Assembly (NCBI RefSeq): GCF_030063185.1
Contig: NZ_JASISP010000001.1
Coordinates: forward strand, 508,534-572,533
From: Arthrobacter sp. H35-D1
GTDB taxonomy: Bacteria; Actinomycetota; Actinomycetes; Actinomycetales; Micrococcaceae
Direction of reading: 5' to 3'
DNA: 64,000 bases
Under the pieces are notes generated by a model. The model saw only the letters and a list, made by a program, of their open reading frames with translations, did not search any database and was not told the origin of the DNA. Position 1 is the first letter of the stretch. Each line of letters begins with the position of its first letter. Of this stretch, positions 1 through 64,000 are shown in pieces. A program made the position numbers and the translations under genes.

Positions 1-1
1 G

Positions 2-1222
2 ATTGAGCTGCTGGTGCCGGAGGTTTCCTACGGGCACCCGCTCGACGGAGGACGGGCCGGGATCGCTTATCGGGATCTGGACCGCACGGTGGCCGGGCTC
101 GGTGTCGACGGCCGCGCTTGGCGCGCCCTGATGGAACCGTTGCTGCGCCGGCTCGAGGGGGTGGTTGACTTCACGCAGGGCGGGCTGCTGCGCATCCCGC
201 AAGACCCTTTGGCAGTCCTGCGCTACGCCTTGCGGACACTTGCGCAGGGAACGCCCGCCTGGAACCTTGGTTTCAAGGGGGAGGTTGCCCCTGCCATGCT
301 GACAGGCGTGGGCGCGCACGCCATTGGACGCCTGCCCTCGCTGGCCACCTCGGGGGCAGGACTGCTGCTGGGCGTGCTGGCCCATGCACAAGGCTGGCCC
401 GTGCCGAGAGGCGGCTCCCAAGCGATTGCCCAGGCCCTTGCCGATGATCTCACGGCCCATGGCGGGCGGATTGAAGTGGGGCAGCGCATAGAGAGCATCG
501 CGGAGCTGAAGGCAGCGACGGGCGCCAAGGCCGTCATTTGCAATACAACGCCGCGGGCCCTGGCGGGGATGGCAAAAAATGAATTACCAACTCGATATAT
601 ACGCAAACTGGAATCCTTTAAGTACGGTGCCGGCGTCTGCAAGGTTGACTTTGCGCTGTCAGGCCCTGTGCCATGGACGGCAGCTGAACTGGCCAACGCG
701 CCGACCTTGCACTTGGGCGGTTCGAGGAAGTCCATAGCTTTTGCCGAAGGTGAGGTGCTCGCCGGACGGCACCCGAAGAATCCCTACGTGCTGGCAGTGC
801 AGGCCGGCGTGGTTGACGGAAGCCGTGCCCCGGCAGGACACCACACGTTGTGGGCCTATACCCATGTCCCGGCAGGTTCAACACGGGACTGCACCGAGGA
901 CATTGTCCGCTCGGTGGAGCGTCATGCGCCGGGTTTCCGGGACCTGATCCTGGCCAGCAGTGCACAAACCGCCCGCGACGTGGGTGATTACAACGCCAAC
1001 TACATTGACGGGGACATCAGCTCAGGCGCCGTCACGCTGATGCAATTGCTCAAGCGGCCTGTCATTGCCACCGATCCGTGGCGGACCCCTTCACAGGGGC
1101 TCTATTTGGGCTCTGCCTCAACCCCGCCTGGACCCGCTGTGCATGGCATGGGGGGCTGGCTTGCTGCCCGATCGGCGTTGAAAAACACCTTCGGCCTGCC
1201 CGCGCCGTACCTTGGTTTGTGA
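2..1222 (+). CDS. FAD-dependent phytoene dehydrogenase-like oxidoreductase, 5'-truncated
   Basis: The reading frame is open from the first bases of the window, so the N-terminus and its GxGxxG dinucleotide-binding fold lie upstream and are not seen. The visible ~405 residues match the middle and C-terminal part of the CrtI/phytoene dehydrogenase-like NAD(P)/FAD oxidoreductases. The best landmark is the C-terminal segment PGPAVHGMGGWLAARSAL, which corresponds to the FAD-contacting HGxxGxxAA motif of this family. These enzymes oxidise or isomerise polyprenoid or other hydrophobic substrates. The substrate here cannot be told, and no carotenoid genes are next to it. A strong hairpin follows the stop codon. 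Confidence 0.8.
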   Translation: MELLVPEVSYGHPLDGGRAGIAYRDLDRTVAGLGVDGRAWRALMEPLLRRLEGVVDFTQGGLLRIPQDPLAVLRYALRTLAQGTPAWNLGFKGEVAPAMLTGVGAHAIGRLPSLATSGAGLLLGVLAHAQGWPVPRGGSQAIAQALADDLTAHGGRIEVGQRIESIAELKAATGAKAVICNTTPRALAGMAKNELPTRYIRKLESFKYGAGVCKVDFALSGPVPWTAAELANAPTLHLGGSRKSIAFAEGEVLAGRHPKNPYVLAVQAGVVDGSRAPAGHHTLWAYTHVPAGSTRDCTEDIVRSVERHAPGFRDLILASSAQTARDVGDYNANYIDGDISSGAVTLMQLLKRPVIATDPWRTPSQGLYLGSASTPPGPAVHGMGGWLAARSALKNTFGLPAPYLGL

Positions 1223-1257
1223 CTGCTTGGTTTGGGATTGCGTGGGGAGTGATTCAA

Positions 1258-1302
1258 AGAAAAGCTGCCCGGCCCCCGTGAAAGGGACCGGGCAGCTTTT
1301 CT
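1258..1302. terminator. Bidirectional rho-independent terminator
   Basis: This is a perfect 15-bp inverted repeat (arms 1258-1272 and 1288-1302) around a 15-nt loop. The GC-rich stem is flanked by A4 on one side and T4 on the other. It lies between the convergent flavoprotein gene and the META-domain lipoprotein gene and can serve both. Confidence 0.9.
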
Positions 1303-1312
1303 AGTTGGAGCC

Positions 1313-1696
1313 TTAGTTGCGGCGGTCCAGCGTGCCAATGACGGCACCGCTGGTGTCGGTGACGGTCAGGACGTCCCCGGAAACGCTGCCGCCGGTGGCC
1401 CGGGACAGCCACGAGTCTGTATCGGCACACTTCATCTGGGTGCCGCCGAGCTGCGGGAACGTGAGTTCCCCCTCCACCATGAGCCACTGCCCGGACAGCC
1501 GGTTGCATCCGTCGCTGCCTGTGAGGAAGCCGGCCTGGTTGGCGTCCTGTTCCTGGCCCAAGGCCAACTCCAAATAGGGTTGCTTGTCCGTGTTGTATCC
1601 CTCGCCCCATGTGCCCACAGGGCCAGTTGCGGCTCCGCAGGAAGAAATGGACAAAGCAAGGAGAAGGCCGCCGGCAAGGGCTGCAATGCGTTTCAT
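1313..1696 (-). CDS. META-domain (HslJ-like) lipoprotein
   Basis: This encodes 127 residues starting at MKRIAAL. A hydrophobic signal sequence ends in a lipobox (SISSC, cysteine at about residue 20), so the protein is probably a lipid-anchored surface protein. The rest contains the META/HslJ-type core: a GSDGCNRLSG segment with the conserved Asn-rich turn, and a later MKCAD segment. Proteins of this fold are linked to heat or novobiocin resistance in other bacteria, but their biochemical role is poorly known. The reading frame extends upstream, but the 46 extra residues lack any secretion signal, so the internal Met is chosen as start. It ends against the shared terminator with the preceding gene. 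Confidence 0.75.
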   Translation of the reverse strand: MKRIAALAGGLLLALSISSCGAATGPVGTWGEGYNTDKQPYLELALGQEQDANQAGFLTGSDGCNRLSGQWLMVEGELTFPQLGGTQMKCADTDSWLSRATGGSVSGDVLTVTDTSGAVIGTLDRRN

Positions 1697-1817
1697 GGTG
1701 AGGGTGGCTCCGATCGCGCTGGTGTAGACGTGCGTTTCCCTTATGTTATTGCATGGGCGGGGATTCCAACCCTTCGCGTCGGCGGGGCGCCGTGGCGATC
1801 GCCGAGGCGACGAGGTC

Positions 1818-2522
1818 CTAGTGCGCCCCGACACCCGCAGCAGCTGGGACAGGGGCCGTTAGGACCCCGTCGCGCATGGTGGCCACGGCGTCGGTGAGGG
1901 GGACGAATTCCGTGTCGTGGGTGACCATGACGGTGGCAACGTTGAACTCGTCGCAAACTTCGCGCAGCAAACGCACGATCGAGCCGCTGCGGTCGTGGTC
2001 GAGCGCGGCCGTTGGCTCGTCGACCAACAAAACCTTGGGCTGGGCCATCAGTGCCCGGGCAATGTTGACGCGCTGGCGCTGTCCCCCGGACAGCTGGTGG
2101 GGACGCTTGCCGGCTGAATCGGCAAGACCCACCAACTCCAGCAACTCGGCGGCCCTGGTGGAAGCATCTCGCAACGACTTCCCGCGCAGGTGGTCGGTGA
2201 TCAAGAGCTGCTCGGTAGCCGTCAGGGATGCCAACAGGTTGGGCTGTTGAAAAATGATGCCCACCTTGTCACGGCGCAGCGTTGCGAGTTCCTTCTCGGA
2301 CAGTGCAGTGGCGTCGACGCCGTCGATCATCACCAGTCCGGAGGTGGGCTTGACCAGGGTCGCGGCCACCGCCAAAAGGCTTGACTTTCCCGACCCTGAG
2401 GGACCAACCAGGGAAACAAACTGTCCCGGGTGGACCGAAAGATTCACGGCGTCCAATGCCGTCATCACACCCTCGCCGTCAGGGTATTGCAGCGTCACGT
2501 TGATCAAGTTCAGTGCAGTCAT
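1818..2522 (-). CDS. ABC transporter ATP-binding protein, MacB/LolD type
   Basis: This is a 234-residue ATPase. It has a Walker A (GPSGSGKSS, residues ~40-48), a Q-loop (IIFQQPNLL), the signature LSGGQRQRV and a Walker B VLLVDEPTAALD, with a downstream switch His in VTHD. The sequence and small size match the MacB/LolD/FtsE group, which couples to FtsX-fold permeases. The chosen start at MTALNLINVT has an AAGGA ribosome site. The frame is open further upstream, but that extension does not look like protein. The partner permease (2674-3804) lies directly upstream in the same direction, so the two form an operon. A membrane fusion protein is absent, so the substrate may be peptide, lipid or antibiotic. 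Confidence 0.9.
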   Translation of the reverse strand: MTALNLINVTLQYPDGEGVMTALDAVNLSVHPGQFVSLVGPSGSGKSSLLAVAATLVKPTSGLVMIDGVDATALSEKELATLRRDKVGIIFQQPNLLASLTATEQLLITDHLRGKSLRDASTRAAELLELVGLADSAGKRPHQLSGGQRQRVNIARALMAQPKVLLVDEPTAALDHDRSGSIVRLLREVCDEFNVATVMVTHDTEFVPLTDAVATMRDGVLTAPVPAAAGVGAH

Positions 2523-2559
2523 GGTTGATTCCTTAGCAATTTTGGGAGCGGGAAGGGTG

Positions 2560-2690
2560 TGGGAAACAGAAGGGAGGGCGTGGGTGGGGCCCCGCAAATT
2601 CGGATCAGGTGGTTGGGCCCACGCCTGCGAGGGGCCCCGGCGAGAGCTTGCGAGCGTAGGGAGGGCGTGGGGACTAATTCCCGCCCAGGG
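2560..2690. repeat. Palindrome-rich intergenic repeat, copy 1
   Basis: This GC-rich stretch lies between the FtsX permease and its ATPase. It carries two direct copies of AGGGAGGGCGTGGG (near 2573 and 2661) and several GGGCCC palindromes. Read on the minus strand it begins at the permease stop codon with TAGTCCCCAC, then has GGGGCCCCTCG and GTGGGCCCAACCAC. The same three blocks occur in the same order after a terD gene at 61400-61526. It probably folds into stable hairpins and could modulate expression of the downstream ATPase. Confidence 0.65.
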
Positions 2691-3804
2691 CGATCATGGC
2701 GTCGACGCGTGTGACTTTTCGAACGGCCAGCGCTGCACCGGCCAAACCAAGGAGGAAGATTCCGGCGACGGGCAGAATCGTGGTTGCCGGCGTGAGCAGG
2801 AAGGGGGCTGCTTGTGCGGCGACGAGACCGCCGGCCACACCGACCAGTCCGCCGAGGCCCGCCCCTGCCAGCAGCACGAGGGCGGCTTGGGTCAGGGCGT
2901 CGCGAAGGAGGTAGCTGCCGGAGGCGCCCAGGGCCTTGAGCACGGCGATGTCGCGAGTTCGCTGGACGGTCCAGACGGTCAGGAATGCGACGATCACCAG
3001 GGCGGAAATTCCGTAAAGGAAGGCCTGCATCATCAGCAATGAACCGTTTTCGCTCTTGTATCCGCCCAGGCCCTGGAACGAGCCGCTGCGTGTGGTGCTG
3101 ACCGTGCCGGCGGCTGCGTTGGCCTGCCCGGTGTCCACCGAGGCGCCGTTGTCGAAGGTCACGGCGAGCACTGTTGCCAGCTGGTCCGGGTCGCTGAGGT
3201 GGGCCGTCTTTTTCCATGTGGGAAGGGTTGTCCACACCACGGAGCTGTGTGAATACCACTGGTCGGGCACCACTGCGCCGACGCTCAGCTCGGTCCCGGC
3301 AATCGTTACGGCATCGCCGGTGGAAACGGAAAGTTCCTTGGCGATGCTTTCACCAATGACAACAGTTGAATCACTGATGTCCGACGGCGCGATCCCGGCC
3401 CCTGTCCCCGACTCGCCGACAGCCGACTCGCCGACGCCAAAGACTGCCACGTTGGCGATGCCCTTGCTGTCGCCGGCGGCCTGGAAACGGCTTTGGCTAA
3501 TGCCCAGCGGCACGGCCGAGGCCACGCCAGGTTCGCCAGCCCACGTGTCGAGTTGTTTCCGGGTGACCTGGCTTTCAGTGAAGGAGACCTTGGCGTCGTT
3601 TGCGGCCGGGGCACCGAAGACCATTTGGCTCACGGGAGCCTCGGAGGCCCCGCCGAGCTGAGCCACTGCCGAGGTGGACTGGTTGCCCAGCCCGGCCGTC
3701 AACCCCGACAGCAGCACAAGCAGCAGGCTGATCAAGGCCACAACGGAGCCCATGAGGGCAAACCGTCCTTTGGCAAAGCGGATGTCTCGGATCGCGAGGA
3801 ACAT
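2674..3804 (-). CDS. FtsX-like ABC transporter permease
   Basis: This is a 376-residue permease of the MacB/FtsX fold. One membrane segment lies near the N-terminus (about residues 15-38). An extracytoplasmic domain of about 220 residues follows, then three C-terminal membrane segments (about 258-375). The coupling segment RTRDIAVLKALGAS is the usual FtsX-family motif that contacts the ATPase. It is transcribed ahead of the ATPase gene at 1818-2522. The divergent gene is a two-component sensor kinase, an arrangement common for ABC exporters induced by envelope stress or antimicrobial peptides. That regulatory link is inferred only from position. Confidence 0.88.
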   Translation of the reverse strand: MFLAIRDIRFAKGRFALMGSVVALISLLLVLLSGLTAGLGNQSTSAVAQLGGASEAPVSQMVFGAPAANDAKVSFTESQVTRKQLDTWAGEPGVASAVPLGISQSRFQAAGDSKGIANVAVFGVGESAVGESGTGAGIAPSDISDSTVVIGESIAKELSVSTGDAVTIAGTELSVGAVVPDQWYSHSSVVWTTLPTWKKTAHLSDPDQLATVLAVTFDNGASVDTGQANAAAGTVSTTRSGSFQGLGGYKSENGSLLMMQAFLYGISALVIVAFLTVWTVQRTRDIAVLKALGASGSYLLRDALTQAALVLLAGAGLGGLVGVAGGLVAAQAAPFLLTPATTILPVAGIFLLGLAGAALAVRKVTRVDAMIALGGN

Positions 3805-3900
3805 GTGCAGCTACTTTCATGAGCCGGAACGGGTTGTGTTCCGGGTGGACGAACAAGTAATTCCACGATCCCGTGAATCGGTGTTGAATCCATCGCGGGG

Positions 3901-3959
3901 TTGGTTGATCCGACTGCCGCGAAAGGGTTGAACCGTCACTCAACCATTTGGTTGATCCG
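3901..3959. promoter_or_regulatory. Repeated operator-like sites in the divergent promoter
   Basis: The 186-bp gap between the divergent FtsX permease and histidine kinase genes contains an exact 12-bp direct repeat, TTGGTTGATCCG, at 3901-3912 and 3948-3959. The second copy overlaps a perfect inverted repeat CAACCA-TT-TGGTTG (3941-3954). A further GGTTGA/TCAACC pair is at 3926-3945. Such clustered repeats between a transporter and its two-component system are good candidates for response-regulator binding. Function is inferred. Confidence 0.5.
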
Positions 3960-3990
3960 CCCGGGGGTCGCCACCGCATAAGCTGGTGGC

Positions 3991-5280
3991 ATGTCTGCCG
4001 TGGATGCCTCGCCCGTGACGAGTGGCACGATCCTTCGATTCCTGCGCGTCACCTTGCATGTCGGCTTTGCGGGGCTGCTGGCAGTAGGGGTTCTGCGCCT
4101 TCTGCTGGAACCGGAGGGGCGGGGCGGACGCTATTTTTTTATTGTCTTGTCCATCCTGTTGGCGGTGGTCTACCTGCTGGGCACCGTGGCGGAGAACCGC
4201 TATTCAGCCGGAGCCTTGGAAAAGAATCCGCGTCGATTCGCGATGCTTTGGCTGGCCCTGATCACGCTCATGTGGGCTGTCCTCATGCTGGGCTCAGTTG
4301 ATTTTTCTTGGCTGGTTTTCCCGTTGTTCTTTTTGCATTTGCACCTGCTTCCGCGCTGGGCCGGTCCTGTCATGGTGGTGCTCATGACGGCGGGAGTGAT
4401 CGCTGCGCAGTGGGCATCCTCGGGTGCCAGCGTCCCTCCACTGCCTGTCATTGTGGGACCTGTTTTTGGTGCAGCCTTCGCAGTGGTGACGTCAAAGGCC
4501 TACCGGCTGCTGTACCAGGAAAGCGAAATTCAGCGTCAAGCCGCCGACGAATTGCGCCGCACCCGAGCGGAATTGGCTGCCACGCAGCATGAATCGGGGG
4601 TGCTGGCCGAGCGAGCAAGGCTGGCGCGGGAAATCCACGACACCTTGGCCCAGGGCTTTTCCTCCATCATCCTGGTGTCCCGGGCTGTCTTGCGCAGCCT
4701 GGATTCCAGGGATGTGGAATCAGCCCGAGAGAGTCTCGACATGATTGAGGCGACGGCTGCGGAGAATTTGGCCGAGGCCCGGAATTTTGTACGGGGGCTT
4801 TCCACCCCGGCCCTTTCCGAGGCCTCCCTCGTGGAGAGCTTGTCCCGGCTGTGTGCCAGGACCCAGGGTGAGGCCGGCGCGCGTGGCGGCTCATTGCGGT
4901 GCAGTTTCCGGCTCGATGGGGAGCCCGCCGACTTGCCGCAGCCCTACAAGGTGACGCTGCTGCGTGCTGCCCAGGCGAGCCTGGCCAATGTCTGGTTGCA
5001 CGCCAAGGCGGAGTCCGCCGTCGTCAGTCTGGCGTTTTTGGGCAGCGAGGTGACCCTTGACGTGTTCGACGACGGACGCGGCTTTGAGCCTGAAAAACTC
5101 ACCGACACGTTGGCGGGGAGGGTGGACGGGAGCGGCTTTGGCCTGCGGTCGCTGCAGGAGCGGGTGCTGGCCCAGGGCGGGACGCTGACCATCGAGTCGG
5201 CCCCGGGTGAAGGGACAGTGGTGGCCATCCGGCTGCCGCTGGAGCTGGGTTCCAGTGCAGTGCAAGGGGAGAAGGCATGA
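3991..5280 (+). CDS. Two-component sensor histidine kinase, NarL/DegS type
   Basis: This is a 429-residue kinase. The N-terminal ~170 residues hold about five to six membrane segments with almost no extracellular domain. A short coiled coil leads to a HisKA_3 dimerisation domain with the phospho-accepting His at about residue 216 (in AREIHDTLAQG). The C-terminal HATPase_c domain shows a DDGRGFEP N/G1-like box and a GFGLRSLQERV G2 box. Its stop codon overlaps the start of the response regulator gene, so the two are translationally coupled. It probably senses a membrane or envelope signal and may control the divergent ABC transporter. Confidence 0.93.
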   Translation: MSAVDASPVTSGTILRFLRVTLHVGFAGLLAVGVLRLLLEPEGRGGRYFFIVLSILLAVVYLLGTVAENRYSAGALEKNPRRFAMLWLALITLMWAVLMLGSVDFSWLVFPLFFLHLHLLPRWAGPVMVVLMTAGVIAAQWASSGASVPPLPVIVGPVFGAAFAVVTSKAYRLLYQESEIQRQAADELRRTRAELAATQHESGVLAERARLAREIHDTLAQGFSSIILVSRAVLRSLDSRDVESARESLDMIEATAAENLAEARNFVRGLSTPALSEASLVESLSRLCARTQGEAGARGGSLRCSFRLDGEPADLPQPYKVTLLRAAQASLANVWLHAKAESAVVSLAFLGSEVTLDVFDDGRGFEPEKLTDTLAGRVDGSGFGLRSLQERVLAQGGTLTIESAPGEGTVVAIRLPLELGSSAVQGEKA

Positions 5281-5927
5281 ACGAAATTCGGATTCTATTG
5301 GTGGATGACCACCCGGTGGTGCGGGCAGGACTGCGCGCCATGCTTACTGAATTTGAGGGTTTTACGGTGGTGGCCGAGGCGCCTGAGGGTGGTTCCGCGA
5401 TCAAGGAGGTGCAGCGTTTGCACGCCCTGGGCGAGCCGGCGGACCTGGTGCTCATGGACTTGCAAATGGGTGCAGGCATGGACGGGGTGAGCGCCACCAA
5501 GGCCATCAAGGAGTTGCCGGACGCCCCGCCGGTGCTTATCTTGACGACGTATGACACGGATGCCGACATCCTGGCAGCGGTTGAAGCCGGTGCCAGCGGC
5601 TATATGCTCAAGGACGCGCCCCCGGAGCAGATCCGTGCAGCAGTGCAGTCGGCGGCCGCCGGGCAGACGGCCTTGGCACCCGAGGTGGCTGCCCGCCTCA
5701 TGGGCCGGATCCGGAATCCGGCTCCGGTGCTCTCAGCCCGCGAAGTTGAACTCGTGGAGCTGCTGGCCACCGGAATGGGGAACAAGGCGATCGCCAAGCA
5801 GCTGTTTATCTCCGAAGCAACGGTTAAAACACACCTTGTGCACATTTATGACAAGTTGGGCGTTGACAACAGAACTGCCGCCATTTCGGTGGCTGTGGCA
5901 CGCAGGATCATCCGCAGCGCGGGTTAG
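5277..5927 (+). CDS. Two-component response regulator, NarL/FixJ family
   Basis: This is a 216-residue regulator. The receiver domain has the acidic pair D10-D11, the phospho-acceptor Asp at about residue 61 (LVLMDLQM) and the conserved Lys in YMLKDAPP. A linker joins it to a C-terminal LuxR-type helix-turn-helix (LSAREVELVELLATG, then ISEATVKTHLVHIYDKLG). Its ATG overlaps the kinase stop as ATGA, which fixes the start. It is expected to bind DNA as a dimer after phosphorylation by the upstream kinase. Confidence 0.95.
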   Translation: MNEIRILLVDDHPVVRAGLRAMLTEFEGFTVVAEAPEGGSAIKEVQRLHALGEPADLVLMDLQMGAGMDGVSATKAIKELPDAPPVLILTTYDTDADILAAVEAGASGYMLKDAPPEQIRAAVQSAAAGQTALAPEVAARLMGRIRNPAPVLSAREVELVELLATGMGNKAIAKQLFISEATVKTHLVHIYDKLGVDNRTAAISVAVARRIIRSAG

Positions 5928-6124
5928 CTGAAACAGGTTGCGTCATGGGGGTGCAGCCGAGGCTTTCATCCCCTACACTGTGATATGGATAACATCTGTT
6001 GGGTATGGTGCGAAGCCCGGTGCGGTTTTGAAACTTTGTGTTCATTTGAAAAAATGACATGAAATTTCGGGAAAATGTCGTAGGCTCGTCAGTACCGCGT
6101 GCAAGGAAGCAGGGGGATAGTTCG

Positions 6125-7342
6125 GTGACGGTTTCACGAGGTAAATCACGGCCCTACCAGTTGAGCATGGCGGTGGTCTGCACGGTGCTCGCCTCAGGGG
6201 GGTTTGTTGCAGCCGGATATGCCGACACATCCATGGCCGACGCCGCGGCGCTCAGTTTTCAGGAAAGCGTACGGGTTTCCACCGCTGGAGCAGAGGCTCC
6301 GCCAGTCGGATTCGAGGCCTTTGCCGCCCAGGGAGTCGGGGTGAAGCTGTCCTTCGCCAATACCTTGATCCAAGCCAGGAAGCCGGCAGCAAAACAAATT
6401 ATTGATCTGACGGACACTCTTGATCTGACAGACCCCAATGGCAACACGCCCCACCTTGCCCGCTCCGTGAATGCAATGCGGGGATCCGTCCCGGAACTCT
6501 CCGCGGAGCTTATCTCCCAAGTGCGCAAAGACATTCTCTCCGCCGCCTATCAGGGCCTGGGTCACCCTTATGTTTGGGGTGGCACCAGCTTTGAACACGG
6601 ATGGGACTGTTCCGGCTTTGTCCAGTGGGCGTATGCCCAGGCTGGTGTTGGCCTGCCGCGCACCGAGCAGTGGATGCCGATGGTTGAAACCGCGAATCCC
6701 CAGCCGGGGGACATCGTGGTCCAGAACCCCGACGGCCCCAACCACTGGTCGCACATAGGCATCTACATAGGCAATGGGAAGATGATCAGCGCCTTGAACC
6801 CGTCTGTGGGCACGTTCATCCATGCCCCGGGTGACGTCAGCTCCTCGTCCACGTATTTCACCATGCCGGGCTTTGCCTCAGCCGATGCAAAGGCGAAGGA
6901 CAAGGCAGCCAAGGACAAGGCGGCGAAGGACAAGCCCAGCCTCCAGCCTGCTGGCAACATCTCGCCGAGCTCGAAGCCCGGTACCAAGCCCGCGACGACG
7001 AAACCTGGAACAACAAAACCCGGAACCACCAATCCCGGAACCACGAAGCCAGCCACAAAGCCCACGCCGGTAAAGCCGGGAACGACGACGCCTGGTACGA
7101 CCCCGGCGACGACGCCCGGAACCACGCAGCCAAGTACGCCAACGGTTAGTCCCACACCTTCCGTCACGCCCACGGCTAGTCCAACATCTTCAGTTGCGCC
7201 AACACCCAAGCCCACGCCTTCTGTGACGCCAACGGCTGAACCTGGCACGACGGCGCCCGGAACGACGCCGCGCGCCACGCCAGCGTCTGGGACCACACCA
7301 CCCGCGGCGAAGTCAGCCGAGACGACTGTGCCGGGTGACTGA
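6125..7342 (+). CDS. Secreted NlpC/P60 peptidoglycan hydrolase with Pro/Thr-rich tail
   Basis: The protein is 405 residues from a GTG at 6125, preceded by AGGGGGA. An ATG at 6059 in the same frame would add 22 polar residues ahead of the signal peptide, so the GTG is preferred. It has a Sec-type signal peptide (Ala-rich, cleavage near AGYA-DTS). An NlpC/P60 domain follows, with catalytic Cys in WDCSGF, His in NHWSHIGIYIG and a third polar residue in ISALNP. The last ~140 residues are a low-complexity tail rich in KPGTT and TPS-type repeats that may span or bind the cell wall. The family cleaves D-Glu-to-diamino-acid bonds in peptide stems, usually during cell separation. Confidence 0.88.
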   Translation: MTVSRGKSRPYQLSMAVVCTVLASGGFVAAGYADTSMADAAALSFQESVRVSTAGAEAPPVGFEAFAAQGVGVKLSFANTLIQARKPAAKQIIDLTDTLDLTDPNGNTPHLARSVNAMRGSVPELSAELISQVRKDILSAAYQGLGHPYVWGGTSFEHGWDCSGFVQWAYAQAGVGLPRTEQWMPMVETANPQPGDIVVQNPDGPNHWSHIGIYIGNGKMISALNPSVGTFIHAPGDVSSSSTYFTMPGFASADAKAKDKAAKDKAAKDKPSLQPAGNISPSSKPGTKPATTKPGTTKPGTTNPGTTKPATKPTPVKPGTTTPGTTPATTPGTTQPSTPTVSPTPSVTPTASPTSSVAPTPKPTPSVTPTAEPGTTAPGTTPRATPASGTTPPAAKSAETTVPGD

Positions 7343-7825
7343 AGTCCTGCTGGGGTGACGCACCTTAGGCGGTAGGCAAGCACTTCCTTCTTCACTCCCG
7401 GGCCGCCCCTGCACTTAAGGGCGGGCCCTTCGGGTACGCGGGACGGGTTGGGTCCCCAGGATTGCCAAGACAATGCTTCTGCGCGCGCTTCACTGGAAGC
7501 GCCGACCAGGTTGGTGTGCTTCGCGAAATACTTCTGCTGCACCGGGCTGGATCGAATTACTGGCCCCACCCCATGCCCGCAGTCGCTTCCCCGCATCCGG
7601 TTGTTCCTGTGGCAATTGCGGTACGCCGATGTGATGGCGAACATAACCGAACGGCGGCGTCGAAATGTGCTGCAGAATCGATTCCAATTTGTGCCCAAAT
7701 GGCTAGTGTTATGGATCACATAATCATCTATGATGGAGCCACGTCACTTTTGCGGGTGATTGGTAATGATCGTTTGATTAGAGATCCAGTCATGAAACAT
7801 CGTCAATGCTTGAAAGCGAGTTTGA
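7343..7825. other. Intergenic region ahead of the GH31 gene
   Basis: No convincing gene is seen in these 483 bp. An imperfect GC-rich stem-loop (GGGCCGCCC paired with GGGCGGGCCC, about 7399-7428) may terminate the NlpC/P60 transcript, though it has no T-run. A perfect palindrome ATCAT-CT-ATGAT lies at 7723-7734, 92 bp before the GH31 start. The last ~150 bp are more AT-rich than their surroundings and probably hold the GH31 promoter and a regulator site. Confidence 0.4.
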
Positions 7826-10800
7826 ATGTCGTTGCAACACGTAAAGGAACCGGCAAGGTCGCCGGCAAAACCCCCGAACAGGCAAAGGTTGGGCAAACGT
7901 GCCACGGCAGTTGCCGTCGCCGGGCTGCTTGCGGTGGGTACGCTGCCTGCGCTGGCATTGTCCCAAGCCGCAGTGGCCGATCCCGGAACACCCATTTCAG
8001 CCTCCAATATCAAACCGGAAATTGCTGTGGACGCCGACGGCACCACGCTGGGCGCCATCAGTTCCTACAGCCAGGAAGGCAATGTGGTCACCTTGGTTCC
8101 GGCCACGGGAGCCATTCGGGCAACTTTCCTTGATGACGGGAACTTCCGGTTGGAAGCCACCCCAACGGGAGAATTCAAGGACCCGGCGAACACGCCGGCG
8201 TCACCGGCGGATGTGCAACGCTCCGCGAACATTGTGGTGGGCGAAGACGACTTTCAGGCAGGCGCGGTCACTGTGACCGAGGCAGGCGCTGTCGTCACGA
8301 TGGCCACGGCCAAGGTCAAGCTCGAGGTCAACAAGTCCTCGGGAGCCTTTACGCTGAAGCGCGCCGACGGTTCCGTCGTGTGGCAGGAGTCCCAGGCACT
8401 GACCTTTGGCGCCAACACCACAACCCAGCACCTGACGCCCCTTGACGGCGAGGAGTTCCTCGGCGGCGGCATGCAGAACGGCCGAGTGGTGCACACCGGC
8501 TCGACGATCAATATTTCCAACAACTACAACTGGGCCGATGGTGGGCACCCCAATGCTGTTCCCTACTACATGACAAGTGCCGGTTACGGTGTCATGCGGA
8601 ATACTTTCGCACCCGGTTCCTATACCTTTACAGCCGATGAAACCACCACCCACAAAGAAAAGCGCTTTGACGCCTACTACTTTGTTGGAGACTACAAGGA
8701 GAACTTGGACGGCTACACGAAGCTGACAGGACGTCCGAACCTGCCTCCCGTGTACGGCTTGGAGTATGGCGACGCGGATTGCTACAACCGCTCCAACCCT
8801 GATTACTCCTCCTCCGGCTACACCAGCCCGTCAACACCCAAGGACGTCACTTTCGACGCGGTGACCACCGCCAAGGAATTCAAGGCGCATGACATGCCTG
8901 CGGGCTGGATGATCATCAACGACGGTTACGGTTGCGAGTACACCCCGGACCCTGTCGGTTATGACAAAGACGCCCCCTATGATCCCGACAATCCGGACAA
9001 GGGCCTCGGTGGGACAGTCAAGGCAATCAAGGCCGAGGCGAACCTCAAGACCGGCCTGTGGACCCAGCGCTCCCTGACCAACCAGGCAACGGAGGTCGGC
9101 GAGGACGGCATTGCCATGCGCAAGCTTGATGTTGCGTGGGTCGGAGAAGGCTACCGCCTGGCCCTCACAGGATGTGAATCTGCCAAGTCCGGCATCGAAG
9201 ACTACTCAACCGGCCGCGCCAACACGCTGATGGTCGAAGGTTGGGCCGGTTCCCAGCGCTGCGGCGTGCAATGGACGGGCGACCACTCCGGAAACCTGGA
9301 CCAGGCCCGCTGGGGAGTGCCTGCGCTGGCCGGTGCCACGAACTCGGGCCAAGCGTTCACCACGTCCGACGTGGACGGAATCTTTGGCGGCAGCACCGAA
9401 AGCTACGTCCGCGACTTGCAGTGGAAGGCTTTTGCCCCGGAACTGTACTCCATGAGCGGCTGGGCCCCCACGGACAAGCGGCCCTGGCTCTACGGCGATA
9501 CTGCCACCGAGATCAACCGCAAGTACCTGCAGATGCGCCAGGAACTTATGCCTTACATCTACTCGTTGGCTGTTGACGCCCACAACACAGGCGTGGGCAT
9601 GATGCGCAGCATGCCCTTGGAGTTCCCCGCGGACGAGCTTTCCTACACCAAGGAAGCAGAGACGCAGTTCATGCTCGGCTCCGACTACTTGGTGGCACCG
9701 GTTTCCACGAACAGCGACGTGCGCAACGGTATTGTCCTGCCAACAGGCAGCCAGTGGGTGGACTACTGGACGGGCACCATCTACCAGGGCGGCCAAGTCA
9801 TCAACGGCTACGAAGCCCCGCTGGAAACGCTGCCCATGTTTGTCCGTGCCGGTTCAGTGGTTCCGCAGGGAGAACTTGCCCGCAACGCATCCTTGATCCC
9901 GGAAGACTCGGCAATCACCGTGGACGTGTACCCCTCCGGCAACTCGTCCTTCACCATGAACGAGGACGACAAAGTCACCCGGGAATACAAGAACGGCCAG
10001 TCAAGCACCCAGGAATTCAACGTCACAGCCCCTGCCAAGAACGGCGGCGACGTCGCAGTCACCATTGGCAAGCGCGACGGCGACTACGCCGGCAAGGCTG
10101 CCACCCGCCCGTACAAGCTGGAAGTCCACAGCGGATCACAGCCCACGGCCGTGACCGTGGGTGCCACCGAGCTGACGAAGCTTGCCGATGCTGAAGCGTT
10201 CAAGTCAGCCTCGACCGGTTGGTACTACGACGGCACTGATGCAGGTGGCACGGTACACGTGAAGGCAGGCGAAATCGCTTCCTCCGCGACGGCAACAGTG
10301 ACCTTGAAGGGCGCCTCCGCCGTTGGCGGAACCGACTCCGACGCAAAAGCGGCAGAAGTTGCCGTGAGCCTGGAAGACAGGGTGTTCCAAGGCCAGAAGA
10401 CCACAGCCTCGGCTTCCTTCAGCAACACCGGCAGCAACGCCAAGACCGACGTTGTCATCTCCCCCGAGCTCCCCGACGGCTGGACCGTCAGCAACGATCA
10501 GGGCGCAACAGTCGCTTCGGTGGCAGCAGGCGCCACGATCCAGGCCACCTTTGACCTTGTCCCAGGAGCCGGCGCAGCTGCCGGCATTCAAACCATCGGA
10601 GCAAAGGCAAGCTACAAGGACTCCAAGAACGCCGGCCAGGAAGTCTCCGGGGCGAACCAGATGTACGTTGCCTACGGTTCTTTGGCCGGGGCATTCAACA
10701 ACATCTCCGTCACAACGGCCGACGGTGCCTTTGCCGACAAGCTCGGTAATTTTGACGGCGGCAAGGCTTCCTTCAGCAGTGAGCAAATGAAGAAGGCCCC

Positions 10801-12853
10801 GGTCCCGGCCGGCGGCGTCACCCCCGGGTCAACTGTGAGCGTTGATGCCGGTCTGCCCACGGAGATCAACTACACCTGGCCCGAGGTTGGCCCGGACAAG
10901 AAGAACGCGGTTGTCTTGAACGGGCAAACCATTGCCCTGTCAGGACAGGGTACGGATTTGGCCGTCCTTGGATCGTCGAATAGCGGACAAGGGGCATCCC
11001 CGGAGTTCACCATCACCTACACCGACGGCACCGTGCAGAAGCAGTCCGTCTACTTCCCCAACTGGCTCCCGCAAGGGGACGTCCAGGGTGCCAAGGTTGC
11101 CATCAAGTCCATGGGGCGCAACAACCAAAACACGGAAGTCAACCCTGAATACACCGACTACGGCTACCAGATCTACTCGGGCACTTTGCGGCTGCTTCCC
11201 GCCAAGCAGCTGGCGTCGGTGACACTTCCGGTCGTCGACTCGGTCAAGCTCTTCGACTGGCAGGTAGTGGATTTCCCGCTGCCGGATGCGCCCAGCGCCG
11301 ACGCCTTTGTCTCAGACCTGGATTGGGTCTCGGCGAGCAACGGCTACGGCGTCATTGGCAAGGACGTGGCGAACAAGGATGCTGCGGATTCCCCCGACGT
11401 ACCGTTGACTGTCGTTGACAAGACAGGTGCTGACCCGGTTACCCGCGAATATGACAAGGGGTTGGGCGTTCATGCACCTTCCAATGTCAGCTACTACACG
11501 GGCGGGCAGTGCAGCCGCTTCACCAGCGACATCGGCTTGGAAGGCGACTTTGCCGGCAAGATCATCTTCACCGTTGTTGGCGACGGCAAGCAGCTTTACC
11601 AGAGCCGGACGTTTGTCTCCGGCTTCGCCCCTGAAGAAGTGGATGTCGACCTGAGCGGCGTTTCCTATCTGGAGCTGCATGTGGACCCGATCTCGGAAGG
11701 TGCCATCGGTGGTGCCCACGGTGTTTGGGGCAATGCCAAGGTCTCCTGCGAGGCGGATGCTCCGGCTGATGAGGCCGACCCCGTCACCACGGCAACCATC
11801 GACCCGACAGCTCCGGCTGATTCGGGCTGGTACACCACGGCTCCGAGCGTGTCCTTGAGCGCCACCGACAACGTCGGTGTTGCCAAGACCCAGTACAAGA
11901 TCGGTGCCGGCCCCTGGACGGAGTACACCGAAGCGGTCACCCTCCCTGAAGGAGAGAACGGCTTCACGTACCGCTCCAGCGACGACGCGGGCAACATCGA
12001 AGAAGACAAGTCCACGGCCGAGTTCAAGGTGGATACGCAGGTGCCCACCGTTTCAGCGGTTGTTGATGCTGATGCGCGCACCATTGCGGTGGAAGCTGCT
12101 GATTCGGGTTCCGGTGTTGCCACGGTGGAGTATTCCACTGATGGTGGAACCACGTGGCAGGCCTATACTGCTGCGATCGAGGCGGGGGACGACGGGGTGT
12201 CAGTTGCCTACCGTGCCACGGACAAGGCTGGTCTGATTGCGGCCTCAACGGTTGATGCCGTTATTGCTCCGGTGGAGACTACGGAGCCTGCTGTTCCGGG
12301 CTTGTCGGCGCCGGCTTCGGTGGTTGTTGGTGCTGAGTTCACCGTTGACGTCAAGGATCTGGTGGTGGGTGAGTCCTATGAGCTGTGGATTCATTCGGAT
12401 CCGGTCAAGCTGGCAACAGTGAAGGCAGGCGTGGATGGCACGGCCTCAGTGAAGGCCACCATTCCGGCAGCATTTGCCGCCGGTGCGCATGAGCTGACAT
12501 TGGAGCGTGAAGGCAGTGTTGTGGCCAGGACGGCGATTGTGGTCACGGCTGCAACGGTCGATCCGCCCGTCACCGAAACACCCGACCCGACCGAGACGCC
12601 CAAGCCGACGGAAACGGCCAAACCGAGCGACCCGGCCAAGCCGAGTGACTCGGCCGGCAACAACGGCAACAACGGAAGCAATAACAGCGGCGGCAACAAT
12701 GCTGGCAGCAACAACGCTGACGGCAACAATGCCGACCAGAACGGCGACCTGGCCAGCACCGGTGCCAAGGTCCTGCTTCCGGCAGGGATCGCCTTGCTGC
12801 TGGTGCTGGGAGGTGGCGTGGCGCTGGTCGTCACCCGCCGGCGTCGTGCATAG
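7826..12853 (+). CDS. Cell-wall-anchored multidomain GH31 glycosidase
   Basis: This is a 1675-residue surface enzyme. Domains in order: signal peptide (~1-50); GH31 N-terminal and catalytic domains (~60-720); a NEW3-type domain (~850-930); an NPCBM-type carbohydrate-binding domain (~1155-1310); an Ig-like/OmpL47-type repeat pair (~1315-1490); a further Ig-like domain; a Pro/Thr then Asn/Gly-rich wall spacer; and a LASTG sorting motif (1642-1646) followed by a hydrophobic helix and RRRRA. The likely nucleophile is Asp435 (RKLDVAWVG) and the acid/base Asp486 (WTGDHSGN). GH31 enzymes hydrolyse or transfer alpha-glycosidic linkages. The domain order recalls large anchored GH31 enzymes acting on host or polymer glycans, but specificity cannot be read here. 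LAxTG suggests a class E sortase, which is not in the window. Confidence 0.88.
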   Translation: MSLQHVKEPARSPAKPPNRQRLGKRATAVAVAGLLAVGTLPALALSQAAVADPGTPISASNIKPEIAVDADGTTLGAISSYSQEGNVVTLVPATGAIRATFLDDGNFRLEATPTGEFKDPANTPASPADVQRSANIVVGEDDFQAGAVTVTEAGAVVTMATAKVKLEVNKSSGAFTLKRADGSVVWQESQALTFGANTTTQHLTPLDGEEFLGGGMQNGRVVHTGSTINISNNYNWADGGHPNAVPYYMTSAGYGVMRNTFAPGSYTFTADETTTHKEKRFDAYYFVGDYKENLDGYTKLTGRPNLPPVYGLEYGDADCYNRSNPDYSSSGYTSPSTPKDVTFDAVTTAKEFKAHDMPAGWMIINDGYGCEYTPDPVGYDKDAPYDPDNPDKGLGGTVKAIKAEANLKTGLWTQRSLTNQATEVGEDGIAMRKLDVAWVGEGYRLALTGCESAKSGIEDYSTGRANTLMVEGWAGSQRCGVQWTGDHSGNLDQARWGVPALAGATNSGQAFTTSDVDGIFGGSTESYVRDLQWKAFAPELYSMSGWAPTDKRPWLYGDTATEINRKYLQMRQELMPYIYSLAVDAHNTGVGMMRSMPLEFPADELSYTKEAETQFMLGSDYLVAPVSTNSDVRNGIVLPTGSQWVDYWTGTIYQGGQVINGYEAPLETLPMFVRAGSVVPQGELARNASLIPEDSAITVDVYPSGNSSFTMNEDDKVTREYKNGQSSTQEFNVTAPAKNGGDVAVTIGKRDGDYAGKAATRPYKLEVHSGSQPTAVTVGATELTKLADAEAFKSASTGWYYDGTDAGGTVHVKAGEIASSATATVTLKGASAVGGTDSDAKAAEVAVSLEDRVFQGQKTTASASFSNTGSNAKTDVVISPELPDGWTVSNDQGATVASVAAGATIQATFDLVPGAGAAAGIQTIGAKASYKDSKNAGQEVSGANQMYVAYGSLAGAFNNISVTTADGAFADKLGNFDGGKASFSSEQMKKAPVPAGGVTPGSTVSVDAGLPTEINYTWPEVGPDKKNAVVLNGQTIALSGQGTDLAVLGSSNSGQGASPEFTITYTDGTVQKQSVYFPNWLPQGDVQGAKVAIKSMGRNNQNTEVNPEYTDYGYQIYSGTLRLLPAKQLASVTLPVVDSVKLFDWQVVDFPLPDAPSADAFVSDLDWVSASNGYGVIGKDVANKDAADSPDVPLTVVDKTGADPVTREYDKGLGVHAPSNVSYYTGGQCSRFTSDIGLEGDFAGKIIFTVVGDGKQLYQSRTFVSGFAPEEVDVDLSGVSYLELHVDPISEGAIGGAHGVWGNAKVSCEADAPADEADPVTTATIDPTAPADSGWYTTAPSVSLSATDNVGVAKTQYKIGAGPWTEYTEAVTLPEGENGFTYRSSDDAGNIEEDKSTAEFKVDTQVPTVSAVVDADARTIAVEAADSGSGVATVEYSTDGGTTWQAYTAAIEAGDDGVSVAYRATDKAGLIAASTVDAVIAPVETTEPAVPGLSAPASVVVGAEFTVDVKDLVVGESYELWIHSDPVKLATVKAGVDGTASVKATIPAAFAAGAHELTLEREGSVVARTAIVVTAATVDPPVTETPDPTETPKPTETAKPSDPAKPSDSAGNNGNNGSNNSGGNNAGSNNADGNNADQNGDLASTGAKVLLPAGIALLLVLGGGVALVVTRRRRA

Positions 12854-12880
12854 GAAAGCAGTGTAAACAAGGCCATGAAA

Positions 12881-12919
12881 ACGAGGGCCCCTTCCTTGAG
12901 CAGCGGAAGGGGCCCTCGT
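12881..12919. terminator. Rho-independent-type hairpin after the GH31 gene
   Basis: A perfect 15-bp GC-rich inverted repeat (12881-12895 with 12905-12919) surrounds a 9-nt loop, 27 bp after the GH31 stop. The T-run is poor, as is common in high-GC actinobacteria. It also faces the decayed minus-strand gene to the right. Confidence 0.75.
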
Positions 12920-12939
12920 CGGTCCAGAGGGGGCTGTGC

Positions 12940-13255
12940 AGTAGGCGAAAGCAACCGCCATGCCATGCACCAAGTCCCGCCACACCTGGGATCGGCGAGG
13001 CTCTTGAACATGCCGAAAATTGTATGTTTAGGCGCGGGCAGGTAATACACCGGAGGGATGGCCCCGGCCCAGCAGCGCACAGCCCTGTTGACGTTGGCAA
13101 AGAACCTGCGGTTGACATGGTCGCCCTCAAAACCGGCAGGCGCACCCAAAAAACGATGGTGGAGATTCCCGGCGTGAACAACACAACCAAGGCGACAAAA
13201 GAAGCCAGGGCCGTGAAGAAGCCGGGCAGGATGTAGGCCAGGTCAGCTCCGGCCT
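12940..13255 (-). pseudogene. Frameshifted remnant of a sensor-domain (PF13796-like) membrane protein
   Basis: No intact frame exists, but three minus-strand frames read in turn give one recognisable protein. The first (from about 13255) reads DLAYILPGFF...LVVLF then ISTIVFWVRLPVL. The second (~13120-12990) reads RRFFANVNRAV, then IPPVYYLPAPKHT and MFKSLADPR. The third (~12985-12945) reads MWRDLVHGMAVAF. This order matches the N-terminal four-helix putative sensor domain found in actinobacterial histidine kinases: paired membrane helices, a Pro-rich linker, then a DPRTWRDL-type segment. At least two frameshifts and loss of the kinase half mean it is a remnant. Family assignment is from memory of the domain. 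Confidence 0.6.
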
Positions 13256-13467
13256 GCCTCTATGTGACACGTCGGAAATTGGACCAGGAGTATGCGGGAC
13301 GGACAATTTCGGAAGTGAACATGCTTCAACCCTTGCCGCCGAGGGGTGCTGGAACCATCATTCCAGCAGGCCGGCTCCAGGTGGGGTTTTCCCCATCCTG
13401 CCCCGGGTGCTGGGGCAAAGCCAGCGGTGCGGTGCGTGGCGGGTGCCAAGGATGGGAGAATTGCTGT

Positions 13468-15150
13468 GTGGGACATATTGACGTTGCAAACATTGACTAC
13501 TTTCTCTCCGACGGCCGGCAGTTGCTGAATGGGGTGAACTTCCGCGTCTCCGACGGCACCAAAACGGCCCTGATCGGCCCCAACGGGACCGGCAAGACCA
13601 CCCTGCTGCGCATCATCTGCCAGGACATCAAGGCTGACGAAGGCGCCGTGTCCCGTTCAGGGAGCATGGGCGTCATGCGCCAGTTCGTGGGCCAGGTCCG
13701 CGATGAAAGCAGCGTTCGCGACCTACTGCTCTCCGTCGCCTCGGCGAACATCGCCACGGCGGGCAAGGCTGTGGACGACGCCGAACTGGCCATGGTGGAG
13801 CGAGACGACGAACCCAGCCAAATGGCCTACGCCCAAGCCATTGCCGACTGGGGCGACGTGGGCGGCTACGAGATGGAAACCACCTGGGACGAGGTGACCA
13901 TGGCAGCCATGGGCCTGGATTTCTACACTGCCCAGTACCGCAAGGCAGCCTCCCTCAGTGGGGGCGAGCAAAAGCGTTTGGTCCTTGAGGCCCTGTTTGC
14001 CGGTCCCGACGAGGTGCTGCTGCTCGATGAGCCGGACAACTACCTTGACGTGCCGGGAAAGCGCTGGCTTGAAGCCAAGATGGCCGAGTCGAACAAATCT
14101 GTGCTGTTTGTCAGCCACGACCGCGAGTTGCTGGCCAACGCCGCGGACAGAATCGTCACTCTTGAACCGGGCATCAACGGTGCCTCGAGCTGGACGCACG
14201 GTGGCGGCTTCGAGTCCTATGTAAAGGCCCGCGAGGACCGCAATGCCCGTTTCGAGGAGCTGCGGAAGCGCTGGGACGAGGAGCACGTCAAGCTCAAGGA
14301 ACTCGTCAACATGTACAAGAACAAGGCGGCGTTCCGCTCCGACATGGCCAACCGGTACCAAGCGGCCCAGTCGAGACTGGCGCAATTTTTGGAACAAGGC
14401 CCACCGGAGGCCCTGCCCATCGAGCAGAATGTCAAAATGCGTTTGAAGGGCGGCCGCACTGCGAAGCGGGCAGTCATCGCCACCAAACTTGAGTTGACGG
14501 GGCTGATGAAACCCTTCAGCACCGAGGTGTGGTTTGGTGACAGGGTTGGGGTCCTGGGTTCCAACGGCTCCGGAAAGTCACACTTCCTGCGCCTCTTGGC
14601 GGCAGGCGGCTCGGACCCGGACAAGGAACACGAGCCGGTGTCAGACGTCCAAATCGCCCCTGTGCCGCACGAGGGATCAGTGAAACTTGGTGCCCGCATC
14701 CGCCCGGGCTTCTTTGCCCAGACCCACGCCCGGCCGGACCTGTTGACCCGGACTTTGCTTGATATTCTGCACCGCGGCGACGAGCACCGTTCCGGGCTGG
14801 GCCGTGAAGCTGCCGCCGGTGCTTTGGACCGCTACGGCCTGGCGTCCAGCTCGGAACAAAAATATGATTCCCTCTCAGGCGGACAGCAGGCGCGGTTCCA
14901 GATTCTGCTGCTGGAACTTTCCGGAGCCACGCTGCTGCTGCTGGACGAGCCGACCGACAACCTGGACCTGCACTCGGCCGAGGCGCTGGAAAAGGCCATT
15001 GATTCCTTCGAAGGAACCGTCCTGGCCGTGACCCATGACCGTTGGTTTGCCCGCTCCTTTGACCGCTTCCTGGTCTTTGGCTCCGATGGCAAGGTCTACG
15101 AATCCGACGAGCCAGTGTGGGATGAAAAGCGGGTCGAGCGTGCCCGGTAG
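13468..15150 (+). CDS. ABC-F family ATPase
   Basis: This is a 560-residue soluble protein with two nucleotide-binding domains and no membrane segment. Domain 1 has Walker A GPNGTGKTTLL, signature LSGGEQKRL and Walker B LLLDEPDNYLD. Domain 2 has GSNGSGKSHFL, LSGGQQARF and LLLLDEPTDNLD. The linker is charged and helical (residues ~245-300), as in ABC-F proteins that act on the ribosome in translation control or antibiotic protection. The start is the GTG at 13468, reading MGHIDVANIDYFL, with GGGAGA about 7 nt upstream. The frame is open 204 bp further up, but that part overlaps a pseudogene and is not family-like. Which antibiotic or signal it answers to cannot be told. Confidence 0.9.
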   Translation: MGHIDVANIDYFLSDGRQLLNGVNFRVSDGTKTALIGPNGTGKTTLLRIICQDIKADEGAVSRSGSMGVMRQFVGQVRDESSVRDLLLSVASANIATAGKAVDDAELAMVERDDEPSQMAYAQAIADWGDVGGYEMETTWDEVTMAAMGLDFYTAQYRKAASLSGGEQKRLVLEALFAGPDEVLLLDEPDNYLDVPGKRWLEAKMAESNKSVLFVSHDRELLANAADRIVTLEPGINGASSWTHGGGFESYVKAREDRNARFEELRKRWDEEHVKLKELVNMYKNKAAFRSDMANRYQAAQSRLAQFLEQGPPEALPIEQNVKMRLKGGRTAKRAVIATKLELTGLMKPFSTEVWFGDRVGVLGSNGSGKSHFLRLLAAGGSDPDKEHEPVSDVQIAPVPHEGSVKLGARIRPGFFAQTHARPDLLTRTLLDILHRGDEHRSGLGREAAAGALDRYGLASSSEQKYDSLSGGQQARFQILLLELSGATLLLLDEPTDNLDLHSAEALEKAIDSFEGTVLAVTHDRWFARSFDRFLVFGSDGKVYESDEPVWDEKRVERAR

Positions 15151-15239
15151 CCGTTTGGGCACGGGCCGTTTCGGCACCGTCTTTTTAAGCACGGGCCGCG
15201 GCCCCGTCTACCTCGCGAACCCGGCCACTCGGCAGTTCG

Positions 15240-16043
15240 CTACCTGAGGGTGGTCCTGCCTTTGACCTTCGCAATGACGGCCAGGACGGCCACGGTCACG
15301 GCAATCAGGACCAGGGTGTTGGCGGACGCGTCGAACAAGGCGCCACGGTCCGTCAGCGTGAAGATCGTCACCGGCAAGGTGCGCCAACTGGCCGGGTACA
15401 CCATGACGGTGGCTCCCAACTCGCCCATGCACAAGGCCAAGGCCAGGCCCGTCGCCGCCACGATGGCCGGCAGCAGCAGGGGCAGGCGGATGGTGAGCAG
15501 AACCCGAAGCCGCGAGGCCCCCAAACTTGCCGCGGCCAAGGGGATCAGCGGATCTGCGCCACGCGCGGCGGCCGACACCGTGCTGTAGGAAAACGCCAGA
15601 ACCAGCAGCGTTTGTGCCAAAATCACGATGCTGACAGTGCCGTTGAGCAACAGCGGCGGCTTGCTAAATGCCGTCAGCAACCCCAGGCCGACGACGACGG
15701 AGGGCACTGCCGCCGGAAGGTGAAACACGGCGTCGCTCACCTTGGAAACGGTAGAGCTCGCTGGCGCGGACGCCGCGCACAAGGCCGCCCACGTGCCCAG
15801 GAAAACTGCCAAAAGGCTGGCAAAAAGTGCCGTTTGCAGGCTGACAATCAAGGCCGAAAGGTTGTCCGCAGCCAGGGCTCCGCCCAAGTGGCCGAGGGTG
15901 GGGTTGGAAGGCAGGACACCGTTCCAGCTCCCGGCAAAGGCTGCCATGAACGTGACCAACAACGGGGCGCCCACCAACAGCAGCAAGGCCACGGCCAGAA
16001 AGCCCCAGACGGTGAGCCGGGTGGATTTAGCGTGCAGCAGCAT
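15240..16043 (-). CDS. phnV: ABC transporter permease (second subunit) of the AEP uptake system
   Basis: This is a 267-residue inner-membrane permease with about six helices. The EAA loop region reads AAASLGASRLRVLLTIRLPLL, typical of MalG/CysW/PotC-type importer permeases. Its start overlaps the end of the first permease gene by 17 bp, so the two are translationally coupled. It is the last gene of the minus-strand cluster that begins with the FAD oxidoreductase. The length fits PhnV of Salmonella-type 2-aminoethylphosphonate importers (about 265 residues). The symbol depends on the operon context more than on any unique motif, and a spermidine or iron permease could look similar. Confidence 0.75.
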   Translation of the reverse strand: MLLHAKSTRLTVWGFLAVALLLLVGAPLLVTFMAAFAGSWNGVLPSNPTLGHLGGALAADNLSALIVSLQTALFASLLAVFLGTWAALCAASAPASSTVSKVSDAVFHLPAAVPSVVVGLGLLTAFSKPPLLLNGTVSIVILAQTLLVLAFSYSTVSAAARGADPLIPLAAASLGASRLRVLLTIRLPLLLPAIVAATGLALALCMGELGATVMVYPASWRTLPVTIFTLTDRGALFDASANTLVLIAVTVAVLAVIAKVKGRTTLR

Positions 16044-16923
16044 GGTGGGCTCCGGAAAGTTTCTTGGTGATCCAGCGGTAGAGGCAATATACGCACAGCG
16101 ACAGGGCCACCTGAAGGCAGGCGATGACGGCGGCTGAGGGGATGTCAAAGGTGACGATGCTGCGCGTGTAGATCAGCATGGGCAGTGTCATGACGTTTTT
16201 GGCGCCGGTGAAAAGGATGATGCCAAACTCGTTCATGGTCAGCAGGAATGTCAGCCCGGTGGCCGCAGCCAACGCCGGCACGGCGGCGGGCAGGATGACT
16301 GTGCGGACAATCGCCCAGGGACTGCTGCCCAGGCTTCCGGCGACATCGATGAGTTCGCGCGGAACCTGGGAAAAGACGGCCAACAAGGGCCGGACCACGA
16401 ACGGCGTGTAAAACGCGATCTCCGCCAGCACCACGCCCGGGACGTCATTGACAAAGTTCAGCGGCGGCACGCCGGGGGCCACCGACTCCATGACCGAGTT
16501 CACCACGCCCGTGCGTCCGTACAGGATGCTAAAAGCCAACGGGATCAAAAAGGAGGGGAATGAGACCACGGTTTCGATGAGCCGGGTGATGAACCCTGCA
16601 CCACGAAATGGCACGAAGGAGAGCGCCAAGGCAATGAAGGTGCCTAGGACCAGTGCGCCCAGGGTCGAGATGGCCGCGATTTTGACCGTGCTGACGATGG
16701 CCGTCTGCACGGCGGAGGAGGCGAGCTCGTAGCGCCAGTTTTCCAGCCCCACTGGCGCCCCGGACTTGTCCAGGAAGGACTGCGCACCGATCTGCACCAG
16801 CGGGTAGACAAAGAACGCAGCTACGAAAAGCAAGGGAACGGCCAGCCACAACCAGGCCCGCCAAGCGGCGGCAGCCCGCACGGGGGGTGACGGGGCCGGC
16901 TTGTCAAGAACTGCGGCGCTCAC
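16027..16923 (-). CDS. phnU: ABC transporter permease (first subunit) of the AEP uptake system
   Basis: This is a 298-residue permease with about six membrane helices. Its coupling loop reads DVAGSLGSSPWAIVRTVILP. The start is a GTG at 16923 that overlaps the stop of the ATPase gene (GTGA), giving translational coupling. The frame extends upstream into the ATPase gene, but that extension is not family-like. The size and position between the ATPase and the second permease match PhnU of the 2-aminoethylphosphonate importer. It forms the membrane channel with the 267-residue partner. Confidence 0.77.
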   Translation of the reverse strand: MSAAVLDKPAPSPPVRAAAAWRAWLWLAVPLLFVAAFFVYPLVQIGAQSFLDKSGAPVGLENWRYELASSAVQTAIVSTVKIAAISTLGALVLGTFIALALSFVPFRGAGFITRLIETVVSFPSFLIPLAFSILYGRTGVVNSVMESVAPGVPPLNFVNDVPGVVLAEIAFYTPFVVRPLLAVFSQVPRELIDVAGSLGSSPWAIVRTVILPAAVPALAAATGLTFLLTMNEFGIILFTGAKNVMTLPMLIYTRSIVTFDIPSAAVIACLQVALSLCVYCLYRWITKKLSGAHHAAAR

Positions 16924-18110
16924 GGCGTATCTCCGGCCGGAACCAACACAACATGCGCCGGATCGGCGCTGAGGACCACCAAGTCCCCCGGCGTCGGAAC
17001 TGGCGACAGTGCCGGCACATCCACGGTGACACGTTCGGCAATCCCGATCAGGTCCACCTGGAGACGGTGCCCGGCCCCACGCCATTGCACAGACTCCACC
17101 CGGCCGGGCAAGCTGTTCACAGTGGACGCGGATATTTCCGGGGAACCGGGAAGCACTTGCCACGCATGAGGGCGTACCGCCACCTTGGCCCTGTCACCGG
17201 GAAACAGCGCAAACGGCGCCACAGCCCGCATCCGGTGCGCCCCCACCATGACGGAGGCGAGGGTGCCCGCCCCGGACACGACAGTGGTGGACACCGCCGG
17301 CAGCAACGAGGCTCCGCCCAGGAACTTTGCCGTAAACGCACTGGCGGGCCGGTCGTACAGTTGCGCTGCCGTGCCGATCTCTTCGAGCCGCGCGTTGCGC
17401 ATGACGGCAATCCTGTCGGCCAGCGTCAGCGCCTCGGACTGGTCGTGCGTGACGTAAACCATGGCGATCTCAGGTAGTTCCACGCGCAGCGCCTGAAGTT
17501 CAATGAGCATCTCGGCGCGCAGTGAAGCATCCAGCGCGGACAACGGTTCATCCAGTAACAAAACCCGCGGCTTGATAGCCAGTGCCCTGGCAATGGCCAC
17601 CCGCTGCTGCTGCCCGCCGGAGAGCTGGCGCGGCAACTTGTGGGCGTGGTCTTCCATGCCCACCATCTCCAACATCAACTTCACCCGGGCAGCGATCTGG
17701 GCCTTGGGCAGCTTGCGCGCCTTGAGCCCATACGCCACGTTGGCGTCAATGCGCATATGGGGGAACAAGGCGTACGACTGCACCACCACCCCGATGCCGC
17801 GTTGCGCTGGCGAGGTGCCGGTGACGTCTTCGCCGTCGAGCAGGATCCGCCCGCCGGAGGGTTGCTCAAAGCCGGCGATGGCTTTCAGCGCAGTGGACTT
17901 CCCCGAACCGGAAGGGCCCAGCAGCGCCACCGTTTCTCCGCATGCCACAACCAAATCCAGCCCGGCCAAAGCCGTGGTGGTGCCGTACGTGACCGAGACG
18001 TTGCGCAGTTCCACCGCGTTCGGCGGGTGATCAGGCACGACGCCGGACCCTTGTGTTGGGCGCAAAGGTGCAGCGTGGGTGCGGCGGGGCTTCTTCTTGG
18101 TGGACAACAT
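16920..18110 (-). CDS. phnT: ABC transporter ATP-binding protein of the AEP uptake system
   Basis: This is a 396-residue ATPase of the spermidine/iron/AEP importer type. It has Walker A GPSGSGKSTALKAIAGFE, Q-loop VVVQSYALFPHM, signature LSGGQQQRVAIARAL, Walker B VLLLDEPLSALDASLR and switch VTHDQSEALTLADR. A C-terminal TOBE-like beta domain (about residues 275-390) follows. The start chosen is MLSTKKKPRRT, with AGGAG 6 nt upstream. An in-frame ATG 90 bp earlier has no such site. About 180 bp separate it from the binding-protein gene, which is more than elsewhere in the cluster and may hold its own promoter or a processing site. Confidence 0.85.
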   Translation of the reverse strand: MLSTKKKPRRTHAAPLRPTQGSGVVPDHPPNAVELRNVSVTYGTTTALAGLDLVVACGETVALLGPSGSGKSTALKAIAGFEQPSGGRILLDGEDVTGTSPAQRGIGVVVQSYALFPHMRIDANVAYGLKARKLPKAQIAARVKLMLEMVGMEDHAHKLPRQLSGGQQQRVAIARALAIKPRVLLLDEPLSALDASLRAEMLIELQALRVELPEIAMVYVTHDQSEALTLADRIAVMRNARLEEIGTAAQLYDRPASAFTAKFLGGASLLPAVSTTVVSGAGTLASVMVGAHRMRAVAPFALFPGDRAKVAVRPHAWQVLPGSPEISASTVNSLPGRVESVQWRGAGHRLQVDLIGIAERVTVDVPALSPVPTPGDLVVLSADPAHVVLVPAGDTP

Positions 18111-18291
18111 GGTGCTCCTGGTTGGAGGTTGTGGGGGAACATTTACCGAAAAAGGCGGCGGAGCCGGTGTTTCCATAGCCCGCGTCAAGGAAGTCCGCAA
18201 GGCCGCCCGCGGCCGACGGGCCGGATAGCGGGCGAGGGAATGCCGGTCCGCCGCCAGAGGTGGGACCAGCCAGGGCGGCTGAATCAGCTAC

Positions 18292-19341
18292 TTACTGGCC
18301 GGTGGCGGTGTTGTACGCCTTGAGATCGGCGTCCAGATTGCTCAGGACGTGGTCCCAGACGGGTTGCCAGATGGTGACCCCGTCCATGGTCTTCTTCAAG
18401 GCCGTGTAGTTCTCATCGGTGGGGGTGACATCGGAACGGACCGGCAAGCCCAGGGCGGAGCTGGAAATGGTTTCCTGGACCGGCTTGGAGAGCAGGTAGC
18501 TCATCAACTTCGTGGCGTTGTCCTGGTGGGGCGCGTTGGCTGCCAGCCCCATGACATAGGGCAGGGCCAGCGTGACGCGGGACCCGTCGTCGTTCTTGGG
18601 GAAGAACACCTCAAAGCCGGACTTGTCGGCCTTGATGGACTGCAACGCCATCTGCACATCGCTGTTGGCAACACTGAGTTCACCCTTGGAAACCTTTGGG
18701 CCCAGCTTGCCGGTGGAGGCGCTGGGGCCAACGTTGTTCTTTTGCAAGTCCTTGAGGTAGCTCAGGGCCCCGTCCTTGCCCTTGAGGTGTTGGAGCAGGA
18801 GCAGCACAGCAGTGCCGTCGCCAGCCTGGCCGGGGGTGGAGTACTGGATCTTGCCCTGGTATTTCGCATCCAGCAGCTCCGCCCAGGTGTCGGGCTTGTC
18901 CGGGGCCGAGGTGTTGCGGATCATGGCCGCGTAGTTGTTGACGACGGAGACGTACATGCCGTCCTTGGACTGCGCCTCGGCGGGGATGCCGGAAACGTCC
19001 GCTGCGTTCTTTTGCAGGAGCCCATTCTTTTGCGCCTGCTGGATGAACGGGGGAAGGGTGATGATCAGATCGGCCTGCGGGTTCGACTTTTCCTTCTCGG
19101 CGCGGGACACCACTTCACCGGAGCCTGCCTCGATGACGTTGACCTTGATACCGGTGTCCTTGGTGAAGCCGGCAAAGGTGGTGCCGTACCAATCGGCCAG
19201 GCCGTCGGCACTGTAGACGGTGATCTGCTGTTCGGCACCGTTGTTATCGGCCGAGGTGGCGGTGCCGCCGCAACCGGTCATCAAGATGGCGCCGGCCGTG
19301 GTGGCGGCGAGGAGGGAGGCGAGACGGAAGGGCTTTTTCAT
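18292..19341 (-). CDS. phnS: 2-aminoethylphosphonate ABC transporter substrate-binding lipoprotein
   Basis: This is a 349-residue extracytoplasmic solute-binding protein. The signal peptide ends in ILMTGC, a lipobox-like site, so it is probably anchored to the outer face of the membrane. The body (ITVYSADGLADWYGTTFAGF at the start) resembles the family-1 iron/AEP-binding proteins annotated PhnS. Assignment to AEP follows from its place 10 bp after the FAD oxidoreductase gene and before a matching ATPase and permease pair, next to a phosphonatase-like hydrolase. A ferric-iron role is the main alternative, but iron-binding tyrosine pairs are not evident. Confidence 0.8.
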   Translation of the reverse strand: MKKPFRLASLLAATTAGAILMTGCGGTATSADNNGAEQQITVYSADGLADWYGTTFAGFTKDTGIKVNVIEAGSGEVVSRAEKEKSNPQADLIITLPPFIQQAQKNGLLQKNAADVSGIPAEAQSKDGMYVSVVNNYAAMIRNTSAPDKPDTWAELLDAKYQGKIQYSTPGQAGDGTAVLLLLQHLKGKDGALSYLKDLQKNNVGPSASTGKLGPKVSKGELSVANSDVQMALQSIKADKSGFEVFFPKNDDGSRVTLALPYVMGLAANAPHQDNATKLMSYLLSKPVQETISSSALGLPVRSDVTPTDENYTALKKTMDGVTIWQPVWDHVLSNLDADLKAYNTATGQ

Positions 19342-19351
19342 GGCGGTTTCC

Positions 19352-20530
19352 TTAGGAGATTTTCGAGAGTACGGGAGCATTTTCAAGCTGGTCAAACGTT
19401 TTGCGGGCCAAACCAAAGGAGATGGTCATCCCAATTCCGGACGTCACCGACACTGCCGAGACATTGGCCTGGACATCTTTGATGAGGAAGTTTTGGTGCG
19501 GGCTTGAGGCGTACACGCCCTGCCAGCGCTGCAGGACCTGAAGGTCTCCGGTCCCTAACAGTTGCGCAGCGGCGCGAAGGAGCGTGTCTTGGGTGTCCTC
19601 GGACAGGAACGGGTCCACGGTGCTCTCGGTGTGGTGGCTGTCACCAATGATCAACGTGCCGTCGGGGCGCTGGGTCAGCATGAGGTTCGCGTCGATGGCC
19701 AGCAGCTCCGGGCTCTTGGCCGCCAGTTCCTGCTTTAGCTCTGCGGCAGCGGCCGTTTCTGCGAAGGCCGGGTAGCGCAGCATCGAGGTGCCGGTGAGAA
19801 CGGCGGGCGTGATCCGCAGCGACGCCGGCGGGCGGACCAAGGCCATCTGCAAAGCGCAGCGGTTGACCGCAAAGGACTCGGCCAGCTCCGGGTGGACGTA
19901 GTCAAGGTCATGCCCCACACACACGATCACCCGGGAGGCACGGAAGCTGCCGCGGGAGGTGCGGACCGTGCTGCGCTGCGCGCCGTCGTCGTCCGTGCCG
20001 AAGTAGGAGGTTTGCCACGAGAAGGTGACCTGTGGCGAGCGGGCCAGCCAGTTGGCCAACTTTGCGACCGCCTCCCGGGGATCAACTCGGATGTCGTCAC
20101 GGAGCAACGCACCGGCCATGATCGCCGCGTCGCCAAGGCCCCCAAGCTGATCATGCGCAGCAGCGGCAGTGATCAGTTGCACCTGATCGGCACCGCGGCT
20201 TGCGCAGAGTTCCTCCAGCACCGCAACTTCCTGGCTGTTGCGGGCCACGGCCAAGCCGCCGGAGGCCAAGGAGGAAAAGCCTGCCAGCTTGCTGTGACGC
20301 AACCAGCCTTCGCGGGCCACGGTGGCCAACTCGAGCAGTTCCCCGGATTGTGCGGTGACACAGCAGTGCCCAAAGTTGCGGATGGAAGCGCCAACGGCCC
20401 GGGCGTCCCGATCGATAATGCGTACGCTCAGCCCGCGTGCCACGGCTTCGGCTGCATGGGCCAGACCGATGATTCCGGCACCCACAATCAGCACGTCAGT
20501 GTCGTGGAAAGGTGAAATTGATTCGCTCAT
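19352..20530 (-). CDS. FAD-dependent oxidoreductase of phosphonate loci (TIGR03364-like)
   Basis: This is a 392-residue DadA/glycine-oxidase-like flavoprotein. The N-terminal FAD site reads VGAGIIGLAHAAEAVARG (residues ~16-33), followed by an acidic residue that binds the ribose. The C-terminal end has TSGIGMTISFGLARKTFD, the usual second FAD-contact region. Proteins of this type recur beside phosphonatase-like hydrolases and AEP transporters. They are thought to deaminate AEP or an N-substituted AEP oxidatively to phosphonoacetaldehyde. No PhnW transaminase is in the window, so it probably makes the substrate for the HAD hydrolase at 21462. It is first in the minus-strand operon, divergent from the GntR gene. 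Confidence 0.8.
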   Translation of the reverse strand: MSESISPFHDTDVLIVGAGIIGLAHAAEAVARGLSVRIIDRDARAVGASIRNFGHCCVTAQSGELLELATVAREGWLRHSKLAGFSSLASGGLAVARNSQEVAVLEELCASRGADQVQLITAAAAHDQLGGLGDAAIMAGALLRDDIRVDPREAVAKLANWLARSPQVTFSWQTSYFGTDDDGAQRSTVRTSRGSFRASRVIVCVGHDLDYVHPELAESFAVNRCALQMALVRPPASLRITPAVLTGTSMLRYPAFAETAAAAELKQELAAKSPELLAIDANLMLTQRPDGTLIIGDSHHTESTVDPFLSEDTQDTLLRAAAQLLGTGDLQVLQRWQGVYASSPHQNFLIKDVQANVSAVSVTSGIGMTISFGLARKTFDQLENAPVLSKIS

Positions 20531-20581
20531 GGCAATGACTGTGCCGTGGTGGGCACGGACAATTCAAGCCAAAACAGTAGA

Positions 20582-20591
20582 TGTATAGACA
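20582..20591. promoter_or_regulatory. Candidate GntR/HutC-type operator
   Basis: TGTATAGACA is a near-palindrome that matches GT-n-TA-n-AC, the known operator core of the HutC/UTRA branch of GntR regulators. It lies 52-61 bp upstream of the FAD oxidoreductase start and 105 bp upstream of the regulator start. Binding by the adjacent UTRA protein would control the transport and oxidoreductase operon. This is inferred. Confidence 0.55.
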
Positions 20592-20680
20592 AGTTCCAAG
20601 ACGGTTCATTTAGCGCCCCGTCTGTTTACCTGTTGTTCAGTTATCTTCCCGAAATCTGGCGGGTTTCACGGCCATTGCGC

Positions 20681-20696
20681 TTGTATACTCAACTCA
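20681..20696 (+). promoter_or_regulatory. Promoter for a leaderless GntR transcript, overlapping a second half-operator
   Basis: A TATACT -10 hexamer at 20684-20689 is followed by the ATG at 20696, so transcription would begin at or next to the A of the start codon. No Shine-Dalgarno sequence is present in the 15 bases before the ATG. The surrounding TTGTATACTCAA resembles the upstream operator candidate (GTATACTC against GTATAGAC), which would allow autoregulation. Confidence 0.5.
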
Positions 20697-21448
20697 TGAA
20701 ACTGGCCTTGCATGAACAACTCCGAGACGAACTTCGGCACAGGATCGACGCCGGCCTGTGGCCTGAAGGCATCCCTGTGCCTTCGGAAGCGGAGTTGTGC
20801 CGCGAGTTTGGCGCCTCGCGCGGCCCCGTCCGCCAGGCGCTGGCGGCGCTGCGTTCCGAGGGCCTGATTGCTGGTGGACGGGGCAAGCCCCCAGTGGTTC
20901 GTCCGGCGGTGGTCTCCCAGTCGGTGGAGACGTTCATGTCTTTTACCGACTGGGCGGAGACGATGGGCAAGATACCGGGCCAAAAAACGGTGGAGATCGC
21001 CAAGCGGGCTGCGGGCCCAATCGTCGGCGAGCAGTTGGGCATGGGGAGTGAAGATCCCGTGGTGGCACTTTTAAGGTTGCGATTGTTGGATGGCGAACCC
21101 GCCATGGTGGAGCGCTCCCACTTTGTGCCCAAAGCCGGAGCGCCGCTCTTTGACTTTGACACCGATTCCGGATCGACGTTCCGCTACCTTTTGGGAGCCG
21201 GCGTTGACCTGCACAGTGCCCGGCACATTATTGATGCCGTTGCCGCCGACGCCCCGGATGCGGCCTTGTTGGGGATCGCTGCAGGGGCGCCCCTGCTGCG
21301 TGAACGCCGCGTGACGTTCTCCCGCAACGGCGACCCTTTGGAATATGCCGATGACAGGTACCGGCCAGAGCTTGCCAATTTCATGATCAGCAACACCTTG
21401 CATGGAAGGGCTCCCGTGGCCCGTGTCCAAAGCACCACAACGTCTTAA
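20696..21448 (+). CDS. GntR-family regulator with UTRA domain, phosphonate locus
   Basis: This is a 250-residue regulator. The N-terminal winged helix (about 8-75) contains IPVPSEAELCREFGASRGPVR and a wing ending in GGRGKPPVV. The C-terminal UTRA effector domain (about 95-240) has EPAMVERSHF and ends with ...YADDRYRPELANF, typical of HutC-like members. The start is the Met at 20696. The frame is open 150 bp further but runs through the promoter. It sits between the divergent AEP operon and a phosphonatase-like gene 13 bp downstream, so it probably controls both in response to a phosphonate or pathway intermediate. Confidence 0.88.
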   Translation: MKLALHEQLRDELRHRIDAGLWPEGIPVPSEAELCREFGASRGPVRQALAALRSEGLIAGGRGKPPVVRPAVVSQSVETFMSFTDWAETMGKIPGQKTVEIAKRAAGPIVGEQLGMGSEDPVVALLRLRLLDGEPAMVERSHFVPKAGAPLFDFDTDSGSTFRYLLGAGVDLHSARHIIDAVAADAPDAALLGIAAGAPLLRERRVTFSRNGDPLEYADDRYRPELANFMISNTLHGRAPVARVQSTTTS

Positions 21449-21461
21449 GGAAAAGAACACC

Positions 21462-22154
21462 ATGATTGAACTTGCCGTCTTTGACATGGCCGGAACCACT
21501 ATTGATGACCATGGGATTGTCTATCTCGCACTGCAAGATGCGGTTGAGGAAACCGGTGCCACGGTTGCCACAGCGCACCTGCAGGAGTGGATGGGGGCCG
21601 ACAAAGTCTCCGCCATCTCCGCCTTGATGGAACTCGGCGGGGAGGCGCCCACCGAGGAACGGGTGGCCGCCGCCTTTGCGCGCTTTCGTGAAATCTTGGC
21701 GGTGCGTTACACGGCGACTCCGCCCGTAGCATTGCCAGGGGTGGAGGCGGCCATCAGCGCACTGCGGGGCCGCGGCATCAAGGTCGCCTTGACCACAGGT
21801 TTTGACGACGCCGTGGCATACCCCCTGCTGGAATCATTGGGCTGGGGGATTGGCGCCGGTGTTGGCAGCACAGTTGACGCGGTTGTCACTACCTCAGATG
21901 TTGTGCAGGGGCGTCCAGCGCCGTTCATGATTCACCGGGCCATGGAAAAGACGGGGATTCACAACGTCCGCAACGTGCTCGCAGCAGGAGACACTGCCGT
22001 GGATGTTCAGGCCGGGTACAACGCCGGCGGTATCTCGGTGGGCGTCCTGACGGGGAAGCTGACACACGAACAACTTACAGCCCACCCGCACGACTACATC
22101 CTGGCCGGAGTTGTTGATATTCCCGCCTTGGCACAAACACGGCCCCCGGCATAG
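21462..22154 (+). CDS. Phosphonatase-like HAD hydrolase (phosphonoacetaldehyde hydrolase type)
   Basis: This is a 230-residue HAD hydrolase. Motif I reads VFDMAGTTIDD with nucleophile Asp8. The cap region holds MGADKVSAI with a Lys at about residue 48, where phosphonoacetaldehyde hydrolase has its Schiff-base lysine. Motif II is the Thr-Thr in ALTTGFD, motif III the Arg in QGRPAPFMI, and motif IV AAGDTAVDVQAG. The product is best named phosphonatase-like (TIGR03351 type), predicted to split phosphonoacetaldehyde into acetaldehyde and phosphate. It starts 13 bp after the GntR stop with an AAGGA site, so the two are co-transcribed. It is somewhat shorter than classical PhnX. Confidence 0.85.
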   Translation: MIELAVFDMAGTTIDDHGIVYLALQDAVEETGATVATAHLQEWMGADKVSAISALMELGGEAPTEERVAAAFARFREILAVRYTATPPVALPGVEAAISALRGRGIKVALTTGFDDAVAYPLLESLGWGIGAGVGSTVDAVVTTSDVVQGRPAPFMIHRAMEKTGIHNVRNVLAAGDTAVDVQAGYNAGGISVGVLTGKLTHEQLTAHPHDYILAGVVDIPALAQTRPPA

Positions 22155-22233
22155 AAGCAACGCAAGGGCACAAGAGGCGCCACTAGAGTGGAGATACCCC
22201 TTTCAACACACCAGCAGTAAAGAGCTTTTGACC

Positions 22234-23433
22234 ATGACCCAGCAAGAGGTCCGCCGCGCGGCCGTAGCCACCTTTGCAGTGTTCGCCATCAATGGTTTTG
22301 TTTTTGCCAGTTGGGCTGCCCGGATCCCGGCTGTCACCCGCATCCTTAAGCTGACGGCCGGAGAAATGGGCTTGCTGCTGCTCGCGATTGCCGTGGGCTC
22401 GATCATCGCACTGCCGCTGGCGGGGACTGTTGTGGGGCGGTTTGGCACAGCAAGCACTATCCGTGCTGGTGGTTTCACGGCCGCCTTGGGCGGGGTCGTC
22501 ATTGCCATCGCGTTGGCACAGCACGCCGTACCGTTGACGGCGACGGGGTTGTTCTTCTTTGGTGTGGGCATTGGCTTGTGGGATGTTGCCCAGAATATTG
22601 AAGGTTCAGACGTTGAACGGCATTTGAGCCGGACCGTCATGCCCCAATTCCATGCCGGGTTCAGCGGTGGGGCACTCGTCGGTGCACTGTTTGGGGCAGG
22701 CCTTTCTGCCCTGAATGTGAGCATGTCGCTGCACCTGCTGGCCATTGTGGCGATCGTTGCCGCGGCCATGCTGTTTGTGCCTCGATTCTTCCTGCCCGAG
22801 ACTCCCACAAGCGGTAGCAGACAAGCACCTGCGGCCAAGGTGTCCCGCGGGCGCAGTGCCTGGACTGAAAAACGTACGCTGTTGGTCGGCTTGGTTGTTC
22901 TTGGGGCAGCGCTGACCGAAGGTGCTGCCAACGACTGGATTGCCAAGGCAAGTGTTGACGGAATGGACGCCACGGAATCCGGTGGCGCCCTCATGTTTGC
23001 TGTCTTCGTGGCGGCCATGACCCTATTCAGGTTCTTTGGCGGCTGGTTCATCGACAAGTTTGGCCGTGTGTCTGTGCTGTACGCCAGCCTCGGTTCGGCA
23101 CTGGTGGGTCTGATCGTGTTTGTTATGGCACCTACCATGCTGCTTGCCGGCGTCGGCGCGGTTTTCTGGGGTGCCGGATCCGCCATGGGCTTCCCCATGG
23201 GAATGTCGGCGGCCGCCGATGATCCTGCCAGGGCAGCCGCGCGGGTGTCCGTGGTTTCAACGATCGGGTATGTCGCATTCCTGGCAGGCCCGCCTCTGCT
23301 TGGTTTCCTCGGTGACCACGTCACCATCCGCTGGGCGCTGTTGACCATTGCCGTGGCCATTGTGGCCTCGATCCTCACCGCGCCGGCGGCTAGACCCTTG
23401 CCGGAATCAGAGTTTGAACGAGCCAGAGTCTAA
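22234..23433 (+). CDS. MFS transporter, YbjJ-like
   Basis: This is a 399-residue carrier with about 12 membrane helices. The N-terminal half reads FVFASWAARIPAVTRILKL, a segment typical of the YbjJ-like MFS group, followed by the GRFGT loop. The C-terminal half has GGWFIDKFGRVSVLY. It lies 79 bp after the phosphonatase-like gene in the same direction and may be part of that transcript. It could export a by-product of phosphonate breakdown, but nothing in the sequence names a substrate. The Met at 22234 is the first that gives a normal N-terminus. The upstream in-frame extension overlaps the hydrolase gene. Confidence 0.85.
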   Translation: MTQQEVRRAAVATFAVFAINGFVFASWAARIPAVTRILKLTAGEMGLLLLAIAVGSIIALPLAGTVVGRFGTASTIRAGGFTAALGGVVIAIALAQHAVPLTATGLFFFGVGIGLWDVAQNIEGSDVERHLSRTVMPQFHAGFSGGALVGALFGAGLSALNVSMSLHLLAIVAIVAAAMLFVPRFFLPETPTSGSRQAPAAKVSRGRSAWTEKRTLLVGLVVLGAALTEGAANDWIAKASVDGMDATESGGALMFAVFVAAMTLFRFFGGWFIDKFGRVSVLYASLGSALVGLIVFVMAPTMLLAGVGAVFWGAGSAMGFPMGMSAAADDPARAAARVSVVSTIGYVAFLAGPPLLGFLGDHVTIRWALLTIAVAIVASILTAPAARPLPESEFERARV

Positions 23434-23491
23434 TGAGACAACTCATACCGTTCAAGGTATATATTCTTAACTGCGGATCATACTAAGAGTG

Positions 23492-23950
23492 TCAACCCCC
23501 TCCCAGCGGTGCACCGGGGATCGTGTCCGAGAGCCAGTGGGCGCCTGGACACGTGCGGCTGTACGTCAGGGCCATGTTGGGGATGGCACCGCTGATCCAA
23601 ATCCATAGTTTTCCGAACACCATGGCTGTCACTACCACGGCCGCCGCGGTGGCGCGTACATGCCCGGAAGGGTATGCGCCAGAATCCGCATGCACCAGCT
23701 GGCCTTCGAGCCTGGGCAGTAGGGCAAGGAGCAGCAGCACGCAGTAAATGACCATTCCGGCATTGACAGCGAAATCCAGGACGCGGTTTGCCGGGGCGAG
23801 CCAAGGGATGCGGGACGAAAGCATCAGGCGGTACCAGGCGTCGTCGAACGCAAAGAACGCCGGGTTGTTGACCGTCAGCAGCGGCGCGCCGGCACCGGCG
23901 AGCATGATGGCCGAGGCCGTGAGCGAGACCCAGAGCGGGGCTCTGTGCAC
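23492..23950 (-). pseudogene. PAP2-type phosphatase with internal deletion
   Basis: This is a 152-residue frame from a GTG. The N-terminal helix pair and the core motifs ADSGAYPSGH and SRTCPGAHWLSDT identify a PAP2 lipid-phosphatase-like protein. The first catalytic motif (KxxxxxxRP) and the helices that carry it should lie between LLLALLPRLEG and the PSGH motif. Here they are missing: only about ten residues separate the two. The C-terminus stops straight after the last catalytic motif, in a Gly-rich stretch, without the final helix. It is therefore probably a decayed gene left after an in-frame deletion. A reduced but functional variant cannot be excluded. Confidence 0.6.
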
Positions 23951-24180
23951 GAGACGGCCAGGGGGTCTAATGCCGTGGCTTTACGGATATGTGGGTATTC
24001 GGCCATGACTGGGTGCGGAACTGCAGGCGACACGGCAGGGTCATCCATTCGGACTACCCTGAACGGACCCTGATTCATCCCTTAGATAGAAGAAAACAGC
24101 GCCAACATTGCGTACGGTTGGTATAGATTCGCCACGAGGGCCACACAAAGCCCAGCAATCACACAAAAGGGGAAGTCCGC

Positions 24181-25134
24181 ATGATTGAGGCAACAAATCT
24201 GGCCAAGCGCTATGGGGCCACAGTGGCTGTTGGGGGTGTCTCCTTCACTGTCGAGCCTGGTCTGGTGACAGGTTTCCTTGGCCCCAACGGCGCCGGCAAG
24301 TCCACCACCATGCGCATGATCGTGGGCCTGGACAAACCCACAGCGGGGACCGCCACCGTCAACGGGAAAAAATATGCGGACCACCGCGATCCGTTGCACC
24401 AAGTGGGGGCGCTCCTTGACGCCAAGGCAGTGCACACCTCTCGCAGCGCCTACAACCACCTGTTGGCCCTTGCCGCCACGGCCAACATCCCCACCAGTCG
24501 CGTCAACGAAGTCATTGACATGACGGGGCTGGCAGCCGTCGCCAAGAAGAAAGCCGGCGGGTTCTCTCTTGGCATGGGGCAGCGGCTGGGCATTGCCTCG
24601 GCGCTATTGGGCGACCCGCAGACGCTGATTTTGGACGAGCCGGTGAACGGTCTGGATCCCGAGGGCGTGCTGTGGGTGCGCAACTTGGCCAAGCACCTGG
24701 CCGGTCAGGGAAAAACCGTGTTTCTTTCATCGCACTTGATGAGCGAAATGGCACTAACGGCCGACCGCCTCATCGTCATTGGCCGCGGGCAAATCATTGC
24801 CGACGCCCCCATCGCCGAAATCCTGGCCGGCACCCAACAGGCCAAAGTTCGTGTGCGCACCCCGGAAGTCACCAAGCTGAGCCAATTGATGGGCAACAAT
24901 GGTGTCCGTGTCGAATGTCATGAAAACGAAACACTCGAAGTGACGGGTCTCGACTCCCGTCAGATTGCCGCCGCCGCCTTGGAAAACCGAGTGCTTGTCT
25001 ACGAACTGACGCCGTTGACAACGTCGTTGGAAGAAGCGTACTTCAACCTCACCAAGGACTCAGTGGAGTACCACTCGCAGGAATTTTCCGACGACGCGTC
25101 GGCACCCGCCGCTGTGAAGGAGTACCAAGGATGA
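24181..25134 (+). CDS. ABC exporter ATP-binding protein, DrrA/NatA-like
   Basis: This is a 317-residue ATPase. It has Walker A GPNGAGKSTTMRMIVGL, a signature in the variant form FSLGMGQRLGIA (from about residue 126), Walker B TLILDEPVNGLDPEGV and switch VFLSSHLMSEM. A ~100-residue C-terminal extension follows, as in drug and bacitracin exporters. The start has AAGGGGAAG upstream. The stop overlaps the start of the permease gene (ATGA). The following kinase and response regulator suggest an exporter induced by a cell-surface signal. A TATAGA-like -10 element lies near 24122. Confidence 0.92.
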   Translation: MIEATNLAKRYGATVAVGGVSFTVEPGLVTGFLGPNGAGKSTTMRMIVGLDKPTAGTATVNGKKYADHRDPLHQVGALLDAKAVHTSRSAYNHLLALAATANIPTSRVNEVIDMTGLAAVAKKKAGGFSLGMGQRLGIASALLGDPQTLILDEPVNGLDPEGVLWVRNLAKHLAGQGKTVFLSSHLMSEMALTADRLIVIGRGQIIADAPIAEILAGTQQAKVRVRTPEVTKLSQLMGNNGVRVECHENETLEVTGLDSRQIAAAALENRVLVYELTPLTTSLEEAYFNLTKDSVEYHSQEFSDDASAPAAVKEYQG

Positions 25135-26045
25135 GCACCACCAAGTCTTCCGCGCCAGCGCACATTGCCGGTGGTTCACTAACATTCATGGGGGCGCTGC
25201 GCAGCGAGTGGATCAAGTTCCGTTCACTGCGATCCACCCAACTGCTGCTGGCGTTTACCTTCGTGGCCGTGGTGGGTGTGGCCGCCTTTGCCGCCTGGGT
25301 GCGCGGCATGTTCGTTGAGGGCATGATGGCTCTTGGTGGTGCCGCCGGTCCGACCGGGCCCGACACGCCGCCAACAGGTCAAACCACAATGACCATGGAC
25401 CAGGCCATCGCGTCAGCCAATGAGCAGGGCCTGAACGTCTATGGAACGCCCATCGCCGGGCTGCAACTGGGCATCCTGGTGCTGGGTGCCTTGGCCGTGA
25501 TTTTCATGGCCTCTGAATTTGGCACTGGAATGATTCGCTCCACCATGACAGCCGTACCCAAACGCCTGCCAGTGTTCTTTGCCAAGGCCATTGTCCTTGC
25601 GGTCGTCTCCTACGTTCTGACGTTGGCAGCAGCCATTGTCAGTTTCTTTGTTTCAATGCCTCTCCTGAACATCTACGGAATCAAGTTGTCATTGGGCATG
25701 GACGGTGTACTGAGCAGCATTTTGTTGGGCGGGGTCTATGTTGCCGGAGTGGCCGTAATTGGCCTGTCGCTGGGCACGCTGATCCGCAGCGCGGCCGGCG
25801 GCGTCGTGGTCTTGGTGGCCCTGTTCTTCCTCTTGGAAATCGCCACCTCGCTGCTGAGCCTGATCCCCGGAGATTTCTGGAAGTACGTGGGCCAGTACGT
25901 TCCCAGCGTGGCTGGCGGGCGGATGCTGGAAATTGGAGACAAGGCGGCCTTCATCAGCCCGCTGTCCGGCGGGCTGATCTTCCTGGCCTGGATTGTTGTG
26001 ATCACTGTGCCGGCCGCTATCTCGCTGAAGACCCGTGACATCTAA
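25131..26045 (+). CDS. ABC-2 type permease
   Basis: This is a 304-residue membrane protein with six predicted helices. It begins with a cytoplasmic segment (LTFMGALRSEWIKFRSLRST) that is typical of ABC-2 permeases partnered with DrrA/NatA ATPases. A larger extracytoplasmic loop (about residues 65-110) follows the first helix. The segment FMASEFGTGMIRSTMTAVPK is the usual coupling region. It is translationally coupled to the ATPase by a 4-bp overlap and is followed 35 bp later by the kinase gene. Substrate unknown. Confidence 0.9.
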   Translation: MSTTKSSAPAHIAGGSLTFMGALRSEWIKFRSLRSTQLLLAFTFVAVVGVAAFAAWVRGMFVEGMMALGGAAGPTGPDTPPTGQTTMTMDQAIASANEQGLNVYGTPIAGLQLGILVLGALAVIFMASEFGTGMIRSTMTAVPKRLPVFFAKAIVLAVVSYVLTLAAAIVSFFVSMPLLNIYGIKLSLGMDGVLSSILLGGVYVAGVAVIGLSLGTLIRSAAGGVVVLVALFFLLEIATSLLSLIPGDFWKYVGQYVPSVAGGRMLEIGDKAAFISPLSGGLIFLAWIVVITVPAAISLKTRDI

Positions 26046-26080
26046 AACCAACACGGCACCGGACCGCTAAGGACCGGGAC

Positions 26081-27367
26081 GTGCGCACGCAAAGCCAGGC
26101 GGGGGACGGGCAGCGAACGGCCACGCCCCCCGCCGAATCACCATCCGCCGAGCGGCGGGCCGAGGAGTTTGCGGCCCGCCGCCGCGGGGCTGTCCGGACA
26201 TACTTTTACAACCATCCCCGCATCATGGACGCGGTGGTGGTCCTCAGCTACCTGCTCGTCAGTTCCAGCAGCCTCGTCAATGCCGCCTGGTCGGTCGCCA
26301 ACCTCGGCGTCCACTTTGTTTTGGTGCTCGCGATCGCTACGGTGCTCATGTTCCGCCGGGACAGGCCGCTGGCCGTGCTTGTCATCGTTTCCATTTCTGA
26401 ACTAATGAACATTTTGTTGGTGCCAGGTTCGGGAAATATTGGCGTTGGCATCTGGTTTGCGTTGTATTCGGCGGCGGTTCGCTACCGCCCGATCGTAAGC
26501 GTTCCCCTCGCTGTGGCATCGAGTCTTCCGCTGGCGCTTTTTACCTTCTTCTTTTATCAGTTTCCCAGCGAATATGTCCTTTCCGACGGGCCCACGGCCA
26601 ACCAAACAAAGATCATTTCCGCCATCATGATGCTTTTGGCAAACATCATTGCCGCCGGAATTGGCGCTTCCGTGCGAAGTGCGCGCCAGCATGATTCCGA
26701 ACTGCGCCAGTGGGCCATCAGGAACGCCCAGCTTGCCTCGGTGGCTGAGCGGAACAGGATTGCCCGCGAAATGCATGACGTGGTGGCCCACTCCCTTACT
26801 GTCATGGTGGCACTGTCGGACGGGGCCGCTGTCGTCGTCAAACGCGACCCGGCCAAGGCGGCTGAGGTGCTGTCCCAGCTGTCCCAAACCGGGCGTACGG
26901 CGCTGTCCGACATGCGCAGGGTTTTGGGTGTGCTGCGAGCCGAGGGCGGCACCAGGCGGACCCCCCAACCCCACGAGAGCGACATGGGCGCCTTGATCGA
27001 AGGTTTTCGACAGGCGGGAATGTCCCTGACGTTCGCCCAGTCCGGGCCACCGATGCCGCAGGACCCGGCCCTGGCCCTGACGGTGTACCGGATCGTGCAG
27101 GAATCACTGACAAATGTCTTGCGCCATGGCACGGCAGTGTCCCGGGTTCAGGTGGAAATCGAGAACGACCTTGACCGCGACAAGCTCTCCGTGCGGATCA
27201 ATGATGACGGGCATGGTTCGGTGAATGCGTCCATGGGGTCGGGCAATGGCATTGCCGGGATGCGTGAACGTGCAGGAATTTATGCCGGAACGGTCGACGC
27301 CGGCCCGGCGGCGCAGGGCGGCTGGAGAGTCGTGGCAGTGCTGCATCCAGGCATTGGCACGTCGTGA
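26081..27367 (+). CDS. Two-component sensor histidine kinase, HisKA_3 type
   Basis: This is a 428-residue kinase from a GTG start. About four to six membrane helices lie between residues 50 and 195, with little extracellular sequence. The phospho-accepting His is near residue 232 (IAREMHDVVAHSLTVMV). The HATPase domain shows VQESLTNVLRHG (N box), NDDGHGS and GNGIAGMRERAG. The arrangement ABC exporter, kinase, regulator on one strand suggests that it senses a compound exported by the upstream transporter. The in-frame GTG is the first start after the permease stop, and the N-terminal ~45 residues are charged and probably disordered. Confidence 0.93.
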   Translation: MRTQSQAGDGQRTATPPAESPSAERRAEEFAARRRGAVRTYFYNHPRIMDAVVVLSYLLVSSSSLVNAAWSVANLGVHFVLVLAIATVLMFRRDRPLAVLVIVSISELMNILLVPGSGNIGVGIWFALYSAAVRYRPIVSVPLAVASSLPLALFTFFFYQFPSEYVLSDGPTANQTKIISAIMMLLANIIAAGIGASVRSARQHDSELRQWAIRNAQLASVAERNRIAREMHDVVAHSLTVMVALSDGAAVVVKRDPAKAAEVLSQLSQTGRTALSDMRRVLGVLRAEGGTRRTPQPHESDMGALIEGFRQAGMSLTFAQSGPPMPQDPALALTVYRIVQESLTNVLRHGTAVSRVQVEIENDLDRDKLSVRINDDGHGSVNASMGSGNGIAGMRERAGIYAGTVDAGPAAQGGWRVVAVLHPGIGTS

Positions 27368-27389
27368 GTGAACTTTTAGGAGAGAACCC

Positions 27390-28088
27390 GTGGGGACAAA
27401 TGCTGTGAACGGCGACGTGATCAAGGTTTTGCTTGTCGACGACCAACCACTGCTGCGCATGGGGTTCAGGCTGATCCTTGAAGGTGAAGCCGACTTCCAG
27501 GTGGTGGGCGAGGCCACCAATGGACGTGATGCACTCGAGACTGTGGAGCAGCTGGATCCTGATGTGGTGCTCATGGATGTTCGCATGCCAGTCATGGACG
27601 GCATTGCCGCGACGCGTGCCATCAGCGCGTCCCTATCGGCGGCTCGGATCATCATCTTGACCACGTTTGATCTTGACGAATACGCATTTGCCGGCTTGCA
27701 GGCCGGTGCCAGTGCGTTCCTGCTCAAGGATGTTGCGCCCTCGGAGTTGGTGCAAGCTGTGCGGCTGGTTGCCAGCGGTGACGCGGTGGTGGCCCCGCGA
27801 GTCACGCAGCGGTTGCTGGAGAACTTTGTTCGCAACAGCCCGTCCCGCCCGGCGCAGCCCCCGGACCCGTTGCTCAGGGAGCTGACTCCGCGCGAACTCG
27901 AGGTGGCCCAATGCATTGCCCAAGGGCATTCGAACGCGGAAATTGCCCACCAGCTCTTTCTCTCAGAAGCGACGGTCAAGACCCATGTGCGGCGGATCTT
28001 GACGAAATTGCATCTGCGCGACAGAGTGCAGGTGGTGGTGTACGCCTATGAAACGGGCCTGGTGGTCCCCAGCAACCCCGACTACTAA
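27390..28088 (+). CDS. LuxR-type response regulator
   Basis: This is a 232-residue NarL/FixJ regulator from a GTG preceded by AGGAGAG. The receiver has Asp17-Asp18, the phospho-acceptor near residue 63 (VLMDVRMP) and Lys in FLLKDVAPSE. The helix-turn-helix has LTPRELEVAQCIAQGHSNAEIA followed by LSEATVKTHVRRILTKL (two segments, residues ~165-215). It follows the kinase gene by 22 bp and is its expected partner. Confidence 0.94.
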   Translation: MGTNAVNGDVIKVLLVDDQPLLRMGFRLILEGEADFQVVGEATNGRDALETVEQLDPDVVLMDVRMPVMDGIAATRAISASLSAARIIILTTFDLDEYAFAGLQAGASAFLLKDVAPSELVQAVRLVASGDAVVAPRVTQRLLENFVRNSPSRPAQPPDPLLRELTPRELEVAQCIAQGHSNAEIAHQLFLSEATVKTHVRRILTKLHLRDRVQVVVYAYETGLVVPSNPDY

Positions 28089-28110
28089 CGCTTCATGGTT
28101 GAATCGAGTC

Positions 28111-29424
28111 ATGACCTCCGTTGAGCACGTCCTGGACCTCCGCGACTTCATTGCCGCTTCACCATCGAGTTTTCATGCGGCGCACGAGACCGGACGGCGC
28201 CTGAGCCAGGCCGGGTTCACCCAGCTGGCCGAAGATGAGTCTTGGCCGTCCCACGGCAAGTTCTTTGTCATCCGCGACGGCGCCATCATCGCCTGGGTGG
28301 CGCCGGAGACGGCGACGGCCACCACCGGTTTCAACATTCTTGGCGCGCACACGGACTCGCCCTCCTTCAAGCTCAAGCCAAAACCCACGACGGGCCGCTT
28401 CGGGTGGTTGCAGGCAGGGGTTGAGGTCTATGGCGGACCACTGCTGAACTCGTGGCTGGATCGGGAACTTCAGTTGGCCGGCCGGCTGGTGGATTTGGAT
28501 GGTACGGAGACTCTCGTGGCGACGGGACCGCTGCTGCGCTTTCCGCAACTCGCCATCCACCTTGACCGAAGCGCCAACGACGGGCTGAAGCTTGAACGCC
28601 AAGGTCACATGAACCCGATTTGGGGACAGGGCAATGCCGCCGATGAAGACCTTCTGGGCCTGTTGGCCAGCAGGGCAGGCGTGCAGGCGGAGAGTATTGG
28701 CGGCTATGACATTGTGGTGGCCGACACTGCCCCCGGTCAGATATTCGGTGCCAATGACGAGTTCTTTGCGTCCGGGCGGATGGACAACCTGACGTCCGTC
28801 CACGCCGGGCTGGTGGGGCTCATTTCTGCCGCCGCTGCCGCCGACGCCGCGGGCACAGGCGCCGCCGGCACGAAAGGAGCCCAGCTGCCGGCGATCCCCG
28901 TGCTGGCTGCTTTTGACCATGAGGAAATTGGTTCCGGGTCCCGCTCGGGTGCGTGCGGTCCCATTCTTGAGGACATACTTGTCCGGGTGTCCGATTCCTT
29001 GGGCGCCAGTGTCAGCGACCGCCGTCGCGCCTTTGCGAACTCGCTGTGCATTTCTGCCGATGCCGGCCACGCGGTCCACCCCAACTACTCCGAGCGCCAC
29101 GATCCGGCAAACCACCCGGTCCTCAACGGTGGCCCGCTGCTAAAAATCAATGCCAACCAGCGCTACGCCACGGACGCCGTGGGTGCTGCGGTGTGGGCCA
29201 AGCTGTGCGCGGCTGCCGGGGCGCCGTACCAGGAATTTGTCTCCAACAACGATGTCCCCTGCGGATCCACCATTGGCCCGCTGACAGCCACTCGCCTGGG
29301 CATTCGCACTCTCGACGTGGGAACGCCGCTGCTGTCGATGCACTCGGCCAGGGAGCTGTGCGGCGTGGCCGATCCCTACCACTTGGCGCGCATCTCGGAG
29401 ACGTTCTTCGGCACTGCCGTCTAA
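28111..29424 (+). CDS. M18 family metalloaminopeptidase
   Basis: This is a 437-residue enzyme close to the usual M18 length. Metal-binding motifs are visible in order: GAHTDSPSFKLKP (His and Asp), ASGRMDNLTS (Asp), FDHEEIGSGS (Glu-Glu pair) and SMHSARELCG (His). These are the conserved zinc-site segments of aspartyl-type aminopeptidases, which trim N-terminal acidic or neutral residues from peptides in the cytoplasm. The start is the ATG at 28111. The frame overlaps the response regulator upstream, but that part is not M18-like. It probably has its own promoter, or is read through from the regulator gene 22 bp upstream. Confidence 0.93.
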   Translation: MTSVEHVLDLRDFIAASPSSFHAAHETGRRLSQAGFTQLAEDESWPSHGKFFVIRDGAIIAWVAPETATATTGFNILGAHTDSPSFKLKPKPTTGRFGWLQAGVEVYGGPLLNSWLDRELQLAGRLVDLDGTETLVATGPLLRFPQLAIHLDRSANDGLKLERQGHMNPIWGQGNAADEDLLGLLASRAGVQAESIGGYDIVVADTAPGQIFGANDEFFASGRMDNLTSVHAGLVGLISAAAAADAAGTGAAGTKGAQLPAIPVLAAFDHEEIGSGSRSGACGPILEDILVRVSDSLGASVSDRRRAFANSLCISADAGHAVHPNYSERHDPANHPVLNGGPLLKINANQRYATDAVGAAVWAKLCAAAGAPYQEFVSNNDVPCGSTIGPLTATRLGIRTLDVGTPLLSMHSARELCGVADPYHLARISETFFGTAV

Positions 29425-29432
29425 GCAATTCT

Positions 29433-30083
29433 CTATGTCACGAGGCTGACGACGAGGTTGATGGTGGTGGCCAAAATGCCCGTGCCAAAGACAAAGGCGA
29501 GCAGACTGTGTCGCAACACTGCCGAACGCATGGCCCGCGTGGTGATGAAAGTGTCGGAGACCTGGTAGGTCATGCCTACACTGAACGCCATGTACGCAAT
29601 GTCGGTGTATTGCGGCAGCTCTTGCTGGTTGAAGCCGATGCCGCCGGGTTCGCCGCTGTAATAGACCTCGGCGTAGCGCAACGTGAACAGGGTGTGCACC
29701 ATGAGCCACGACATTGCAGTGCAGCTCAGGGCAAGCAAGGCCAGCAACAGCCTCCCCGTCCCCGGCACGTCCTTGCTACCCACCATGACAAGCGCGACGG
29801 CGGCCAGCGAAGCCACCGCTGCCAGCAAAATCAGCAGATCCGAGATGCGCAGCCCCGGGTCTTCTTCGACGGCGTGGGCAGCCGTTTGTGCGGCATCCAT
29901 GGGCGCAATTGTGAACCACACGGAGGCGTTGTAAATCAGTGCGGCGACAGTCCAGCCGACTGCAGGGGCGTAGGCCCACTCACCCAGCAGTCCCGTTAGT
30001 ACTATTCCCATGGCACCACACACCACCATGCCGGCGATGCGCACCTGCCGGTGCCGGGTCCGGTTGAAGCTGCGTTGGTTCAT
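29433..30083 (-). CDS. DUF1345 membrane protein
   Basis: This is a 216-residue membrane protein with about five helices. The segments MSWLMVHTLFTLRYAEVYY and YMAFSVGMTYQVSDT are the conserved core of the DUF1345 family. The function of that family is not established to my knowledge. It starts 7 bp after the nuclease-helicase gene stops, so it is probably co-transcribed with it, although a functional link is not apparent. It ends only 8 bp from the convergent M18 gene, with no obvious terminator between them. Confidence 0.8.
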   Translation of the reverse strand: MNQRSFNRTRHRQVRIAGMVVCGAMGIVLTGLLGEWAYAPAVGWTVAALIYNASVWFTIAPMDAAQTAAHAVEEDPGLRISDLLILLAAVASLAAVALVMVGSKDVPGTGRLLLALLALSCTAMSWLMVHTLFTLRYAEVYYSGEPGGIGFNQQELPQYTDIAYMAFSVGMTYQVSDTFITTRAMRSAVLRHSLLAFVFGTGILATTINLVVSLVT

Positions 30084-30090
30084 GCTGAGA

Positions 30091-33000
30091 TCATGCCACG
30101 ATGCGTTCCTTCCCTGCGCCAGCCCCGCCTGTGCACAAGCCAATGAACGCGCCCAGTTCTGCCATGCCCGCCGGCTTTCCGGGCATGAAGTTGGTCAGCT
30201 GAGGAGAGCGGATGATGACAGCCCGCCATTGGCCTCGGGAAACAGCGACGTTGATGCGGTTGCGGTTCAGCAGGAACTCCATGCCGCGCGGAGCCCCCGT
30301 GGGGTCCGCGCACGCCATGGTCACAAGGACGACAGGGGCTTCCTGGCCCTGGAATTTATCGACAGTGCCCACCCGGACACCTGACAGTCCGGCGCTGTCC
30401 AAAACACCGCGCACCAGGTGCACTTGGGCGTTGTAGGCGGCGACCACCAGAAGGTCTTCCTGACCCAGCTGGCGCGGTGTTTCGCCGGTACCGGGCGTCC
30501 ACAACAGGCCGACGTGAGCCTTGACCTGCCTGACCACCTCTGCTGCTTCCTCGGGGGAGGACTGCTTGTTCTCCTTGTCGCTGCCCGCGGCCTGTTGGAT
30601 AAAGACGGTTTCCACGCCGGGGTCCTTGCCTTGGAGATGCCGTTCTTGCGCAGCAGGCGCAGACTTCAGCTTGCCCTCGTAGCTGAGCCTCGAGACCGCC
30701 CCACACAACTCTGGATGCATGCGCCAGGAATCGGCAAGGAAGTACCCCAATTCTTCGGGCAGCGTCGCATGCCCGGCCGAAAGCCAGCCCAATGCGGATT
30801 CATCCACGGGAACAGGGTGGGAACCTTGGGTGACCTGCGGCAATTGCTGCGGATCGCCCAACAGCAACAGGCGCTTGGCGGACTGGGCCACAGCCAGCGT
30901 GTTGGCCAAGGAGTACTGCCCTGCCTCGTCAATCACGAGCAGGTCCAGGGAACCGGCCGGCACACTGGCTCCTGTCATGGTCCACGCGGTTCCACCGATC
31001 AGCGCACCCTCCGCGGAGCCCAAAAGCTTGCCGAACTGCTTGTCGTCGGTGATCTTCCACGGCACTTCATGTGGAGCGGAGAGCTTCTTGCCCACCCGTT
31101 CCGGATCCACACCGGCCTTTTCAATAGCGGCACGCAGCATGTTCTCCACGACTGCATGCGACTGTCCCACCACTCCAACCTTCCAGCCCTGCTTCATCAG
31201 GTTCGCGATGACGTGCGAGCCCACGTGCGTCTTTCCCGTCCCGGGCGGGCCTTGGACTGCAAGGTAGGAATGCTCCAGTTTCTGCACGGCAGCAGTGATG
31301 GCGCCTATGTAGTCGTGTTCCTGCACGCTATGGCCGTCGCCATGCACGCTATGGCCGTCGCCATGCACGACGGCGGACGGAAGCGTGCCGCCGTCGGCCA
31401 GCCTCGGCGCCGCCTTGCGCAGGATCTCGATGCCCGGGTGCTGGGGCAGATGAGGGAGGTTGTTGCCAACGGTATCGGCCAGCGTGGCCAGGGCTTCGCG
31501 GATGCTCTTGGTGGCGATTGGCTTGTCCGGGGTCAGTGCCATGGGCCATTGGGTGTAGGCGGGCACCTTCATGGAGGACTTGTCCTTCACGACAAGGGTT
31601 GTGAGCTCGGGCGTGGCAGGATCCGACACATCTTCTTCGACGGTGATGTTGAAGAGCCCGTCCCGCAGCTGCGGGTCTTCCGAGTCTCCGCCCAACCCGT
31701 CGGGAAGCGGGGCGGCGATCATGCCAAACCAGGACGTGCCCGGGCGGAAGTCCGAACCTTCGGTTGCGGTGCCGGTGATCTTCAGCGTCCGGGTTTCAGT
31801 TCTGGCCCTTGGCGTCGCTTTTGCCCAGTCCTCGAGCACGGCAACGTTCTGGACGAGGAGCATGTTCCGCTCCTCGGCCCACGATTGCGGACCCTTCTCC
31901 AACCTGTCAAAGTGGCCCCACCAGAACTGCTTGTCTTCGCGACGGTGGTAGCTGGCGGCCGCGGAGACCATGGCAATGGCGTTCTCGTCGTTCGTCGGCT
32001 TGTGGGAGGCGTTCTGCGCTTGGAGCCCGGCAATGTAGGCGTCCAGCTTGAGTTCGCCCTCGCTGGGCTCCCAGCTGCTCGGCTTGGGCGTCGATTCTTC
32101 CGGTTGTGGCAGTTTTCCGCTGCCTTCGCTCCAACTGTCCACCATCTTTGCTGCCTTGATCTCGAGCAGCCAATCGCGCAGACGCAGCGTGGAGAGGCAG
32201 TCGTATTCGTTGTACGCGGAAATGGATGCCAAGATGACCTCCGCTTCGGCGGCCTTGGCAGCATCCCCGGCTAGTCCGGCGTCGCGCGCCTTGCAGTAGT
32301 CGGCGTAGGCCACCACGGAGGCGCCGGCATTCGTCACATCGCCCACGCGGCCGGAGGGCATGTAAAACGGCTCCAACTTCTTGATGGAATACGAGGACTC
32401 GGAGATGCGTACGGATTGGCGCACGGTGTCGAGCAGGTCAACGAGCAGGCCGCTGCGCAGCCAGTGGTCCACGGTGTCCTCGGCAGCCTTGTCGCCGTGC
32501 AGGATGGCGAGATTGCGCAGCGCCGATTTTTCGTAGGGGGCGTAGTGGTAGACATGCATGTCCGGTTGGTGAGCACGCCGGGCTTCAACGTAGGCCAAAA
32601 ATCTCAGGAACGCCTCGCGTTCCTGCACCCGCGAATGTGCCCAAAACGGCACAAAAGTCTCCGGCGTGCCAGCGGGAGCACCGGGGGCGGGGGCCTCAAT
32701 GGAGCCGAACAGGTACTCTATGCCCCACTTTGTGTCACTGTCAGGATCCTGCCAGAGCGGATCGCCTTCGAAATCAAAGAAAATGTCGCCGGGGCTGGGT
32801 GCAGGAAGTGTGCTGACAGTCGCCAGCACCTTGTAACTGATCTCATGCCCGTCGGGGCCCGTGCCCGCAGTGACAGTCTTGACACCAGGCTCCAACCCGA
32901 GCTGCATGCGGGCCTGGTCGCGCAGTCTCGTCAGCGGGCCCGTTGCCTTGGCTTCCGGCATGGCGGCCAGCGCGTCGATCGTGGTGATGCCGTCGGCCAT

Positions 33001-33789
33001 GAGCTTGCGGCGCTGGGAACTCGTCATGCCGTTGACGAGCAACAAGTCGCCGGTTTCCTTGACCTGCTCGGCGCAATAGTCGCAACGTCCGCAGTAACTG
33101 ACACCTTCTTGCAGCCACGCGACGGGCTTCGGTTGTGCCCTGTGTGCTGCCGTGAAGCCCAGGAAATTATCGCGGCGCTCACGGAACACCGGGAGCAGGT
33201 CCGCCATGGAATGCGGGCTTTCCTTGCGGTTGCCCAGAACCAGCTTCGTGACTGGTGCCAGTGGAATGCCATACTGCTGCAGTTGGTCCCCGTAGGCAGC
33301 CAGCTGCAGCAGCGCACTGACCTTCGCGTGCCGGGCCAGCTTGGTGTCGTAAACGGAATAGGAGCCATCCGGCTGCCGCACGAGGAAATCTGCAAACCCC
33401 ACGAGCGAGCCGTCAAAGAATGTGGCCTGGAAAACCACGTCGGCCCCGATCCGCAACGCCTCTAGGGTTTCTTCGCGCTTGGCTTCCAGGCTGGCCCACG
33501 TTAAGGGGCCCTTGCCGCGCTCCACGACCTTCACACCTGTGCCCGTGGATTTGTTCCATACCCCGAACTTGGCCTCATACTCATCGAGAATTTTGTGTTC
33601 GAATGCGTCACCGAGTTTGGCGGCACGCTCCATCATTTCGTCCTTGGCAAAACCAGGTTTCGGCATCCTCCCCAGCTTCTCGTCAAGGATGCGAAGTGTC
33701 TTGTACTGGCACTCGCTGGCTGTGACAAGGTCCGACGCCGAAAAGATCAGCGGGGCCTCGCCGCCGGCGGGGGAATCGAGCAGAAACAT
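30091..33789 (-). CDS. TM0106-type RecB-like nuclease fused to RNase H-like and DNA2/NAM7-type helicase domains
   Basis: The protein is 1232 residues. The N-terminal third has a RecB/Cas4-like nuclease core (LVGFADFL..., then SVYDTKLARHAK). A Cys in ASECQYK and the cluster SYCGRCDYC suggest an iron-sulfur site. Next is an RNase H-like segment beginning DIFFDFEGDP. The C-terminal half is a superfamily 1 helicase: Walker A GPPGTGKTHVG, LLVIDEAGQYS, GDPQQLPQV, VGTVDKFQGQEA and NVAVSRGQW. It may process DNA or RNA ends, in repair or against foreign nucleic acid. The start at 33789 has GGAAGG upstream. A 21-bp tandem duplication near 31324-31365 adds a repeated HGDGHSV. Confidence 0.88.
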   Translation of the reverse strand: MFLLDSPAGGEAPLIFSASDLVTASECQYKTLRILDEKLGRMPKPGFAKDEMMERAAKLGDAFEHKILDEYEAKFGVWNKSTGTGVKVVERGKGPLTWASLEAKREETLEALRIGADVVFQATFFDGSLVGFADFLVRQPDGSYSVYDTKLARHAKVSALLQLAAYGDQLQQYGIPLAPVTKLVLGNRKESPHSMADLLPVFRERRDNFLGFTAAHRAQPKPVAWLQEGVSYCGRCDYCAEQVKETGDLLLVNGMTSSQRRKLMADGITTIDALAAMPEAKATGPLTRLRDQARMQLGLEPGVKTVTAGTGPDGHEISYKVLATVSTLPAPSPGDIFFDFEGDPLWQDPDSDTKWGIEYLFGSIEAPAPGAPAGTPETFVPFWAHSRVQEREAFLRFLAYVEARRAHQPDMHVYHYAPYEKSALRNLAILHGDKAAEDTVDHWLRSGLLVDLLDTVRQSVRISESSYSIKKLEPFYMPSGRVGDVTNAGASVVAYADYCKARDAGLAGDAAKAAEAEVILASISAYNEYDCLSTLRLRDWLLEIKAAKMVDSWSEGSGKLPQPEESTPKPSSWEPSEGELKLDAYIAGLQAQNASHKPTNDENAIAMVSAAASYHRREDKQFWWGHFDRLEKGPQSWAEERNMLLVQNVAVLEDWAKATPRARTETRTLKITGTATEGSDFRPGTSWFGMIAAPLPDGLGGDSEDPQLRDGLFNITVEEDVSDPATPELTTLVVKDKSSMKVPAYTQWPMALTPDKPIATKSIREALATLADTVGNNLPHLPQHPGIEILRKAAPRLADGGTLPSAVVHGDGHSVHGDGHSVQEHDYIGAITAAVQKLEHSYLAVQGPPGTGKTHVGSHVIANLMKQGWKVGVVGQSHAVVENMLRAAIEKAGVDPERVGKKLSAPHEVPWKITDDKQFGKLLGSAEGALIGGTAWTMTGASVPAGSLDLLVIDEAGQYSLANTLAVAQSAKRLLLLGDPQQLPQVTQGSHPVPVDESALGWLSAGHATLPEELGYFLADSWRMHPELCGAVSRLSYEGKLKSAPAAQERHLQGKDPGVETVFIQQAAGSDKENKQSSPEEAAEVVRQVKAHVGLLWTPGTGETPRQLGQEDLLVVAAYNAQVHLVRGVLDSAGLSGVRVGTVDKFQGQEAPVVLVTMACADPTGAPRGMEFLLNRNRINVAVSRGQWRAVIIRSPQLTNFMPGKPAGMAELGAFIGLCTGGAGAGKERIVA
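31324..31365 (-). repeat. 21-bp in-frame tandem duplication inside the helicase gene
   Basis: Two exact consecutive copies of a 21-bp unit (31324-31344 and 31345-31365) encode a repeated seven-residue HGDGHSV stretch. It sits in the linker just before the helicase Walker A. The repeat keeps the frame and could vary in copy number between strains. Confidence 0.85.
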
Positions 33790-33899
33790 GGTCTTGCCTT
33801 CCATACGAGTTGTGCAGCACCTTGAATCTAGCAAGTGGCACTGACACTTTGTCCCCTCCATGGGGCAGGATGGTAGTCAAATCCACTTTGGAGGTTGCC

Positions 33900-35375
33900 A
33901 TGGCCGTTTTTCACTGCACTACATCCATTCCCCTTCCACGCGAGGAGGTGTTTGACTGGTTCACCCGGCCAGGCGCGCTGGTGAGGCTCACGCCGTCGTT
34001 CTTTGGGGCAGTGTTGGCCGAACCGAGCAACGGCATCAACGTCGGCTCGACGGCGGCCATGGGCGTGGGCGCCCCCGGGGGCATGGGGATGTGGCTGGGA
34101 TCGGCCGCAGGCAGCGTGCGCGGCATGCTCCCGACAGCGTTGGCGGGAAAGCGTTGGACGAAGCCGGAGCTGAGATGGGATGCCCTGCACACCGTCCTGG
34201 TGCCCGGATCCAGCTTTACCGACGTCATGGACAAGGGGCCGCTGGCGTCGTGGACGCACACCCACAAATTCAGCGACGGGCCGGAGCCTGGCAGCACTGT
34301 CATGGTGGACGAGGTGCATTACGAGCTGCCCGCGTTGGCTCGCAGCCAATGGGCCTACAAGCGAATGAATGCAGAGCTTGAGCGCATGTTCGCGTTTCGG
34401 GGACGGCAGCTGCTGGCGGACTTGTCCTTCCACCACGAGCACTCCGCCGGACCGTTGACGATTGCCGTCTCCGGGGCATCGGGCCTGATTGGCCGGCAAG
34501 TGTGCGCACTGTTGGGCGGCGGCGGACACACGGTGCTGAAGCTGGTGCGCCGGGCGCCGCAGGCTGCAGATGAGATCTTTTGGGATCCCGACGCCGGCTT
34601 GCTGGACTCGGCAGCCCTGGCTCAATGCCAAGCGGTGGTGCACCTAGCCGGGCACCCCATTGGCGGGAGGTTCACCGACGCCAACAAGGAAGCCATCCAC
34701 CAAAGCCGGATTCGCGGCACCGGGTTGCTGGCTCGGGCCTTGGCGGAGCTGGCGTCCGACGGCGTGCAGCGCACCCTGGTGTCCGGTTCCGCAGTGGGCT
34801 ACTACGGCGCCCATCCGGAGGCCGGAGCGGGGGCAACTCCGCGCCCGCTCGTGGAACGAGACCCGGCAGGTACTGATTTCCTGGCCACCGTCTGCCGGGA
34901 TTGGGAGGCTGCTTGTGATCCGGCGGCGCAAGCGGGCGTGCGGGTGGTGAACGTTCGCACGGGCCTGGTGCTCTCGGCAGCCGGAGGAGTTTTGCAGCGG
35001 CTGTTGCCCCTGTATTTGGCGGGCGCGGGAGGCCCCCTGGGGCAGGAACAGTTCCAGAGTTGGGTGGGGATTGACGACATTTCCGGCATCTTTGCCCATG
35101 CGGCACTGACGGACAGTGTGTCCGGGCCCTTGAACGGCGTGGCCCCGCATCCGGTGACGGCTGGTGATTTTGCGCGTGTCTTGGGCAGGGTGCTGAACCG
35201 CCCTGCCGGATTCAAGGTCCCGGAATTGGGGCCCAAGCTGCTGCTGGGAGCCCAGGGAGCCAACGAATTGGCGCTGGCCAACCAGCGGGTCTCCGCGGAC
35301 AAGGTCCAGGCCAGCGGTTACAGCTTCAGGCACGCTGAGCTTGAAACGGCTCTGCGCCACATCCTGGGCGCGTAG
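33900..35375 (+). CDS. SRPBCC domain fused to TIGR01777-type NAD-dependent epimerase
   Basis: This is a 491-residue fusion. Residues ~1-160 form an SRPBCC/START-like ligand-binding domain (opening with SIPLPREEVFDWFTRPGALV). Residues ~185-490 form a short-chain epimerase of the SulA/TIGR01777 type: NAD site SGASGLIGRQV, active-site region SGSAVGYYGAH (Tyr in YYG) and WVGIDDISGI. Such fusions are common in actinobacteria; their substrates are unknown. The start is at 33900 with GGAGG at proper distance, divergent from the nuclease-helicase. The upstream in-frame extension overlaps the promoter region and is rejected. Confidence 0.9.
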   Translation: MAVFHCTTSIPLPREEVFDWFTRPGALVRLTPSFFGAVLAEPSNGINVGSTAAMGVGAPGGMGMWLGSAAGSVRGMLPTALAGKRWTKPELRWDALHTVLVPGSSFTDVMDKGPLASWTHTHKFSDGPEPGSTVMVDEVHYELPALARSQWAYKRMNAELERMFAFRGRQLLADLSFHHEHSAGPLTIAVSGASGLIGRQVCALLGGGGHTVLKLVRRAPQAADEIFWDPDAGLLDSAALAQCQAVVHLAGHPIGGRFTDANKEAIHQSRIRGTGLLARALAELASDGVQRTLVSGSAVGYYGAHPEAGAGATPRPLVERDPAGTDFLATVCRDWEAACDPAAQAGVRVVNVRTGLVLSAAGGVLQRLLPLYLAGAGGPLGQEQFQSWVGIDDISGIFAHAALTDSVSGPLNGVAPHPVTAGDFARVLGRVLNRPAGFKVPELGPKLLLGAQGANELALANQRVSADKVQASGYSFRHAELETALRHILGA

Positions 35376-35644
35376 CCGGGGCAGCCAGAAGGCCCGGCGC
35401 CCGCCCAAACCGCAGGTTGTGGTAGGTCCCGGTCCTGCAGGTCAGTCCGCCTCGGCTCATGTCGCCTGCGTGTTACCAATCCGGGATTCATATCACCGGC
35501 ACCCATCACATGTGCCGCCTGCCGGGTCCGGACCGAATAGAGCTGGTGGTTCCGTAACGGGAACCTTATGCAGGACGGATAGTAAATTGCTGCGGCACCG
35601 CACGGCCATAAGCGCTGCTTGTCCCATGCGGTCTCGGTCCGCAT
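35376..35644. other. Non-coding stretch with one inverted repeat
   Basis: No gene is recognised. An inverted repeat GGTTCC-n6-GGAACC lies at 35548-35565. From here rightwards codon-like structure fades and the plasticity zone begins. Confidence 0.4.
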
Positions 35645-36115
35645 TTAGCTGAGGCGTTGGTGATGACGACTTGGATCGTCCTGCCAAAATTCAACTGAGT
35701 TTGGTACGACTGTCCAGGCCGTCAAATGTGGAGAAACGATCCCGGCATCGACTTCAGCGGCCGCCGCGGCTTGCGAGATCAGTTCATCTCTGGTGGCATC
35801 AGTCGAAAAGATGGGACTCTGCTGGCCTGCCAAAGCAATCGCACGGGCTTTTGGATGGCGTGCAAGGAAGTCCTTCGCTGACTCTGCTTCGGTAGCTCGC
35901 TGAGCGACTCCACGGACCCGCACCGCTCTGGCGAACGAACTCCAGTATAACCTCAGGGAACAGTTCGGATTCGTCAACAGTTGGCGCCCTTTCGCCGATT
36001 CGCCGCCCGTGGCGATCTTGATGCCGCAGTCCCGGCCACGTCCTTGACGATTAGCACGCGGGGCTCGAACTGCTGACTCTGTGACCGCAAGACGGGTCGC
36101 AGGTGCGGCACGCTA
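35645..36115 (-). pseudogene. Remnant of a pyridoxamine 5'-phosphate oxidase-like flavoprotein
   Basis: The minus-strand frame ending at 35645 encodes LTNPNCSLRLYWSSFARAV, then ARHPKARAIALAGQQS, and ends with VPNSVEFWQDDPSRHHQRLS. These match the central and C-terminal parts of PNPOx/PdxH-type proteins, where a typical end is EFWQGRPDRLHDRL. The frame continues upstream without a start as GIKIATGGESAKGRQL. Another frame supplies FEPRVLIVKDVAG just before it (near 36040-36075), matching the preceding strand of the fold. So a frameshift near 36030 and missing ends mark it as a pseudogene. The C-terminal tail is also lost at a stop codon. Confidence 0.65.
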
Positions 36116-36224
36116 CTGATTCGTGCCGCCAAGCACTGGCTTCTCAAGCGCTCGTTAGCGGGTGCGCCAGCAGCACATGGCGGCGGGGGTTGACACGGCG
36201 GGCAGTCGTGGAAGAGTGTGCCCC

Positions 36225-37343
36225 ATGACCCAGTTTCAGATCAGCAAGACTGACCCGGCACGCACTCGGCTCATCGATGTGACTCCGGCGGACTATGCGG
36301 CGAGCATGGGTGAGGGCGATGCCCTGGTGCGAGTCGACCGGTTCGGCCTGTCCTCCAACAACATCACCTACGTGGTGCTGGGCGATCGCTTGGGCTACTG
36401 GCAGTTCTTTACCGCCGCCCATGGGCCAGATGACGGTGATGAGGGCGACCACGAGTGGGGCGTGATGCCGGTGTGGGGGTTCGCAGATGTGGTTGAGTCT
36501 CGATGCGCCAATCTCGAGGTGGGGGAGCGACTGTTCGGCTACTTCCCGCCGGCAACGCATCTCGTGATGCACCCCGACGCCTCACGATCGGCACAGAGCC
36601 CCCTTGTGGACGCGTCTGCACATCGGGCAGATCTTCCGCCCACCTACAACACCTACCAGCGGGTGTTGCAGGAACCGGGCTACGATCCGGGCGACGACGA
36701 TCTGCGAATGTTACTGAACCCGTTGCAGACGACCGCTTGGGCGCTCTGGGAGGCCCTGCGGGAAGCGGCATGGTTCTCTGCGGAGCAGGTTGTTATCGTA
36801 TCGGCGTCCTCCAAGACCGGCCTCGGCCTTGCCAGTGCGCTGAAGCGGGATCAGAGTTCCCCGAAGACCGTTGGGATCACTGCGCCGAAGAACCGCGACT
36901 TCGTCATCGGGCTCGGTCTCTATGATCAGGTTGTGACCTACGACGAGATCGAGAGCACGCTTTCCCAACGGCCCAGCGTGGTGGTCGACATGGCAGGTAG
37001 CGGGGCAGTGCTCGGACGAGTGCACCACCACCTCGGCGAAGCGATGCTGCACTCGATCAACGTGGGCCTGACCCACTGGGACGAGGCCAGTGGTGGGCAG
37101 GACATCATCCGTGAGCGCAGCGAGATGTTCTTCGTCCCCGGCGTCATCCAGGAACGGATGAAGCAGTGGGGGGCTGCGGAATTTGACCGGGTAACCCAGG
37201 ATTTTCTGCTGAGATCCTTTGCCGAGAGCCGAGACTGGCTCACGATCGAATCCGTGCAGGGACTTGAGGGCTTGGCTGCGAAATATGCCATGGTTCGGGA
37301 TGGATCACTGACTCCCGGCCATGCGATTGTTGTGGCGCCCTAG
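36225..37343 (+). CDS. DUF2855 family protein (medium-chain reductase-like)
   Basis: This is a 372-residue protein. It resembles DUF2855 proteins, distant relatives of medium-chain dehydrogenases: a GroES-like first part (GDALVRVDRFGLSSNNITYV) and a nucleotide-binding-like part with VIVSASSKTGLGLA, where the glycine-rich turn would be. Zinc-ligand motifs are absent. Catalytic activity is not known to me. The start is the ATG at 36225 following GGAAGAG. It is bordered by the PNPOx pseudogene and the IS1182-type element, and its promoter must lie in the ~110 bp upstream. Confidence 0.78.
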   Translation: MTQFQISKTDPARTRLIDVTPADYAASMGEGDALVRVDRFGLSSNNITYVVLGDRLGYWQFFTAAHGPDDGDEGDHEWGVMPVWGFADVVESRCANLEVGERLFGYFPPATHLVMHPDASRSAQSPLVDASAHRADLPPTYNTYQRVLQEPGYDPGDDDLRMLLNPLQTTAWALWEALREAAWFSAEQVVIVSASSKTGLGLASALKRDQSSPKTVGITAPKNRDFVIGLGLYDQVVTYDEIESTLSQRPSVVVDMAGSGAVLGRVHHHLGEAMLHSINVGLTHWDEASGGQDIIRERSEMFFVPGVIQERMKQWGAAEFDRVTQDFLLRSFAESRDWLTIESVQGLEGLAAKYAMVRDGSLTPGHAIVVAP

Positions 37344-37476
37344 GCCCGATGTAGGGCCTGGACGGCACGGCAATAAAAGCCGGTGTCCCGGCTCACCACA
37401 GTTGAACCAAAAACCCGAATCCAGGCTGAGTTTGGACTTGGCCCGTAAATAGCACGTCTGGGGCGTCAACTGTCCA

Positions 37477-39240
37477 CTAGGTGTGTGGGTCAGTAGCGTT
37501 TTGAAGGGTGGGGTGGTGTGGGCAGGAATTTTTGTTGGATTTGACGGTTTTGGTCTAACTGCCGGCCAGGAGCGGTCAAAGAGGGCTCCAGGCCCTGTTA
37601 CGACTCCTCTCGGGGCGTTGGCGGGGCCTTTGTGTAGTGCAGCTCCTTCCCTGGCTTCGGCCTATGTGGCCGTTTCTGCCCGGTAGCTGCGGAGTTTCAT
37701 GAGGTTGTGGCAGGCAGCGAGCAGTTTCCATTCAAGCTGTGCTTTCTCCAGCCCGCGCAGCAGTAAGTGTTTGCCTTGCCGGGTGTGGATTTGTCCGAAG
37801 ACCGGTTCCACGATCGCTTTGCGTCTGGCGTAGGCTTTCTTCCCCGGCTTGGTTTTCAGCTTTCGGGCCATCCGCCCGACCACGGTCGTGGTGGCCGGGA
37901 TCCTGCCCCGCGGCGATTCCGGGATCGGGGTCGAGTGCTTCATGCGCCCGGTGGAAATGAAGAACTCCGTGCCATGCACGGTCTCCAGTTCCCGGGCGTG
38001 GTCGAGGTTCGCTGTCGAGCAGTACCCGGTATCCGCCAGCCACTGCCGGGGCATCTGGCCCAGGTTCTGAAGTGTTTGTTCAACCATGGGAACCAGTTGC
38101 CCGTAGTCATTGGTGCCCTGATTCATCTCCGCGGCCACAATGACCTGCCGGTACCCGTCAACGGCGGCCTGGCCGTTGTAGTTGTAGGAAAACGAGCCAT
38201 CGGCGCGCTTCATGATCCGCGCGTCCGGATCGGTGAAGTTCCGCTGCGCCGTGGGTTTCGGTTCTGCTTCTGCAGCGGCCTTGTCCCCGGCAGCGGTGAT
38301 GTCATCATCATCGTCCCCGCGCTTGGTGGCCTTCTCCTCAGCGTCCGTACGTGCCTTCGCCGCGGCTTCTTCCTCAATCGAGGCCTTGGCGGCGGCCATC
38401 GCTGCGGCCCGTGCCCGCCGGTTGGCCAGTTCCACCGGCAACTCATCCCCACGCGTGCCCGGCCCGAACTTCGCGTCCTCATTGGCATCGACGGTTTTGG
38501 CTTCGGCCATCAAGTCACTGATTTCCTGGGCCAACACCTTCTGCTTCTCGCTCATCCTCGCATAGGACATCGCCTTGTGCTTGGAAGCATTCGCCCGCAC
38601 CTTCGTCCCGTCCAGGGCGACTTTCCCCAGCTTCACCATGCCCGCGGCCTGGCACAGTTCCAAGGCCTGCAAGAACACGTTCGCGAACGCCGCCAGGTGG
38701 CGTTCGCGAAAGCGCCCGATGGAGCGGAAGTCCGGTCCCTGCTGCGCCGACAACCACCTAAAGGAGACCATGTCAGTACAAGCCCGCTCAATCGCACGGG
38801 AGGAACGAACCCCGGTGCAGTACCCGTAAATCAGGACCCGCAACATCAACCGCGGATCATACGGAGGCTGGCCCTTCGCCTTCGCATACGACTTATAGAA
38901 GAAAGTCAGATCGAGTTCGTTCTCCACCAATTCGGCAATGAACCGGGCCAAATGCCCTTCAGGCAGCCACTCCTCCAAAGACGGCGGCACCAACATCACC
39001 GCATCCGGCTCAAAATCCTTGAACCGCTTCCTCACCCCACCATTGGCATCCATCCGACCATCAGCCGGGGCCTCCACCCGCTCGACCAACCCAGCATCAA
39101 AAAGACCATCAGACAGGTGGGAAGAAAAAGTATCCATACCCCCAATTATCCCAGCACTGGCACGGAATCCCTGCTAATCCACCGGCGTTTTAAAGCATTA
39201 TCGGGTCATTGCCATTCCCGACTATTGACCCACACACTAG
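37477..39240. mobile_element. Complete IS1182-type insertion sequence
   Basis: The element is about 1.76 kb. Its ends are inverted repeats that share GTGTGTGGGTCA (37481-37492) with TGACCCACACAC (39226-39237), and similarity goes on for a few more bases inward. The tetranucleotide CTAG is found at both outer edges (37477-37480 and 39237-39240) and is a likely target duplication, though it overlaps one terminal base. One transposase gene fills it. It seems intact and recently active. Confidence 0.85.
37662..39137 (-). CDS. IS1182 family transposase
   Basis: This is a 491-residue DDE transposase. The N-terminal DUF772-like domain (about residues 50-150) has PPYDPRLMLRVLIYGYCTG and SFRWLSAQQGPDFRSIGRFR. 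The DDE catalytic part has KVALDGTKVRANASKHK (first Asp), YNYNGQAAVDGYRQVIVAAE, WLADTGYCS (second Asp) and a C-terminal RKAIVEPVFGQIHTRQGK (Glu). A charged, low-complexity insertion with a DDDDD run lies near residues 265-300. It is full length with no frameshift, so it should be functional. It is oriented opposite to the flanking DUF2855 gene. Confidence 0.95.
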   Translation of the reverse strand: MDTFSSHLSDGLFDAGLVERVEAPADGRMDANGGVRKRFKDFEPDAVMLVPPSLEEWLPEGHLARFIAELVENELDLTFFYKSYAKAKGQPPYDPRLMLRVLIYGYCTGVRSSRAIERACTDMVSFRWLSAQQGPDFRSIGRFRERHLAAFANVFLQALELCQAAGMVKLGKVALDGTKVRANASKHKAMSYARMSEKQKVLAQEISDLMAEAKTVDANEDAKFGPGTRGDELPVELANRRARAAAMAAAKASIEEEAAAKARTDAEEKATKRGDDDDDITAAGDKAAAEAEPKPTAQRNFTDPDARIMKRADGSFSYNYNGQAAVDGYRQVIVAAEMNQGTNDYGQLVPMVEQTLQNLGQMPRQWLADTGYCSTANLDHARELETVHGTEFFISTGRMKHSTPIPESPRGRIPATTTVVGRMARKLKTKPGKKAYARRKAIVEPVFGQIHTRQGKHLLLRGLEKAQLEWKLLAACHNLMKLRSYRAETAT

Positions 39241-39608
39241 ACGAGGACCAGAGAATGGTCGGTCTAGCCGTCACTGCATGGCTTCGTGTCCCGGAACCAA
39301 CCATGGATCCGGGGATCTGCCACTGAGATGGGGATGGCAGTGAGAAGACCAACGCTTAGAAGAGGCCCCGGCAACGTTGGATCCGCCGGCCCATCACAAT
39401 TCCTTGATGTGGAAGTATCACTAACCCGAGGGGACATCGCATTAAAGAAACCGAAGCTACGAAGCATCGCAGTGAAAGTGGGCCACACAGTCTCGGAGCT
39501 ACTTAGCGCTTTCGGCGTCGAGTTACGTTACGAAGCACCGTGCCGTAGCCGTGGCAAGAACCGTGTCAAGGCTCGCCTCGACCACTAGACCTTGCCAACT
39601 CTAGGTAT
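39241..39608. other. Gene-poor stretch between IS1182-type element and MFS gene
   Basis: This is 368 bp without a supported gene. A plus-strand frame of 100 codons (39286-39588) is open, but its protein has no recognisable family and an unusual composition. It may be the relic of a gene interrupted by the insertion. Confidence 0.35.
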
Positions 39609-40871
39609 TTAGTCGTTCGTGTTCTCATGAGTACTGCGCTGTGTGCGGGCCAGCGTGACTGCGGTAACTGCAATCAGCGCCAGCATGAACACACCGAACT
39701 CGATGACGGCAGTGGCCAGGGGCGTCGACTGCAGGATCAGCCCCAGTAGTACGACGGGCAGAGCCATCCCAATGTAGGCAAAGAGGAATAGCCCAGCCAG
39801 AGCCTCTCCACGGGCTTCCGGAGCGGATACGGCGATGGCAGTGCCAATAGCCGACTTGAACGTTACGCCTACGCCCGATCCGGCGAAAAGTCCACCGGCG
39901 ATCAGCAACGGCAGTGACGAATCGGTGATGGACACAATGACGAGGATCAATCCGGCGACCAAGAGGCTCAGCCCGACAACGAGTTGCATGGTCCGTGCCC
40001 AGTGGGCGGAAAACATCTGGAACGCTGCAGAGGCTGCGAAGACTACGAATGCCAAGACGCCAGCCGCCACGTGGGACTTGATGCCTAGCTGCCCGGAAAC
40101 GAACGAAGGTGCCAGCGAGGTGAAGAAGCCGAACATGGCGAAGCCGACGAATGCCATCATGGCCGCGCCCGCGTACTGTCCGCGGGCGGCCGGGGGAACC
40201 ACCACTCGCTGCGGCCGGTACACCCAGTTTTCTTCGACCTTGTTGACTGTTTCTGGGACCGTCACGATAAGCAGTAGTCCCGACAGTAATAGAAATGCGA
40301 AGACCACATAAGGAGTGTAGAGGGGGAGCGGCGCATACTCGGCTAGGAAGCCAGTAATGAGCGGGCCAAGGCCGAGCCCGCCAATGTTTGCGGCGGTCGA
40401 GACGACCTCCGCGCGCCGGGACCCGGCGCCGGGGTGCGCGGCGCTGTGGAGCTCCGTCATGTGGGCGGTGGCGGTGGCCGTCAGCATGCCGATGCCCAGG
40501 CCTGAGATGAAGCGTGCCAGAAGCAGACCCGGAAGATCAGGCCAAACCATGAAAAGCAATGCCGCCACGACGTTGAGAAGGATGGCCGGGGCAATCACTC
40601 TGCGACGGCCAAATCGGTCTGAAATGTGCCCTGCCAGAAACAGGCTGACGACCACGCCGACGGCATAGGCGGCAAAGATGAAGGTGATGGTGAGGGCGCT
40701 GAATCCGCTTCGCTGCTGATAAAGGACGTAAAGGGGGGCCGGTGCTGCGGCGAAAGCCATCGTGATCATGAAGACGAAGGTGACGATCCAGAACCCGCGC
40801 CCGTGCCGGCGCTGATGCGCTTGCTGCTGGGTGTTCGCGTGGAGGGCGGGCATGGTTGAGGTTTGCGGCAT
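39609..40871 (-). CDS. MFS transporter
   Basis: This is a 420-residue carrier with about 12 helices. Loop motifs include LAGHISDRFGRRRVI (the MFS signature between helices 2 and 3) and ARFISGLGIGMLTATATAHMTEL (residues ~115-138). A positively charged N-terminus precedes helix 1. It resembles sugar or drug/H+ antiporters, but the substrate is unknown. It is divergent from a LysR regulator gene across an 81-bp gap with a palindrome, so it is probably the regulator's target. Confidence 0.88.
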   Translation of the reverse strand: MPQTSTMPALHANTQQQAHQRRHGRGFWIVTFVFMITMAFAAAPAPLYVLYQQRSGFSALTITFIFAAYAVGVVVSLFLAGHISDRFGRRRVIAPAILLNVVAALLFMVWPDLPGLLLARFISGLGIGMLTATATAHMTELHSAAHPGAGSRRAEVVSTAANIGGLGLGPLITGFLAEYAPLPLYTPYVVFAFLLLSGLLLIVTVPETVNKVEENWVYRPQRVVVPPAARGQYAGAAMMAFVGFAMFGFFTSLAPSFVSGQLGIKSHVAAGVLAFVVFAASAAFQMFSAHWARTMQLVVGLSLLVAGLILVIVSITDSSLPLLIAGGLFAGSGVGVTFKSAIGTAIAVSAPEARGEALAGLFLFAYIGMALPVVLLGLILQSTPLATAVIEFGVFMLALIAVTAVTLARTQRSTHENTND

Positions 40872-40912
40872 TCATCAAGTATCGGCTGCAATGTAGATCG
40901 CGTCCAACGCTA

Positions 40913-40924
40913 ATTAGTGCTAAT
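40913..40924. promoter_or_regulatory. LysR-type binding-site candidate
   Basis: The perfect inverted repeat ATTAG-TG-CTAAT lies in the gap between the divergent MFS and LysR genes, 29 bp before the LysR start. A second short palindrome, CGCC-GTT-GGCG, follows at 40931-40941. LysR regulators commonly bind such sites in divergent promoters. Confidence 0.5.
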
Positions 40925-40952
40925 ACCCATCGCCGTTGGCGATAATAGATGG

Positions 40953-41843
40953 ATGCAGCTTTTTCAGATCGAGTATTTCATAGCGGTGTCTGAGTCGATG
41001 AGCTTTACCGGCGCCGCCCGAAGGATCAACATCGTCCAGTCCGCAGTTTCGGCGGGCATCCGCCAGCTTGAGCACGAGCTCGGCTCGGAGTTGTTCATTC
41101 GGCAGGGCCGCACCATCCGCCTTGCTCCTGCGGGGGAGGCATTGCTCCCGCGCGCCCGCACCATACTTGCCGACGTCCAGGCTGCGAGGGACGCCGTTGA
41201 TGACATCCGTGGCACTGTGCGCGGAACCGTGACTCTGGGCACGTTGGCTCATACCGGGAACGTTGACCTGCTGCGGATAATGCAGACGGTCCGCCGCGAT
41301 TTCCCGGCCATCGTCATCAAGCTCCGCCAAACCGTCCTAGGAACTCGTAGCAGCCTTGCCGATATCCGCTCAGGCACCTTGGACCTGGCTTTGGTGTCTG
41401 TTCCCGAGGGGGCAACGCCCGGCGTCGAGCTTTTCTCGCTGCATACTGAAGGCATTGTTTTTGTGTGCCCCGATTCCCACCGACTCGCTGGCAGGAAGCG
41501 CGTGAGCCTGTCCGAGATTGCCGATGGATCTTTCGTCGACTTTCCCGAAGGCTGGGGTATTCGGGCCACCGTGGACACAGCTTTCGCTGCGGCGGGACTG
41601 AGCCGCAGCGTTCATACCGAGGTAGTGTCCGTCACCATGGCCTTGGACTTAGTTCGGGCAGGGCTGGGTGTCGCCTTCATGCCTGCCTCAGCACTAGAAA
41701 ATGGTCACGGGCAAGGCATTCGCGCCATCCAGACTCCGCTGGTGTGGCACATTCAGGTGGCCCGCGCCAGGACCCGTCAACCCACAGCCGCCGAGCAGGT
41801 CCTCATCGATGAATTGCGCCAGACCCGGAGCGAGATCGACTAG
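40953..41843 (+). CDS. LysR family transcriptional regulator
   Basis: This is a 296-residue LysR protein. The N-terminal winged helix (1-62) reads MSFTGAARRINIVQSAVSAG and then ELGSELFIRQGRTIRLAPAG. The C-terminal effector domain has VTLGTLAHTG at its start and the typical two-lobed pattern, with FVCPDSHRLAGRK and RAGLGVAFMP. The start Met at 40953 gives the standard LysR N-terminus (MQLFQIEYFIAV). It probably controls the divergent MFS gene. Effector unknown. Confidence 0.92.
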   Translation: MQLFQIEYFIAVSESMSFTGAARRINIVQSAVSAGIRQLEHELGSELFIRQGRTIRLAPAGEALLPRARTILADVQAARDAVDDIRGTVRGTVTLGTLAHTGNVDLLRIMQTVRRDFPAIVIKLRQTVLGTRSSLADIRSGTLDLALVSVPEGATPGVELFSLHTEGIVFVCPDSHRLAGRKRVSLSEIADGSFVDFPEGWGIRATVDTAFAAAGLSRSVHTEVVSVTMALDLVRAGLGVAFMPASALENGHGQGIRAIQTPLVWHIQVARARTRQPTAAEQVLIDELRQTRSEID

Positions 41844-42602
41844 GGGGAAGCATGCGGCCGCATACCGACCAGAATCACTGGAAGTTGATAGCGAAGCCAG
41901 AAAACGAGCCACGGCTCAAACCGCTTCGAATAGCGTCAAAGATGACGGTGACGGTCGTTCCGAGTCGCCCCTGGCTAGGGCAGGGACGTATGCATTCAAG
42001 GCAATGTGAACCACAACTCTGGCACGGAAAGTACCCGCCGCAGAGGTCTCCTGGATCGCAGCGGCAAGTGCGGACCCTTAAGTGTGCCACGGCGCCCACC
42101 CGCGGCACCGAGACCCGTTCACTATCATTTTTGGGGGTGATAAATGAGGGTGTGCTGGAGTGGTCCGCGAGACAGTGTCGGCCAGATATAAGTAGGCATC
42201 GACCGCATCCTAGTGCTTTGGGGGTGGTCTGGACATCGTTTTGCTTCCAGCCTGATTTTTTGTGATGCCAGCTCCACGGTATGTGTCCGGCTGCCCGTCG
42301 GTGTCTAAAGATACGCCCAGAATTTTTGATGCTGACGTGGACCCTCATCGAATGGTCTTTACGTGTGACATGAAGGAGACCTCCGGGTGGTCGTGATCGC
42401 TCTCGCAAGCACCACCTCACCCAGAGGCCCTCTTGTCCTCACTCAGCCACGCGCTGTGTAGGCAACGTGCGTGGGCAGTACATCCAGGCGTCGGATAGCG
42501 GCGACGTATCGGGCAAGACCCTCCTTGGCTCTAAGGCTGTGGTGGCTCCTATCAGCCGCAGGCTGGAGCAACCGCCCATGAGGTGAGACTCGGTAAACCG
42601 GA
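41844..42602. other. 759-bp region without a recognised gene
   Basis: Frames up to 181 codons are open on the minus strand (41875-42420) and 137 on the plus strand, but neither gives a protein with familiar domain structure. The minus frame is Cys-rich (RTCRCDPGDLCGGYFPCQSC) without a clear zinc-ribbon. The base composition is patchier than in neighbouring genes. It is probably decayed mobile or cargo DNA in the plasticity zone. Confidence 0.4.
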
Positions 42603-43304
42603 CTACTCAGCCAGAGCTGCGATGACTTCTTTAGCTACATCCTCGCTGGACTGGGGGTTCTGGCCGGTGATGAGGTTGCGGTCGCGGATCACGTGGCTGT
42701 TCCATGCCGGCCCGGATTCCACAATGGCTCCCTTGTCCCGCAGGACCGTTTCGACGAACCAAGGTGTGTTGGGGCCGGTGCCGCCGTTCAATTCCTCCTC
42801 GTCGGTAAAGACCGTGAGGTTGCGGCCCGCGAAGGCGAATTTGCCCTCTTCGTCGATGGCGCTGAGCAGGCCGGCGGGAGCGTGGCAGAACGGAGCAATG
42901 ATGCGACCGGCCTTGTCGGATTCGATGAGGATCTTGCCCAGATCCGAATCCGTGGCGAGATCCGCCATGGGTCCGTGGCCGCCAGGCATAACGACGGCTT
43001 CGTAGTCGGCGACCGTGACGTCGGCCAATACCAGTGGGTGGGATAGTTCGTCGTCGATGGCTGCGATGTAGGCGCGGAAGCGATCCGCATTTTCAATGCT
43101 CCCGGCCGACTCAACGGCCAGACTGACCTGATCGACAGTGGGCTTCACTCCGCCCGGAGTGGCGATATCCACGGTATGCCCGGCGTTAATCAAGGTGTGG
43201 TGGGAGGCTACCAGCTCTTCGGCCCAGTAGCCGGTAGGGTGCTTGCTACCATCGCGCATCGTGAGTGAATCTGCGGCCGAAACGACCATGAGGATCTTTG
43301 CCAT
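42603..43304 (-). CDS. DJ-1/PfpI family protein, Hsp31-like
   Basis: This is a 233-residue class I glutamine amidotransferase-like protein. The nucleophile elbow is APFCHAPAGLL, with the reactive Cys followed by His. An upstream acidic residue is in MPGGHGPMADL, as in Hsp31/YajL-type deglycase, glyoxalase or chaperone proteins. Its N-terminus MAKILMVVSAAD starts with a usual first beta strand. It may detoxify reactive carbonyls such as methylglyoxal, which would fit with the nearby alcohol dehydrogenase. A GAGAAC-type ribosome site precedes the ATG. Confidence 0.88.
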   Translation of the reverse strand: MAKILMVVSAADSLTMRDGSKHPTGYWAEELVASHHTLINAGHTVDIATPGGVKPTVDQVSLAVESAGSIENADRFRAYIAAIDDELSHPLVLADVTVADYEAVVMPGGHGPMADLATDSDLGKILIESDKAGRIIAPFCHAPAGLLSAIDEEGKFAFAGRNLTVFTDEEELNGGTGPNTPWFVETVLRDKGAIVESGPAWNSHVIRDRNLITGQNPQSSEDVAKEVIAALAE

Positions 43305-44084
43305 GTTGTTCTCCTATCAGCCGTCGCTTCCGGCGGTCTGTTGTGGTGGGGTAAATGATGGGCAAGAGTATTCCGCAGTATGTGAATACCGGGAACCGTA
43401 TGATAATGCGGTCGCGGGGCCAAACGGGTGACCGCGTGGTCCGCGTAGCTGGAGGGGCGTGTTCCAACTCGCGGGTGGCCATATTTTCTTTTTGGTCGCC
43501 GTACCGAGCCGATGCCGATGACTGGCATTTATTGTGTGACTGCGGCGTGGCAGGCATGCTAGGGCGAGCTGCGTCGTCGTCGTCCATAATGTCTTATCGA
43601 CGACCTCACGCAAACTGCCCGGCTAACTAGATCGGGGCATGCACCTTGCCTCGAGTATGCAGCCCATACCGCTCTTGGTGCCATCTCCGCTACAACGTCA
43701 GAGCCGTGGTCAGAAAGCTCAGTGTGGTTCTGCGTCGTGGAGACTCTGAGGAACGTCACGCACATATTCAGTTCGGCAACATTGGCCAGCCAGAGGGCTC
43801 AGCCTTCGGGCCTGCACTTGTGCAGCAGATTCGGCAACATGTCTAGCAGTTCTCTGGGACTACCGTTGGGTCGAGGCAGTCTGGCCGCGGAGAATTCGCG
43901 GCCAGGAACGCTTCGCCGTCAATCGAGTCCGCATCTTGTACATGAGCGTACTGATCTGTTCCTTTTTCGGATGCCGTCATCCGCGCTAAATAGTGGCGGG
44001 GCAGTAACCGTGGACTAGCCCGTCCGAAGGAACAGGCAGGGACCTACTCATGCACGTTGTGGTCCCTGCCCTGTTCACCTTGTC
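43305..44084. other. 780-bp region without a recognised gene
   Basis: No convincing coding sequence. Frames of 66-113 codons overlap one another on both strands with no conserved motif. Weak gene-like stretches on the minus strand around 43560-43850 may be remnants. The stretch is unusually AT-richer near 43300-43600. Confidence 0.35.
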
Positions 44085-45125
44085 TTAGAGGGTGGCGGTG
44101 TCAATGACGAAGCGGTAGCGGACATCGGATGCCAAGACGCGCTCGTATGCCTCATTAATCTTGCTGGCAGGGATGACCTCGATCTCGGCACCGATGCCGT
44201 GCTCGGCGCAGAAATTGAGCATTTCCTGCGTTTCCTTGATGCCGCCGATCGCCGAGCCGGCGAACGTGCGCCGTGCCCCGATCAAGGAGAACGCCTGCAC
44301 GGGCAGAGGCTCGGCAGGGGCACCCACGCTGACTAGTGCGCCGTCGAGCTTGAGCAGCTGGAGGAAGGCGTTGATGTCGATGACGGCGCTGACGGTGTTG
44401 ATGATCAGGTCGAAGCTTCCGGCAAGATCCGAAAACGTGTTCTCATCACTGGTGGCGTAGTATTGATCGGCGCCCAGACGCAGGCCGTCTTCCTTCTTCT
44501 TCAGCGACTGAGAAAGGACGGTGACGGTTGCACCCATGGCGTGAGCGATCTTCACGGCCATGTGGCCGAGCCCACCCAAGCCAACGACGGCGACGTTCTT
44601 GCCGGGGCCCGCACCCCAGTGATGCAGGGGGGAGAACGTGGTGATGCCGGCGCATAGCAGCGGCGCGGCGACGTCGAGCCCCAAGCCGTCCGGGATGTTC
44701 ACTACGAAGTCCTCGGTCACGACAACATGGCTTGAGTAGCCACCCTGGGTGATGGTTCCGTCGCGGTCCATTGCGCCGTAGGTTCCGGTGTTGCCCTTGA
44801 GGCAGTACTGCTCTTCGCCGGCCTGGCAGTTGGCACATTCGCCGCAGGAGTTGACCATGCAACCAACCCCTACACGGTCCCCGACCTTGTGCTTGGTGAC
44901 ATCCGAGCCAACTTCGGTGACGATGCCAGCGATCTCGTGACCGGGGGCCAGCGGGTACTGCTGCGGGCCCCAGTCGCCGCGAACGGTATGGATGTCGGAA
45001 TGGCAAATACCGGCGAACTTGATGTCGATCAATACGTCATGAGCGCCGACGTCCCGGCGTTCAATGGTCGTAGGAATGAGATCTTCGGTGGCCGATGGTG
45101 CTGCGTAAGCCTTGACTGTAGACAT
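44085..45125 (-). CDS. Zinc-dependent alcohol dehydrogenase, YahK/CAD-like
   Basis: This is a 346-residue medium-chain dehydrogenase. Catalytic zinc ligands are in [13 protein letters not shown] (Cys) and PGHEIAGIV (His-Glu), with a further Cys in [13 protein letters not shown]. The structural zinc site is [15 protein letters not shown]. The NADP(H)-binding turn is [15 protein letters not shown]. The sequence resembles NADPH-dependent aldehyde reductases of the YahK/cinnamyl alcohol dehydrogenase group, which reduce toxic aldehydes to alcohols. It follows the MmyB-type regulator by 65 bp on the same strand and may be in its regulon. Confidence 0.93.
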
Positions 45126-45190
45126 AATTTACTCCTGTGTTGATGGGAAGGAATCGATGTGGGGGGATATGTAAGTGGATGCGCGCTCGG

Positions 45191-46096
45191 CTAACGCCGC
45201 AGGGCATCCTTGACAGTGGGTTCAGCCTCGACGCCGTGGTGTAGCTGTGCGGCCTTGTTGGTTGCGGCCCAACTGGCCAGTAGCCGCAGGCCGTCAGCAG
45301 AGGAGGACCCAGGCTCGGCACTGTAGGCGAACATCGTCAGGCCTGGGGTAGCTGCGAGCTCCAGCGCGTTGAAATTCAGCTCAAGGTCTCCCACCGCTGG
45401 GTGGCGGATGGTTTTGGCCCCGCTTCGGTGGTGACGGACATCGTGTTGGGCCCAGCGCCTGCGGAATTCGTCACTTCGAGTGGATAGCTCTCCCACTAGA
45501 TCCGTCAGAGACCGGTCAAAGGGGTCTCGTCCGGCTTCCGCATGCAGCATTGCCACCACCGTGTCGGCGGCCTGGTCCCAGTCCGTATACAGGGATTGTG
45601 AGCGGGGATTGAAGAAGACGAACCGGGCGTAGTTGAGCTGGTGCGTCTGGTCTTTGTAAGCCTCGGAATACAAGGCGCGTCCGAGGTCGTTGACCGCGAC
45701 AACGTCCAGATGTCCGTTCTGCACGAACGCAGGGATCCCCACCATGCCGTCGAGGATGTGCTGGATACTGGCGTCTATTTCCTTGGCGGGCTGGCGCCGC
45801 GTACGACTTGCGGGGCCTGCGGTCCGGGCAAGGTTGAGCAGGTGCTGGTGTTCAGCCTCGTTGAGCCGCAGAGCGCGGGAGATGGAGTCCAAGACGGAAT
45901 CGGAGGCTCCTGCCAAGCTGCCTCGCTCCATTCGGGTGTAGTACTCAACACTCACGCCCGCCAACATAGATACTTCTTCGCGGCGCAGCCCGGGGACTCG
46001 CCGGATTCCGCCAAAAGTTGGCAACCCTACTTGTTGTGGTGTCAGCTTCGCCCGCCGGGAGGCAAGGAACTCACGAATCTCGCTGCGGTTGTTCAT
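45191..46096 (-). CDS. MmyB-like helix-turn-helix regulator
   Basis: This is a 301-residue regulator. The N-terminal XRE-type HTH has FLASRRAKLTPQQVGLP, then RRVPGLRREEVSMLAGVS and YYTRMERG, all hallmarks of the MmyB branch. The C-terminal ~190 residues form the MmyB-like ligand-binding domain (VVAVNDLGRALYSEAY and NYARFVFFNP). The start is the ATG at 46096 (MNNRSEIREFLASRR). The frame is open for another 117 codons upstream, but that part is an IS1595 transposase relic fused by chance. It probably controls the aldehyde reductase downstream, as such pairs are common in actinobacteria. Confidence 0.9.
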   Translation of the reverse strand: MNNRSEIREFLASRRAKLTPQQVGLPTFGGIRRVPGLRREEVSMLAGVSVEYYTRMERGSLAGASDSVLDSISRALRLNEAEHQHLLNLARTAGPASRTRRQPAKEIDASIQHILDGMVGIPAFVQNGHLDVVAVNDLGRALYSEAYKDQTHQLNYARFVFFNPRSQSLYTDWDQAADTVVAMLHAEAGRDPFDRSLTDLVGELSTRSDEFRRRWAQHDVRHHRSGAKTIRHPAVGDLELNFNALELAATPGLTMFAYSAEPGSSSADGLRLLASWAATNKAAQLHHGVEAEPTVKDALRR

Positions 46097-46229
46097 AGCA
46101 ACTACGTTACGTCCACCGTCCGGTTCTGTGGGAGGCCCTGTCAGGGTCTGTGAGCGGGAACACGGATAGTGGCAGGAAAATCTGGAGCCCCGGGGCTCGC
46201 ATGCAAGCGGATCCCCGGACACGGTCAGG

Positions 46230-46447
46230 GAACTGCCGCCACGCTGGGATTGGAAGCGAGCAAAGAGCAGGTCTCCGTCTCCCAACGACCACCCGCCAGA
46301 CTGCGAGCAGCGCGGGCAAACGAAGCCATCGGGCCAACGCAGCCAATCCAAATAATCCAGGCAAGCGGCATCGGTTGCAAACCAGGACCGGAACGCTCCG
46401 AGCGAGCGAGGGTAATCGATGCCGGCCCGAGGCCGGAATTCATCCAC
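46230..46447 (-). pseudogene. N-terminal fragment of an IS1595-type transposase
   Basis: The minus-strand frame upstream of the regulator encodes YPRSLGAFRSWFATDAACL, then WLRWPDGFVCPRCSQSGGW. This is the start of an IS1595/ISXO2-like transposase: a FP.. AW.. D..C..YL segment and the first CPRC knuckle of its zinc ribbon. After the ribbon the match decays, and the DDE domain is missing. It is a truncated insertion sequence lying next to the IS1634-type element. Confidence 0.7.
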
Positions 46448-46567
46448 GCCTCTAGTTTAGTCCGGTCAGATGAATACCTCAGAGCCGGCTATTCCGCTTT
46501 TGAGAGCCCCGATCGAGAATCTTCCGCGGAAGTTCCGGCGTGTTGGAGCCTTCTTGTATCCTAAATA

Positions 46568-48308
46568 TGTATGACCTAAAGTATGATTTGAGCATGGCTT
46601 TGTACAAGAAGATGATCAGCGGGAAACCCTATTGGTACCTGCGGGAGATGGCGCGGGTGGACGGGAAGCCGAAGATGGTCTCGGAACGTTATCTGGGTAC
46701 TGCTGAGGACATCGAAAAGCTCCTGGACGCCAAGGAATCTGCGACGCTTCCGGCGAAAACCCGGCATCTGGGGTTCGGGGACAGTGCCGCGGCCTGGAGC
46801 GTCCTGGCCCGCCTGGACGTGGCCGGGATCATTGACGAGGTGGCTGGCGCGCGGCGGGCGGACGCTGGCGCGTCGGTGGGCACCTACCTGGCGTTGGCCG
46901 CGTTGAACCGGGTCGTGGCGCCAACTTCCAAGCTCGGGTTCGCCGACTGGTGGAAGACCACGGCGGCGGACAGGTTCGCCAAGATCCCCGCCTCCGTGTT
47001 GGACCACCGCAAATTCTGGGACGCGATGCACGCCCTGTCCCTGAAACAGCTCGCGGAGGTCGAGGAACGCATCGCGGTGGCGATGATCAGCGAATTCAAC
47101 CTCGATGTCTCGGCCCTGGCGCTGGACATGGCGAACTTCGCCACCTACATTGATTCGGCCAACGAGAACGCCCCGATTGCCCAACGCGGCAAGGCCAAGC
47201 AAAAGCGCACCGTGCCTTCCCTGGTTGGCCTGGGCCTGGTGATCACCCGTGACGGAGGGATTCCCCTGCTCGCCCATACCTACCCGGGGAACAAGCCTGA
47301 CGTCACCCAGTTTCCCCTCATGATCGATGAACTCGGCGCCCGGCACCGCAAACTCGCCGAAACGACCGGGACCGGTGAGAAGCCGGAGGTGACTGTGGTC
47401 TTTGACGCCGGGCAGAACTCGGCAACCAACTTCACCCGCGTCACCGACACCGGCCTCGCGTTCGTCTGTTCCATCCCGCCCTCCCATGTCGCGGACCTGC
47501 TCCAACTCCCCGCCGCCGACCGCACCATCGTGGACAAGGAACGGTTTGCCGGTCTTACCGCGGTTGAGACCCGGCGGGTGGTTTACGGCACCGAGCGCCG
47601 GGTCATCCTCACCCACTCACCCACCCTGCACGCCGCGCAGGTCGCCGGGTTCGCCCAAACCCTGGCCAAGGCCCAGGCGAAACTCGCCGAGCTCACCGAG
47701 TCCCTGGCCCGCGGCAAGACCCGGCGCACCACCGATCAGCTCACCGAGCACATCAAGGCGATCACCCGCGATTCCTGGCTACGCCGCGTCCTGGTTTGCG
47801 AACTGACCGGGGACACCCCGGCCACCCACAAACTCACCGTCATCGTCACCGATACAGCGAAAGAGGAACTCGAGGACGAGGTGTTTGGCAAGCGGGTCCT
47901 GGTCACCACCCAGGAACACTGGCCGATCGCGGACGTGGTCGCCGCCTACCGCTCCCAATCCGATGCCGAATTCGGGTTCCGCCAACTCAAGGACCCCCAC
48001 GTGGTCTCGTTCTCACCCATGCACCACTGGACCGAGCACAACATCCGGGTGCACACCTTCACCTGCGTGCTAGCCCTGCAAATCGCGCACCTCATGCGCC
48101 GCGAAGCCGAACACGCAGGGGAACACCTCTCCGTGCGTGAACTCCTGGACCAGCTCGCCGGGATCCAGGAAACCGTGATGATCTATCCCTCCACCGGAGG
48201 ACGTCCCAAAATCCGGCGCATGCTCACCGAAACCACCGCAACCCAAGACAAGCTCACCGCCGTCTTCAACCTCACAAAATGGGCGCCCAAGAAAAGTTAG
48301 GTCATACA
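46568..48308. mobile_element. IS1634-type insertion sequence
   Basis: The element is about 1.74 kb, bounded by perfect 12-bp inverted repeats TGTATGACCTAA (46568-46579) and TTAGGTCATACA (48297-48308). The right repeat contains the stop codon of the transposase. The bases immediately outside the repeats do not match, so no target duplication is visible. This suggests that a deletion or recombination happened after insertion. Confidence 0.85.
46594..48300 (+). CDS. IS1634 family transposase
   Basis: This is a 568-residue transposase of the IS4 superfamily, IS1634 group. The N-terminus MALYKKMISGKPYWYLREM is characteristic. The DDE core shows LALDMANFATYID (first Asp), VVFDAGQNSATN (second Asp) and, near the C-terminus, YRSQSDAEFGFRQLKDPH containing the Y-(2)-R-(3)-E-(6)-K type signature. 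Internal Mets at 46540 and 46567 are possible but lie in or outside the left inverted repeat, so 46594 is preferred. The gene is intact. Confidence 0.93.
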   Translation: MALYKKMISGKPYWYLREMARVDGKPKMVSERYLGTAEDIEKLLDAKESATLPAKTRHLGFGDSAAAWSVLARLDVAGIIDEVAGARRADAGASVGTYLALAALNRVVAPTSKLGFADWWKTTAADRFAKIPASVLDHRKFWDAMHALSLKQLAEVEERIAVAMISEFNLDVSALALDMANFATYIDSANENAPIAQRGKAKQKRTVPSLVGLGLVITRDGGIPLLAHTYPGNKPDVTQFPLMIDELGARHRKLAETTGTGEKPEVTVVFDAGQNSATNFTRVTDTGLAFVCSIPPSHVADLLQLPAADRTIVDKERFAGLTAVETRRVVYGTERRVILTHSPTLHAAQVAGFAQTLAKAQAKLAELTESLARGKTRRTTDQLTEHIKAITRDSWLRRVLVCELTGDTPATHKLTVIVTDTAKEELEDEVFGKRVLVTTQEHWPIADVVAAYRSQSDAEFGFRQLKDPHVVSFSPMHHWTEHNIRVHTFTCVLALQIAHLMRREAEHAGEHLSVRELLDQLAGIQETVMIYPSTGGRPKIRRMLTETTATQDKLTAVFNLTKWAPKKS

Positions 48309-48524
48309 CCCCCAGACATAAAAAGGCACCTCTGAGCTGCACCGATACAAGTCTCGAAGCACTTGGCCAGGAAACTCCCGCTAGCAGGGAAGTGACACGA
48401 CATTGAGAATTCCGGTTACCTGAGCCAGTGCATCGCGGCAGGTCGGCGCGTTTCACCGGTGACCGGAAGCTCCGGACCGTTCAGTTGCCAAAAAGATCCG
48501 GGTCCCGGTGCCGGCCGGCCCCAG
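48309..48524. other. Intergenic tail right of IS1634-type element
   Basis: This is 216 bp with no gene. Short inverted repeats occur (GGAAACTCCC region near 48370; a CACCGGTGACCGG segment near 48455), but no T-run follows. It ends the plasticity zone before the conserved MFS gene. Confidence 0.3.
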
Positions 48525-49877
48525 CTATCCGACCCTGCCGGTGACGCTTTCGGGCGTGGCGGCTTCGTGCGTCGGACGCACGGCACGCAGGCCAAAAAAC
48601 ACCATGACGACCAGCACGGCCAGGGCCATCATGTTGACCCAGAAGAAGCCGCCCACGGCCAGGACGGGGCCGGCCAAGGCAGCCAGGCCGGCGGCCCCGA
48701 AGTTCATCATCATGTCATTGGCGCCTTGGAGGGGGACGCGCAGGTGGTCTGGTGCCGACTCGTTGAGCAGGGACGAGCCGCCGATCAGGCACGCCGACCA
48801 GCCCAAGCCCAGCGTGCTCAAGGCAATGGACATGGGCAGGGGGTCGCTGCTGTCCGAGACGATAGCGCCAATGGTGATGGCCGCCAGGAAAATGCCGTAG
48901 CCGATGAATACGACGGGCACGCTGCCCAGCTTGTCCACAAGCCAACCAAACATCGGGCTGGCCGCATACATGCCCAAAATGTGCAGGCTGATGACAATGC
49001 CGATCATCTCCAGTGCGTGGCCATGCTCATTCATGGCGACAGGGGTCATGACCATGACGCCCACCATGATCGCGTGCCCGCCAGTGACCGCGACCAAGGC
49101 GAAGAGTGCGTGCGGATTGTGGCTGGCAAGGCGCAGGGCCTGCCAGGCACCGTGCCGCTTGGCGGGTTTGGCGGGTCTTTGGGGGTGCACGGGGGCCACC
49201 CCGCCGGGCAGGCCCGTCGTTTCAACTATCGTTTCCACGGACGCGTCCGCGGAAGCTTCCCCGGGCGCACCCACGGCGTGTGGTTGCGCCGGAGGGGCCA
49301 GAAAGAACACGGCGATGACCAGGGCAGCGGTGAGAAAGGCAATGAGCGAGAACACGAAGGGACCAGCCAACGGCACCATGTCCAGCCGGATGCCCAACAA
49401 ACGGCCTGGTTCGGAGAGGTTGGGGCCGGCCACCGAGCCGACAGTCGTCGCCCAAATGACGATTGCCATGGCCCGGCCGGCGGTGGCAGGGGAGGCGCCG
49501 TCGACCGCTGCGTACCGCGCTTGCAGGCCCGCCGCCGTCGCCGAACCAAAGAACAGCATGCCAGCGGCCATGAGCCAGAACTGACCAAGGCTCGCTGCAA
49601 GCAAAACTAGGGCAGCACCCACGGCACCCAGGACCAACCCGGTGCTCAGCGCCCAGCGCCGGCCCGCCCGGACGGCCAAGTTCGCCAGCGGGACGGCCAC
49701 CAGCCCGGCACCCAAGGCGGACGCCGTTTGCACAAAACCGGATGCCGCCGTCGTGCCTGCCAGCTCGGCCGCCAGGATGCCTCCCACGGCAATGCCCGAG
49801 GCCACGCCCACCCCCGACAACAGCTGGCCCGCCACAAGCACGGTTTGGTTGCGGCGTTGGAGAGAGGCGGTGCTCAT
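48525..49877 (-). CDS. MFS transporter
   Basis: This is a 450-residue carrier with about 12 helices and a longer cytoplasmic loop in the middle (residues ~205-260, rich in Ala, Gly and Pro). The pattern, including SPMFGWLVDKLGSVPVVFIG between helices of the second half, resembles drug or small-molecule exporters of the MFS_1 group. It is divergent from a MalY-type lyase gene across 115 bp. Pairing of an exporter with a sulfur amino-acid lyase is suggestive but does not define a substrate. Confidence 0.87.
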   Translation of the reverse strand: MSTASLQRRNQTVLVAGQLLSGVGVASGIAVGGILAAELAGTTAASGFVQTASALGAGLVAVPLANLAVRAGRRWALSTGLVLGAVGAALVLLAASLGQFWLMAAGMLFFGSATAAGLQARYAAVDGASPATAGRAMAIVIWATTVGSVAGPNLSEPGRLLGIRLDMVPLAGPFVFSLIAFLTAALVIAVFFLAPPAQPHAVGAPGEASADASVETIVETTGLPGGVAPVHPQRPAKPAKRHGAWQALRLASHNPHALFALVAVTGGHAIMVGVMVMTPVAMNEHGHALEMIGIVISLHILGMYAASPMFGWLVDKLGSVPVVFIGYGIFLAAITIGAIVSDSSDPLPMSIALSTLGLGWSACLIGGSSLLNESAPDHLRVPLQGANDMMMNFGAAGLAALAGPVLAVGGFFWVNMMALAVLVVMVFFGLRAVRPTHEAATPESVTGRVG

Positions 49878-49992
49878 TGGAAAGTCCTAAGAGTGGCAGA
49901 TTCATGGCGTGGAAACTGCGCCGACGGCCGTCCCGTGGGAGTGGCTTAAGGTGGAAGCAGACGTCACCAGTCTGACAGAGGAGCACCCGAGC

Positions 49993-51198
49993 ATGGCAAT
50001 CGAACACATACAAACTCTCCAGGGCAATTTTCCCGGGACAGCTACCTTTGACACCGTGACGGAGACGGATTTGCGCGCCACGGGCAGTTTGAAGTGGTCT
50101 GCCTTCCCCGGGCAGCTGCCAGCCTGGGTGGCCGAGATGGACTTTGGCCTGGCCGGCCCCGTCGCCGAGCGGCTGCGCGATTCGGTGGCCACCGCGCAGG
50201 TGGGGTACCTGCCCGGCCATCTGGTCCAGGCCCTGGGGCAGGCGTGCCGGGACTTTCTGGCAACGCGCCACGGCTGGGATATCCCCGCCGAGTGGATCCG
50301 TCCCGTAGCCGACGTCCTCAGCGCCTTGGAAGCCACGGTCAAGCATTTCACCCCCGGTCACGGGCGCATGGTTGTCCCGACCCCGGCGTACATGCCCTTC
50401 ATCACGCTCCCGGCTGCGTACGGGCGCGAACTTGTGCAGGTCCCCATGATCCGCGCAGAAGCGTCCTGGGAGCTTGACTTCGACGCCCTGGAAGCGTCAC
50501 TCGCAGCCGGCGATCTGCTGGTGCTGTGCAATCCGCACAATCCGATTGGGAAGGTGTACACACGCCGGGAACTGCTGCGGCTCAGCGCCATTGTGGAGGT
50601 GAGCGGGGCCAGGGTGTTTTCCGATGAGATCCATGCGCCATTGGTGTACGACGGCGCCACCCACGTTCCGTACGCTTCGGTCAGCGACGCCGCCGCCCGG
50701 CACACCGTGACGGCCACATCCGCGTCGAAGGCCTGGAACCTGGCCGGGCTCAAGGCGGCACAAATCATCTTTTCCAATGCCGCAGATTATGAGTTGTGGT
50801 CCGTGGAGGGAACCGCTGCTGAGCACAGCGCCAGCACTCTGGGGGTCGTGGCGAACATTGCCGCCTACACGGAGGGGACGCCGTGGCTTGATGGGGTGAT
50901 TGACTACCTGGACGGCAACCGGAGGCTGCTCGAGGGCCTGCTGCAGGAGCACCTGCCGCAGGCCCGCTGGGTGATGCCCGAGGGAACGTATTTGGCGTTC
51001 ATCGATTGCACGGAACTTGATTTCGGGGATTTTGCTGGCACGCCCACTGAATTCTTCGCCGAACACGCCCGGGTCACGCTGACCGAAGGCGGTTTGTGCG
51101 GCGATGTCGGAGCCGGCTGGGTGCGGCTGAACTTTGCCACTCCCGCACCGATTCTGCGCCGGATCGTGGAACAAATGGGTGCGTCGCTGGCGGGATGA
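49993..51198 (+). CDS. PLP-dependent C-S lyase, MalY/PatB type
   Basis: This is a 401-residue fold-type I PLP enzyme. The PLP lysine is in TATSASKAWNLAGLKAA. Other family landmarks are VAEMDFGLAGPV at the N-terminus, LLVLCNPHNPIGKVYTR and FSDEIHAPLVYDG. These enzymes cleave cystathionine or other cysteine S-conjugates to a thiol, pyruvate and ammonia; some instead act as aminotransferases. The start is at MAIEHIQTL with AGAGGAG upstream. The 28-codon extension lies in the divergent promoter and is not conserved-looking. It is probably a stand-alone housekeeping enzyme. Confidence 0.92.
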   Translation: MAIEHIQTLQGNFPGTATFDTVTETDLRATGSLKWSAFPGQLPAWVAEMDFGLAGPVAERLRDSVATAQVGYLPGHLVQALGQACRDFLATRHGWDIPAEWIRPVADVLSALEATVKHFTPGHGRMVVPTPAYMPFITLPAAYGRELVQVPMIRAEASWELDFDALEASLAAGDLLVLCNPHNPIGKVYTRRELLRLSAIVEVSGARVFSDEIHAPLVYDGATHVPYASVSDAAARHTVTATSASKAWNLAGLKAAQIIFSNAADYELWSVEGTAAEHSASTLGVVANIAAYTEGTPWLDGVIDYLDGNRRLLEGLLQEHLPQARWVMPEGTYLAFIDCTELDFGDFAGTPTEFFAEHARVTLTEGGLCGDVGAGWVRLNFATPAPILRRIVEQMGASLAG

Positions 51199-51246
51199 CC
51201 CCTGCCGGTGCGGTTGCGCCGCGAGTCGTGGCGCGTGGTGTGGGTC

Positions 51247-51383
51247 GAGATCGCGCCGCAACCGCAGGCCCCGTTCCGAGACCGCGCCTGCACCTTGCCT
51301 GCCCGCACCATAGTTCTCGAGACCGCGCCTTGGCCGCTTCTGCGTTGCGCCCGCCGTGCACCATATTGCTGGAAACCGCGTCT
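51247..51383. repeat. Degenerate tandem repeats in the intergenic region
   Basis: The non-coding stretch after the MalY-type gene has four diverged copies of a GAGACCGCGCCT-like core, at 51247, 51278 (exact core), 51319 (exact core) and 51372 (GAAACCGCGTCT). The last two are within a 53-bp unit that also shares CACCATA and TTGGCCGC. Spacings are 31, 41 and 53 bp, so this is a decaying tandem array, not a CRISPR. Confidence 0.6.
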
Positions 51384-51479
51384 TGGCCGCGAGCCCGCGG
51401 TTGCCCAACCGCTGGCTCGCGGCTCAGTCGCGGGCATGCGGGCGAGACGCGGTGACGCGGGCGGCGTGGAGCAGGAGTG

Positions 51480-51887
51480 CTAGATGAAATCCATCTCCAC
51501 CTGCAGAAACGACTCGGCGGAAATGATGGCCGCGGCGAAGGATTCCTCTTCGGTGGGGGACTGCTTCGGGGTTCGGGTGTACCACTCGTGCGTGGTGGTG
51601 CGGACCTTGATCACCCCGCCGTCGGCAGCGGCATAGAACAACCCAAAGCGCTGGACCGGCCATTCTGCCGACGTTTCAATGCCCACCAACAACGCCGCGT
51701 TCAAGGCCGGGTTGAACCACTGGGCAATAGGCCTGCGACGGTCTTCAAAAAAGAGCCCGGCGGCGTAGCGGCTCGCTGCCGTCGGTCCCATTGCCGCGCA
51801 GAGCCGTTCCCGCCACAACGGCAAGATCTCCGTGTCATGGCGTTGCCACACTGCTGGGACCAAAGGTTGGTCGCTATGAAAGCCCAC
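51480..51887 (-). CDS. Conserved-looking hypothetical protein, 135 aa
   Basis: This is a small soluble protein of 135 residues, from a GTG start at 51887 (MGFHSDQPLVPAV). No signal peptide, membrane helix or known motif is seen. It is rich in aromatic residues and has an amphipathic beta-like pattern (RFGLFYAAADGGVIKVRTTT, then HEWYTR). Codon use matches real genes of the window, and the frame is not a shadow of another gene. Family unknown to me. It lies between the repeat-bearing intergenic region and the HNH nuclease gene, with no operon partner. Confidence 0.6.
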   Translation of the reverse strand: MGFHSDQPLVPAVWQRHDTEILPLWRERLCAAMGPTAASRYAAGLFFEDRRRPIAQWFNPALNAALLVGIETSAEWPVQRFGLFYAAADGGVIKVRTTTHEWYTRTPKQSPTEEESFAAAIISAESFLQVEMDFI

Positions 51888-51952
51888 ACTTCAATGTTAG
51901 CGATAGCCGAGTCAGTTGGAAGGGGCGAAGTCCGAGCCAGTGCGCCATGGCG

Positions 51953-53098
51953 CTATTCGCAGCCAACCCCGTCGCCGTCGCGGTCGAACTTGGGCTCGAA
52001 GCCGGGCTGGCCCGCGCGAATGGGGGCCGCCCCCGCGGCCCGAACGGCTGAGCAGTTTTGGTAGAAGACATCAGTTGCCGGCGGCTGAACCACCGGAGCA
52101 GGGGGAGCAGCTGGTGGTGCCGGCTGTGCCGGCTGCGGCGCGGCATCATCCGCTGCTTCCGCGGGCACTGGGGCAGCAGGCGGCACAACAGCTGGCTGCT
52201 TGGGCTCGGCCGCGGGAGGTATCTGCTCGCTTGGCACGTCAACACCCGCGCAGTTCCCGAGGACCGTGGCCATGGCGTCATGTTCTGCCTGGGTCACCCA
52301 CAGCTCGTAGTCGGCCTTGACCGCGACCTGCCGGGCCACATACTCGCAACGGTAGGCCTTGTTCGGCGGCAGCCACGTGGCGGCATCGCCGGCGCCCTTC
52401 CTTTGGTTGCTGGGACCGTCAACGGCCAACAAGTTCAGCGGATCGTTGGCAAAGGCCTTGCGTCGATCCGGCGCCAGCTGTTGGGCTCCCTTTTGCCAGG
52501 CGTCGTTCAGCGCCACGACGTGGTCGATCTGGACCTTTGCGCTGTCGGGGCCGCGCACAAATGAGATGGTGCCGGCCGTGTAGGGATCCGACAGCACCCC
52601 GGTCAGCACCACGCAATCGCGGGTGCCCGGCTTGAACGTCTTCGCCGTCAGGTCGCGCTCCAGGATGTCATTGCGAGTGTCGCAGCCGTTGCGGTCCACG
52701 TCCGACCATGCCGGGCCGAACTCTTCGCGGCTGTACCCCGTTTTGGGTGCCCTGCCCTTGACGGGAATGGTCTTCAGGACCTCCAGCGCCTTGTCCGCCA
52801 CAGGGGACTGCGCGTTCGCGGCCAGGTCGGCGCCATCAGCGTCGGAAGCGTCATCGCCGTCCACGGGTGCCATGATGGCAACCGTGGGGCTTGGCGTTGG
52901 TGCGGGACTGCTTGGTGCACTAGTGTGCGTGGCCAGGTCCGACGCCGGAGCCGCCTCGGGTGCCGGGGCGCCACCGCACGCCGTGGTCGCCACAAGGACG
53001 GAGGCAAACACTGTTGCCATGATGAAATCGGTGGCTCCGAAAGAGCGGGTGCTGCGAGCAGGCGACAAGACGGAGATCTCCCCGGGATAGCGGTTCAT
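51953..53098 (-). CDS. Secreted HNH (DUF1524-like) nuclease with excalibur domain
   Basis: This is a 381-residue protein. An N-terminal signal ends in a lipobox-like VATTACGG near residue 41, so it is secreted or lipid-anchored. The central domain (~110-275) is a DUF1524/HNH-type nuclease: VQIDHVVALNDAWQKGA (catalytic His), then FANDPLNLLAVDGPSNQRKG and PPNKAYRCEYV. A Pro/Ala-rich linker follows. The last ~38 residues are an excalibur calcium-binding-type domain (FYQNCSAVRAAGA ending DRDGDGVGCE). Such proteins are thought to degrade extracellular DNA for nutrients or in competition. It is adjacent to the Ter cluster, but 165 bp separate them. Confidence 0.9.
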   Translation of the reverse strand: MNRYPGEISVLSPARSTRSFGATDFIMATVFASVLVATTACGGAPAPEAAPASDLATHTSAPSSPAPTPSPTVAIMAPVDGDDASDADGADLAANAQSPVADKALEVLKTIPVKGRAPKTGYSREEFGPAWSDVDRNGCDTRNDILERDLTAKTFKPGTRDCVVLTGVLSDPYTAGTISFVRGPDSAKVQIDHVVALNDAWQKGAQQLAPDRRKAFANDPLNLLAVDGPSNQRKGAGDAATWLPPNKAYRCEYVARQVAVKADYELWVTQAEHDAMATVLGNCAGVDVPSEQIPPAAEPKQPAVVPPAAPVPAEAADDAAPQPAQPAPPAAPPAPVVQPPATDVFYQNCSAVRAAGAAPIRAGQPGFEPKFDRDGDGVGCE

Positions 53099-53263
53099 GG
53101 TGAGCTTCCAGCCTATCGCCAGCCACTGACAAGCGGTGACGGCGGGAGAGGGCCCCTGCGCTGACCAATCCTTCTATCATCCGACAGCGAATCCGGCGCA
53201 TAAGTTGAGTACCCGATGCATCAAGACAGCTGTGTGCCGGGGCTCAACCCGGGTGCGGTCCTC

Positions 53264-54070
53264 TCAGCGGATCTCGGCCAGGATGCGGCGCAGGATTTCT
53301 TCGCCCGCCATGACCCCGCGCACCGAGGTGAGGCGAAGATGGGAAGCCAGGTATCCGGCGTCGTGCAGTTCCCCGTGCAGGGGGCGGAAGGCGAGGGTGG
53401 CGCCTTCGAGCATGTCCTGGTCCAGGAGGGAGTCGCCGGCGGCAATGACGGTGTCCGCCCCGGTGCGGCGGGCAACTTCCGCAAGGGCCCCGGACTTGTT
53501 GATCGGCAGCGGGACGCAATAGAGCTTCCTGCCTTGCACCGAAACGCTCCAGCCGGCTTCCGCGCACAGCTGTCCCAGCTCGGCCAGGAAGGAGCCGGGC
53601 ATGGCTTCCCTGTCCACGATGGCGTAGACAAACAAGTCCTCCGCCCGTCGCAGGCGCAGGATCCACGGGGAAAAGTCCGGGTTCCCAAGGTGCGCTTCGA
53701 TGTGTTCCAAGGGCGCACAGGCAGCGGCCATCCGTGCCGAGAGCTTCTCATTCCACGCCGTGTCCGGCACACCGCGGTGCAAAAGGACCCCTCCGTTGGA
53801 GGTGATGGCGTACTCGGGCACGGGACCGGACAATTGCACACGCTGGTACTGGGCCTGAGTTCGGGTGGTGACGGGCACAAACGTCGCCGCGTCCTTGACA
53901 GCCAGCAGATGCTCCTGGGCGTCGCGGGTCATGAACGAGAGGGGAGCGCCCTCATAAACTTCGGCGACGACCAGGGCCGGGGCATCCTTGTCCGCACCCG
54001 TGAGCCAGAGGGCGTTCTTGGAATAGATGAGCGTGCGGTCGAGGTCGCAGGCAACGAGGGTGGGGCTCAT
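53264..54070 (-). CDS. HAD-family phosphatase of the Ter biosynthetic module
   Basis: This is a 268-residue HAD hydrolase of the sucrose-phosphatase/Cof type. Motif I is LVACDLDRTLIYS, motif II the Ser-Asn in YAITSNGG, and motif IV AAGDSLLDQDML. The Lys of motif III is in PINKSGALAEVARR. Its ATG overlaps the stop of the upstream gene as ATGA, which fixes the start; the longer frame is a read-through of the neighbouring gene. HAD phosphatases recur in this module beside StiP- and TRSP-type proteins. It probably removes a phosphate from a phosphoribosylated product, although the substrate is not established. Confidence 0.85.
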   Translation of the reverse strand: MSPTLVACDLDRTLIYSKNALWLTGADKDAPALVVAEVYEGAPLSFMTRDAQEHLLAVKDAATFVPVTTRTQAQYQRVQLSGPVPEYAITSNGGVLLHRGVPDTAWNEKLSARMAAACAPLEHIEAHLGNPDFSPWILRLRRAEDLFVYAIVDREAMPGSFLAELGQLCAEAGWSVSVQGRKLYCVPLPINKSGALAEVARRTGADTVIAAGDSLLDQDMLEGATLAFRPLHGELHDAGYLASHLRLTSVRGVMAGEEILRRILAEIR

Positions 54071-55236
54071 GCGTTGTGCACTGCCTTGCCGTCGGCACCC
54101 ACGGCGCTCTTGTCGAATTGCGGATGGATGAGACCGACACAGCTGTACGGCAGGCCCACAACTTCCTCCACGGGGACCCTGCGCTGTTCGGCCAGCAGCA
54201 GCACATGCGCCACCTCGGCCCGGGCATCCGGGTTCACGAGGACGCGCCACGGCACGCGGCGCAGCAGCACCCTGGTCGTTTCGCCCACGCCGGGCTTGAC
54301 CAAATTCACATTGTTGATGCCGTACTCGGCGCTGATCCGCTCAACGGCCTTCCACCCCGTCCACGTGGGTTCCGGAGCGGCCGCGCGATGGGCAGCCACC
54401 TGCTCTTCAACGGCCTGCAGGATGCTGCCAAAGTGGGCGGAAATCGCATCCAGGAAGTCGTTGGAGACGTCGTTGGAGGCCAGCTCCGCGTAGAACTTGG
54501 CACCATGAAAGTCATGCGGAGCAATGTGGTCGGTGTTGAAGACCGTGCGGGAGACAAGACCGGACACCGTGGAATTCAGGCAGGCCGAGGGGATCAGGTA
54601 GTCCTCGCGGGTGCCGAACATGGACACGCAGTGGCCGGGGTCGGCCAACACGGCAAGATCGTCCTGGAAGCGCACACCGTCGCTGGCGGCAAACTTGTCC
54701 AACGCGCTGCTGAGCTCGCCGGAGATGGCGCCCTTGCCCGTCCAGCCGTCAACGAAAAGTATCCGCGCTGGATCAAAGTTGGTACCAAGGTAGCGCAGGG
54801 CCGTCTGGTCCAGGCCCACCCCGCGAACGATGCTCATGGTGAAATGGGGCAGTTCCAGGCCGTGGACGTGCCAGGCCCAACGGCGCATCAAAATACCAAT
54901 GGGCGTGCCGGCACGCGCCAGGGACACCAGCACGGGCTGGTTCCCGCGGGCTTCCAGGGCCAGTTCGGTCACCACGCCCACCGCCGTGGCGATCCGCAGC
55001 GCAGACCGCTCGACCGCCTGCGTGTACAGGGCCTGGTATTCCTTGCTGGGCGAGTACTCCACCGGCAGCGATTCAGCGTAGTTCGCGGATCCCGACTGGA
55101 TGGCGCGTTCGCGCTCGGCGGTGGGGGCCTCCAACGCGACATGGCTCAAGTCCTTCAAGAGCCAGCGGACCTCGCCGGGTGCATAGGAACCGAAATCCGG
55201 GCCCGTCAGGGGCTGGGGAAGCGGGAACTGGCTCAT
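54067..55236 (-). CDS. StiP-type phosphoribosyltransferase-like protein of the Ter module
   Basis: This is a 389-residue protein of the family annotated cysteine protease StiP, which sequence analysis treats as a phosphoribosyltransferase (PRTase_1) with a C-terminal Pelota-like domain. The visible core includes NQPVLVSLARAGTPIGILMR and ARILFVDGWTGKGAISGEL, where the second segment resembles a PRPP-binding loop (VDxWxGKG). The C-terminal ~90 residues (RVLLRRVPWRVLVNPDARAE, then VPVEEVVGLPYSCVGLI) fit a Pelota/L7Ae-like RNA-binding fold. Both ends overlap neighbours by 4 bp. The protease name is probably misleading. Reaction unknown. Confidence 0.83.
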   Translation of the reverse strand: MSQFPLPQPLTGPDFGSYAPGEVRWLLKDLSHVALEAPTAERERAIQSGSANYAESLPVEYSPSKEYQALYTQAVERSALRIATAVGVVTELALEARGNQPVLVSLARAGTPIGILMRRWAWHVHGLELPHFTMSIVRGVGLDQTALRYLGTNFDPARILFVDGWTGKGAISGELSSALDKFAASDGVRFQDDLAVLADPGHCVSMFGTREDYLIPSACLNSTVSGLVSRTVFNTDHIAPHDFHGAKFYAELASNDVSNDFLDAISAHFGSILQAVEEQVAAHRAAAPEPTWTGWKAVERISAEYGINNVNLVKPGVGETTRVLLRRVPWRVLVNPDARAEVAHVLLLAEQRRVPVEEVVGLPYSCVGLIHPQFDKSAVGADGKAVHNA

Positions 55237-56813
55237 GGTGCGTCCTTTGCTGGATTGCTGGAGGTGGCGGGCGGGAGATCGGCCGGAAGCAGCACCACGA
55301 CGACGTCGTCGGCGGCCGTTGCCATCGCCACGGCCAGTGGTTCAAGCTCGGCGCCGGGTGCGCGTGCAAGGACATCGCGGCGGCCGGTTCCGGGTTCCGG
55401 GAAGAGCACAATGGTGCCCGGACGCCCGTGCGTTCCGCTGAGGTTGTAGGCAAAACGCGCGCCCGGCCCGTCAAGGGTCGCATCGTGGCTGGCAAAGGCC
55501 AGCGCCCCGGAAATGGCGTAGTCGTCCCTATCGACGGGGACGATGGGCGAGCGGGTCGTGGTGGAAAAACGCACTTGGGCATCCGGCAGCAGCCCGGCCA
55601 GCACGTTGGCTGCGGCCAAGGGCAGGAACATGTTTTCCTCGCAGCCCAGCACCACGAACGGGCCTTGGCACTCTTGGGCTGCCAGCAGAGTTGCCACGTG
55701 CCCGGCGACGGCGGCAATGTCGGCTTCCGCCGGAGGCGCCGCGTTGCCGAAGCGGTCGCTGCGCACCGGAACCATGTCTGCCTCCGTCAGTTCAAGCATG
55801 GCCAGCCGGCCGGAGGCGGCGGGTGGGAACGGGGCGCCGGAAGCGGCAGCACCAACACCAGCATCGACGGTAGCAGGAGGGGGGTGCGGCAGGGCCTTAA
55901 TCAGCGCCGCGGCGCGGTCCAAAATGCCATCTCCCAAGCTGATTTCCCCGGTCCCCAGCGCCGTCACGGCAATCCGGCAGCCCAGCTCGGCGGCCAGGGC
56001 GTCAAAGCGGGCACGGTCGGCGGCACTGCGCAGGTCGATCAGGGCGGCCACCACATACACCGGGTGCCGAACAAGGGCATGCAGTTCACGGATGGTGTTG
56101 ATGACGGTCGACCCGGTGCTGAACTCGTCGTCGACCAAAACCACCGGACCGTCGCCGTCGAGCCAGTGCGGGTCGGTGGGCACCATGGCGTGCGAGGTGG
56201 CATGCGAATGCCCTTCCTCAAAGCCCGCCACCGCACGGATGCCGGGGGTGGCGTGACGGGTGGAGTGAATGTAATAGGCACCCAAGGCATTGGCCACCAA
56301 GCGCCCCAGGCCCGTGGCGGTCTCGGCGTAGCCAAGCACGACGGCGTTGGGCACCCGGGTGCCCAGCCCCGCCACCGCGTCGCCCAGGAAGGCCAGTGCC
56401 CGGACACGATCCTGGCCGTCGGAGCGCAGCGCCGTGGTCAGTGCCGCGGTGGCTGCTTCCAGCGGAAGGGAGGTTCCGGCGTCGTGCATTGACCCTGGAC
56501 AGGATGCTGGTTCCGTGCCGTTGGGCGACGACGACAGCTCGCGGGCAACAAAGGCCCCCAACAAGGTGCCGGCGGCGATGACCAAGGCGGGTTCGGTGGG
56601 CACGTGCTTGGCGAGCACGTTCGAGACCAGCAGATGGGCGCGCTTCGGGTTGCGGCGCAGGGCCAAGCCCACCAAGTCCTGGACGGCGACGGCGCTGTCC
56701 GGGTCGGAGTGGATGTGCACGTCAAGCTGCCCGGCCACGAAGCCGCCAGTCCAGCCCGTGCCGCCAGTCCAGCCCGTGCCCCGGGCAGTCCGCAATGGTT
56801 CGGAAGTGCTCAT
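55233..56813 (-). CDS. Phosphoribosyltransferase with TRSP domain of the Ter module
   Basis: This is a 526-residue protein. After a short repetitive N-terminus (GTGWTGGTGWTGG), residues ~30-300 form a PRTase_2-type domain with the PRPP loop VVLVDDEFSTGSTVINTIREL. The C-terminal half (about 345-525) is the TRSP domain that is typical of Ter-linked enzymes (FVVLGCEENMFLPLAAANVL; FAYNLSGTHGRPGTIVLF). The pair is predicted to use PRPP in making a nucleoside-like metabolite. The start at 56813 overlaps the lyase stop as ATGA. The N-terminal repeat comes from an exact 18-bp tandem duplication. Confidence 0.85.
   Translation of the reverse strand: MSTSEPLRTARGTGWTGGTGWTGGFVAGQLDVHIHSDPDSAVAVQDLVGLALRRNPKRAHLLVSNVLAKHVPTEPALVIAAGTLLGAFVARELSSSPNGTEPASCPGSMHDAGTSLPLEAATAALTTALRSDGQDRVRALAFLGDAVAGLGTRVPNAVVLGYAETATGLGRLVANALGAYYIHSTRHATPGIRAVAGFEEGHSHATSHAMVPTDPHWLDGDGPVVLVDDEFSTGSTVINTIRELHALVRHPVYVVAALIDLRSAADRARFDALAAELGCRIAVTALGTGEISLGDGILDRAAALIKALPHPPPATVDAGVGAAASGAPFPPAASGRLAMLELTEADMVPVRSDRFGNAAPPAEADIAAVAGHVATLLAAQECQGPFVVLGCEENMFLPLAAANVLAGLLPDAQVRFSTTTRSPIVPVDRDDYAISGALAFASHDATLDGPGARFAYNLSGTHGRPGTIVLFPEPGTGRRDVLARAPGAELEPLAVAMATAADDVVVVLLPADLPPATSSNPAKDAP
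56743..56778 (-). repeat. 18-bp in-frame tandem duplication in the TRSP gene
   Basis: Two exact adjacent copies of an 18-bp unit (56743-56760 and 56761-56778) encode a doubled GTGWTG hexapeptide near the N-terminus of the phosphoribosyltransferase. It keeps the frame and may be length-variable. Confidence 0.85.
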
Positions 56814-58003
56814 CGCATGCTCGCTTCGAGGTGGTCCACAAAGGTGACGTTGGCGGCGGAAACACCAAAGGCGTCGGCCCGCAGCAGGGTGCGTTGGGCC
56901 CACGACTGGTGCGGTTTCATTTCATTCATTTTGTTCCCGTAGGGGGATGCTGCGGCGCCGCCGGCCGTGTTCCCGGCAATGGCCACGGCGTCGAGGTATT
57001 CCTCATGACTGACAACGCTCATGGCATGGACCAAGGCAACATGGCTGGGGTGGATGACGGTCTTGCCCAGCAAGCCGTTGGCCAGGTCCAACTCAATCTC
57101 ACGGATAAGGGTGTCGAGGTTGTCCGTCATGATGCGCCGGCGCAGTTCCTGCTCGTGCGCCCCCACGAAGGGTGTGGCACGCAATTGCGGGCGCAAGACG
57201 CGCTCGGTGTTGGAGAAGTGTTCCCAGACAGGACCGGAGATGACAAAGCCGCCGTCGGGCCGGCCCAGCACGTTGACAATGTCGCCGATGACCCCCGCCA
57301 CCACATTGACGTCGTAGATGGTCAGGTCGCGGGAGCGGCGCAGGCCGAAGGCGCTGGACATGTCCGTGGCGCCGAGCCGCACCGACAAGATGTCGTCCCG
57401 GTTGGCTGCGAGCAGGGAGTAGATGTTTGTCAGCGCCGCCGCCCGGGTTTCCACGTGGATGATGGGCGAGGACTCTAGAATCGGCATGACGCGCAGCCGG
57501 TGTGAGGGAGTGCCGTCCGCCGCAGGGGCACCGTCAAGCCCCAACTCCTGCTGCACCACGTGCAGCGCGGCCAGGAAGTCCGCACCCGTGCCTTGTTCAT
57601 TGTCGAATTTTGGCAGCACAAATCCGCTCAGCAGGGCGGTGGCGGGACCGGCACGCCTGGCCAGTCGGAGCAGCTGCTCGGGGGTGCGGACCCGGACAAA
57701 CAGCAGGGGCAGGTCGTGTTGCTGCCCCGAGAGCGAGGTCAGCGCCGCAATCACGTTTTCTTCGGCCTGCGGGACATCTGCGTCCGCAATGGAATCCTCG
57801 AGGCAGAGCACCATGGAGACACAGCCAAGATCGCGCTGGCGCAGCACATCCTTGACAAGGTCAGGACGGTTCGCGGGGGTGTAGAGGGTGCCGCCGAGGG
57901 CAACCGCCAGCAGTTCCGGGGCGCTCCGGGCAGTCAGCTCCACCGGCAGGCGGTGGAAAAGCTGCGCGGCTGCAGGGTCGGTTAGGGAACGAAAATGTCG
58001 CAT
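56810..58003 (-). CDS. CitE-like C-C bond lyase of the Ter module
   Basis: This is a 397-residue HpcH/HpaI-CitE-like TIM-barrel protein. Landmarks: LYTPANRPDLVKDVL (phosphate-binding first strand), CVSMVLCLEDSIAD (acidic metal ligands), LLFVRVRTPEQ (substrate Arg), VLPKFDNEQG and RVMPILESSPIIHVE (catalytic Glu). It matches the Ter-associated C-C bond lyase family, somewhat longer than citrate lyase beta chains. It would make or break a carbon-carbon bond in the predicted metabolite. The start is at 58003 (MRHFRSLTD), 54 bp after the upstream gene, and its stop overlaps the next start as ATGA. Confidence 0.85.
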   Translation of the reverse strand: MRHFRSLTDPAAAQLFHRLPVELTARSAPELLAVALGGTLYTPANRPDLVKDVLRQRDLGCVSMVLCLEDSIADADVPQAEENVIAALTSLSGQQHDLPLLFVRVRTPEQLLRLARRAGPATALLSGFVLPKFDNEQGTGADFLAALHVVQQELGLDGAPAADGTPSHRLRVMPILESSPIIHVETRAAALTNIYSLLAANRDDILSVRLGATDMSSAFGLRRSRDLTIYDVNVVAGVIGDIVNVLGRPDGGFVISGPVWEHFSNTERVLRPQLRATPFVGAHEQELRRRIMTDNLDTLIREIELDLANGLLGKTVIHPSHVALVHAMSVVSHEEYLDAVAIAGNTAGGAAASPYGNKMNEMKPHQSWAQRTLLRADAFGVSAANVTFVDHLEASMR

Positions 58004-58057
58004 TGGCCCTTTCGTGCGGTGGTTGGAAGGCGAATCATGGCCCGCCGGCAAAATGAG

Positions 58058-59023
58058 CTAGCGACCGTAGGCGGTGGCGGGTGCCTTGTGCGTCATGGAA
58101 AAATCAAATTCCTGCCAGATCTTCACGTCCGGCCAGTCGCGCGGCACGGGCTCTGCCCGCAGCTCCAGCACGTTGCCAATCCTGTGCACCAACAGCACCA
58201 TCTGCGTTCCGTCGGCGGCGGGCGGCAGCGCCACCGTGTCGCCGGAGAACAGCTGGACCCCCATGGGGGCGCTGCTGCGGTTGATGAATATGGCGCGGCG
58301 CATTTCACGCACATGGCGCAAGGACACCAGCGCCTCCCGGCCGTGGTAACCCACCAAGTCCCGGTTTCCTGCGGTCGTGACGGGGGTGCCGGCCTTGTGT
58401 CCGTCAACTGTTTGTCCGCCTGTCACCCCGCGCACATTCTCCCAAGCGATGGCCGTGCTTCCGCTGACCACCAAGGTGCCAACGGCAGACTGAACCGCCG
58501 ACAATCGCAGCACCCTGTCAACGAAATTCAGTTCGTACACGTCTTCAATGCCGGGCGCCGGGAACAACAACTGGACCTCGCGGTCCTCCAACGTGGCCTT
58601 CTCCCGTCGGGCAGCGAGCGTCTGGGCCCGTGCGCCCGTTGAAAACGCCCTGGCGGATGCTCCTGACGACGCAGTGGACCTGGATGGTGCGGTGGGCGTG
58701 GATCTGGAGGACGACGCCGTGGCGCTGCGACCCAGCACCAGTCCGGGCGACCGCGGGGCACCGGCCTGGTCAACCGGCGGGGCTTGGCGTGCGGACGCAG
58801 GTCTGGTTGAGGCTGGGCTGGATGGCGCGGTTGCCGCCGGTCGAAGAGTCAAGGACTGTGCCGACTGGGCTGATTGTTGCGGGACGCGTTCCTGCTGTGG
58901 GCGCTCTTGCGGCACGCTCTGTTGCGGGGCGGCCGCTGCCGAGGATGCCGGTTGGGCGCGGCCGGGCTTGAGCCGGCGACGCAAAAAAACCAGGTCGGTG
59001 CGTGGAGTTGAGGGAACATTCAT
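58058..59023 (-). CDS. Ter-cluster protein of unknown function with low-complexity N-terminus
   Basis: This is a 321-residue protein that I do not recognise. Residues 1-150 are low complexity: basic, then rich in Gln, Pro, Ser and Ala (VPQERPQQERVPQQS), so probably disordered. Residues ~150-320 look like a compact beta-rich domain (DREVQLLFPAPGIEDVYELN, then GNRDLVGYHGREALVSLRHV and TQMVLLVHRIGNVLELRAE). It might be a remote relative of the TerD beta sandwich, but no metal-binding motif is visible. No signal peptide or membrane helix is seen. It lies between a TerD-like gene (9 bp away) and the enzyme module, in the same direction, so it belongs to the cluster. Confidence 0.72.
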   Translation of the reverse strand: MNVPSTPRTDLVFLRRRLKPGRAQPASSAAAAPQQSVPQERPQQERVPQQSAQSAQSLTLRPAATAPSSPASTRPASARQAPPVDQAGAPRSPGLVLGRSATASSSRSTPTAPSRSTASSGASARAFSTGARAQTLAARREKATLEDREVQLLFPAPGIEDVYELNFVDRVLRLSAVQSAVGTLVVSGSTAIAWENVRGVTGGQTVDGHKAGTPVTTAGNRDLVGYHGREALVSLRHVREMRRAIFINRSSAPMGVQLFSGDTVALPPAADGTQMVLLVHRIGNVLELRAEPVPRDWPDVKIWQEFDFSMTHKAPATAYGR

Positions 59024-59032
59024 GTCGGGGCG

Positions 59033-59584
59033 CTACAGCCTGATTCCGTAGTCCTTGGCCACGCCGGCCAAGCCCGTGCTGTAGCCCTGCCCCAGGGCGC
59101 GGAATTTCCAGTCAGACCGATGCCTGTACAGTTCACCGAAAATCATGGCGGTGACGGACTCCAGCTTTTCCACGGACAGGTTGAAACGCACCAGTTCCCG
59201 GTCTTCAGCCGTTGCCACGCGGATGTGGGCGCTTCGCACGGCGGCGAAGGTGCCGTTGCCGCGGAGTTCGGGATCCACATAGGCAAAGAAAATGATCTTT
59301 GCAACGTCCTCGGGGACCAGCTTCAGCGCAACGTCGATCTGTTCCTGATCGGCGTCGCCAACGAAGGTGACGGAGGAGTCGGCGCTGACAAGTTGGTTGA
59401 AAAACACAAGGTGATCGTTGGAAACAGCCTTGTCGTCGCCGTCGCACATCACCACAAACGGGACCAGCTCAGCCTGCGGGCCGTGGCTGGGGATGGCGTC
59501 CCAGCCCATGCCAACCACCACGTTGTCCAGACCGGGATTTTCTGCAGTCAGGGCAGCATTGGCCCCTGCCACTAGTGCTGCCAT
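59033..59584 (-). CDS. TerD-fold protein lacking canonical metal-binding residues
   Basis: This is a 183-residue protein. The TerD core is clear: VVVGMGWDAIP, HLVFFNQLVSADSSV, the strand IIFFAYVDPELRGNGTF and the end YRHRSDWKFRALGQGYSTGLAGVAKDYG (two segments). Canonical TerD proteins bind calcium through a DLDAS motif and an acidic GEGEGDDE loop. Here these positions read ELVPF and DADQEQ, so the site appears to be lost or changed. It could be a structural partner of the canonical paralogues encoded upstream. Its start overlaps the end of the 185-aa gene by 13 bp, consistent with coupled translation. Confidence 0.85.
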   Translation of the reverse strand: MAALVAGANAALTAENPGLDNVVVGMGWDAIPSHGPQAELVPFVVMCDGDDKAVSNDHLVFFNQLVSADSSVTFVGDADQEQIDVALKLVPEDVAKIIFFAYVDPELRGNGTFAAVRSAHIRVATAEDRELVRFNLSVEKLESVTAMIFGELYRHRSDWKFRALGQGYSTGLAGVAKDYGIRL

Positions 59585-60129
59585 TGTTGGCCCTCCAAAC
59601 GCAATGGGTCCCTTTCAGAAACGGGTTGTTGAAGTTGCAAGGCGGCGTCCTGGGCGGAGAACTTGTCCGCCAGGAAACGCCCGTGCGTGGAGAGTTCCTC
59701 CACGGCGCCAATGCGAATCTGGTTCAGCAGATCCGCAAGGGTTTGTTCCAGGGTTGCCAGCTGTTCGGCGAACATCAACGTGGCAGCGGACTCTTCGTGG
59801 TGGTGCGCCGGGGGCAGTCCCAAATACGCCTGCAACGGTGTGGGCACATAGCTGCAGATCATGGCGTTGAGAAGCACCCTTTGCTCCGTGGAACAGCCCC
59901 GGATGCTGATGTCGGCGACGGTGTCGCGCATGAGGTCGCCCAAATGTCGCAGCTGGGACATCAGCAGGGGAGGGAGCTTGCTTCCGGACCTGCGCACGGA
60001 AGCACGCAAACTGTCCACGGCGGCACCCATCTCGGCAATCTCCTCCGCCACCGGATCTGCACTAGGGGGTGCAGGCGCTTGAGGCGCCGAAGCCCCGCCA
60101 AACCTGCCCCCCATGAAACGGCCAATCAT
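59572..60129 (-). CDS. Ter-cluster hypothetical protein, 185 aa
   Basis: This is a 185-residue protein between the TelA gene and the TerD variant. After a Gly/Ala/Pro-rich start (MIGRFMGGRFGGASAP), it is helical and charged (about 28-185) with probable coiled coil (ATLMFAEQLATLEQTLADLL). A conserved-looking SYVPTPLQAYLGLPP turn lies mid-protein. No membrane helix is seen. I do not recognise a family with certainty, but similar helical proteins commonly accompany TelA in such clusters. A function as a scaffold with TelA is only inferred from position. Confidence 0.72.
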   Translation of the reverse strand: MIGRFMGGRFGGASAPQAPAPPSADPVAEEIAEMGAAVDSLRASVRRSGSKLPPLLMSQLRHLGDLMRDTVADISIRGCSTEQRVLLNAMICSYVPTPLQAYLGLPPAHHHEESAATLMFAEQLATLEQTLADLLNQIRIGAVEELSTHGRFLADKFSAQDAALQLQQPVSERDPLRLEGQQWQH

Positions 60130-60177
60130 TGCCCTACCCTTGCCTCGTCGTCTCTCGCGTCGTCAGTACTGCTCAGA

Positions 60178-61371
60178 CTACTCGCGATCGGACTGGCGTG
60201 AACGCTCCAGGTAGGGCTTGGCCTTGGCCAGTCCGTCCTCGAGGGCGTGCACGGTGCCTTCCATGTTCTGGGCGGCGGAGGCCCGGAACGTGTCGATGGC
60301 ATCCATCGTCTCGAAGACGTTGTCGAACGCTTTTTGCAAAGTTTCCACACTGACCCCGGAACTGGCGGCCTGCTCGTGGATGCGCACAGTCTGGTCCTTG
60401 AGCATCTCGGACGTCTTCAAGATCATGTTGTTCGTGGTGGTGTTGATGGCGTCGATCTGGTCCAACACCATCTTCTGGTTGGCCAGGGCCTGGGCCACGA
60501 TGACAGCCGTGCGCAGGGCCGAAATGGTGGTGGTGCGCGCCCGGTCGACTCCCTTGATCAGCTCAACGTTGTTCTTGCGGATCAAATCCATGGCCAGGTA
60601 GCCCTGCACCGAGACGGCCAGCTGGGTCAGGATGTCCTGGTGGCGCTGGCGGATGGGGAAGAGAACATCTGCTTCGAGCTTCTGGGCCTGCTCAGTTGCA
60701 CCCGTTGCACGCGTGGCGTCGATCTTCTCAACGCAGGCGGCATCCAGGGCCTTGGCAAACACGGCGTATTCGCTCAGGCTCTGCATGGTTTCCCACATCT
60801 TGACCTTTTCCCCCGCGAGGGAGGCATTGTCCTTGAGGAGTTCGTCCTGGCCGGCCATGAGCGACTTGATGATCGCGTCGAGCTGAACCTGCGCCGACTC
60901 GTACTTCTGGAAGTACTTGGCCATTTTGTTGCCGCCGGGGATAAAGCCGAGAATCTTGCGCCCCACACTCAGGTCGGCGTTGTTGGGAGTGAGGTCCTCA
61001 ACGGTGCTGCGCAGATCGTTCAGGGTGCCGGCAACCTGGGCCTGGGCGCCATTGCCACTCTTCTTGGCCCCTGACACGGAGGTGGTGGAGCGCTCCAACA
61101 TACGGCTGGAGGCGTTCGAGGAGGACGTCATTTCCGTCCCGGCCAGCTTGGAAATCCCATCAACTTTCGTGGTGAACTCGGGGCTGCGGGCGTCAAACGT
61201 GGCGATCTCGGCAATGAATTCCTTCGCCTGAACGTTGATCTCGCTCTGGCGCTCCGCCGGCACTGGAACCATGCCGGGGGCTTCGTCCGCTGCAACAATT
61301 TCCGGGGAGTCGGGAGCCTTCAGCACAAGGGCGGTTTCGGCTTCTGTGGGAGGAGTCAAAGGTGAAGTCAT
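60178..61371 (-). CDS. telA: TelA family toxic-anion resistance protein
   Basis: This is a 397-residue soluble, mostly alpha-helical protein. It matches TelA/KlaA: GGNKMAKYFQKYESAQVQLD, then MAGQDELLKDNASLAGEKV, then FPIRQRHQDILTQLAVSVQ and a long coiled-coil C-terminus. TelA proteins are associated with tellurite resistance, cell-envelope stress and phage-related phenotypes, but their molecular action is unclear. The gene follows a terD copy at 152 bp. That gap is occupied by the second copy of the GC-rich repeat. Confidence 0.93.
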   Translation of the reverse strand: MTSPLTPPTEAETALVLKAPDSPEIVAADEAPGMVPVPAERQSEINVQAKEFIAEIATFDARSPEFTTKVDGISKLAGTEMTSSSNASSRMLERSTTSVSGAKKSGNGAQAQVAGTLNDLRSTVEDLTPNNADLSVGRKILGFIPGGNKMAKYFQKYESAQVQLDAIIKSLMAGQDELLKDNASLAGEKVKMWETMQSLSEYAVFAKALDAACVEKIDATRATGATEQAQKLEADVLFPIRQRHQDILTQLAVSVQGYLAMDLIRKNNVELIKGVDRARTTTISALRTAVIVAQALANQKMVLDQIDAINTTTNNMILKTSEMLKDQTVRIHEQAASSGVSVETLQKAFDNVFETMDAIDTFRASAAQNMEGTVHALEDGLAKAKPYLERSRQSDRE

Positions 61372-61394
61372 TGGGAGATCCTATTTTCGAATAG

Positions 61395-61526
61395 CAGGAC
61401 AGGGAAGGAGTGGTTGGGCCCACGCACCAGGGACGAGTTTGTTGGGCCCACATATGGGCCCACACCTCCGAGGGGCCCCAATTCCAGACGCGCCAGCGGC
61501 TGGATTTGGGGAGGAGGTGGGGACTA
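61395..61526. repeat. Palindrome-rich intergenic repeat, copy 2
   Basis: This copy fills the gap between a terD stop and the telA start. On the minus strand it begins with TAGTCCCCAC at the terD stop codon, then GGGGCCCCTCGGAGG, then GTGGGCCCA twice and GTGGGCCCAACCAC. The blocks match copy 1 at 2560-2690 in order and orientation relative to the host genes. Three GGGCCCA/TGGGCCC palindromes give hairpin potential. Confidence 0.65.
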
Positions 61527-62105
61527 GCCCAGCGGTACGCCAAAGTCGGTGGCAATGCCGGCCAAGCCCGCGGCGTAGCCCTGGCCCACCGCCTTGAACT
61601 TCCACTCTGCGCCGTTGCGGTAGATTTCTGCAAACAGCATGGAAGTTTCCGGGGCAGCGTCCTCGCTCAGGTCAAAGCGCACCACTTCGGCATCGTTGCT
61701 TTGGTTGACCACGCGGCAGTAGGCTCCGCGAACCTGGCCAAAGTTCTGCCCGCGCTCATCAGCTTGGTCGATGGAGACCACAATGACCACGCGTTCGACG
61801 TCGGCGGCGACCTTTGTCAGGTCGATCAGGATTTGCTCGTCGTCGCCTTCGCCCTCGCCGGAACGGTTGTCGCCAAGGTGCGTGACAGAACCGTCCTTGG
61901 CTGCTGGCTGGTTGTAAAAAATGAAGTCCTCGCCCGTTCGCACCTTGCCGGTGGCGCCGACAAGGAGTGCCGAAGCGTCCAGGTCAAACGCTTCGCCAGT
62001 GGTGGTGCGAGGATCCCAACCCAAACCAACCAGTGCCTGTTGCAGGCCGGGGTCGGTTTTGGTCAAGGAAAGATTGTTGCCTTTTGCAAGTGTCAGTCCA
62101 GCCAT
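61524..62105 (-). CDS. TerD family calcium-binding stress protein
   Basis: This is a 193-residue canonical TerD protein. Key features: [14 protein letters not shown] at the start, [20 protein letters not shown] (first acidic site), [20 protein letters not shown], and the acidic loop [15 protein letters not shown]. It ends with [20 protein letters not shown]. TerD folds as a beta sandwich that binds two calcium ions and acts at the inner face of the membrane in resistance to tellurite and other stress. It is a close paralogue of the next gene upstream (62181-62762), both 193 residues long, which points to a tandem duplication. Confidence 0.95.
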
Positions 62106-62180
62106 GAAATTTTGTCCTTACCTTGTGAATGGTCAATAAGTGCCGGTGCGCGCCTTGCGCCGCGCACCGGCAGCGGGATG

Positions 62181-62762
62181 CTAGCCCAGGACGATGCCGA
62201 AGTCGGTGGCGATCCCGTGCAGTCCGCTTGCGTAGCCCTGGCCAACGGCGCGGAACTTCCACTCGGCGCCATTGCGGTAAATCTCGGCGAAGACCATCGT
62301 TGTCTCCGATGCGGCATCTTCGGAGAGGTCGTAGCGGACAATCTCCTGGTCGTTTTGCTGGTTGACCACTCGGCAAAATGCGTCCCGGACTTGGCCAAAG
62401 TTTTGGTGTCGGGCTTCGGCCTGGTCGATCGAGACCACAATGACAACACGGTCGATGTCGGCGGCGATGGCTGCGAGGTTGACCAGTATCTGCTCGTCGT
62501 CGCCTTCGCCTTCACCTGTGCGGTTGTCGCCCTGGTGGACTACGGAACCGTCCTTGGACTCCAGCTGGTTGTAAAAGATGAAGTCGTCATTGTTGCGGAC
62601 CTTGCCGCTGCTGGTGACAAGGATGGCGGAAGCGTCAAGGTCGAACTCGTCGCCACTGGTGGTGCGCGGATCCCAGCCCAAGCCGATCATGGCCATTTGC
62701 AGGCCTGGGTCAGCCTTGGTCAGGGAAAGGTTGCTGCCCTTGGAAAGTGTCAAAGATGCCAT
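62181..62762 (-). CDS. TerD family calcium-binding stress protein (TerD/TerE-like)
   Basis: This is a 193-residue TerD protein, the middle of three canonical copies. It has KGSNLSLTKADPGLQMAMIG, DEFDLDASAILVTSSGKV, FIFYNQLESKDGSVVHQGDN and the acidic loop [15 protein letters not shown]. All calcium-ligand motifs are kept. The ribosome site AAAGGAG precedes the ATG at 62762. It is separated by 75 bp from the downstream copy and 70 bp from the upstream one. The gaps are too long for translational coupling, so copies may be tuned separately. Confidence 0.95.
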   Translation of the reverse strand: MASLTLSKGSNLSLTKADPGLQMAMIGLGWDPRTTSGDEFDLDASAILVTSSGKVRNNDDFIFYNQLESKDGSVVHQGDNRTGEGEGDDEQILVNLAAIAADIDRVVIVVSIDQAEARHQNFGQVRDAFCRVVNQQNDQEIVRYDLSEDAASETTMVFAEIYRNGAEWKFRAVGQGYASGLHGIATDFGIVLG

Positions 62763-62832
62763 GAAGAATGAACTCCTTTAATTCTCGAACCGTCGTTAAA
62801 TGCGCTAAAACGAATGAATACTTGTGGCGACC

Positions 62833-63426
62833 CTACAGTGCGTTGGCCGCCGGCTGGATCAAGTCCATCACAGTGCGGCCGTTGGCGCGGTCGCCGATGG
62901 CAGTAAACTTCCAACCGGTTCCTTCGCGGGAGACCTTCGACATGATCATTGCAGTGTGCGTCCCGGCATCGGTCAGCTGGAAACGTGCCACTTCAGGCGA
63001 GCCTGCCGTTGAGTCGTCAACCAGGCGGCAGAAGGCGTTTTCAATGGTGTCGAAGGTTTGGCGGCTGTAGCTGCTGATGACGAACACGATTTGTGCAACA
63101 GCGGGGGAAACGGTCGACAGGTCAACCAAGATGGTCTCGTCGTCGCCTTCGCCCTCTCCGGTGAGGTTGTCACCGGTGTGCTGCGTGGAACCGTCCTTGC
63201 TTTGGAGCTGGTTGAAGAACACCGTGTCAACGGCCTTGCCGGCGCCATCAAAGAAAATGGCCGACGCATCCAGATCGACGTCGGCTGGCTTTTTCATGCC
63301 GCCGAACAGGCCGCGCTTGACGGGGGCTGCCGTGTCCCAACCCAAGCCCATGCGCACCCGGGTGAGGGCGGCGCCGTCGTTCTTCTTCAGTGAAAGGGCT
63401 TCGCCCTTTTGCAAACTAAGTCCCAT
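62833..63426 (-). CDS. TerD family protein with Lys/Gly-rich insertion
   Basis: This is a 197-residue TerD protein that begins MGLSLQKGEALSLKKND. The metal-site motifs are intact ([28 protein letters not shown]). Between the conserved Trp-Asp and the first acidic site is a short insertion (VKRGLFGGMKKPAD) absent in the two neighbours. The C-terminus (GWKFTAIGDRANGRTVMDLI) also diverges from them. It therefore resembles the TerZ/TerX-like branch more than TerD/TerE. The start chosen has AAAGGAG. The longer frame from 63492 overlaps the upstream stop and is not family-like. Confidence 0.92.
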   Translation of the reverse strand: MGLSLQKGEALSLKKNDGAALTRVRMGLGWDTAAPVKRGLFGGMKKPADVDLDASAIFFDGAGKAVDTVFFNQLQSKDGSTQHTGDNLTGEGEGDDETILVDLSTVSPAVAQIVFVISSYSRQTFDTIENAFCRLVDDSTAGSPEVARFQLTDAGTHTAMIMSKVSREGTGWKFTAIGDRANGRTVMDLIQPAANAL

Positions 63427-63475
63427 GTTGTTGTTCTCCTTTGAATTGGATGGCAAAAATTTTGGTGGGTTGTTT

Positions 63476-64000
63476 CTATGTTGAAAGTTCATCCACTTTA
63501 GGCTGTTCCGCAGCTGCCAATCGTTTGTTGCGAACGATCGAGGACAGGAAGGCGGCTCCGATGAAGAACACCCCGATCAGCCCCGTGATCACCTCATTGA
63601 CTTCGAGGCTGATGGTCAGCAGCAGAATAACGGCCAGGGCGCCAATGGCCCAGTGTGCGCCGTGGTCCAAGTATTCGTAGTCGTCCAGGGTGCCTTCGCG
63701 GACCAGGAACACCGTGAGTGAGCGGACGAACAGTGCGCCGATCAGGCCCAGGCCCAGGGCGATGATGATGGGGTCGGAGGTGATGGCGAAGGCTCCGATG
63801 ACGCCGTCGAACGAGAAGGACGCGTCAATGACCTCGAGGTAGATGAACAGCATGAACGCGGCCTTGCCGACCGCCTTGCCCACGCCCTTGTTGTTCTTCT
63901 TGGCGATTTTCGCCGCCTCGGCCGACTCGTGTTCGTCCTCGTCGTCGTCGACATTGAACATCTCGCCCAGCCCATTGACGAGCATGTAGGTGATCATGCC
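63476..64000 (-). CDS. DUF475/TerC-like membrane protein, truncated by the window end
   Basis: The C-terminal ~175 residues of a multi-helix membrane protein are visible; the frame stays open at the right edge, so the start lies outside the window. A cytoplasmic acidic stretch (NVDDDEDEHESAE) is followed by helices that carry FIYLEVIDASFSFDGVIGAFAI. This Asp-containing signature is shared by TerC and DUF475 proteins, which are linked to metal handling (Mn) and tellurite resistance. It is the most upstream gene of the minus-strand Ter cluster in view and probably supplies its membrane component. Confidence 0.88.
   Translation of the reverse strand, partial: GMITYMLVNGLGEMFNVDDDEDEHESAEAAKIAKKNNKGVGKAVGKAAFMLFIYLEVIDASFSFDGVIGAFAITSDPIIIALGLGLIGALFVRSLTVFLVREGTLDDYEYLDHGAHWAIGALAVILLLTISLEVNEVITGLIGVFFIGAAFLSSIVRNKRLAAAEQPKVDELST

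Follow-up and report, generated by a model that had tools for sequence, protein, structure and literature searches.

An ATP-grasp-free ter cluster of Arthrobacter sp. H35-D1 and its probable product, a small ribose-containing signal

Introduction

What do four enzyme genes at the end of a ter stress cluster make when no ATP-grasp gene accompanies them? The question is raised by a block of 12 genes, terC-terD1-D2-D3-telA-U185-terD4-U321-lyase-TRSP-StiP-HAD, in the DNA of Arthrobacter sp. H35-D1 analysed here (a single stretch of 64,000 nucleotides, called the window below). We propose that the cluster is probably a stress-response locus making a small ribose-containing signal, its likely function being PRPP-dependent ribosylation, HAD dephosphorylation and sensing by TerC, TerD and TelA. 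A Ter-associated module for a nucleoside-like metabolite was reportedly described by Anantharaman, Iyer and Aravind in 2012 (Mol Biosyst 8:3142). That module has the same PRTase_2-TRSP, StiP-Pelota, C-C bond lyase and HAD families beside terC, terD and telA, whereas the window cluster has no Ter-type ATP-grasp, adds U185, TerD4 and U321, and has many relatives in which TRSP and StiP are fused. The kind of module is already known, and what we describe is its ATP-grasp-free actinobacterial form.

Two published papers bear on function: in favour, Ter systems are said to make nucleoside or nucleotide derivatives via PRTases and HAD enzymes (PMC7824862), and, against, Klebsiella terZ-F alone conferred tellurite resistance on E. 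coli, so that the enzymes are not required for tellurite resistance in the Klebsiella system (PMC8115787). Among the literature matches listed, which were papers other than Anantharaman 2012, none dealt with a TRSP-StiP fusion or an ATP-grasp-free form; in the papers seen, what the Ter enzymes make is a prediction and in none an identified compound. A lineage whose pathway appears cut down to four enzymes, and among whose relatives many have the two PRTases fused, offers an easier starting point for a metabolite hunt than the plasmid systems that bear an ATP-grasp.

Results

Every cluster gene was found on the minus strand; that all share one strand, with the four enzyme genes last, had been claimed from a sequence-only reading of the same DNA. 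The gene for the DUF475/TerC membrane protein crosses the window edge, its 3' part lying at 63476-64000 and the whole gene at 63476-64585 (flank L005:3476-4585; DUF475 E 3.3e-123, TerC E 2.9e-17). It is followed by terD1 (62833-63492; the TerD domain begins at residue 23 and the real start may be internal), terD2 (62181-62762), terD3 (61524-62105) and telA (60178-61371; Pfam E 3.3e-86). U185 (59572-60129) and U321 (58058-59023) are the genes that the earlier reading had left unnamed; the first overlaps terD4 (59033-59584) by 13 bp. Promoter- and terminator-like sites were no commoner than in shuffled sequence.

The enzyme genes encode a CitE/HpcH-like C-C bond lyase (56810-58003, with the ATG at 58003 taken as the start), a PRTase_2-TRSP phosphoribosyltransferase (55233-56813), StiP (54067-55236; a type-I PRTase-like domain followed by a Pelota/L7Ae-like one) and a HAD-IIB or sugar-phosphatase-like HAD protein (53264-54070). 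The three serial ATGA overlaps noted earlier were recovered, at 56813-56810, 55236-55233 and 54070-54067; the likely real starts are internal ATGs downstream of the longest-ORF starts, and it is these ATGs that create the junctions. By themselves 4-bp overlaps are ordinary, as a simple caller found six possible ones among the 26 adjacent same-strand pairs of the window, three of the six being the enzyme junctions. What goes beyond chance is conservation of the junction: with ATG, GTG or TTG allowed as starts, a 4-bp lyase/TRSP junction is possible in 17/17 Micrococcaceae loci and 26/33 actinobacterial loci.

The order of all 12 genes is identical in the 16 Micrococcaceae loci uncut by a contig end (the window and 15 others), and the visible part of the seventeenth, L055, agrees. 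Between telA and U185, five of the 16 uncut loci have a divergent insertion; all five belong to genus g7, and in the single one that was scanned the insertion contains a gene of VWA/solute-binding type and a second gene that matches no family. The order lyase-TRSP-StiP-HAD holds in 33/33 actinobacterial loci, and in all 33 the enzymes stand next to ter genes; the routine separation that would have spoken against the proposed coupling of enzymes and ter genes was not seen in them, though one Rhizobium plasmid has TRSP and StiP and no ter gene annotated in the vicinity. Matches to the lyase family PF15617 occur in 130 of 148 genomes; we defined the Ter lyase as the 17 with E < 1e-100 and dropped the other 113, which were rejected as Ter lyases, being weak matches to general HpcH/CitE-like proteins. 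In each of the 17 family genomes with a true lyase, StiP is present as well and TerD matches number four or more, in keeping with the Ter link first suggested, and the two genus members tested that have no lyase have neither StiP nor those TerD matches.

The Streptomyces-type ter clusters (L083-L094, without L087) share the lyase-TRSP-StiP-HAD order beside terC and terD and have TRSP and StiP fused in 11/11; in contrast to the window cluster, the stretches searched for them yielded no tblastn hit for TelA, U185 or U321. Klebsiella and Pseudomonas plasmids instead have the order ATP-grasp-TRSP-(HAD-like gene)-StiP-lyase.

The absence of an ATP-grasp from the window was upheld, none of the cluster proteins belonging to an ATP-grasp family. 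Pfam carries a family named 'ATP-grasp in the biosynthetic pathway with Ter operon', and such a gene had been thought worth looking for upstream of position 64000; a scan of ten proteins, including seven from flank L005, found none. The pathway had been supposed either shorter or complemented elsewhere. It looks shorter, because the enzyme was not found upstream or elsewhere in the genome, and a PF15632 search gave no credible Ter-type ATP-grasp in 16 family relatives; complementation from elsewhere in the genome found no candidate. The lone PF15632 match of the genome scores 29.3 bits, barely over the curated cut-off of 29.1, and was rejected as a Ter ATP-grasp, NCBIfam naming it carbamoyl-phosphate synthase large subunit. 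All 17 family genomes (the window's and the 16 relatives) have PF15632 matches, 8/17 passing the cut-off; the 17 best lie in frames of 1079-1524 aa and align over about 60 of 131 positions, and we take them for carbamoyl-phosphate synthase, an identity checked in the window's genome alone, and an eighteenth, a 352-aa frame in G104, falls below the cut-off. As the cluster has no Ter-type ATP-grasp, we class it as a variant. An unlinked PF15632 protein is present in 7 of 11 StiP-positive Streptomyces-group genomes, so 'no ATP-grasp' does not extend to all Actinobacteria. The ATP-grasp is kept in three proteobacterial plasmid loci, whose product may therefore differ, whereas the ME3 phage and Rhizobium loci have none annotated either; it is often, not always, part of the module.

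The PRTase_2-TRSP, StiP-Pelota and C-C bond lyase matches are all well over the Pfam cut-offs: the lyase matches PF15617 at E 8.8e-112, the TRSP protein matches PRTase_2 (E 2.9e-58) and TRSP (E 6.7e-20), and StiP matches its own family (E 6.1e-100) and PELOTA_1 (E 8.2e-35). HAD family scores are weak and all under the curated cut-offs (S6PP 5.5e-4, HAD-IIB 1.1e-4), and the protein matches the trehalose phosphatase 6cj0 at E 1.7e-6. Its residues D9-x-D11-x-T13, T68, K192 and G212-D213-x3-D217, which we read as the four HAD motifs, show no variation across 38/38 rows. Over the alignments as a whole, catalytic motifs are invariant in 38 rows each for TRSP, StiP and HAD and in 36 for the lyase. 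The proposal had been staked on PRPP-loop and HAD motifs that are not degenerate; this holds for the HAD motifs and for the canonical DDExxTG loop of TRSP, both intact on alignment, but the StiP loop is a variant, DGWTGKG, with a single acidic residue in place of the canonical two.

In 21 of the 33 actinobacterial loci TRSP and StiP form one open frame, and in eight they overlap by 4 bp; the remaining four were counted as neither (the L048 junction is ambiguous, and L042, L045 and L047 have other overlaps). A genome-contig scan gave 591 confirmed loci, and among the best 80 a single TRSP-StiP frame was seen in 77, a lyase in 77 and TerC in 66; these 80 are mostly Streptomyces and some are short, which makes 77/80 no census. 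Because the two are one frame in 21/33 loci, the two PRTases probably act together, a conclusion drawn from gene structure. Products made in a fixed ratio had been predicted for all four enzymes. For TRSP and StiP this is supported by their fusion in relatives; a 4-bp overlap alone is no proof of it.

Discussion

The Ter locus is best described, in our view and with confidence evenly balanced, as a membrane and sensor set (TerC, TerD1-3, TelA, U185, TerD4 and U321) coupled to a short PRPP-dependent pathway. The CitE-like lyase would make or trim an acceptor. TRSP and StiP, as a hetero-complex or, in many relatives, a fused protein, would then move ribosyl-5-phosphate from PRPP onto it, a reaction that we infer from the families, the loop, the predicted fold and the fusion. 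The HAD phosphatase, with its motifs intact, would strip the phosphate from a presumed substrate to leave a nucleoside-like or ribofuranoside product. The pairing of a PRTase-like transferase with a HAD phosphatase has an experimental precedent in Hib Bcs3 (PMC10299916), which supports this reading. Ter-type ATP-grasp ligation would not take place in this lineage, where the family search found no such enzyme. TerD-fold proteins coupled to TerC and TelA may sense the product, TerD4 and U321, from which the acidic motifs are absent, being the best candidates to bind something besides calcium.

The part played by StiP in this pathway admits other readings. StiP had been proposed to be a PRTase-fold protein, and this was borne out: its predicted model matches PyrR/HGPRT-type PRTases, the top 13 Foldseek rows being PyrR-type proteins, among the matches 1ufr (TT1027), which we take to be PyrR-type. 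D[GS]WTGKG is present in 38/38 StiP rows, and in a 15-row alignment L060 departs at position 166, with I for T. As the loop has one acidic residue, whereas that of TRSP is canonical, StiP may be a PyrR-like regulator rather than a catalyst. Residues 298-371 of the model match L7Ae-fold K-turn binders such as YbxF, and this C-terminal Pelota/L7Ae-like domain suggests that StiP touches RNA. StiP would on this account be an RNA-binding regulator sensing PRPP or the product, its Pelota/L7Ae-like domain binding RNA, perhaps the operon's own message. We consider this unlikely: a single frame with TRSP is more natural for an enzyme subunit, an Rfam search of two stretches turned up no credible element, just a single chance-like match below threshold in each, and the U321-lyase gaps are just 6-118 bp in 17 loci, so there is little room for a leader before the lyase.

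A second alternative keeps StiP as a catalyst and changes the product, the enzymes making an envelope ribofuranosyl O-glycoside instead of a free nucleoside-like signal, by ribosylating a sugar or polyol with PRPP and then dephosphorylating it with the HAD enzyme. Its model is the Hib capsule polymerase Bcs3, which is not known to have a Pelota-like domain or to be accompanied by Ter genes or a lyase. There, a PRPP-using PRTase-fold transferase (CriT) is paired with a HAD-type phosphatase (CrpP), as here, giving an experimental precedent for the pair (PMC10299916); unlike the window cluster, Bcs3 carries out polymer synthesis within one multi-enzyme protein. The top VIA rows for StiP, 8a0c and 8a0m, are Bcs3 aligned within CriT (Z 11.2, 202-204 residues), the HAD protein is sugar-phosphatase-like, and the genes are linked with the envelope-type proteins TerC and TelA. 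Nevertheless, Foldseek favours PyrR/HGPRT, glycosyltransferase, flippase and polymer genes were not found among the cluster proteins scanned, and neither the lyase nor the Pelota-like domain is accounted for, which together make the O-glycoside improbable. The product names in Pfam and NCBI make StiP a stress-induced cysteine protease, which is barely credible: the family name (PF11202; plasmid annotations) speaks for it, but 15 StiP homologues share no invariant or near-invariant cysteine and the model matches PRTases, and the mistaken label has spread through many public annotations.

Two unusual, sensor-like proteins, TerD4 and U321, deserve closer attention. In TerD1-3, identified by Pfam and motif alignment, the acidic motifs [FVI]DLDAS and GDNxxGxGxGDDE, which are calcium ligands, are kept in 48/48 sequences (16 loci each; in L055, where the contig ends, the rows for TerD2 and TerD3 had picked up TerD4 again and were dropped). 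Both motifs are missing from TerD4 in 17/17 loci, and from the 17 U321 sequences aligned.

U321 has a basic N-terminal motif, a long Ala/Pro/Ser-rich N-terminal tail predicted to be disordered, and a C-terminal domain (58061-58582). No known sequence family was found for it, a Pfam scan of 17 members giving a stray TruB_C in two and nothing else. As a TerD protein by sequence (PF02342) it was rejected, with an hhalign probability of 0.3% and no profile match. The C-terminal domain is nonetheless predicted to be TerD-like in fold, on the strength of its predicted model and VIA-align, which gave Z 11.2 (9a6r_B, SCP2), 9.6 (3ibz) and 7.5 (2kxt), with the next row at 4.9; Foldseek returned no match to the model at E below 0.001. 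In contrast to the solved TerD structures 3ibz and 2kxt, U321 has no acidic motifs, carries the disordered tail and shows no detectable sequence similarity to them. Because the TerD sequence profile is unmatched, we do not class U321 in the TerD family and assign it just a TerD-like fold. U185 is a conserved protein without a family match. A possible resemblance to an XpaC-like TelA partner drew no support, as there was no PF10112 (XpaC) match in an own-genome search or a Pfam scan of 17 members. Many U185 matches are weak and have an internal stop.

One speculative and rather doubtful possibility is that TerD4 and U321 form a pair of TerD-fold receptors blind to metal. In place of calcium they would bind the ribosylated product or the enzymes, and short GLxL/SLxL motifs in the U321 tail, resembling the TerD first strand, would dock on TerD1-3; the pair would thus link metabolite level to the TerC/TelA membrane complex. 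These motifs number 1-5 per protein against shuffle means of 0.01-0.38, a modest excess that is not above the shuffle maximum in 10/17 U321 proteins, the window's included. If true, such receptors would be the missing link between Ter enzymes and Ter membrane proteins, and U321, a predicted TerD-fold protein missed by sequence models and encoded immediately before the lyase, makes a concrete candidate for that link. Counting against the main reading, relatives of U321 also occur in G640, where StiP was not detected, and in G715, about 400 kb from StiP.

Conservation of the Ter block and its four enzymes

The Ter block of Arthrobacter sp. H35-D1 (4.46-Mb draft genome of 86 contigs; window at 508534-572533 of the 745861-base contig C11) runs on the minus strand from 64585 down to 53264, in window numbering, in the order terC (DUF475)-terD1-terD2-terD3-telA-U185-terD4-U321-lyase-PRTase_2-TRSP-StiP-Pelota-HAD. 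It is a Ter-linked enzyme cluster of an already known kind, to which we add its ATP-grasp-free form in this family, the fusion of two phosphoribosyltransferases (PRTases; TRSP and StiP) across relatives, an unsupported protease label and a hidden protein of predicted TerD fold.

The three ATGA overlaps that the sequence-only reading had placed among the four enzyme genes were found to be real, given internal ATG starts. As 6 of the 26 adjacent same-strand gene pairs in the window can overlap by 4 bp, such junctions are ordinary, and their conservation is a weightier fact than the overlaps themselves. Across 33 actinobacterial loci (17 Micrococcaceae including the window, 11 Streptomyces-group, 4 from another family of the class and 1 Tsukamurella plasmid), a 4-bp junction was possible between lyase and TRSP in 26 and between StiP and HAD in 16, while TRSP and StiP formed one open frame in 21, overlapped by 4 bp in 8 and were otherwise arranged or unresolved in 4. 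Within the best 80 of 591 loci from the contig database genome_contigs, TRSP and StiP lay in one frame in 77 and were separate in 3.

With E below 1e-100 taken as the criterion for a true Ter lyase, 17 of the 148 family genomes carried one: five of the seven own-genus members, and 12 genomes spread over four further genera. StiP and four or more TerD matches accompanied the lyase in all 17; neither was found in the two own-genus members that lack it. All 16 Micrococcaceae loci that are not truncated at the edge of a contig had the 12 genes in identical order, and so did the 17th as far as its contig shows them. In five of these loci, all from one genus (g7), telA and U185 are separated by a divergent insertion, seen in L051 (6178-9362) as one gene of VWA/solute-binding type and another, of 398 aa, that has no family. 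More widely, the StiP cut-off was passed by 19 of 396 genomes in the phylum sample (16 strongly), and 21 of 248 genomes in the order sample were StiP-positive. The proposed link of the enzymes to ter genes held, with a TerD-family match on the same stretch as the module in 33/33 actinobacterial loci; the module is patchy in distribution yet stays with ter genes.

Several further arrangements were observed. A divergent TerD-like gene lay in a 571-aa open frame upstream of terC in genome G106 (L049, 12879-13418), and long TerD frames also occurred in G098 and G121. In a distant actinobacterial lineage (L098-L100; G436, G276, G500), several TerD genes lay close to a StiP-like gene that has diverged to 24-26% identity, and these stretches gave no lyase match. 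On a Rhizobium plasmid (L058, 10714-13970), TRSP and StiP were followed by a 249-aa gene, and the annotation of the 25-kb stretch held no ter gene. One human-faeces sequence entered as 'Bacteriophage sp.' (L060, MT836648.1; an unverified record) matched TRSP and StiP, had three TerD matches and a lyase in convergent orientation, and resembles a bacterial ter cluster mislabelled as phage.

Search for a Ter-type ATP-grasp

On three plasmids, two from Klebsiella and one from Pseudomonas, an ATP-grasp gene is annotated beside the enzymes (the one tested of these three, from Klebsiella, matched the Ter-type family PF15632 at E 1.5e-37), whereas none was found in the lineage of the window. The sole PF15632 match in the window genome, barely above cut-off, was rejected as it is carbamoyl-phosphate synthase, and the short matches in 16 family relatives, within frames of 1079-1524 aa, were read as the same enzyme; genome G104 had an additional, sub-threshold match in a 352-aa frame. 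Around the best 80 of the 591 genome_contigs loci (up to 10 kb each side, some contigs being shorter), no homologues of four ATP-grasp queries were seen at E 1e-4. Seven of the 11 StiP-positive Streptomyces-group genomes did hold a good PF15632 protein (117-128 bits), distant from the StiP gene or on a different contig, which counts against the module never having an ATP-grasp; a calcineurin-type phosphoesterase lay near this protein in the two neighbourhoods scanned (L105-L106; G307, G480). The pathway had been proposed to be either shorter or complemented elsewhere. Since neither the window genome nor the 16 relatives yielded a credible ATP-grasp, it looks shorter, a claim that we limit to the window's lineage and do not extend to Streptomyces; for complementation, the rest of the genome offered only carbamoyl-phosphate synthase.

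Motifs and predicted folds of the enzymes

Alignments of 33 actinobacterial rows with plasmid and phage rows (5 each for TRSP, StiP and HAD, 3 for the lyase) showed the canonical PRPP loop of TRSP, DDExxTG, and all four HAD motifs to be invariant (38 rows each), as were charged residues of the lyase (36 rows). The expectation of non-degenerate motifs was borne out for TRSP and HAD. The StiP loop is a variant, D[GS]WTGKG, with a single acidic residue; in a 15-row alignment one homologue (L060) had isoleucine in place of the threonine. The same 15 rows held no invariant or near-invariant cysteine, and the predicted StiP model (pLDDT 81, built with 29 sequences) matched PyrR and HGPRT proteins in the region of approximately residues 61-264, and YbxF and other L7Ae-fold proteins in that of approximately 298-371 (best Foldseek E 9.4e-4), so the name 'cysteine protease' is unsupported.

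The top VIA rows for the StiP model were the capsule polymerase Bcs3, inside its CriT domain (Z 11.2, 202-204 residues). CriT is described in PMC10299916 as PRTase-like, moving ribose-5-phosphate from PRPP, and as partnered with a HAD-type phosphatase, the same pairing as the PRTases and HAD of this cluster. By this analogy, Bcs3 is the best experimental precedent for PRTase plus HAD logic; it is silent on the substrate here. The enzymes would act on an acceptor to give a product, sensing may lie within the Ter system, and the whole cluster might answer envelope or metal stress. PMC7824862 presents Ter systems as nucleoside or nucleotide signal biosynthesis via PRTases and HAD enzymes, with TerB and TerD as possible sensors; PMC8115787 gives a nucleoside-like metabolite as the predicted product and calls the relation to the TerC complex unclear, and the metabolite prediction recurs in PMC12054061.

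U321, TerD4 and U185

Family scans found no sequence family for U321 (58058-59023). A model of the last 174 residues, built from 17 relatives (pLDDT 84), matched 9a6r_B (SCP2; Z 11.2), which we take to be a TerD-family protein, and the TerD structures 3ibz (9.6) and 2kxt (7.5), the next row scoring 4.9; Foldseek and profile comparison showed nothing. On the model, U321 is predicted to be a hidden TerD-fold protein. Its N-terminal part combines a basic motif that is conserved with a tail rich in Ala, Pro and Ser; this tail bears one to five motifs of the GLxL/SLxL type per protein, only a modest excess over shuffles. The acidic motifs of TerD proteins, which have a putative calcium role, were kept by TerD1, TerD2 and TerD3 (16/16 each), were both missing from TerD4 in 17/17 loci and were not seen in U321.

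Besides two Micrococcaceae, 4 of the 248 order-sample genomes held U321 relatives, directly before the lyase in two; the nearby TerD gene matched TerD4 best in all four, though narrowly in two (L193, L194). Among these genomes, StiP was not detected in G640 and lay ~400 kb away in G715. Of the 21 StiP-positive genomes of this sample, 20 had a match to U185 (59572-60129), as did 27 genomes without StiP; in the 21st, G715, tblastn placed a match beside telA. On this distribution, U185, and probably U321, belong with TelA and TerD within the system.

U185 and terD4 overlap by 13 bp, and gaps of 9 bp (terD4-U321) and 54 bp (U321-lyase) follow, so the stretch from U185 onward reads like a single predicted transcript; promoter-like sites were no commoner than in shuffled sequence. 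Just past HAD, in the same orientation, lies a gene for a GmrSD C-terminal-domain and Excalibur protein (51953-53098); L041, L044 and L050 also have a homologue after the cluster.
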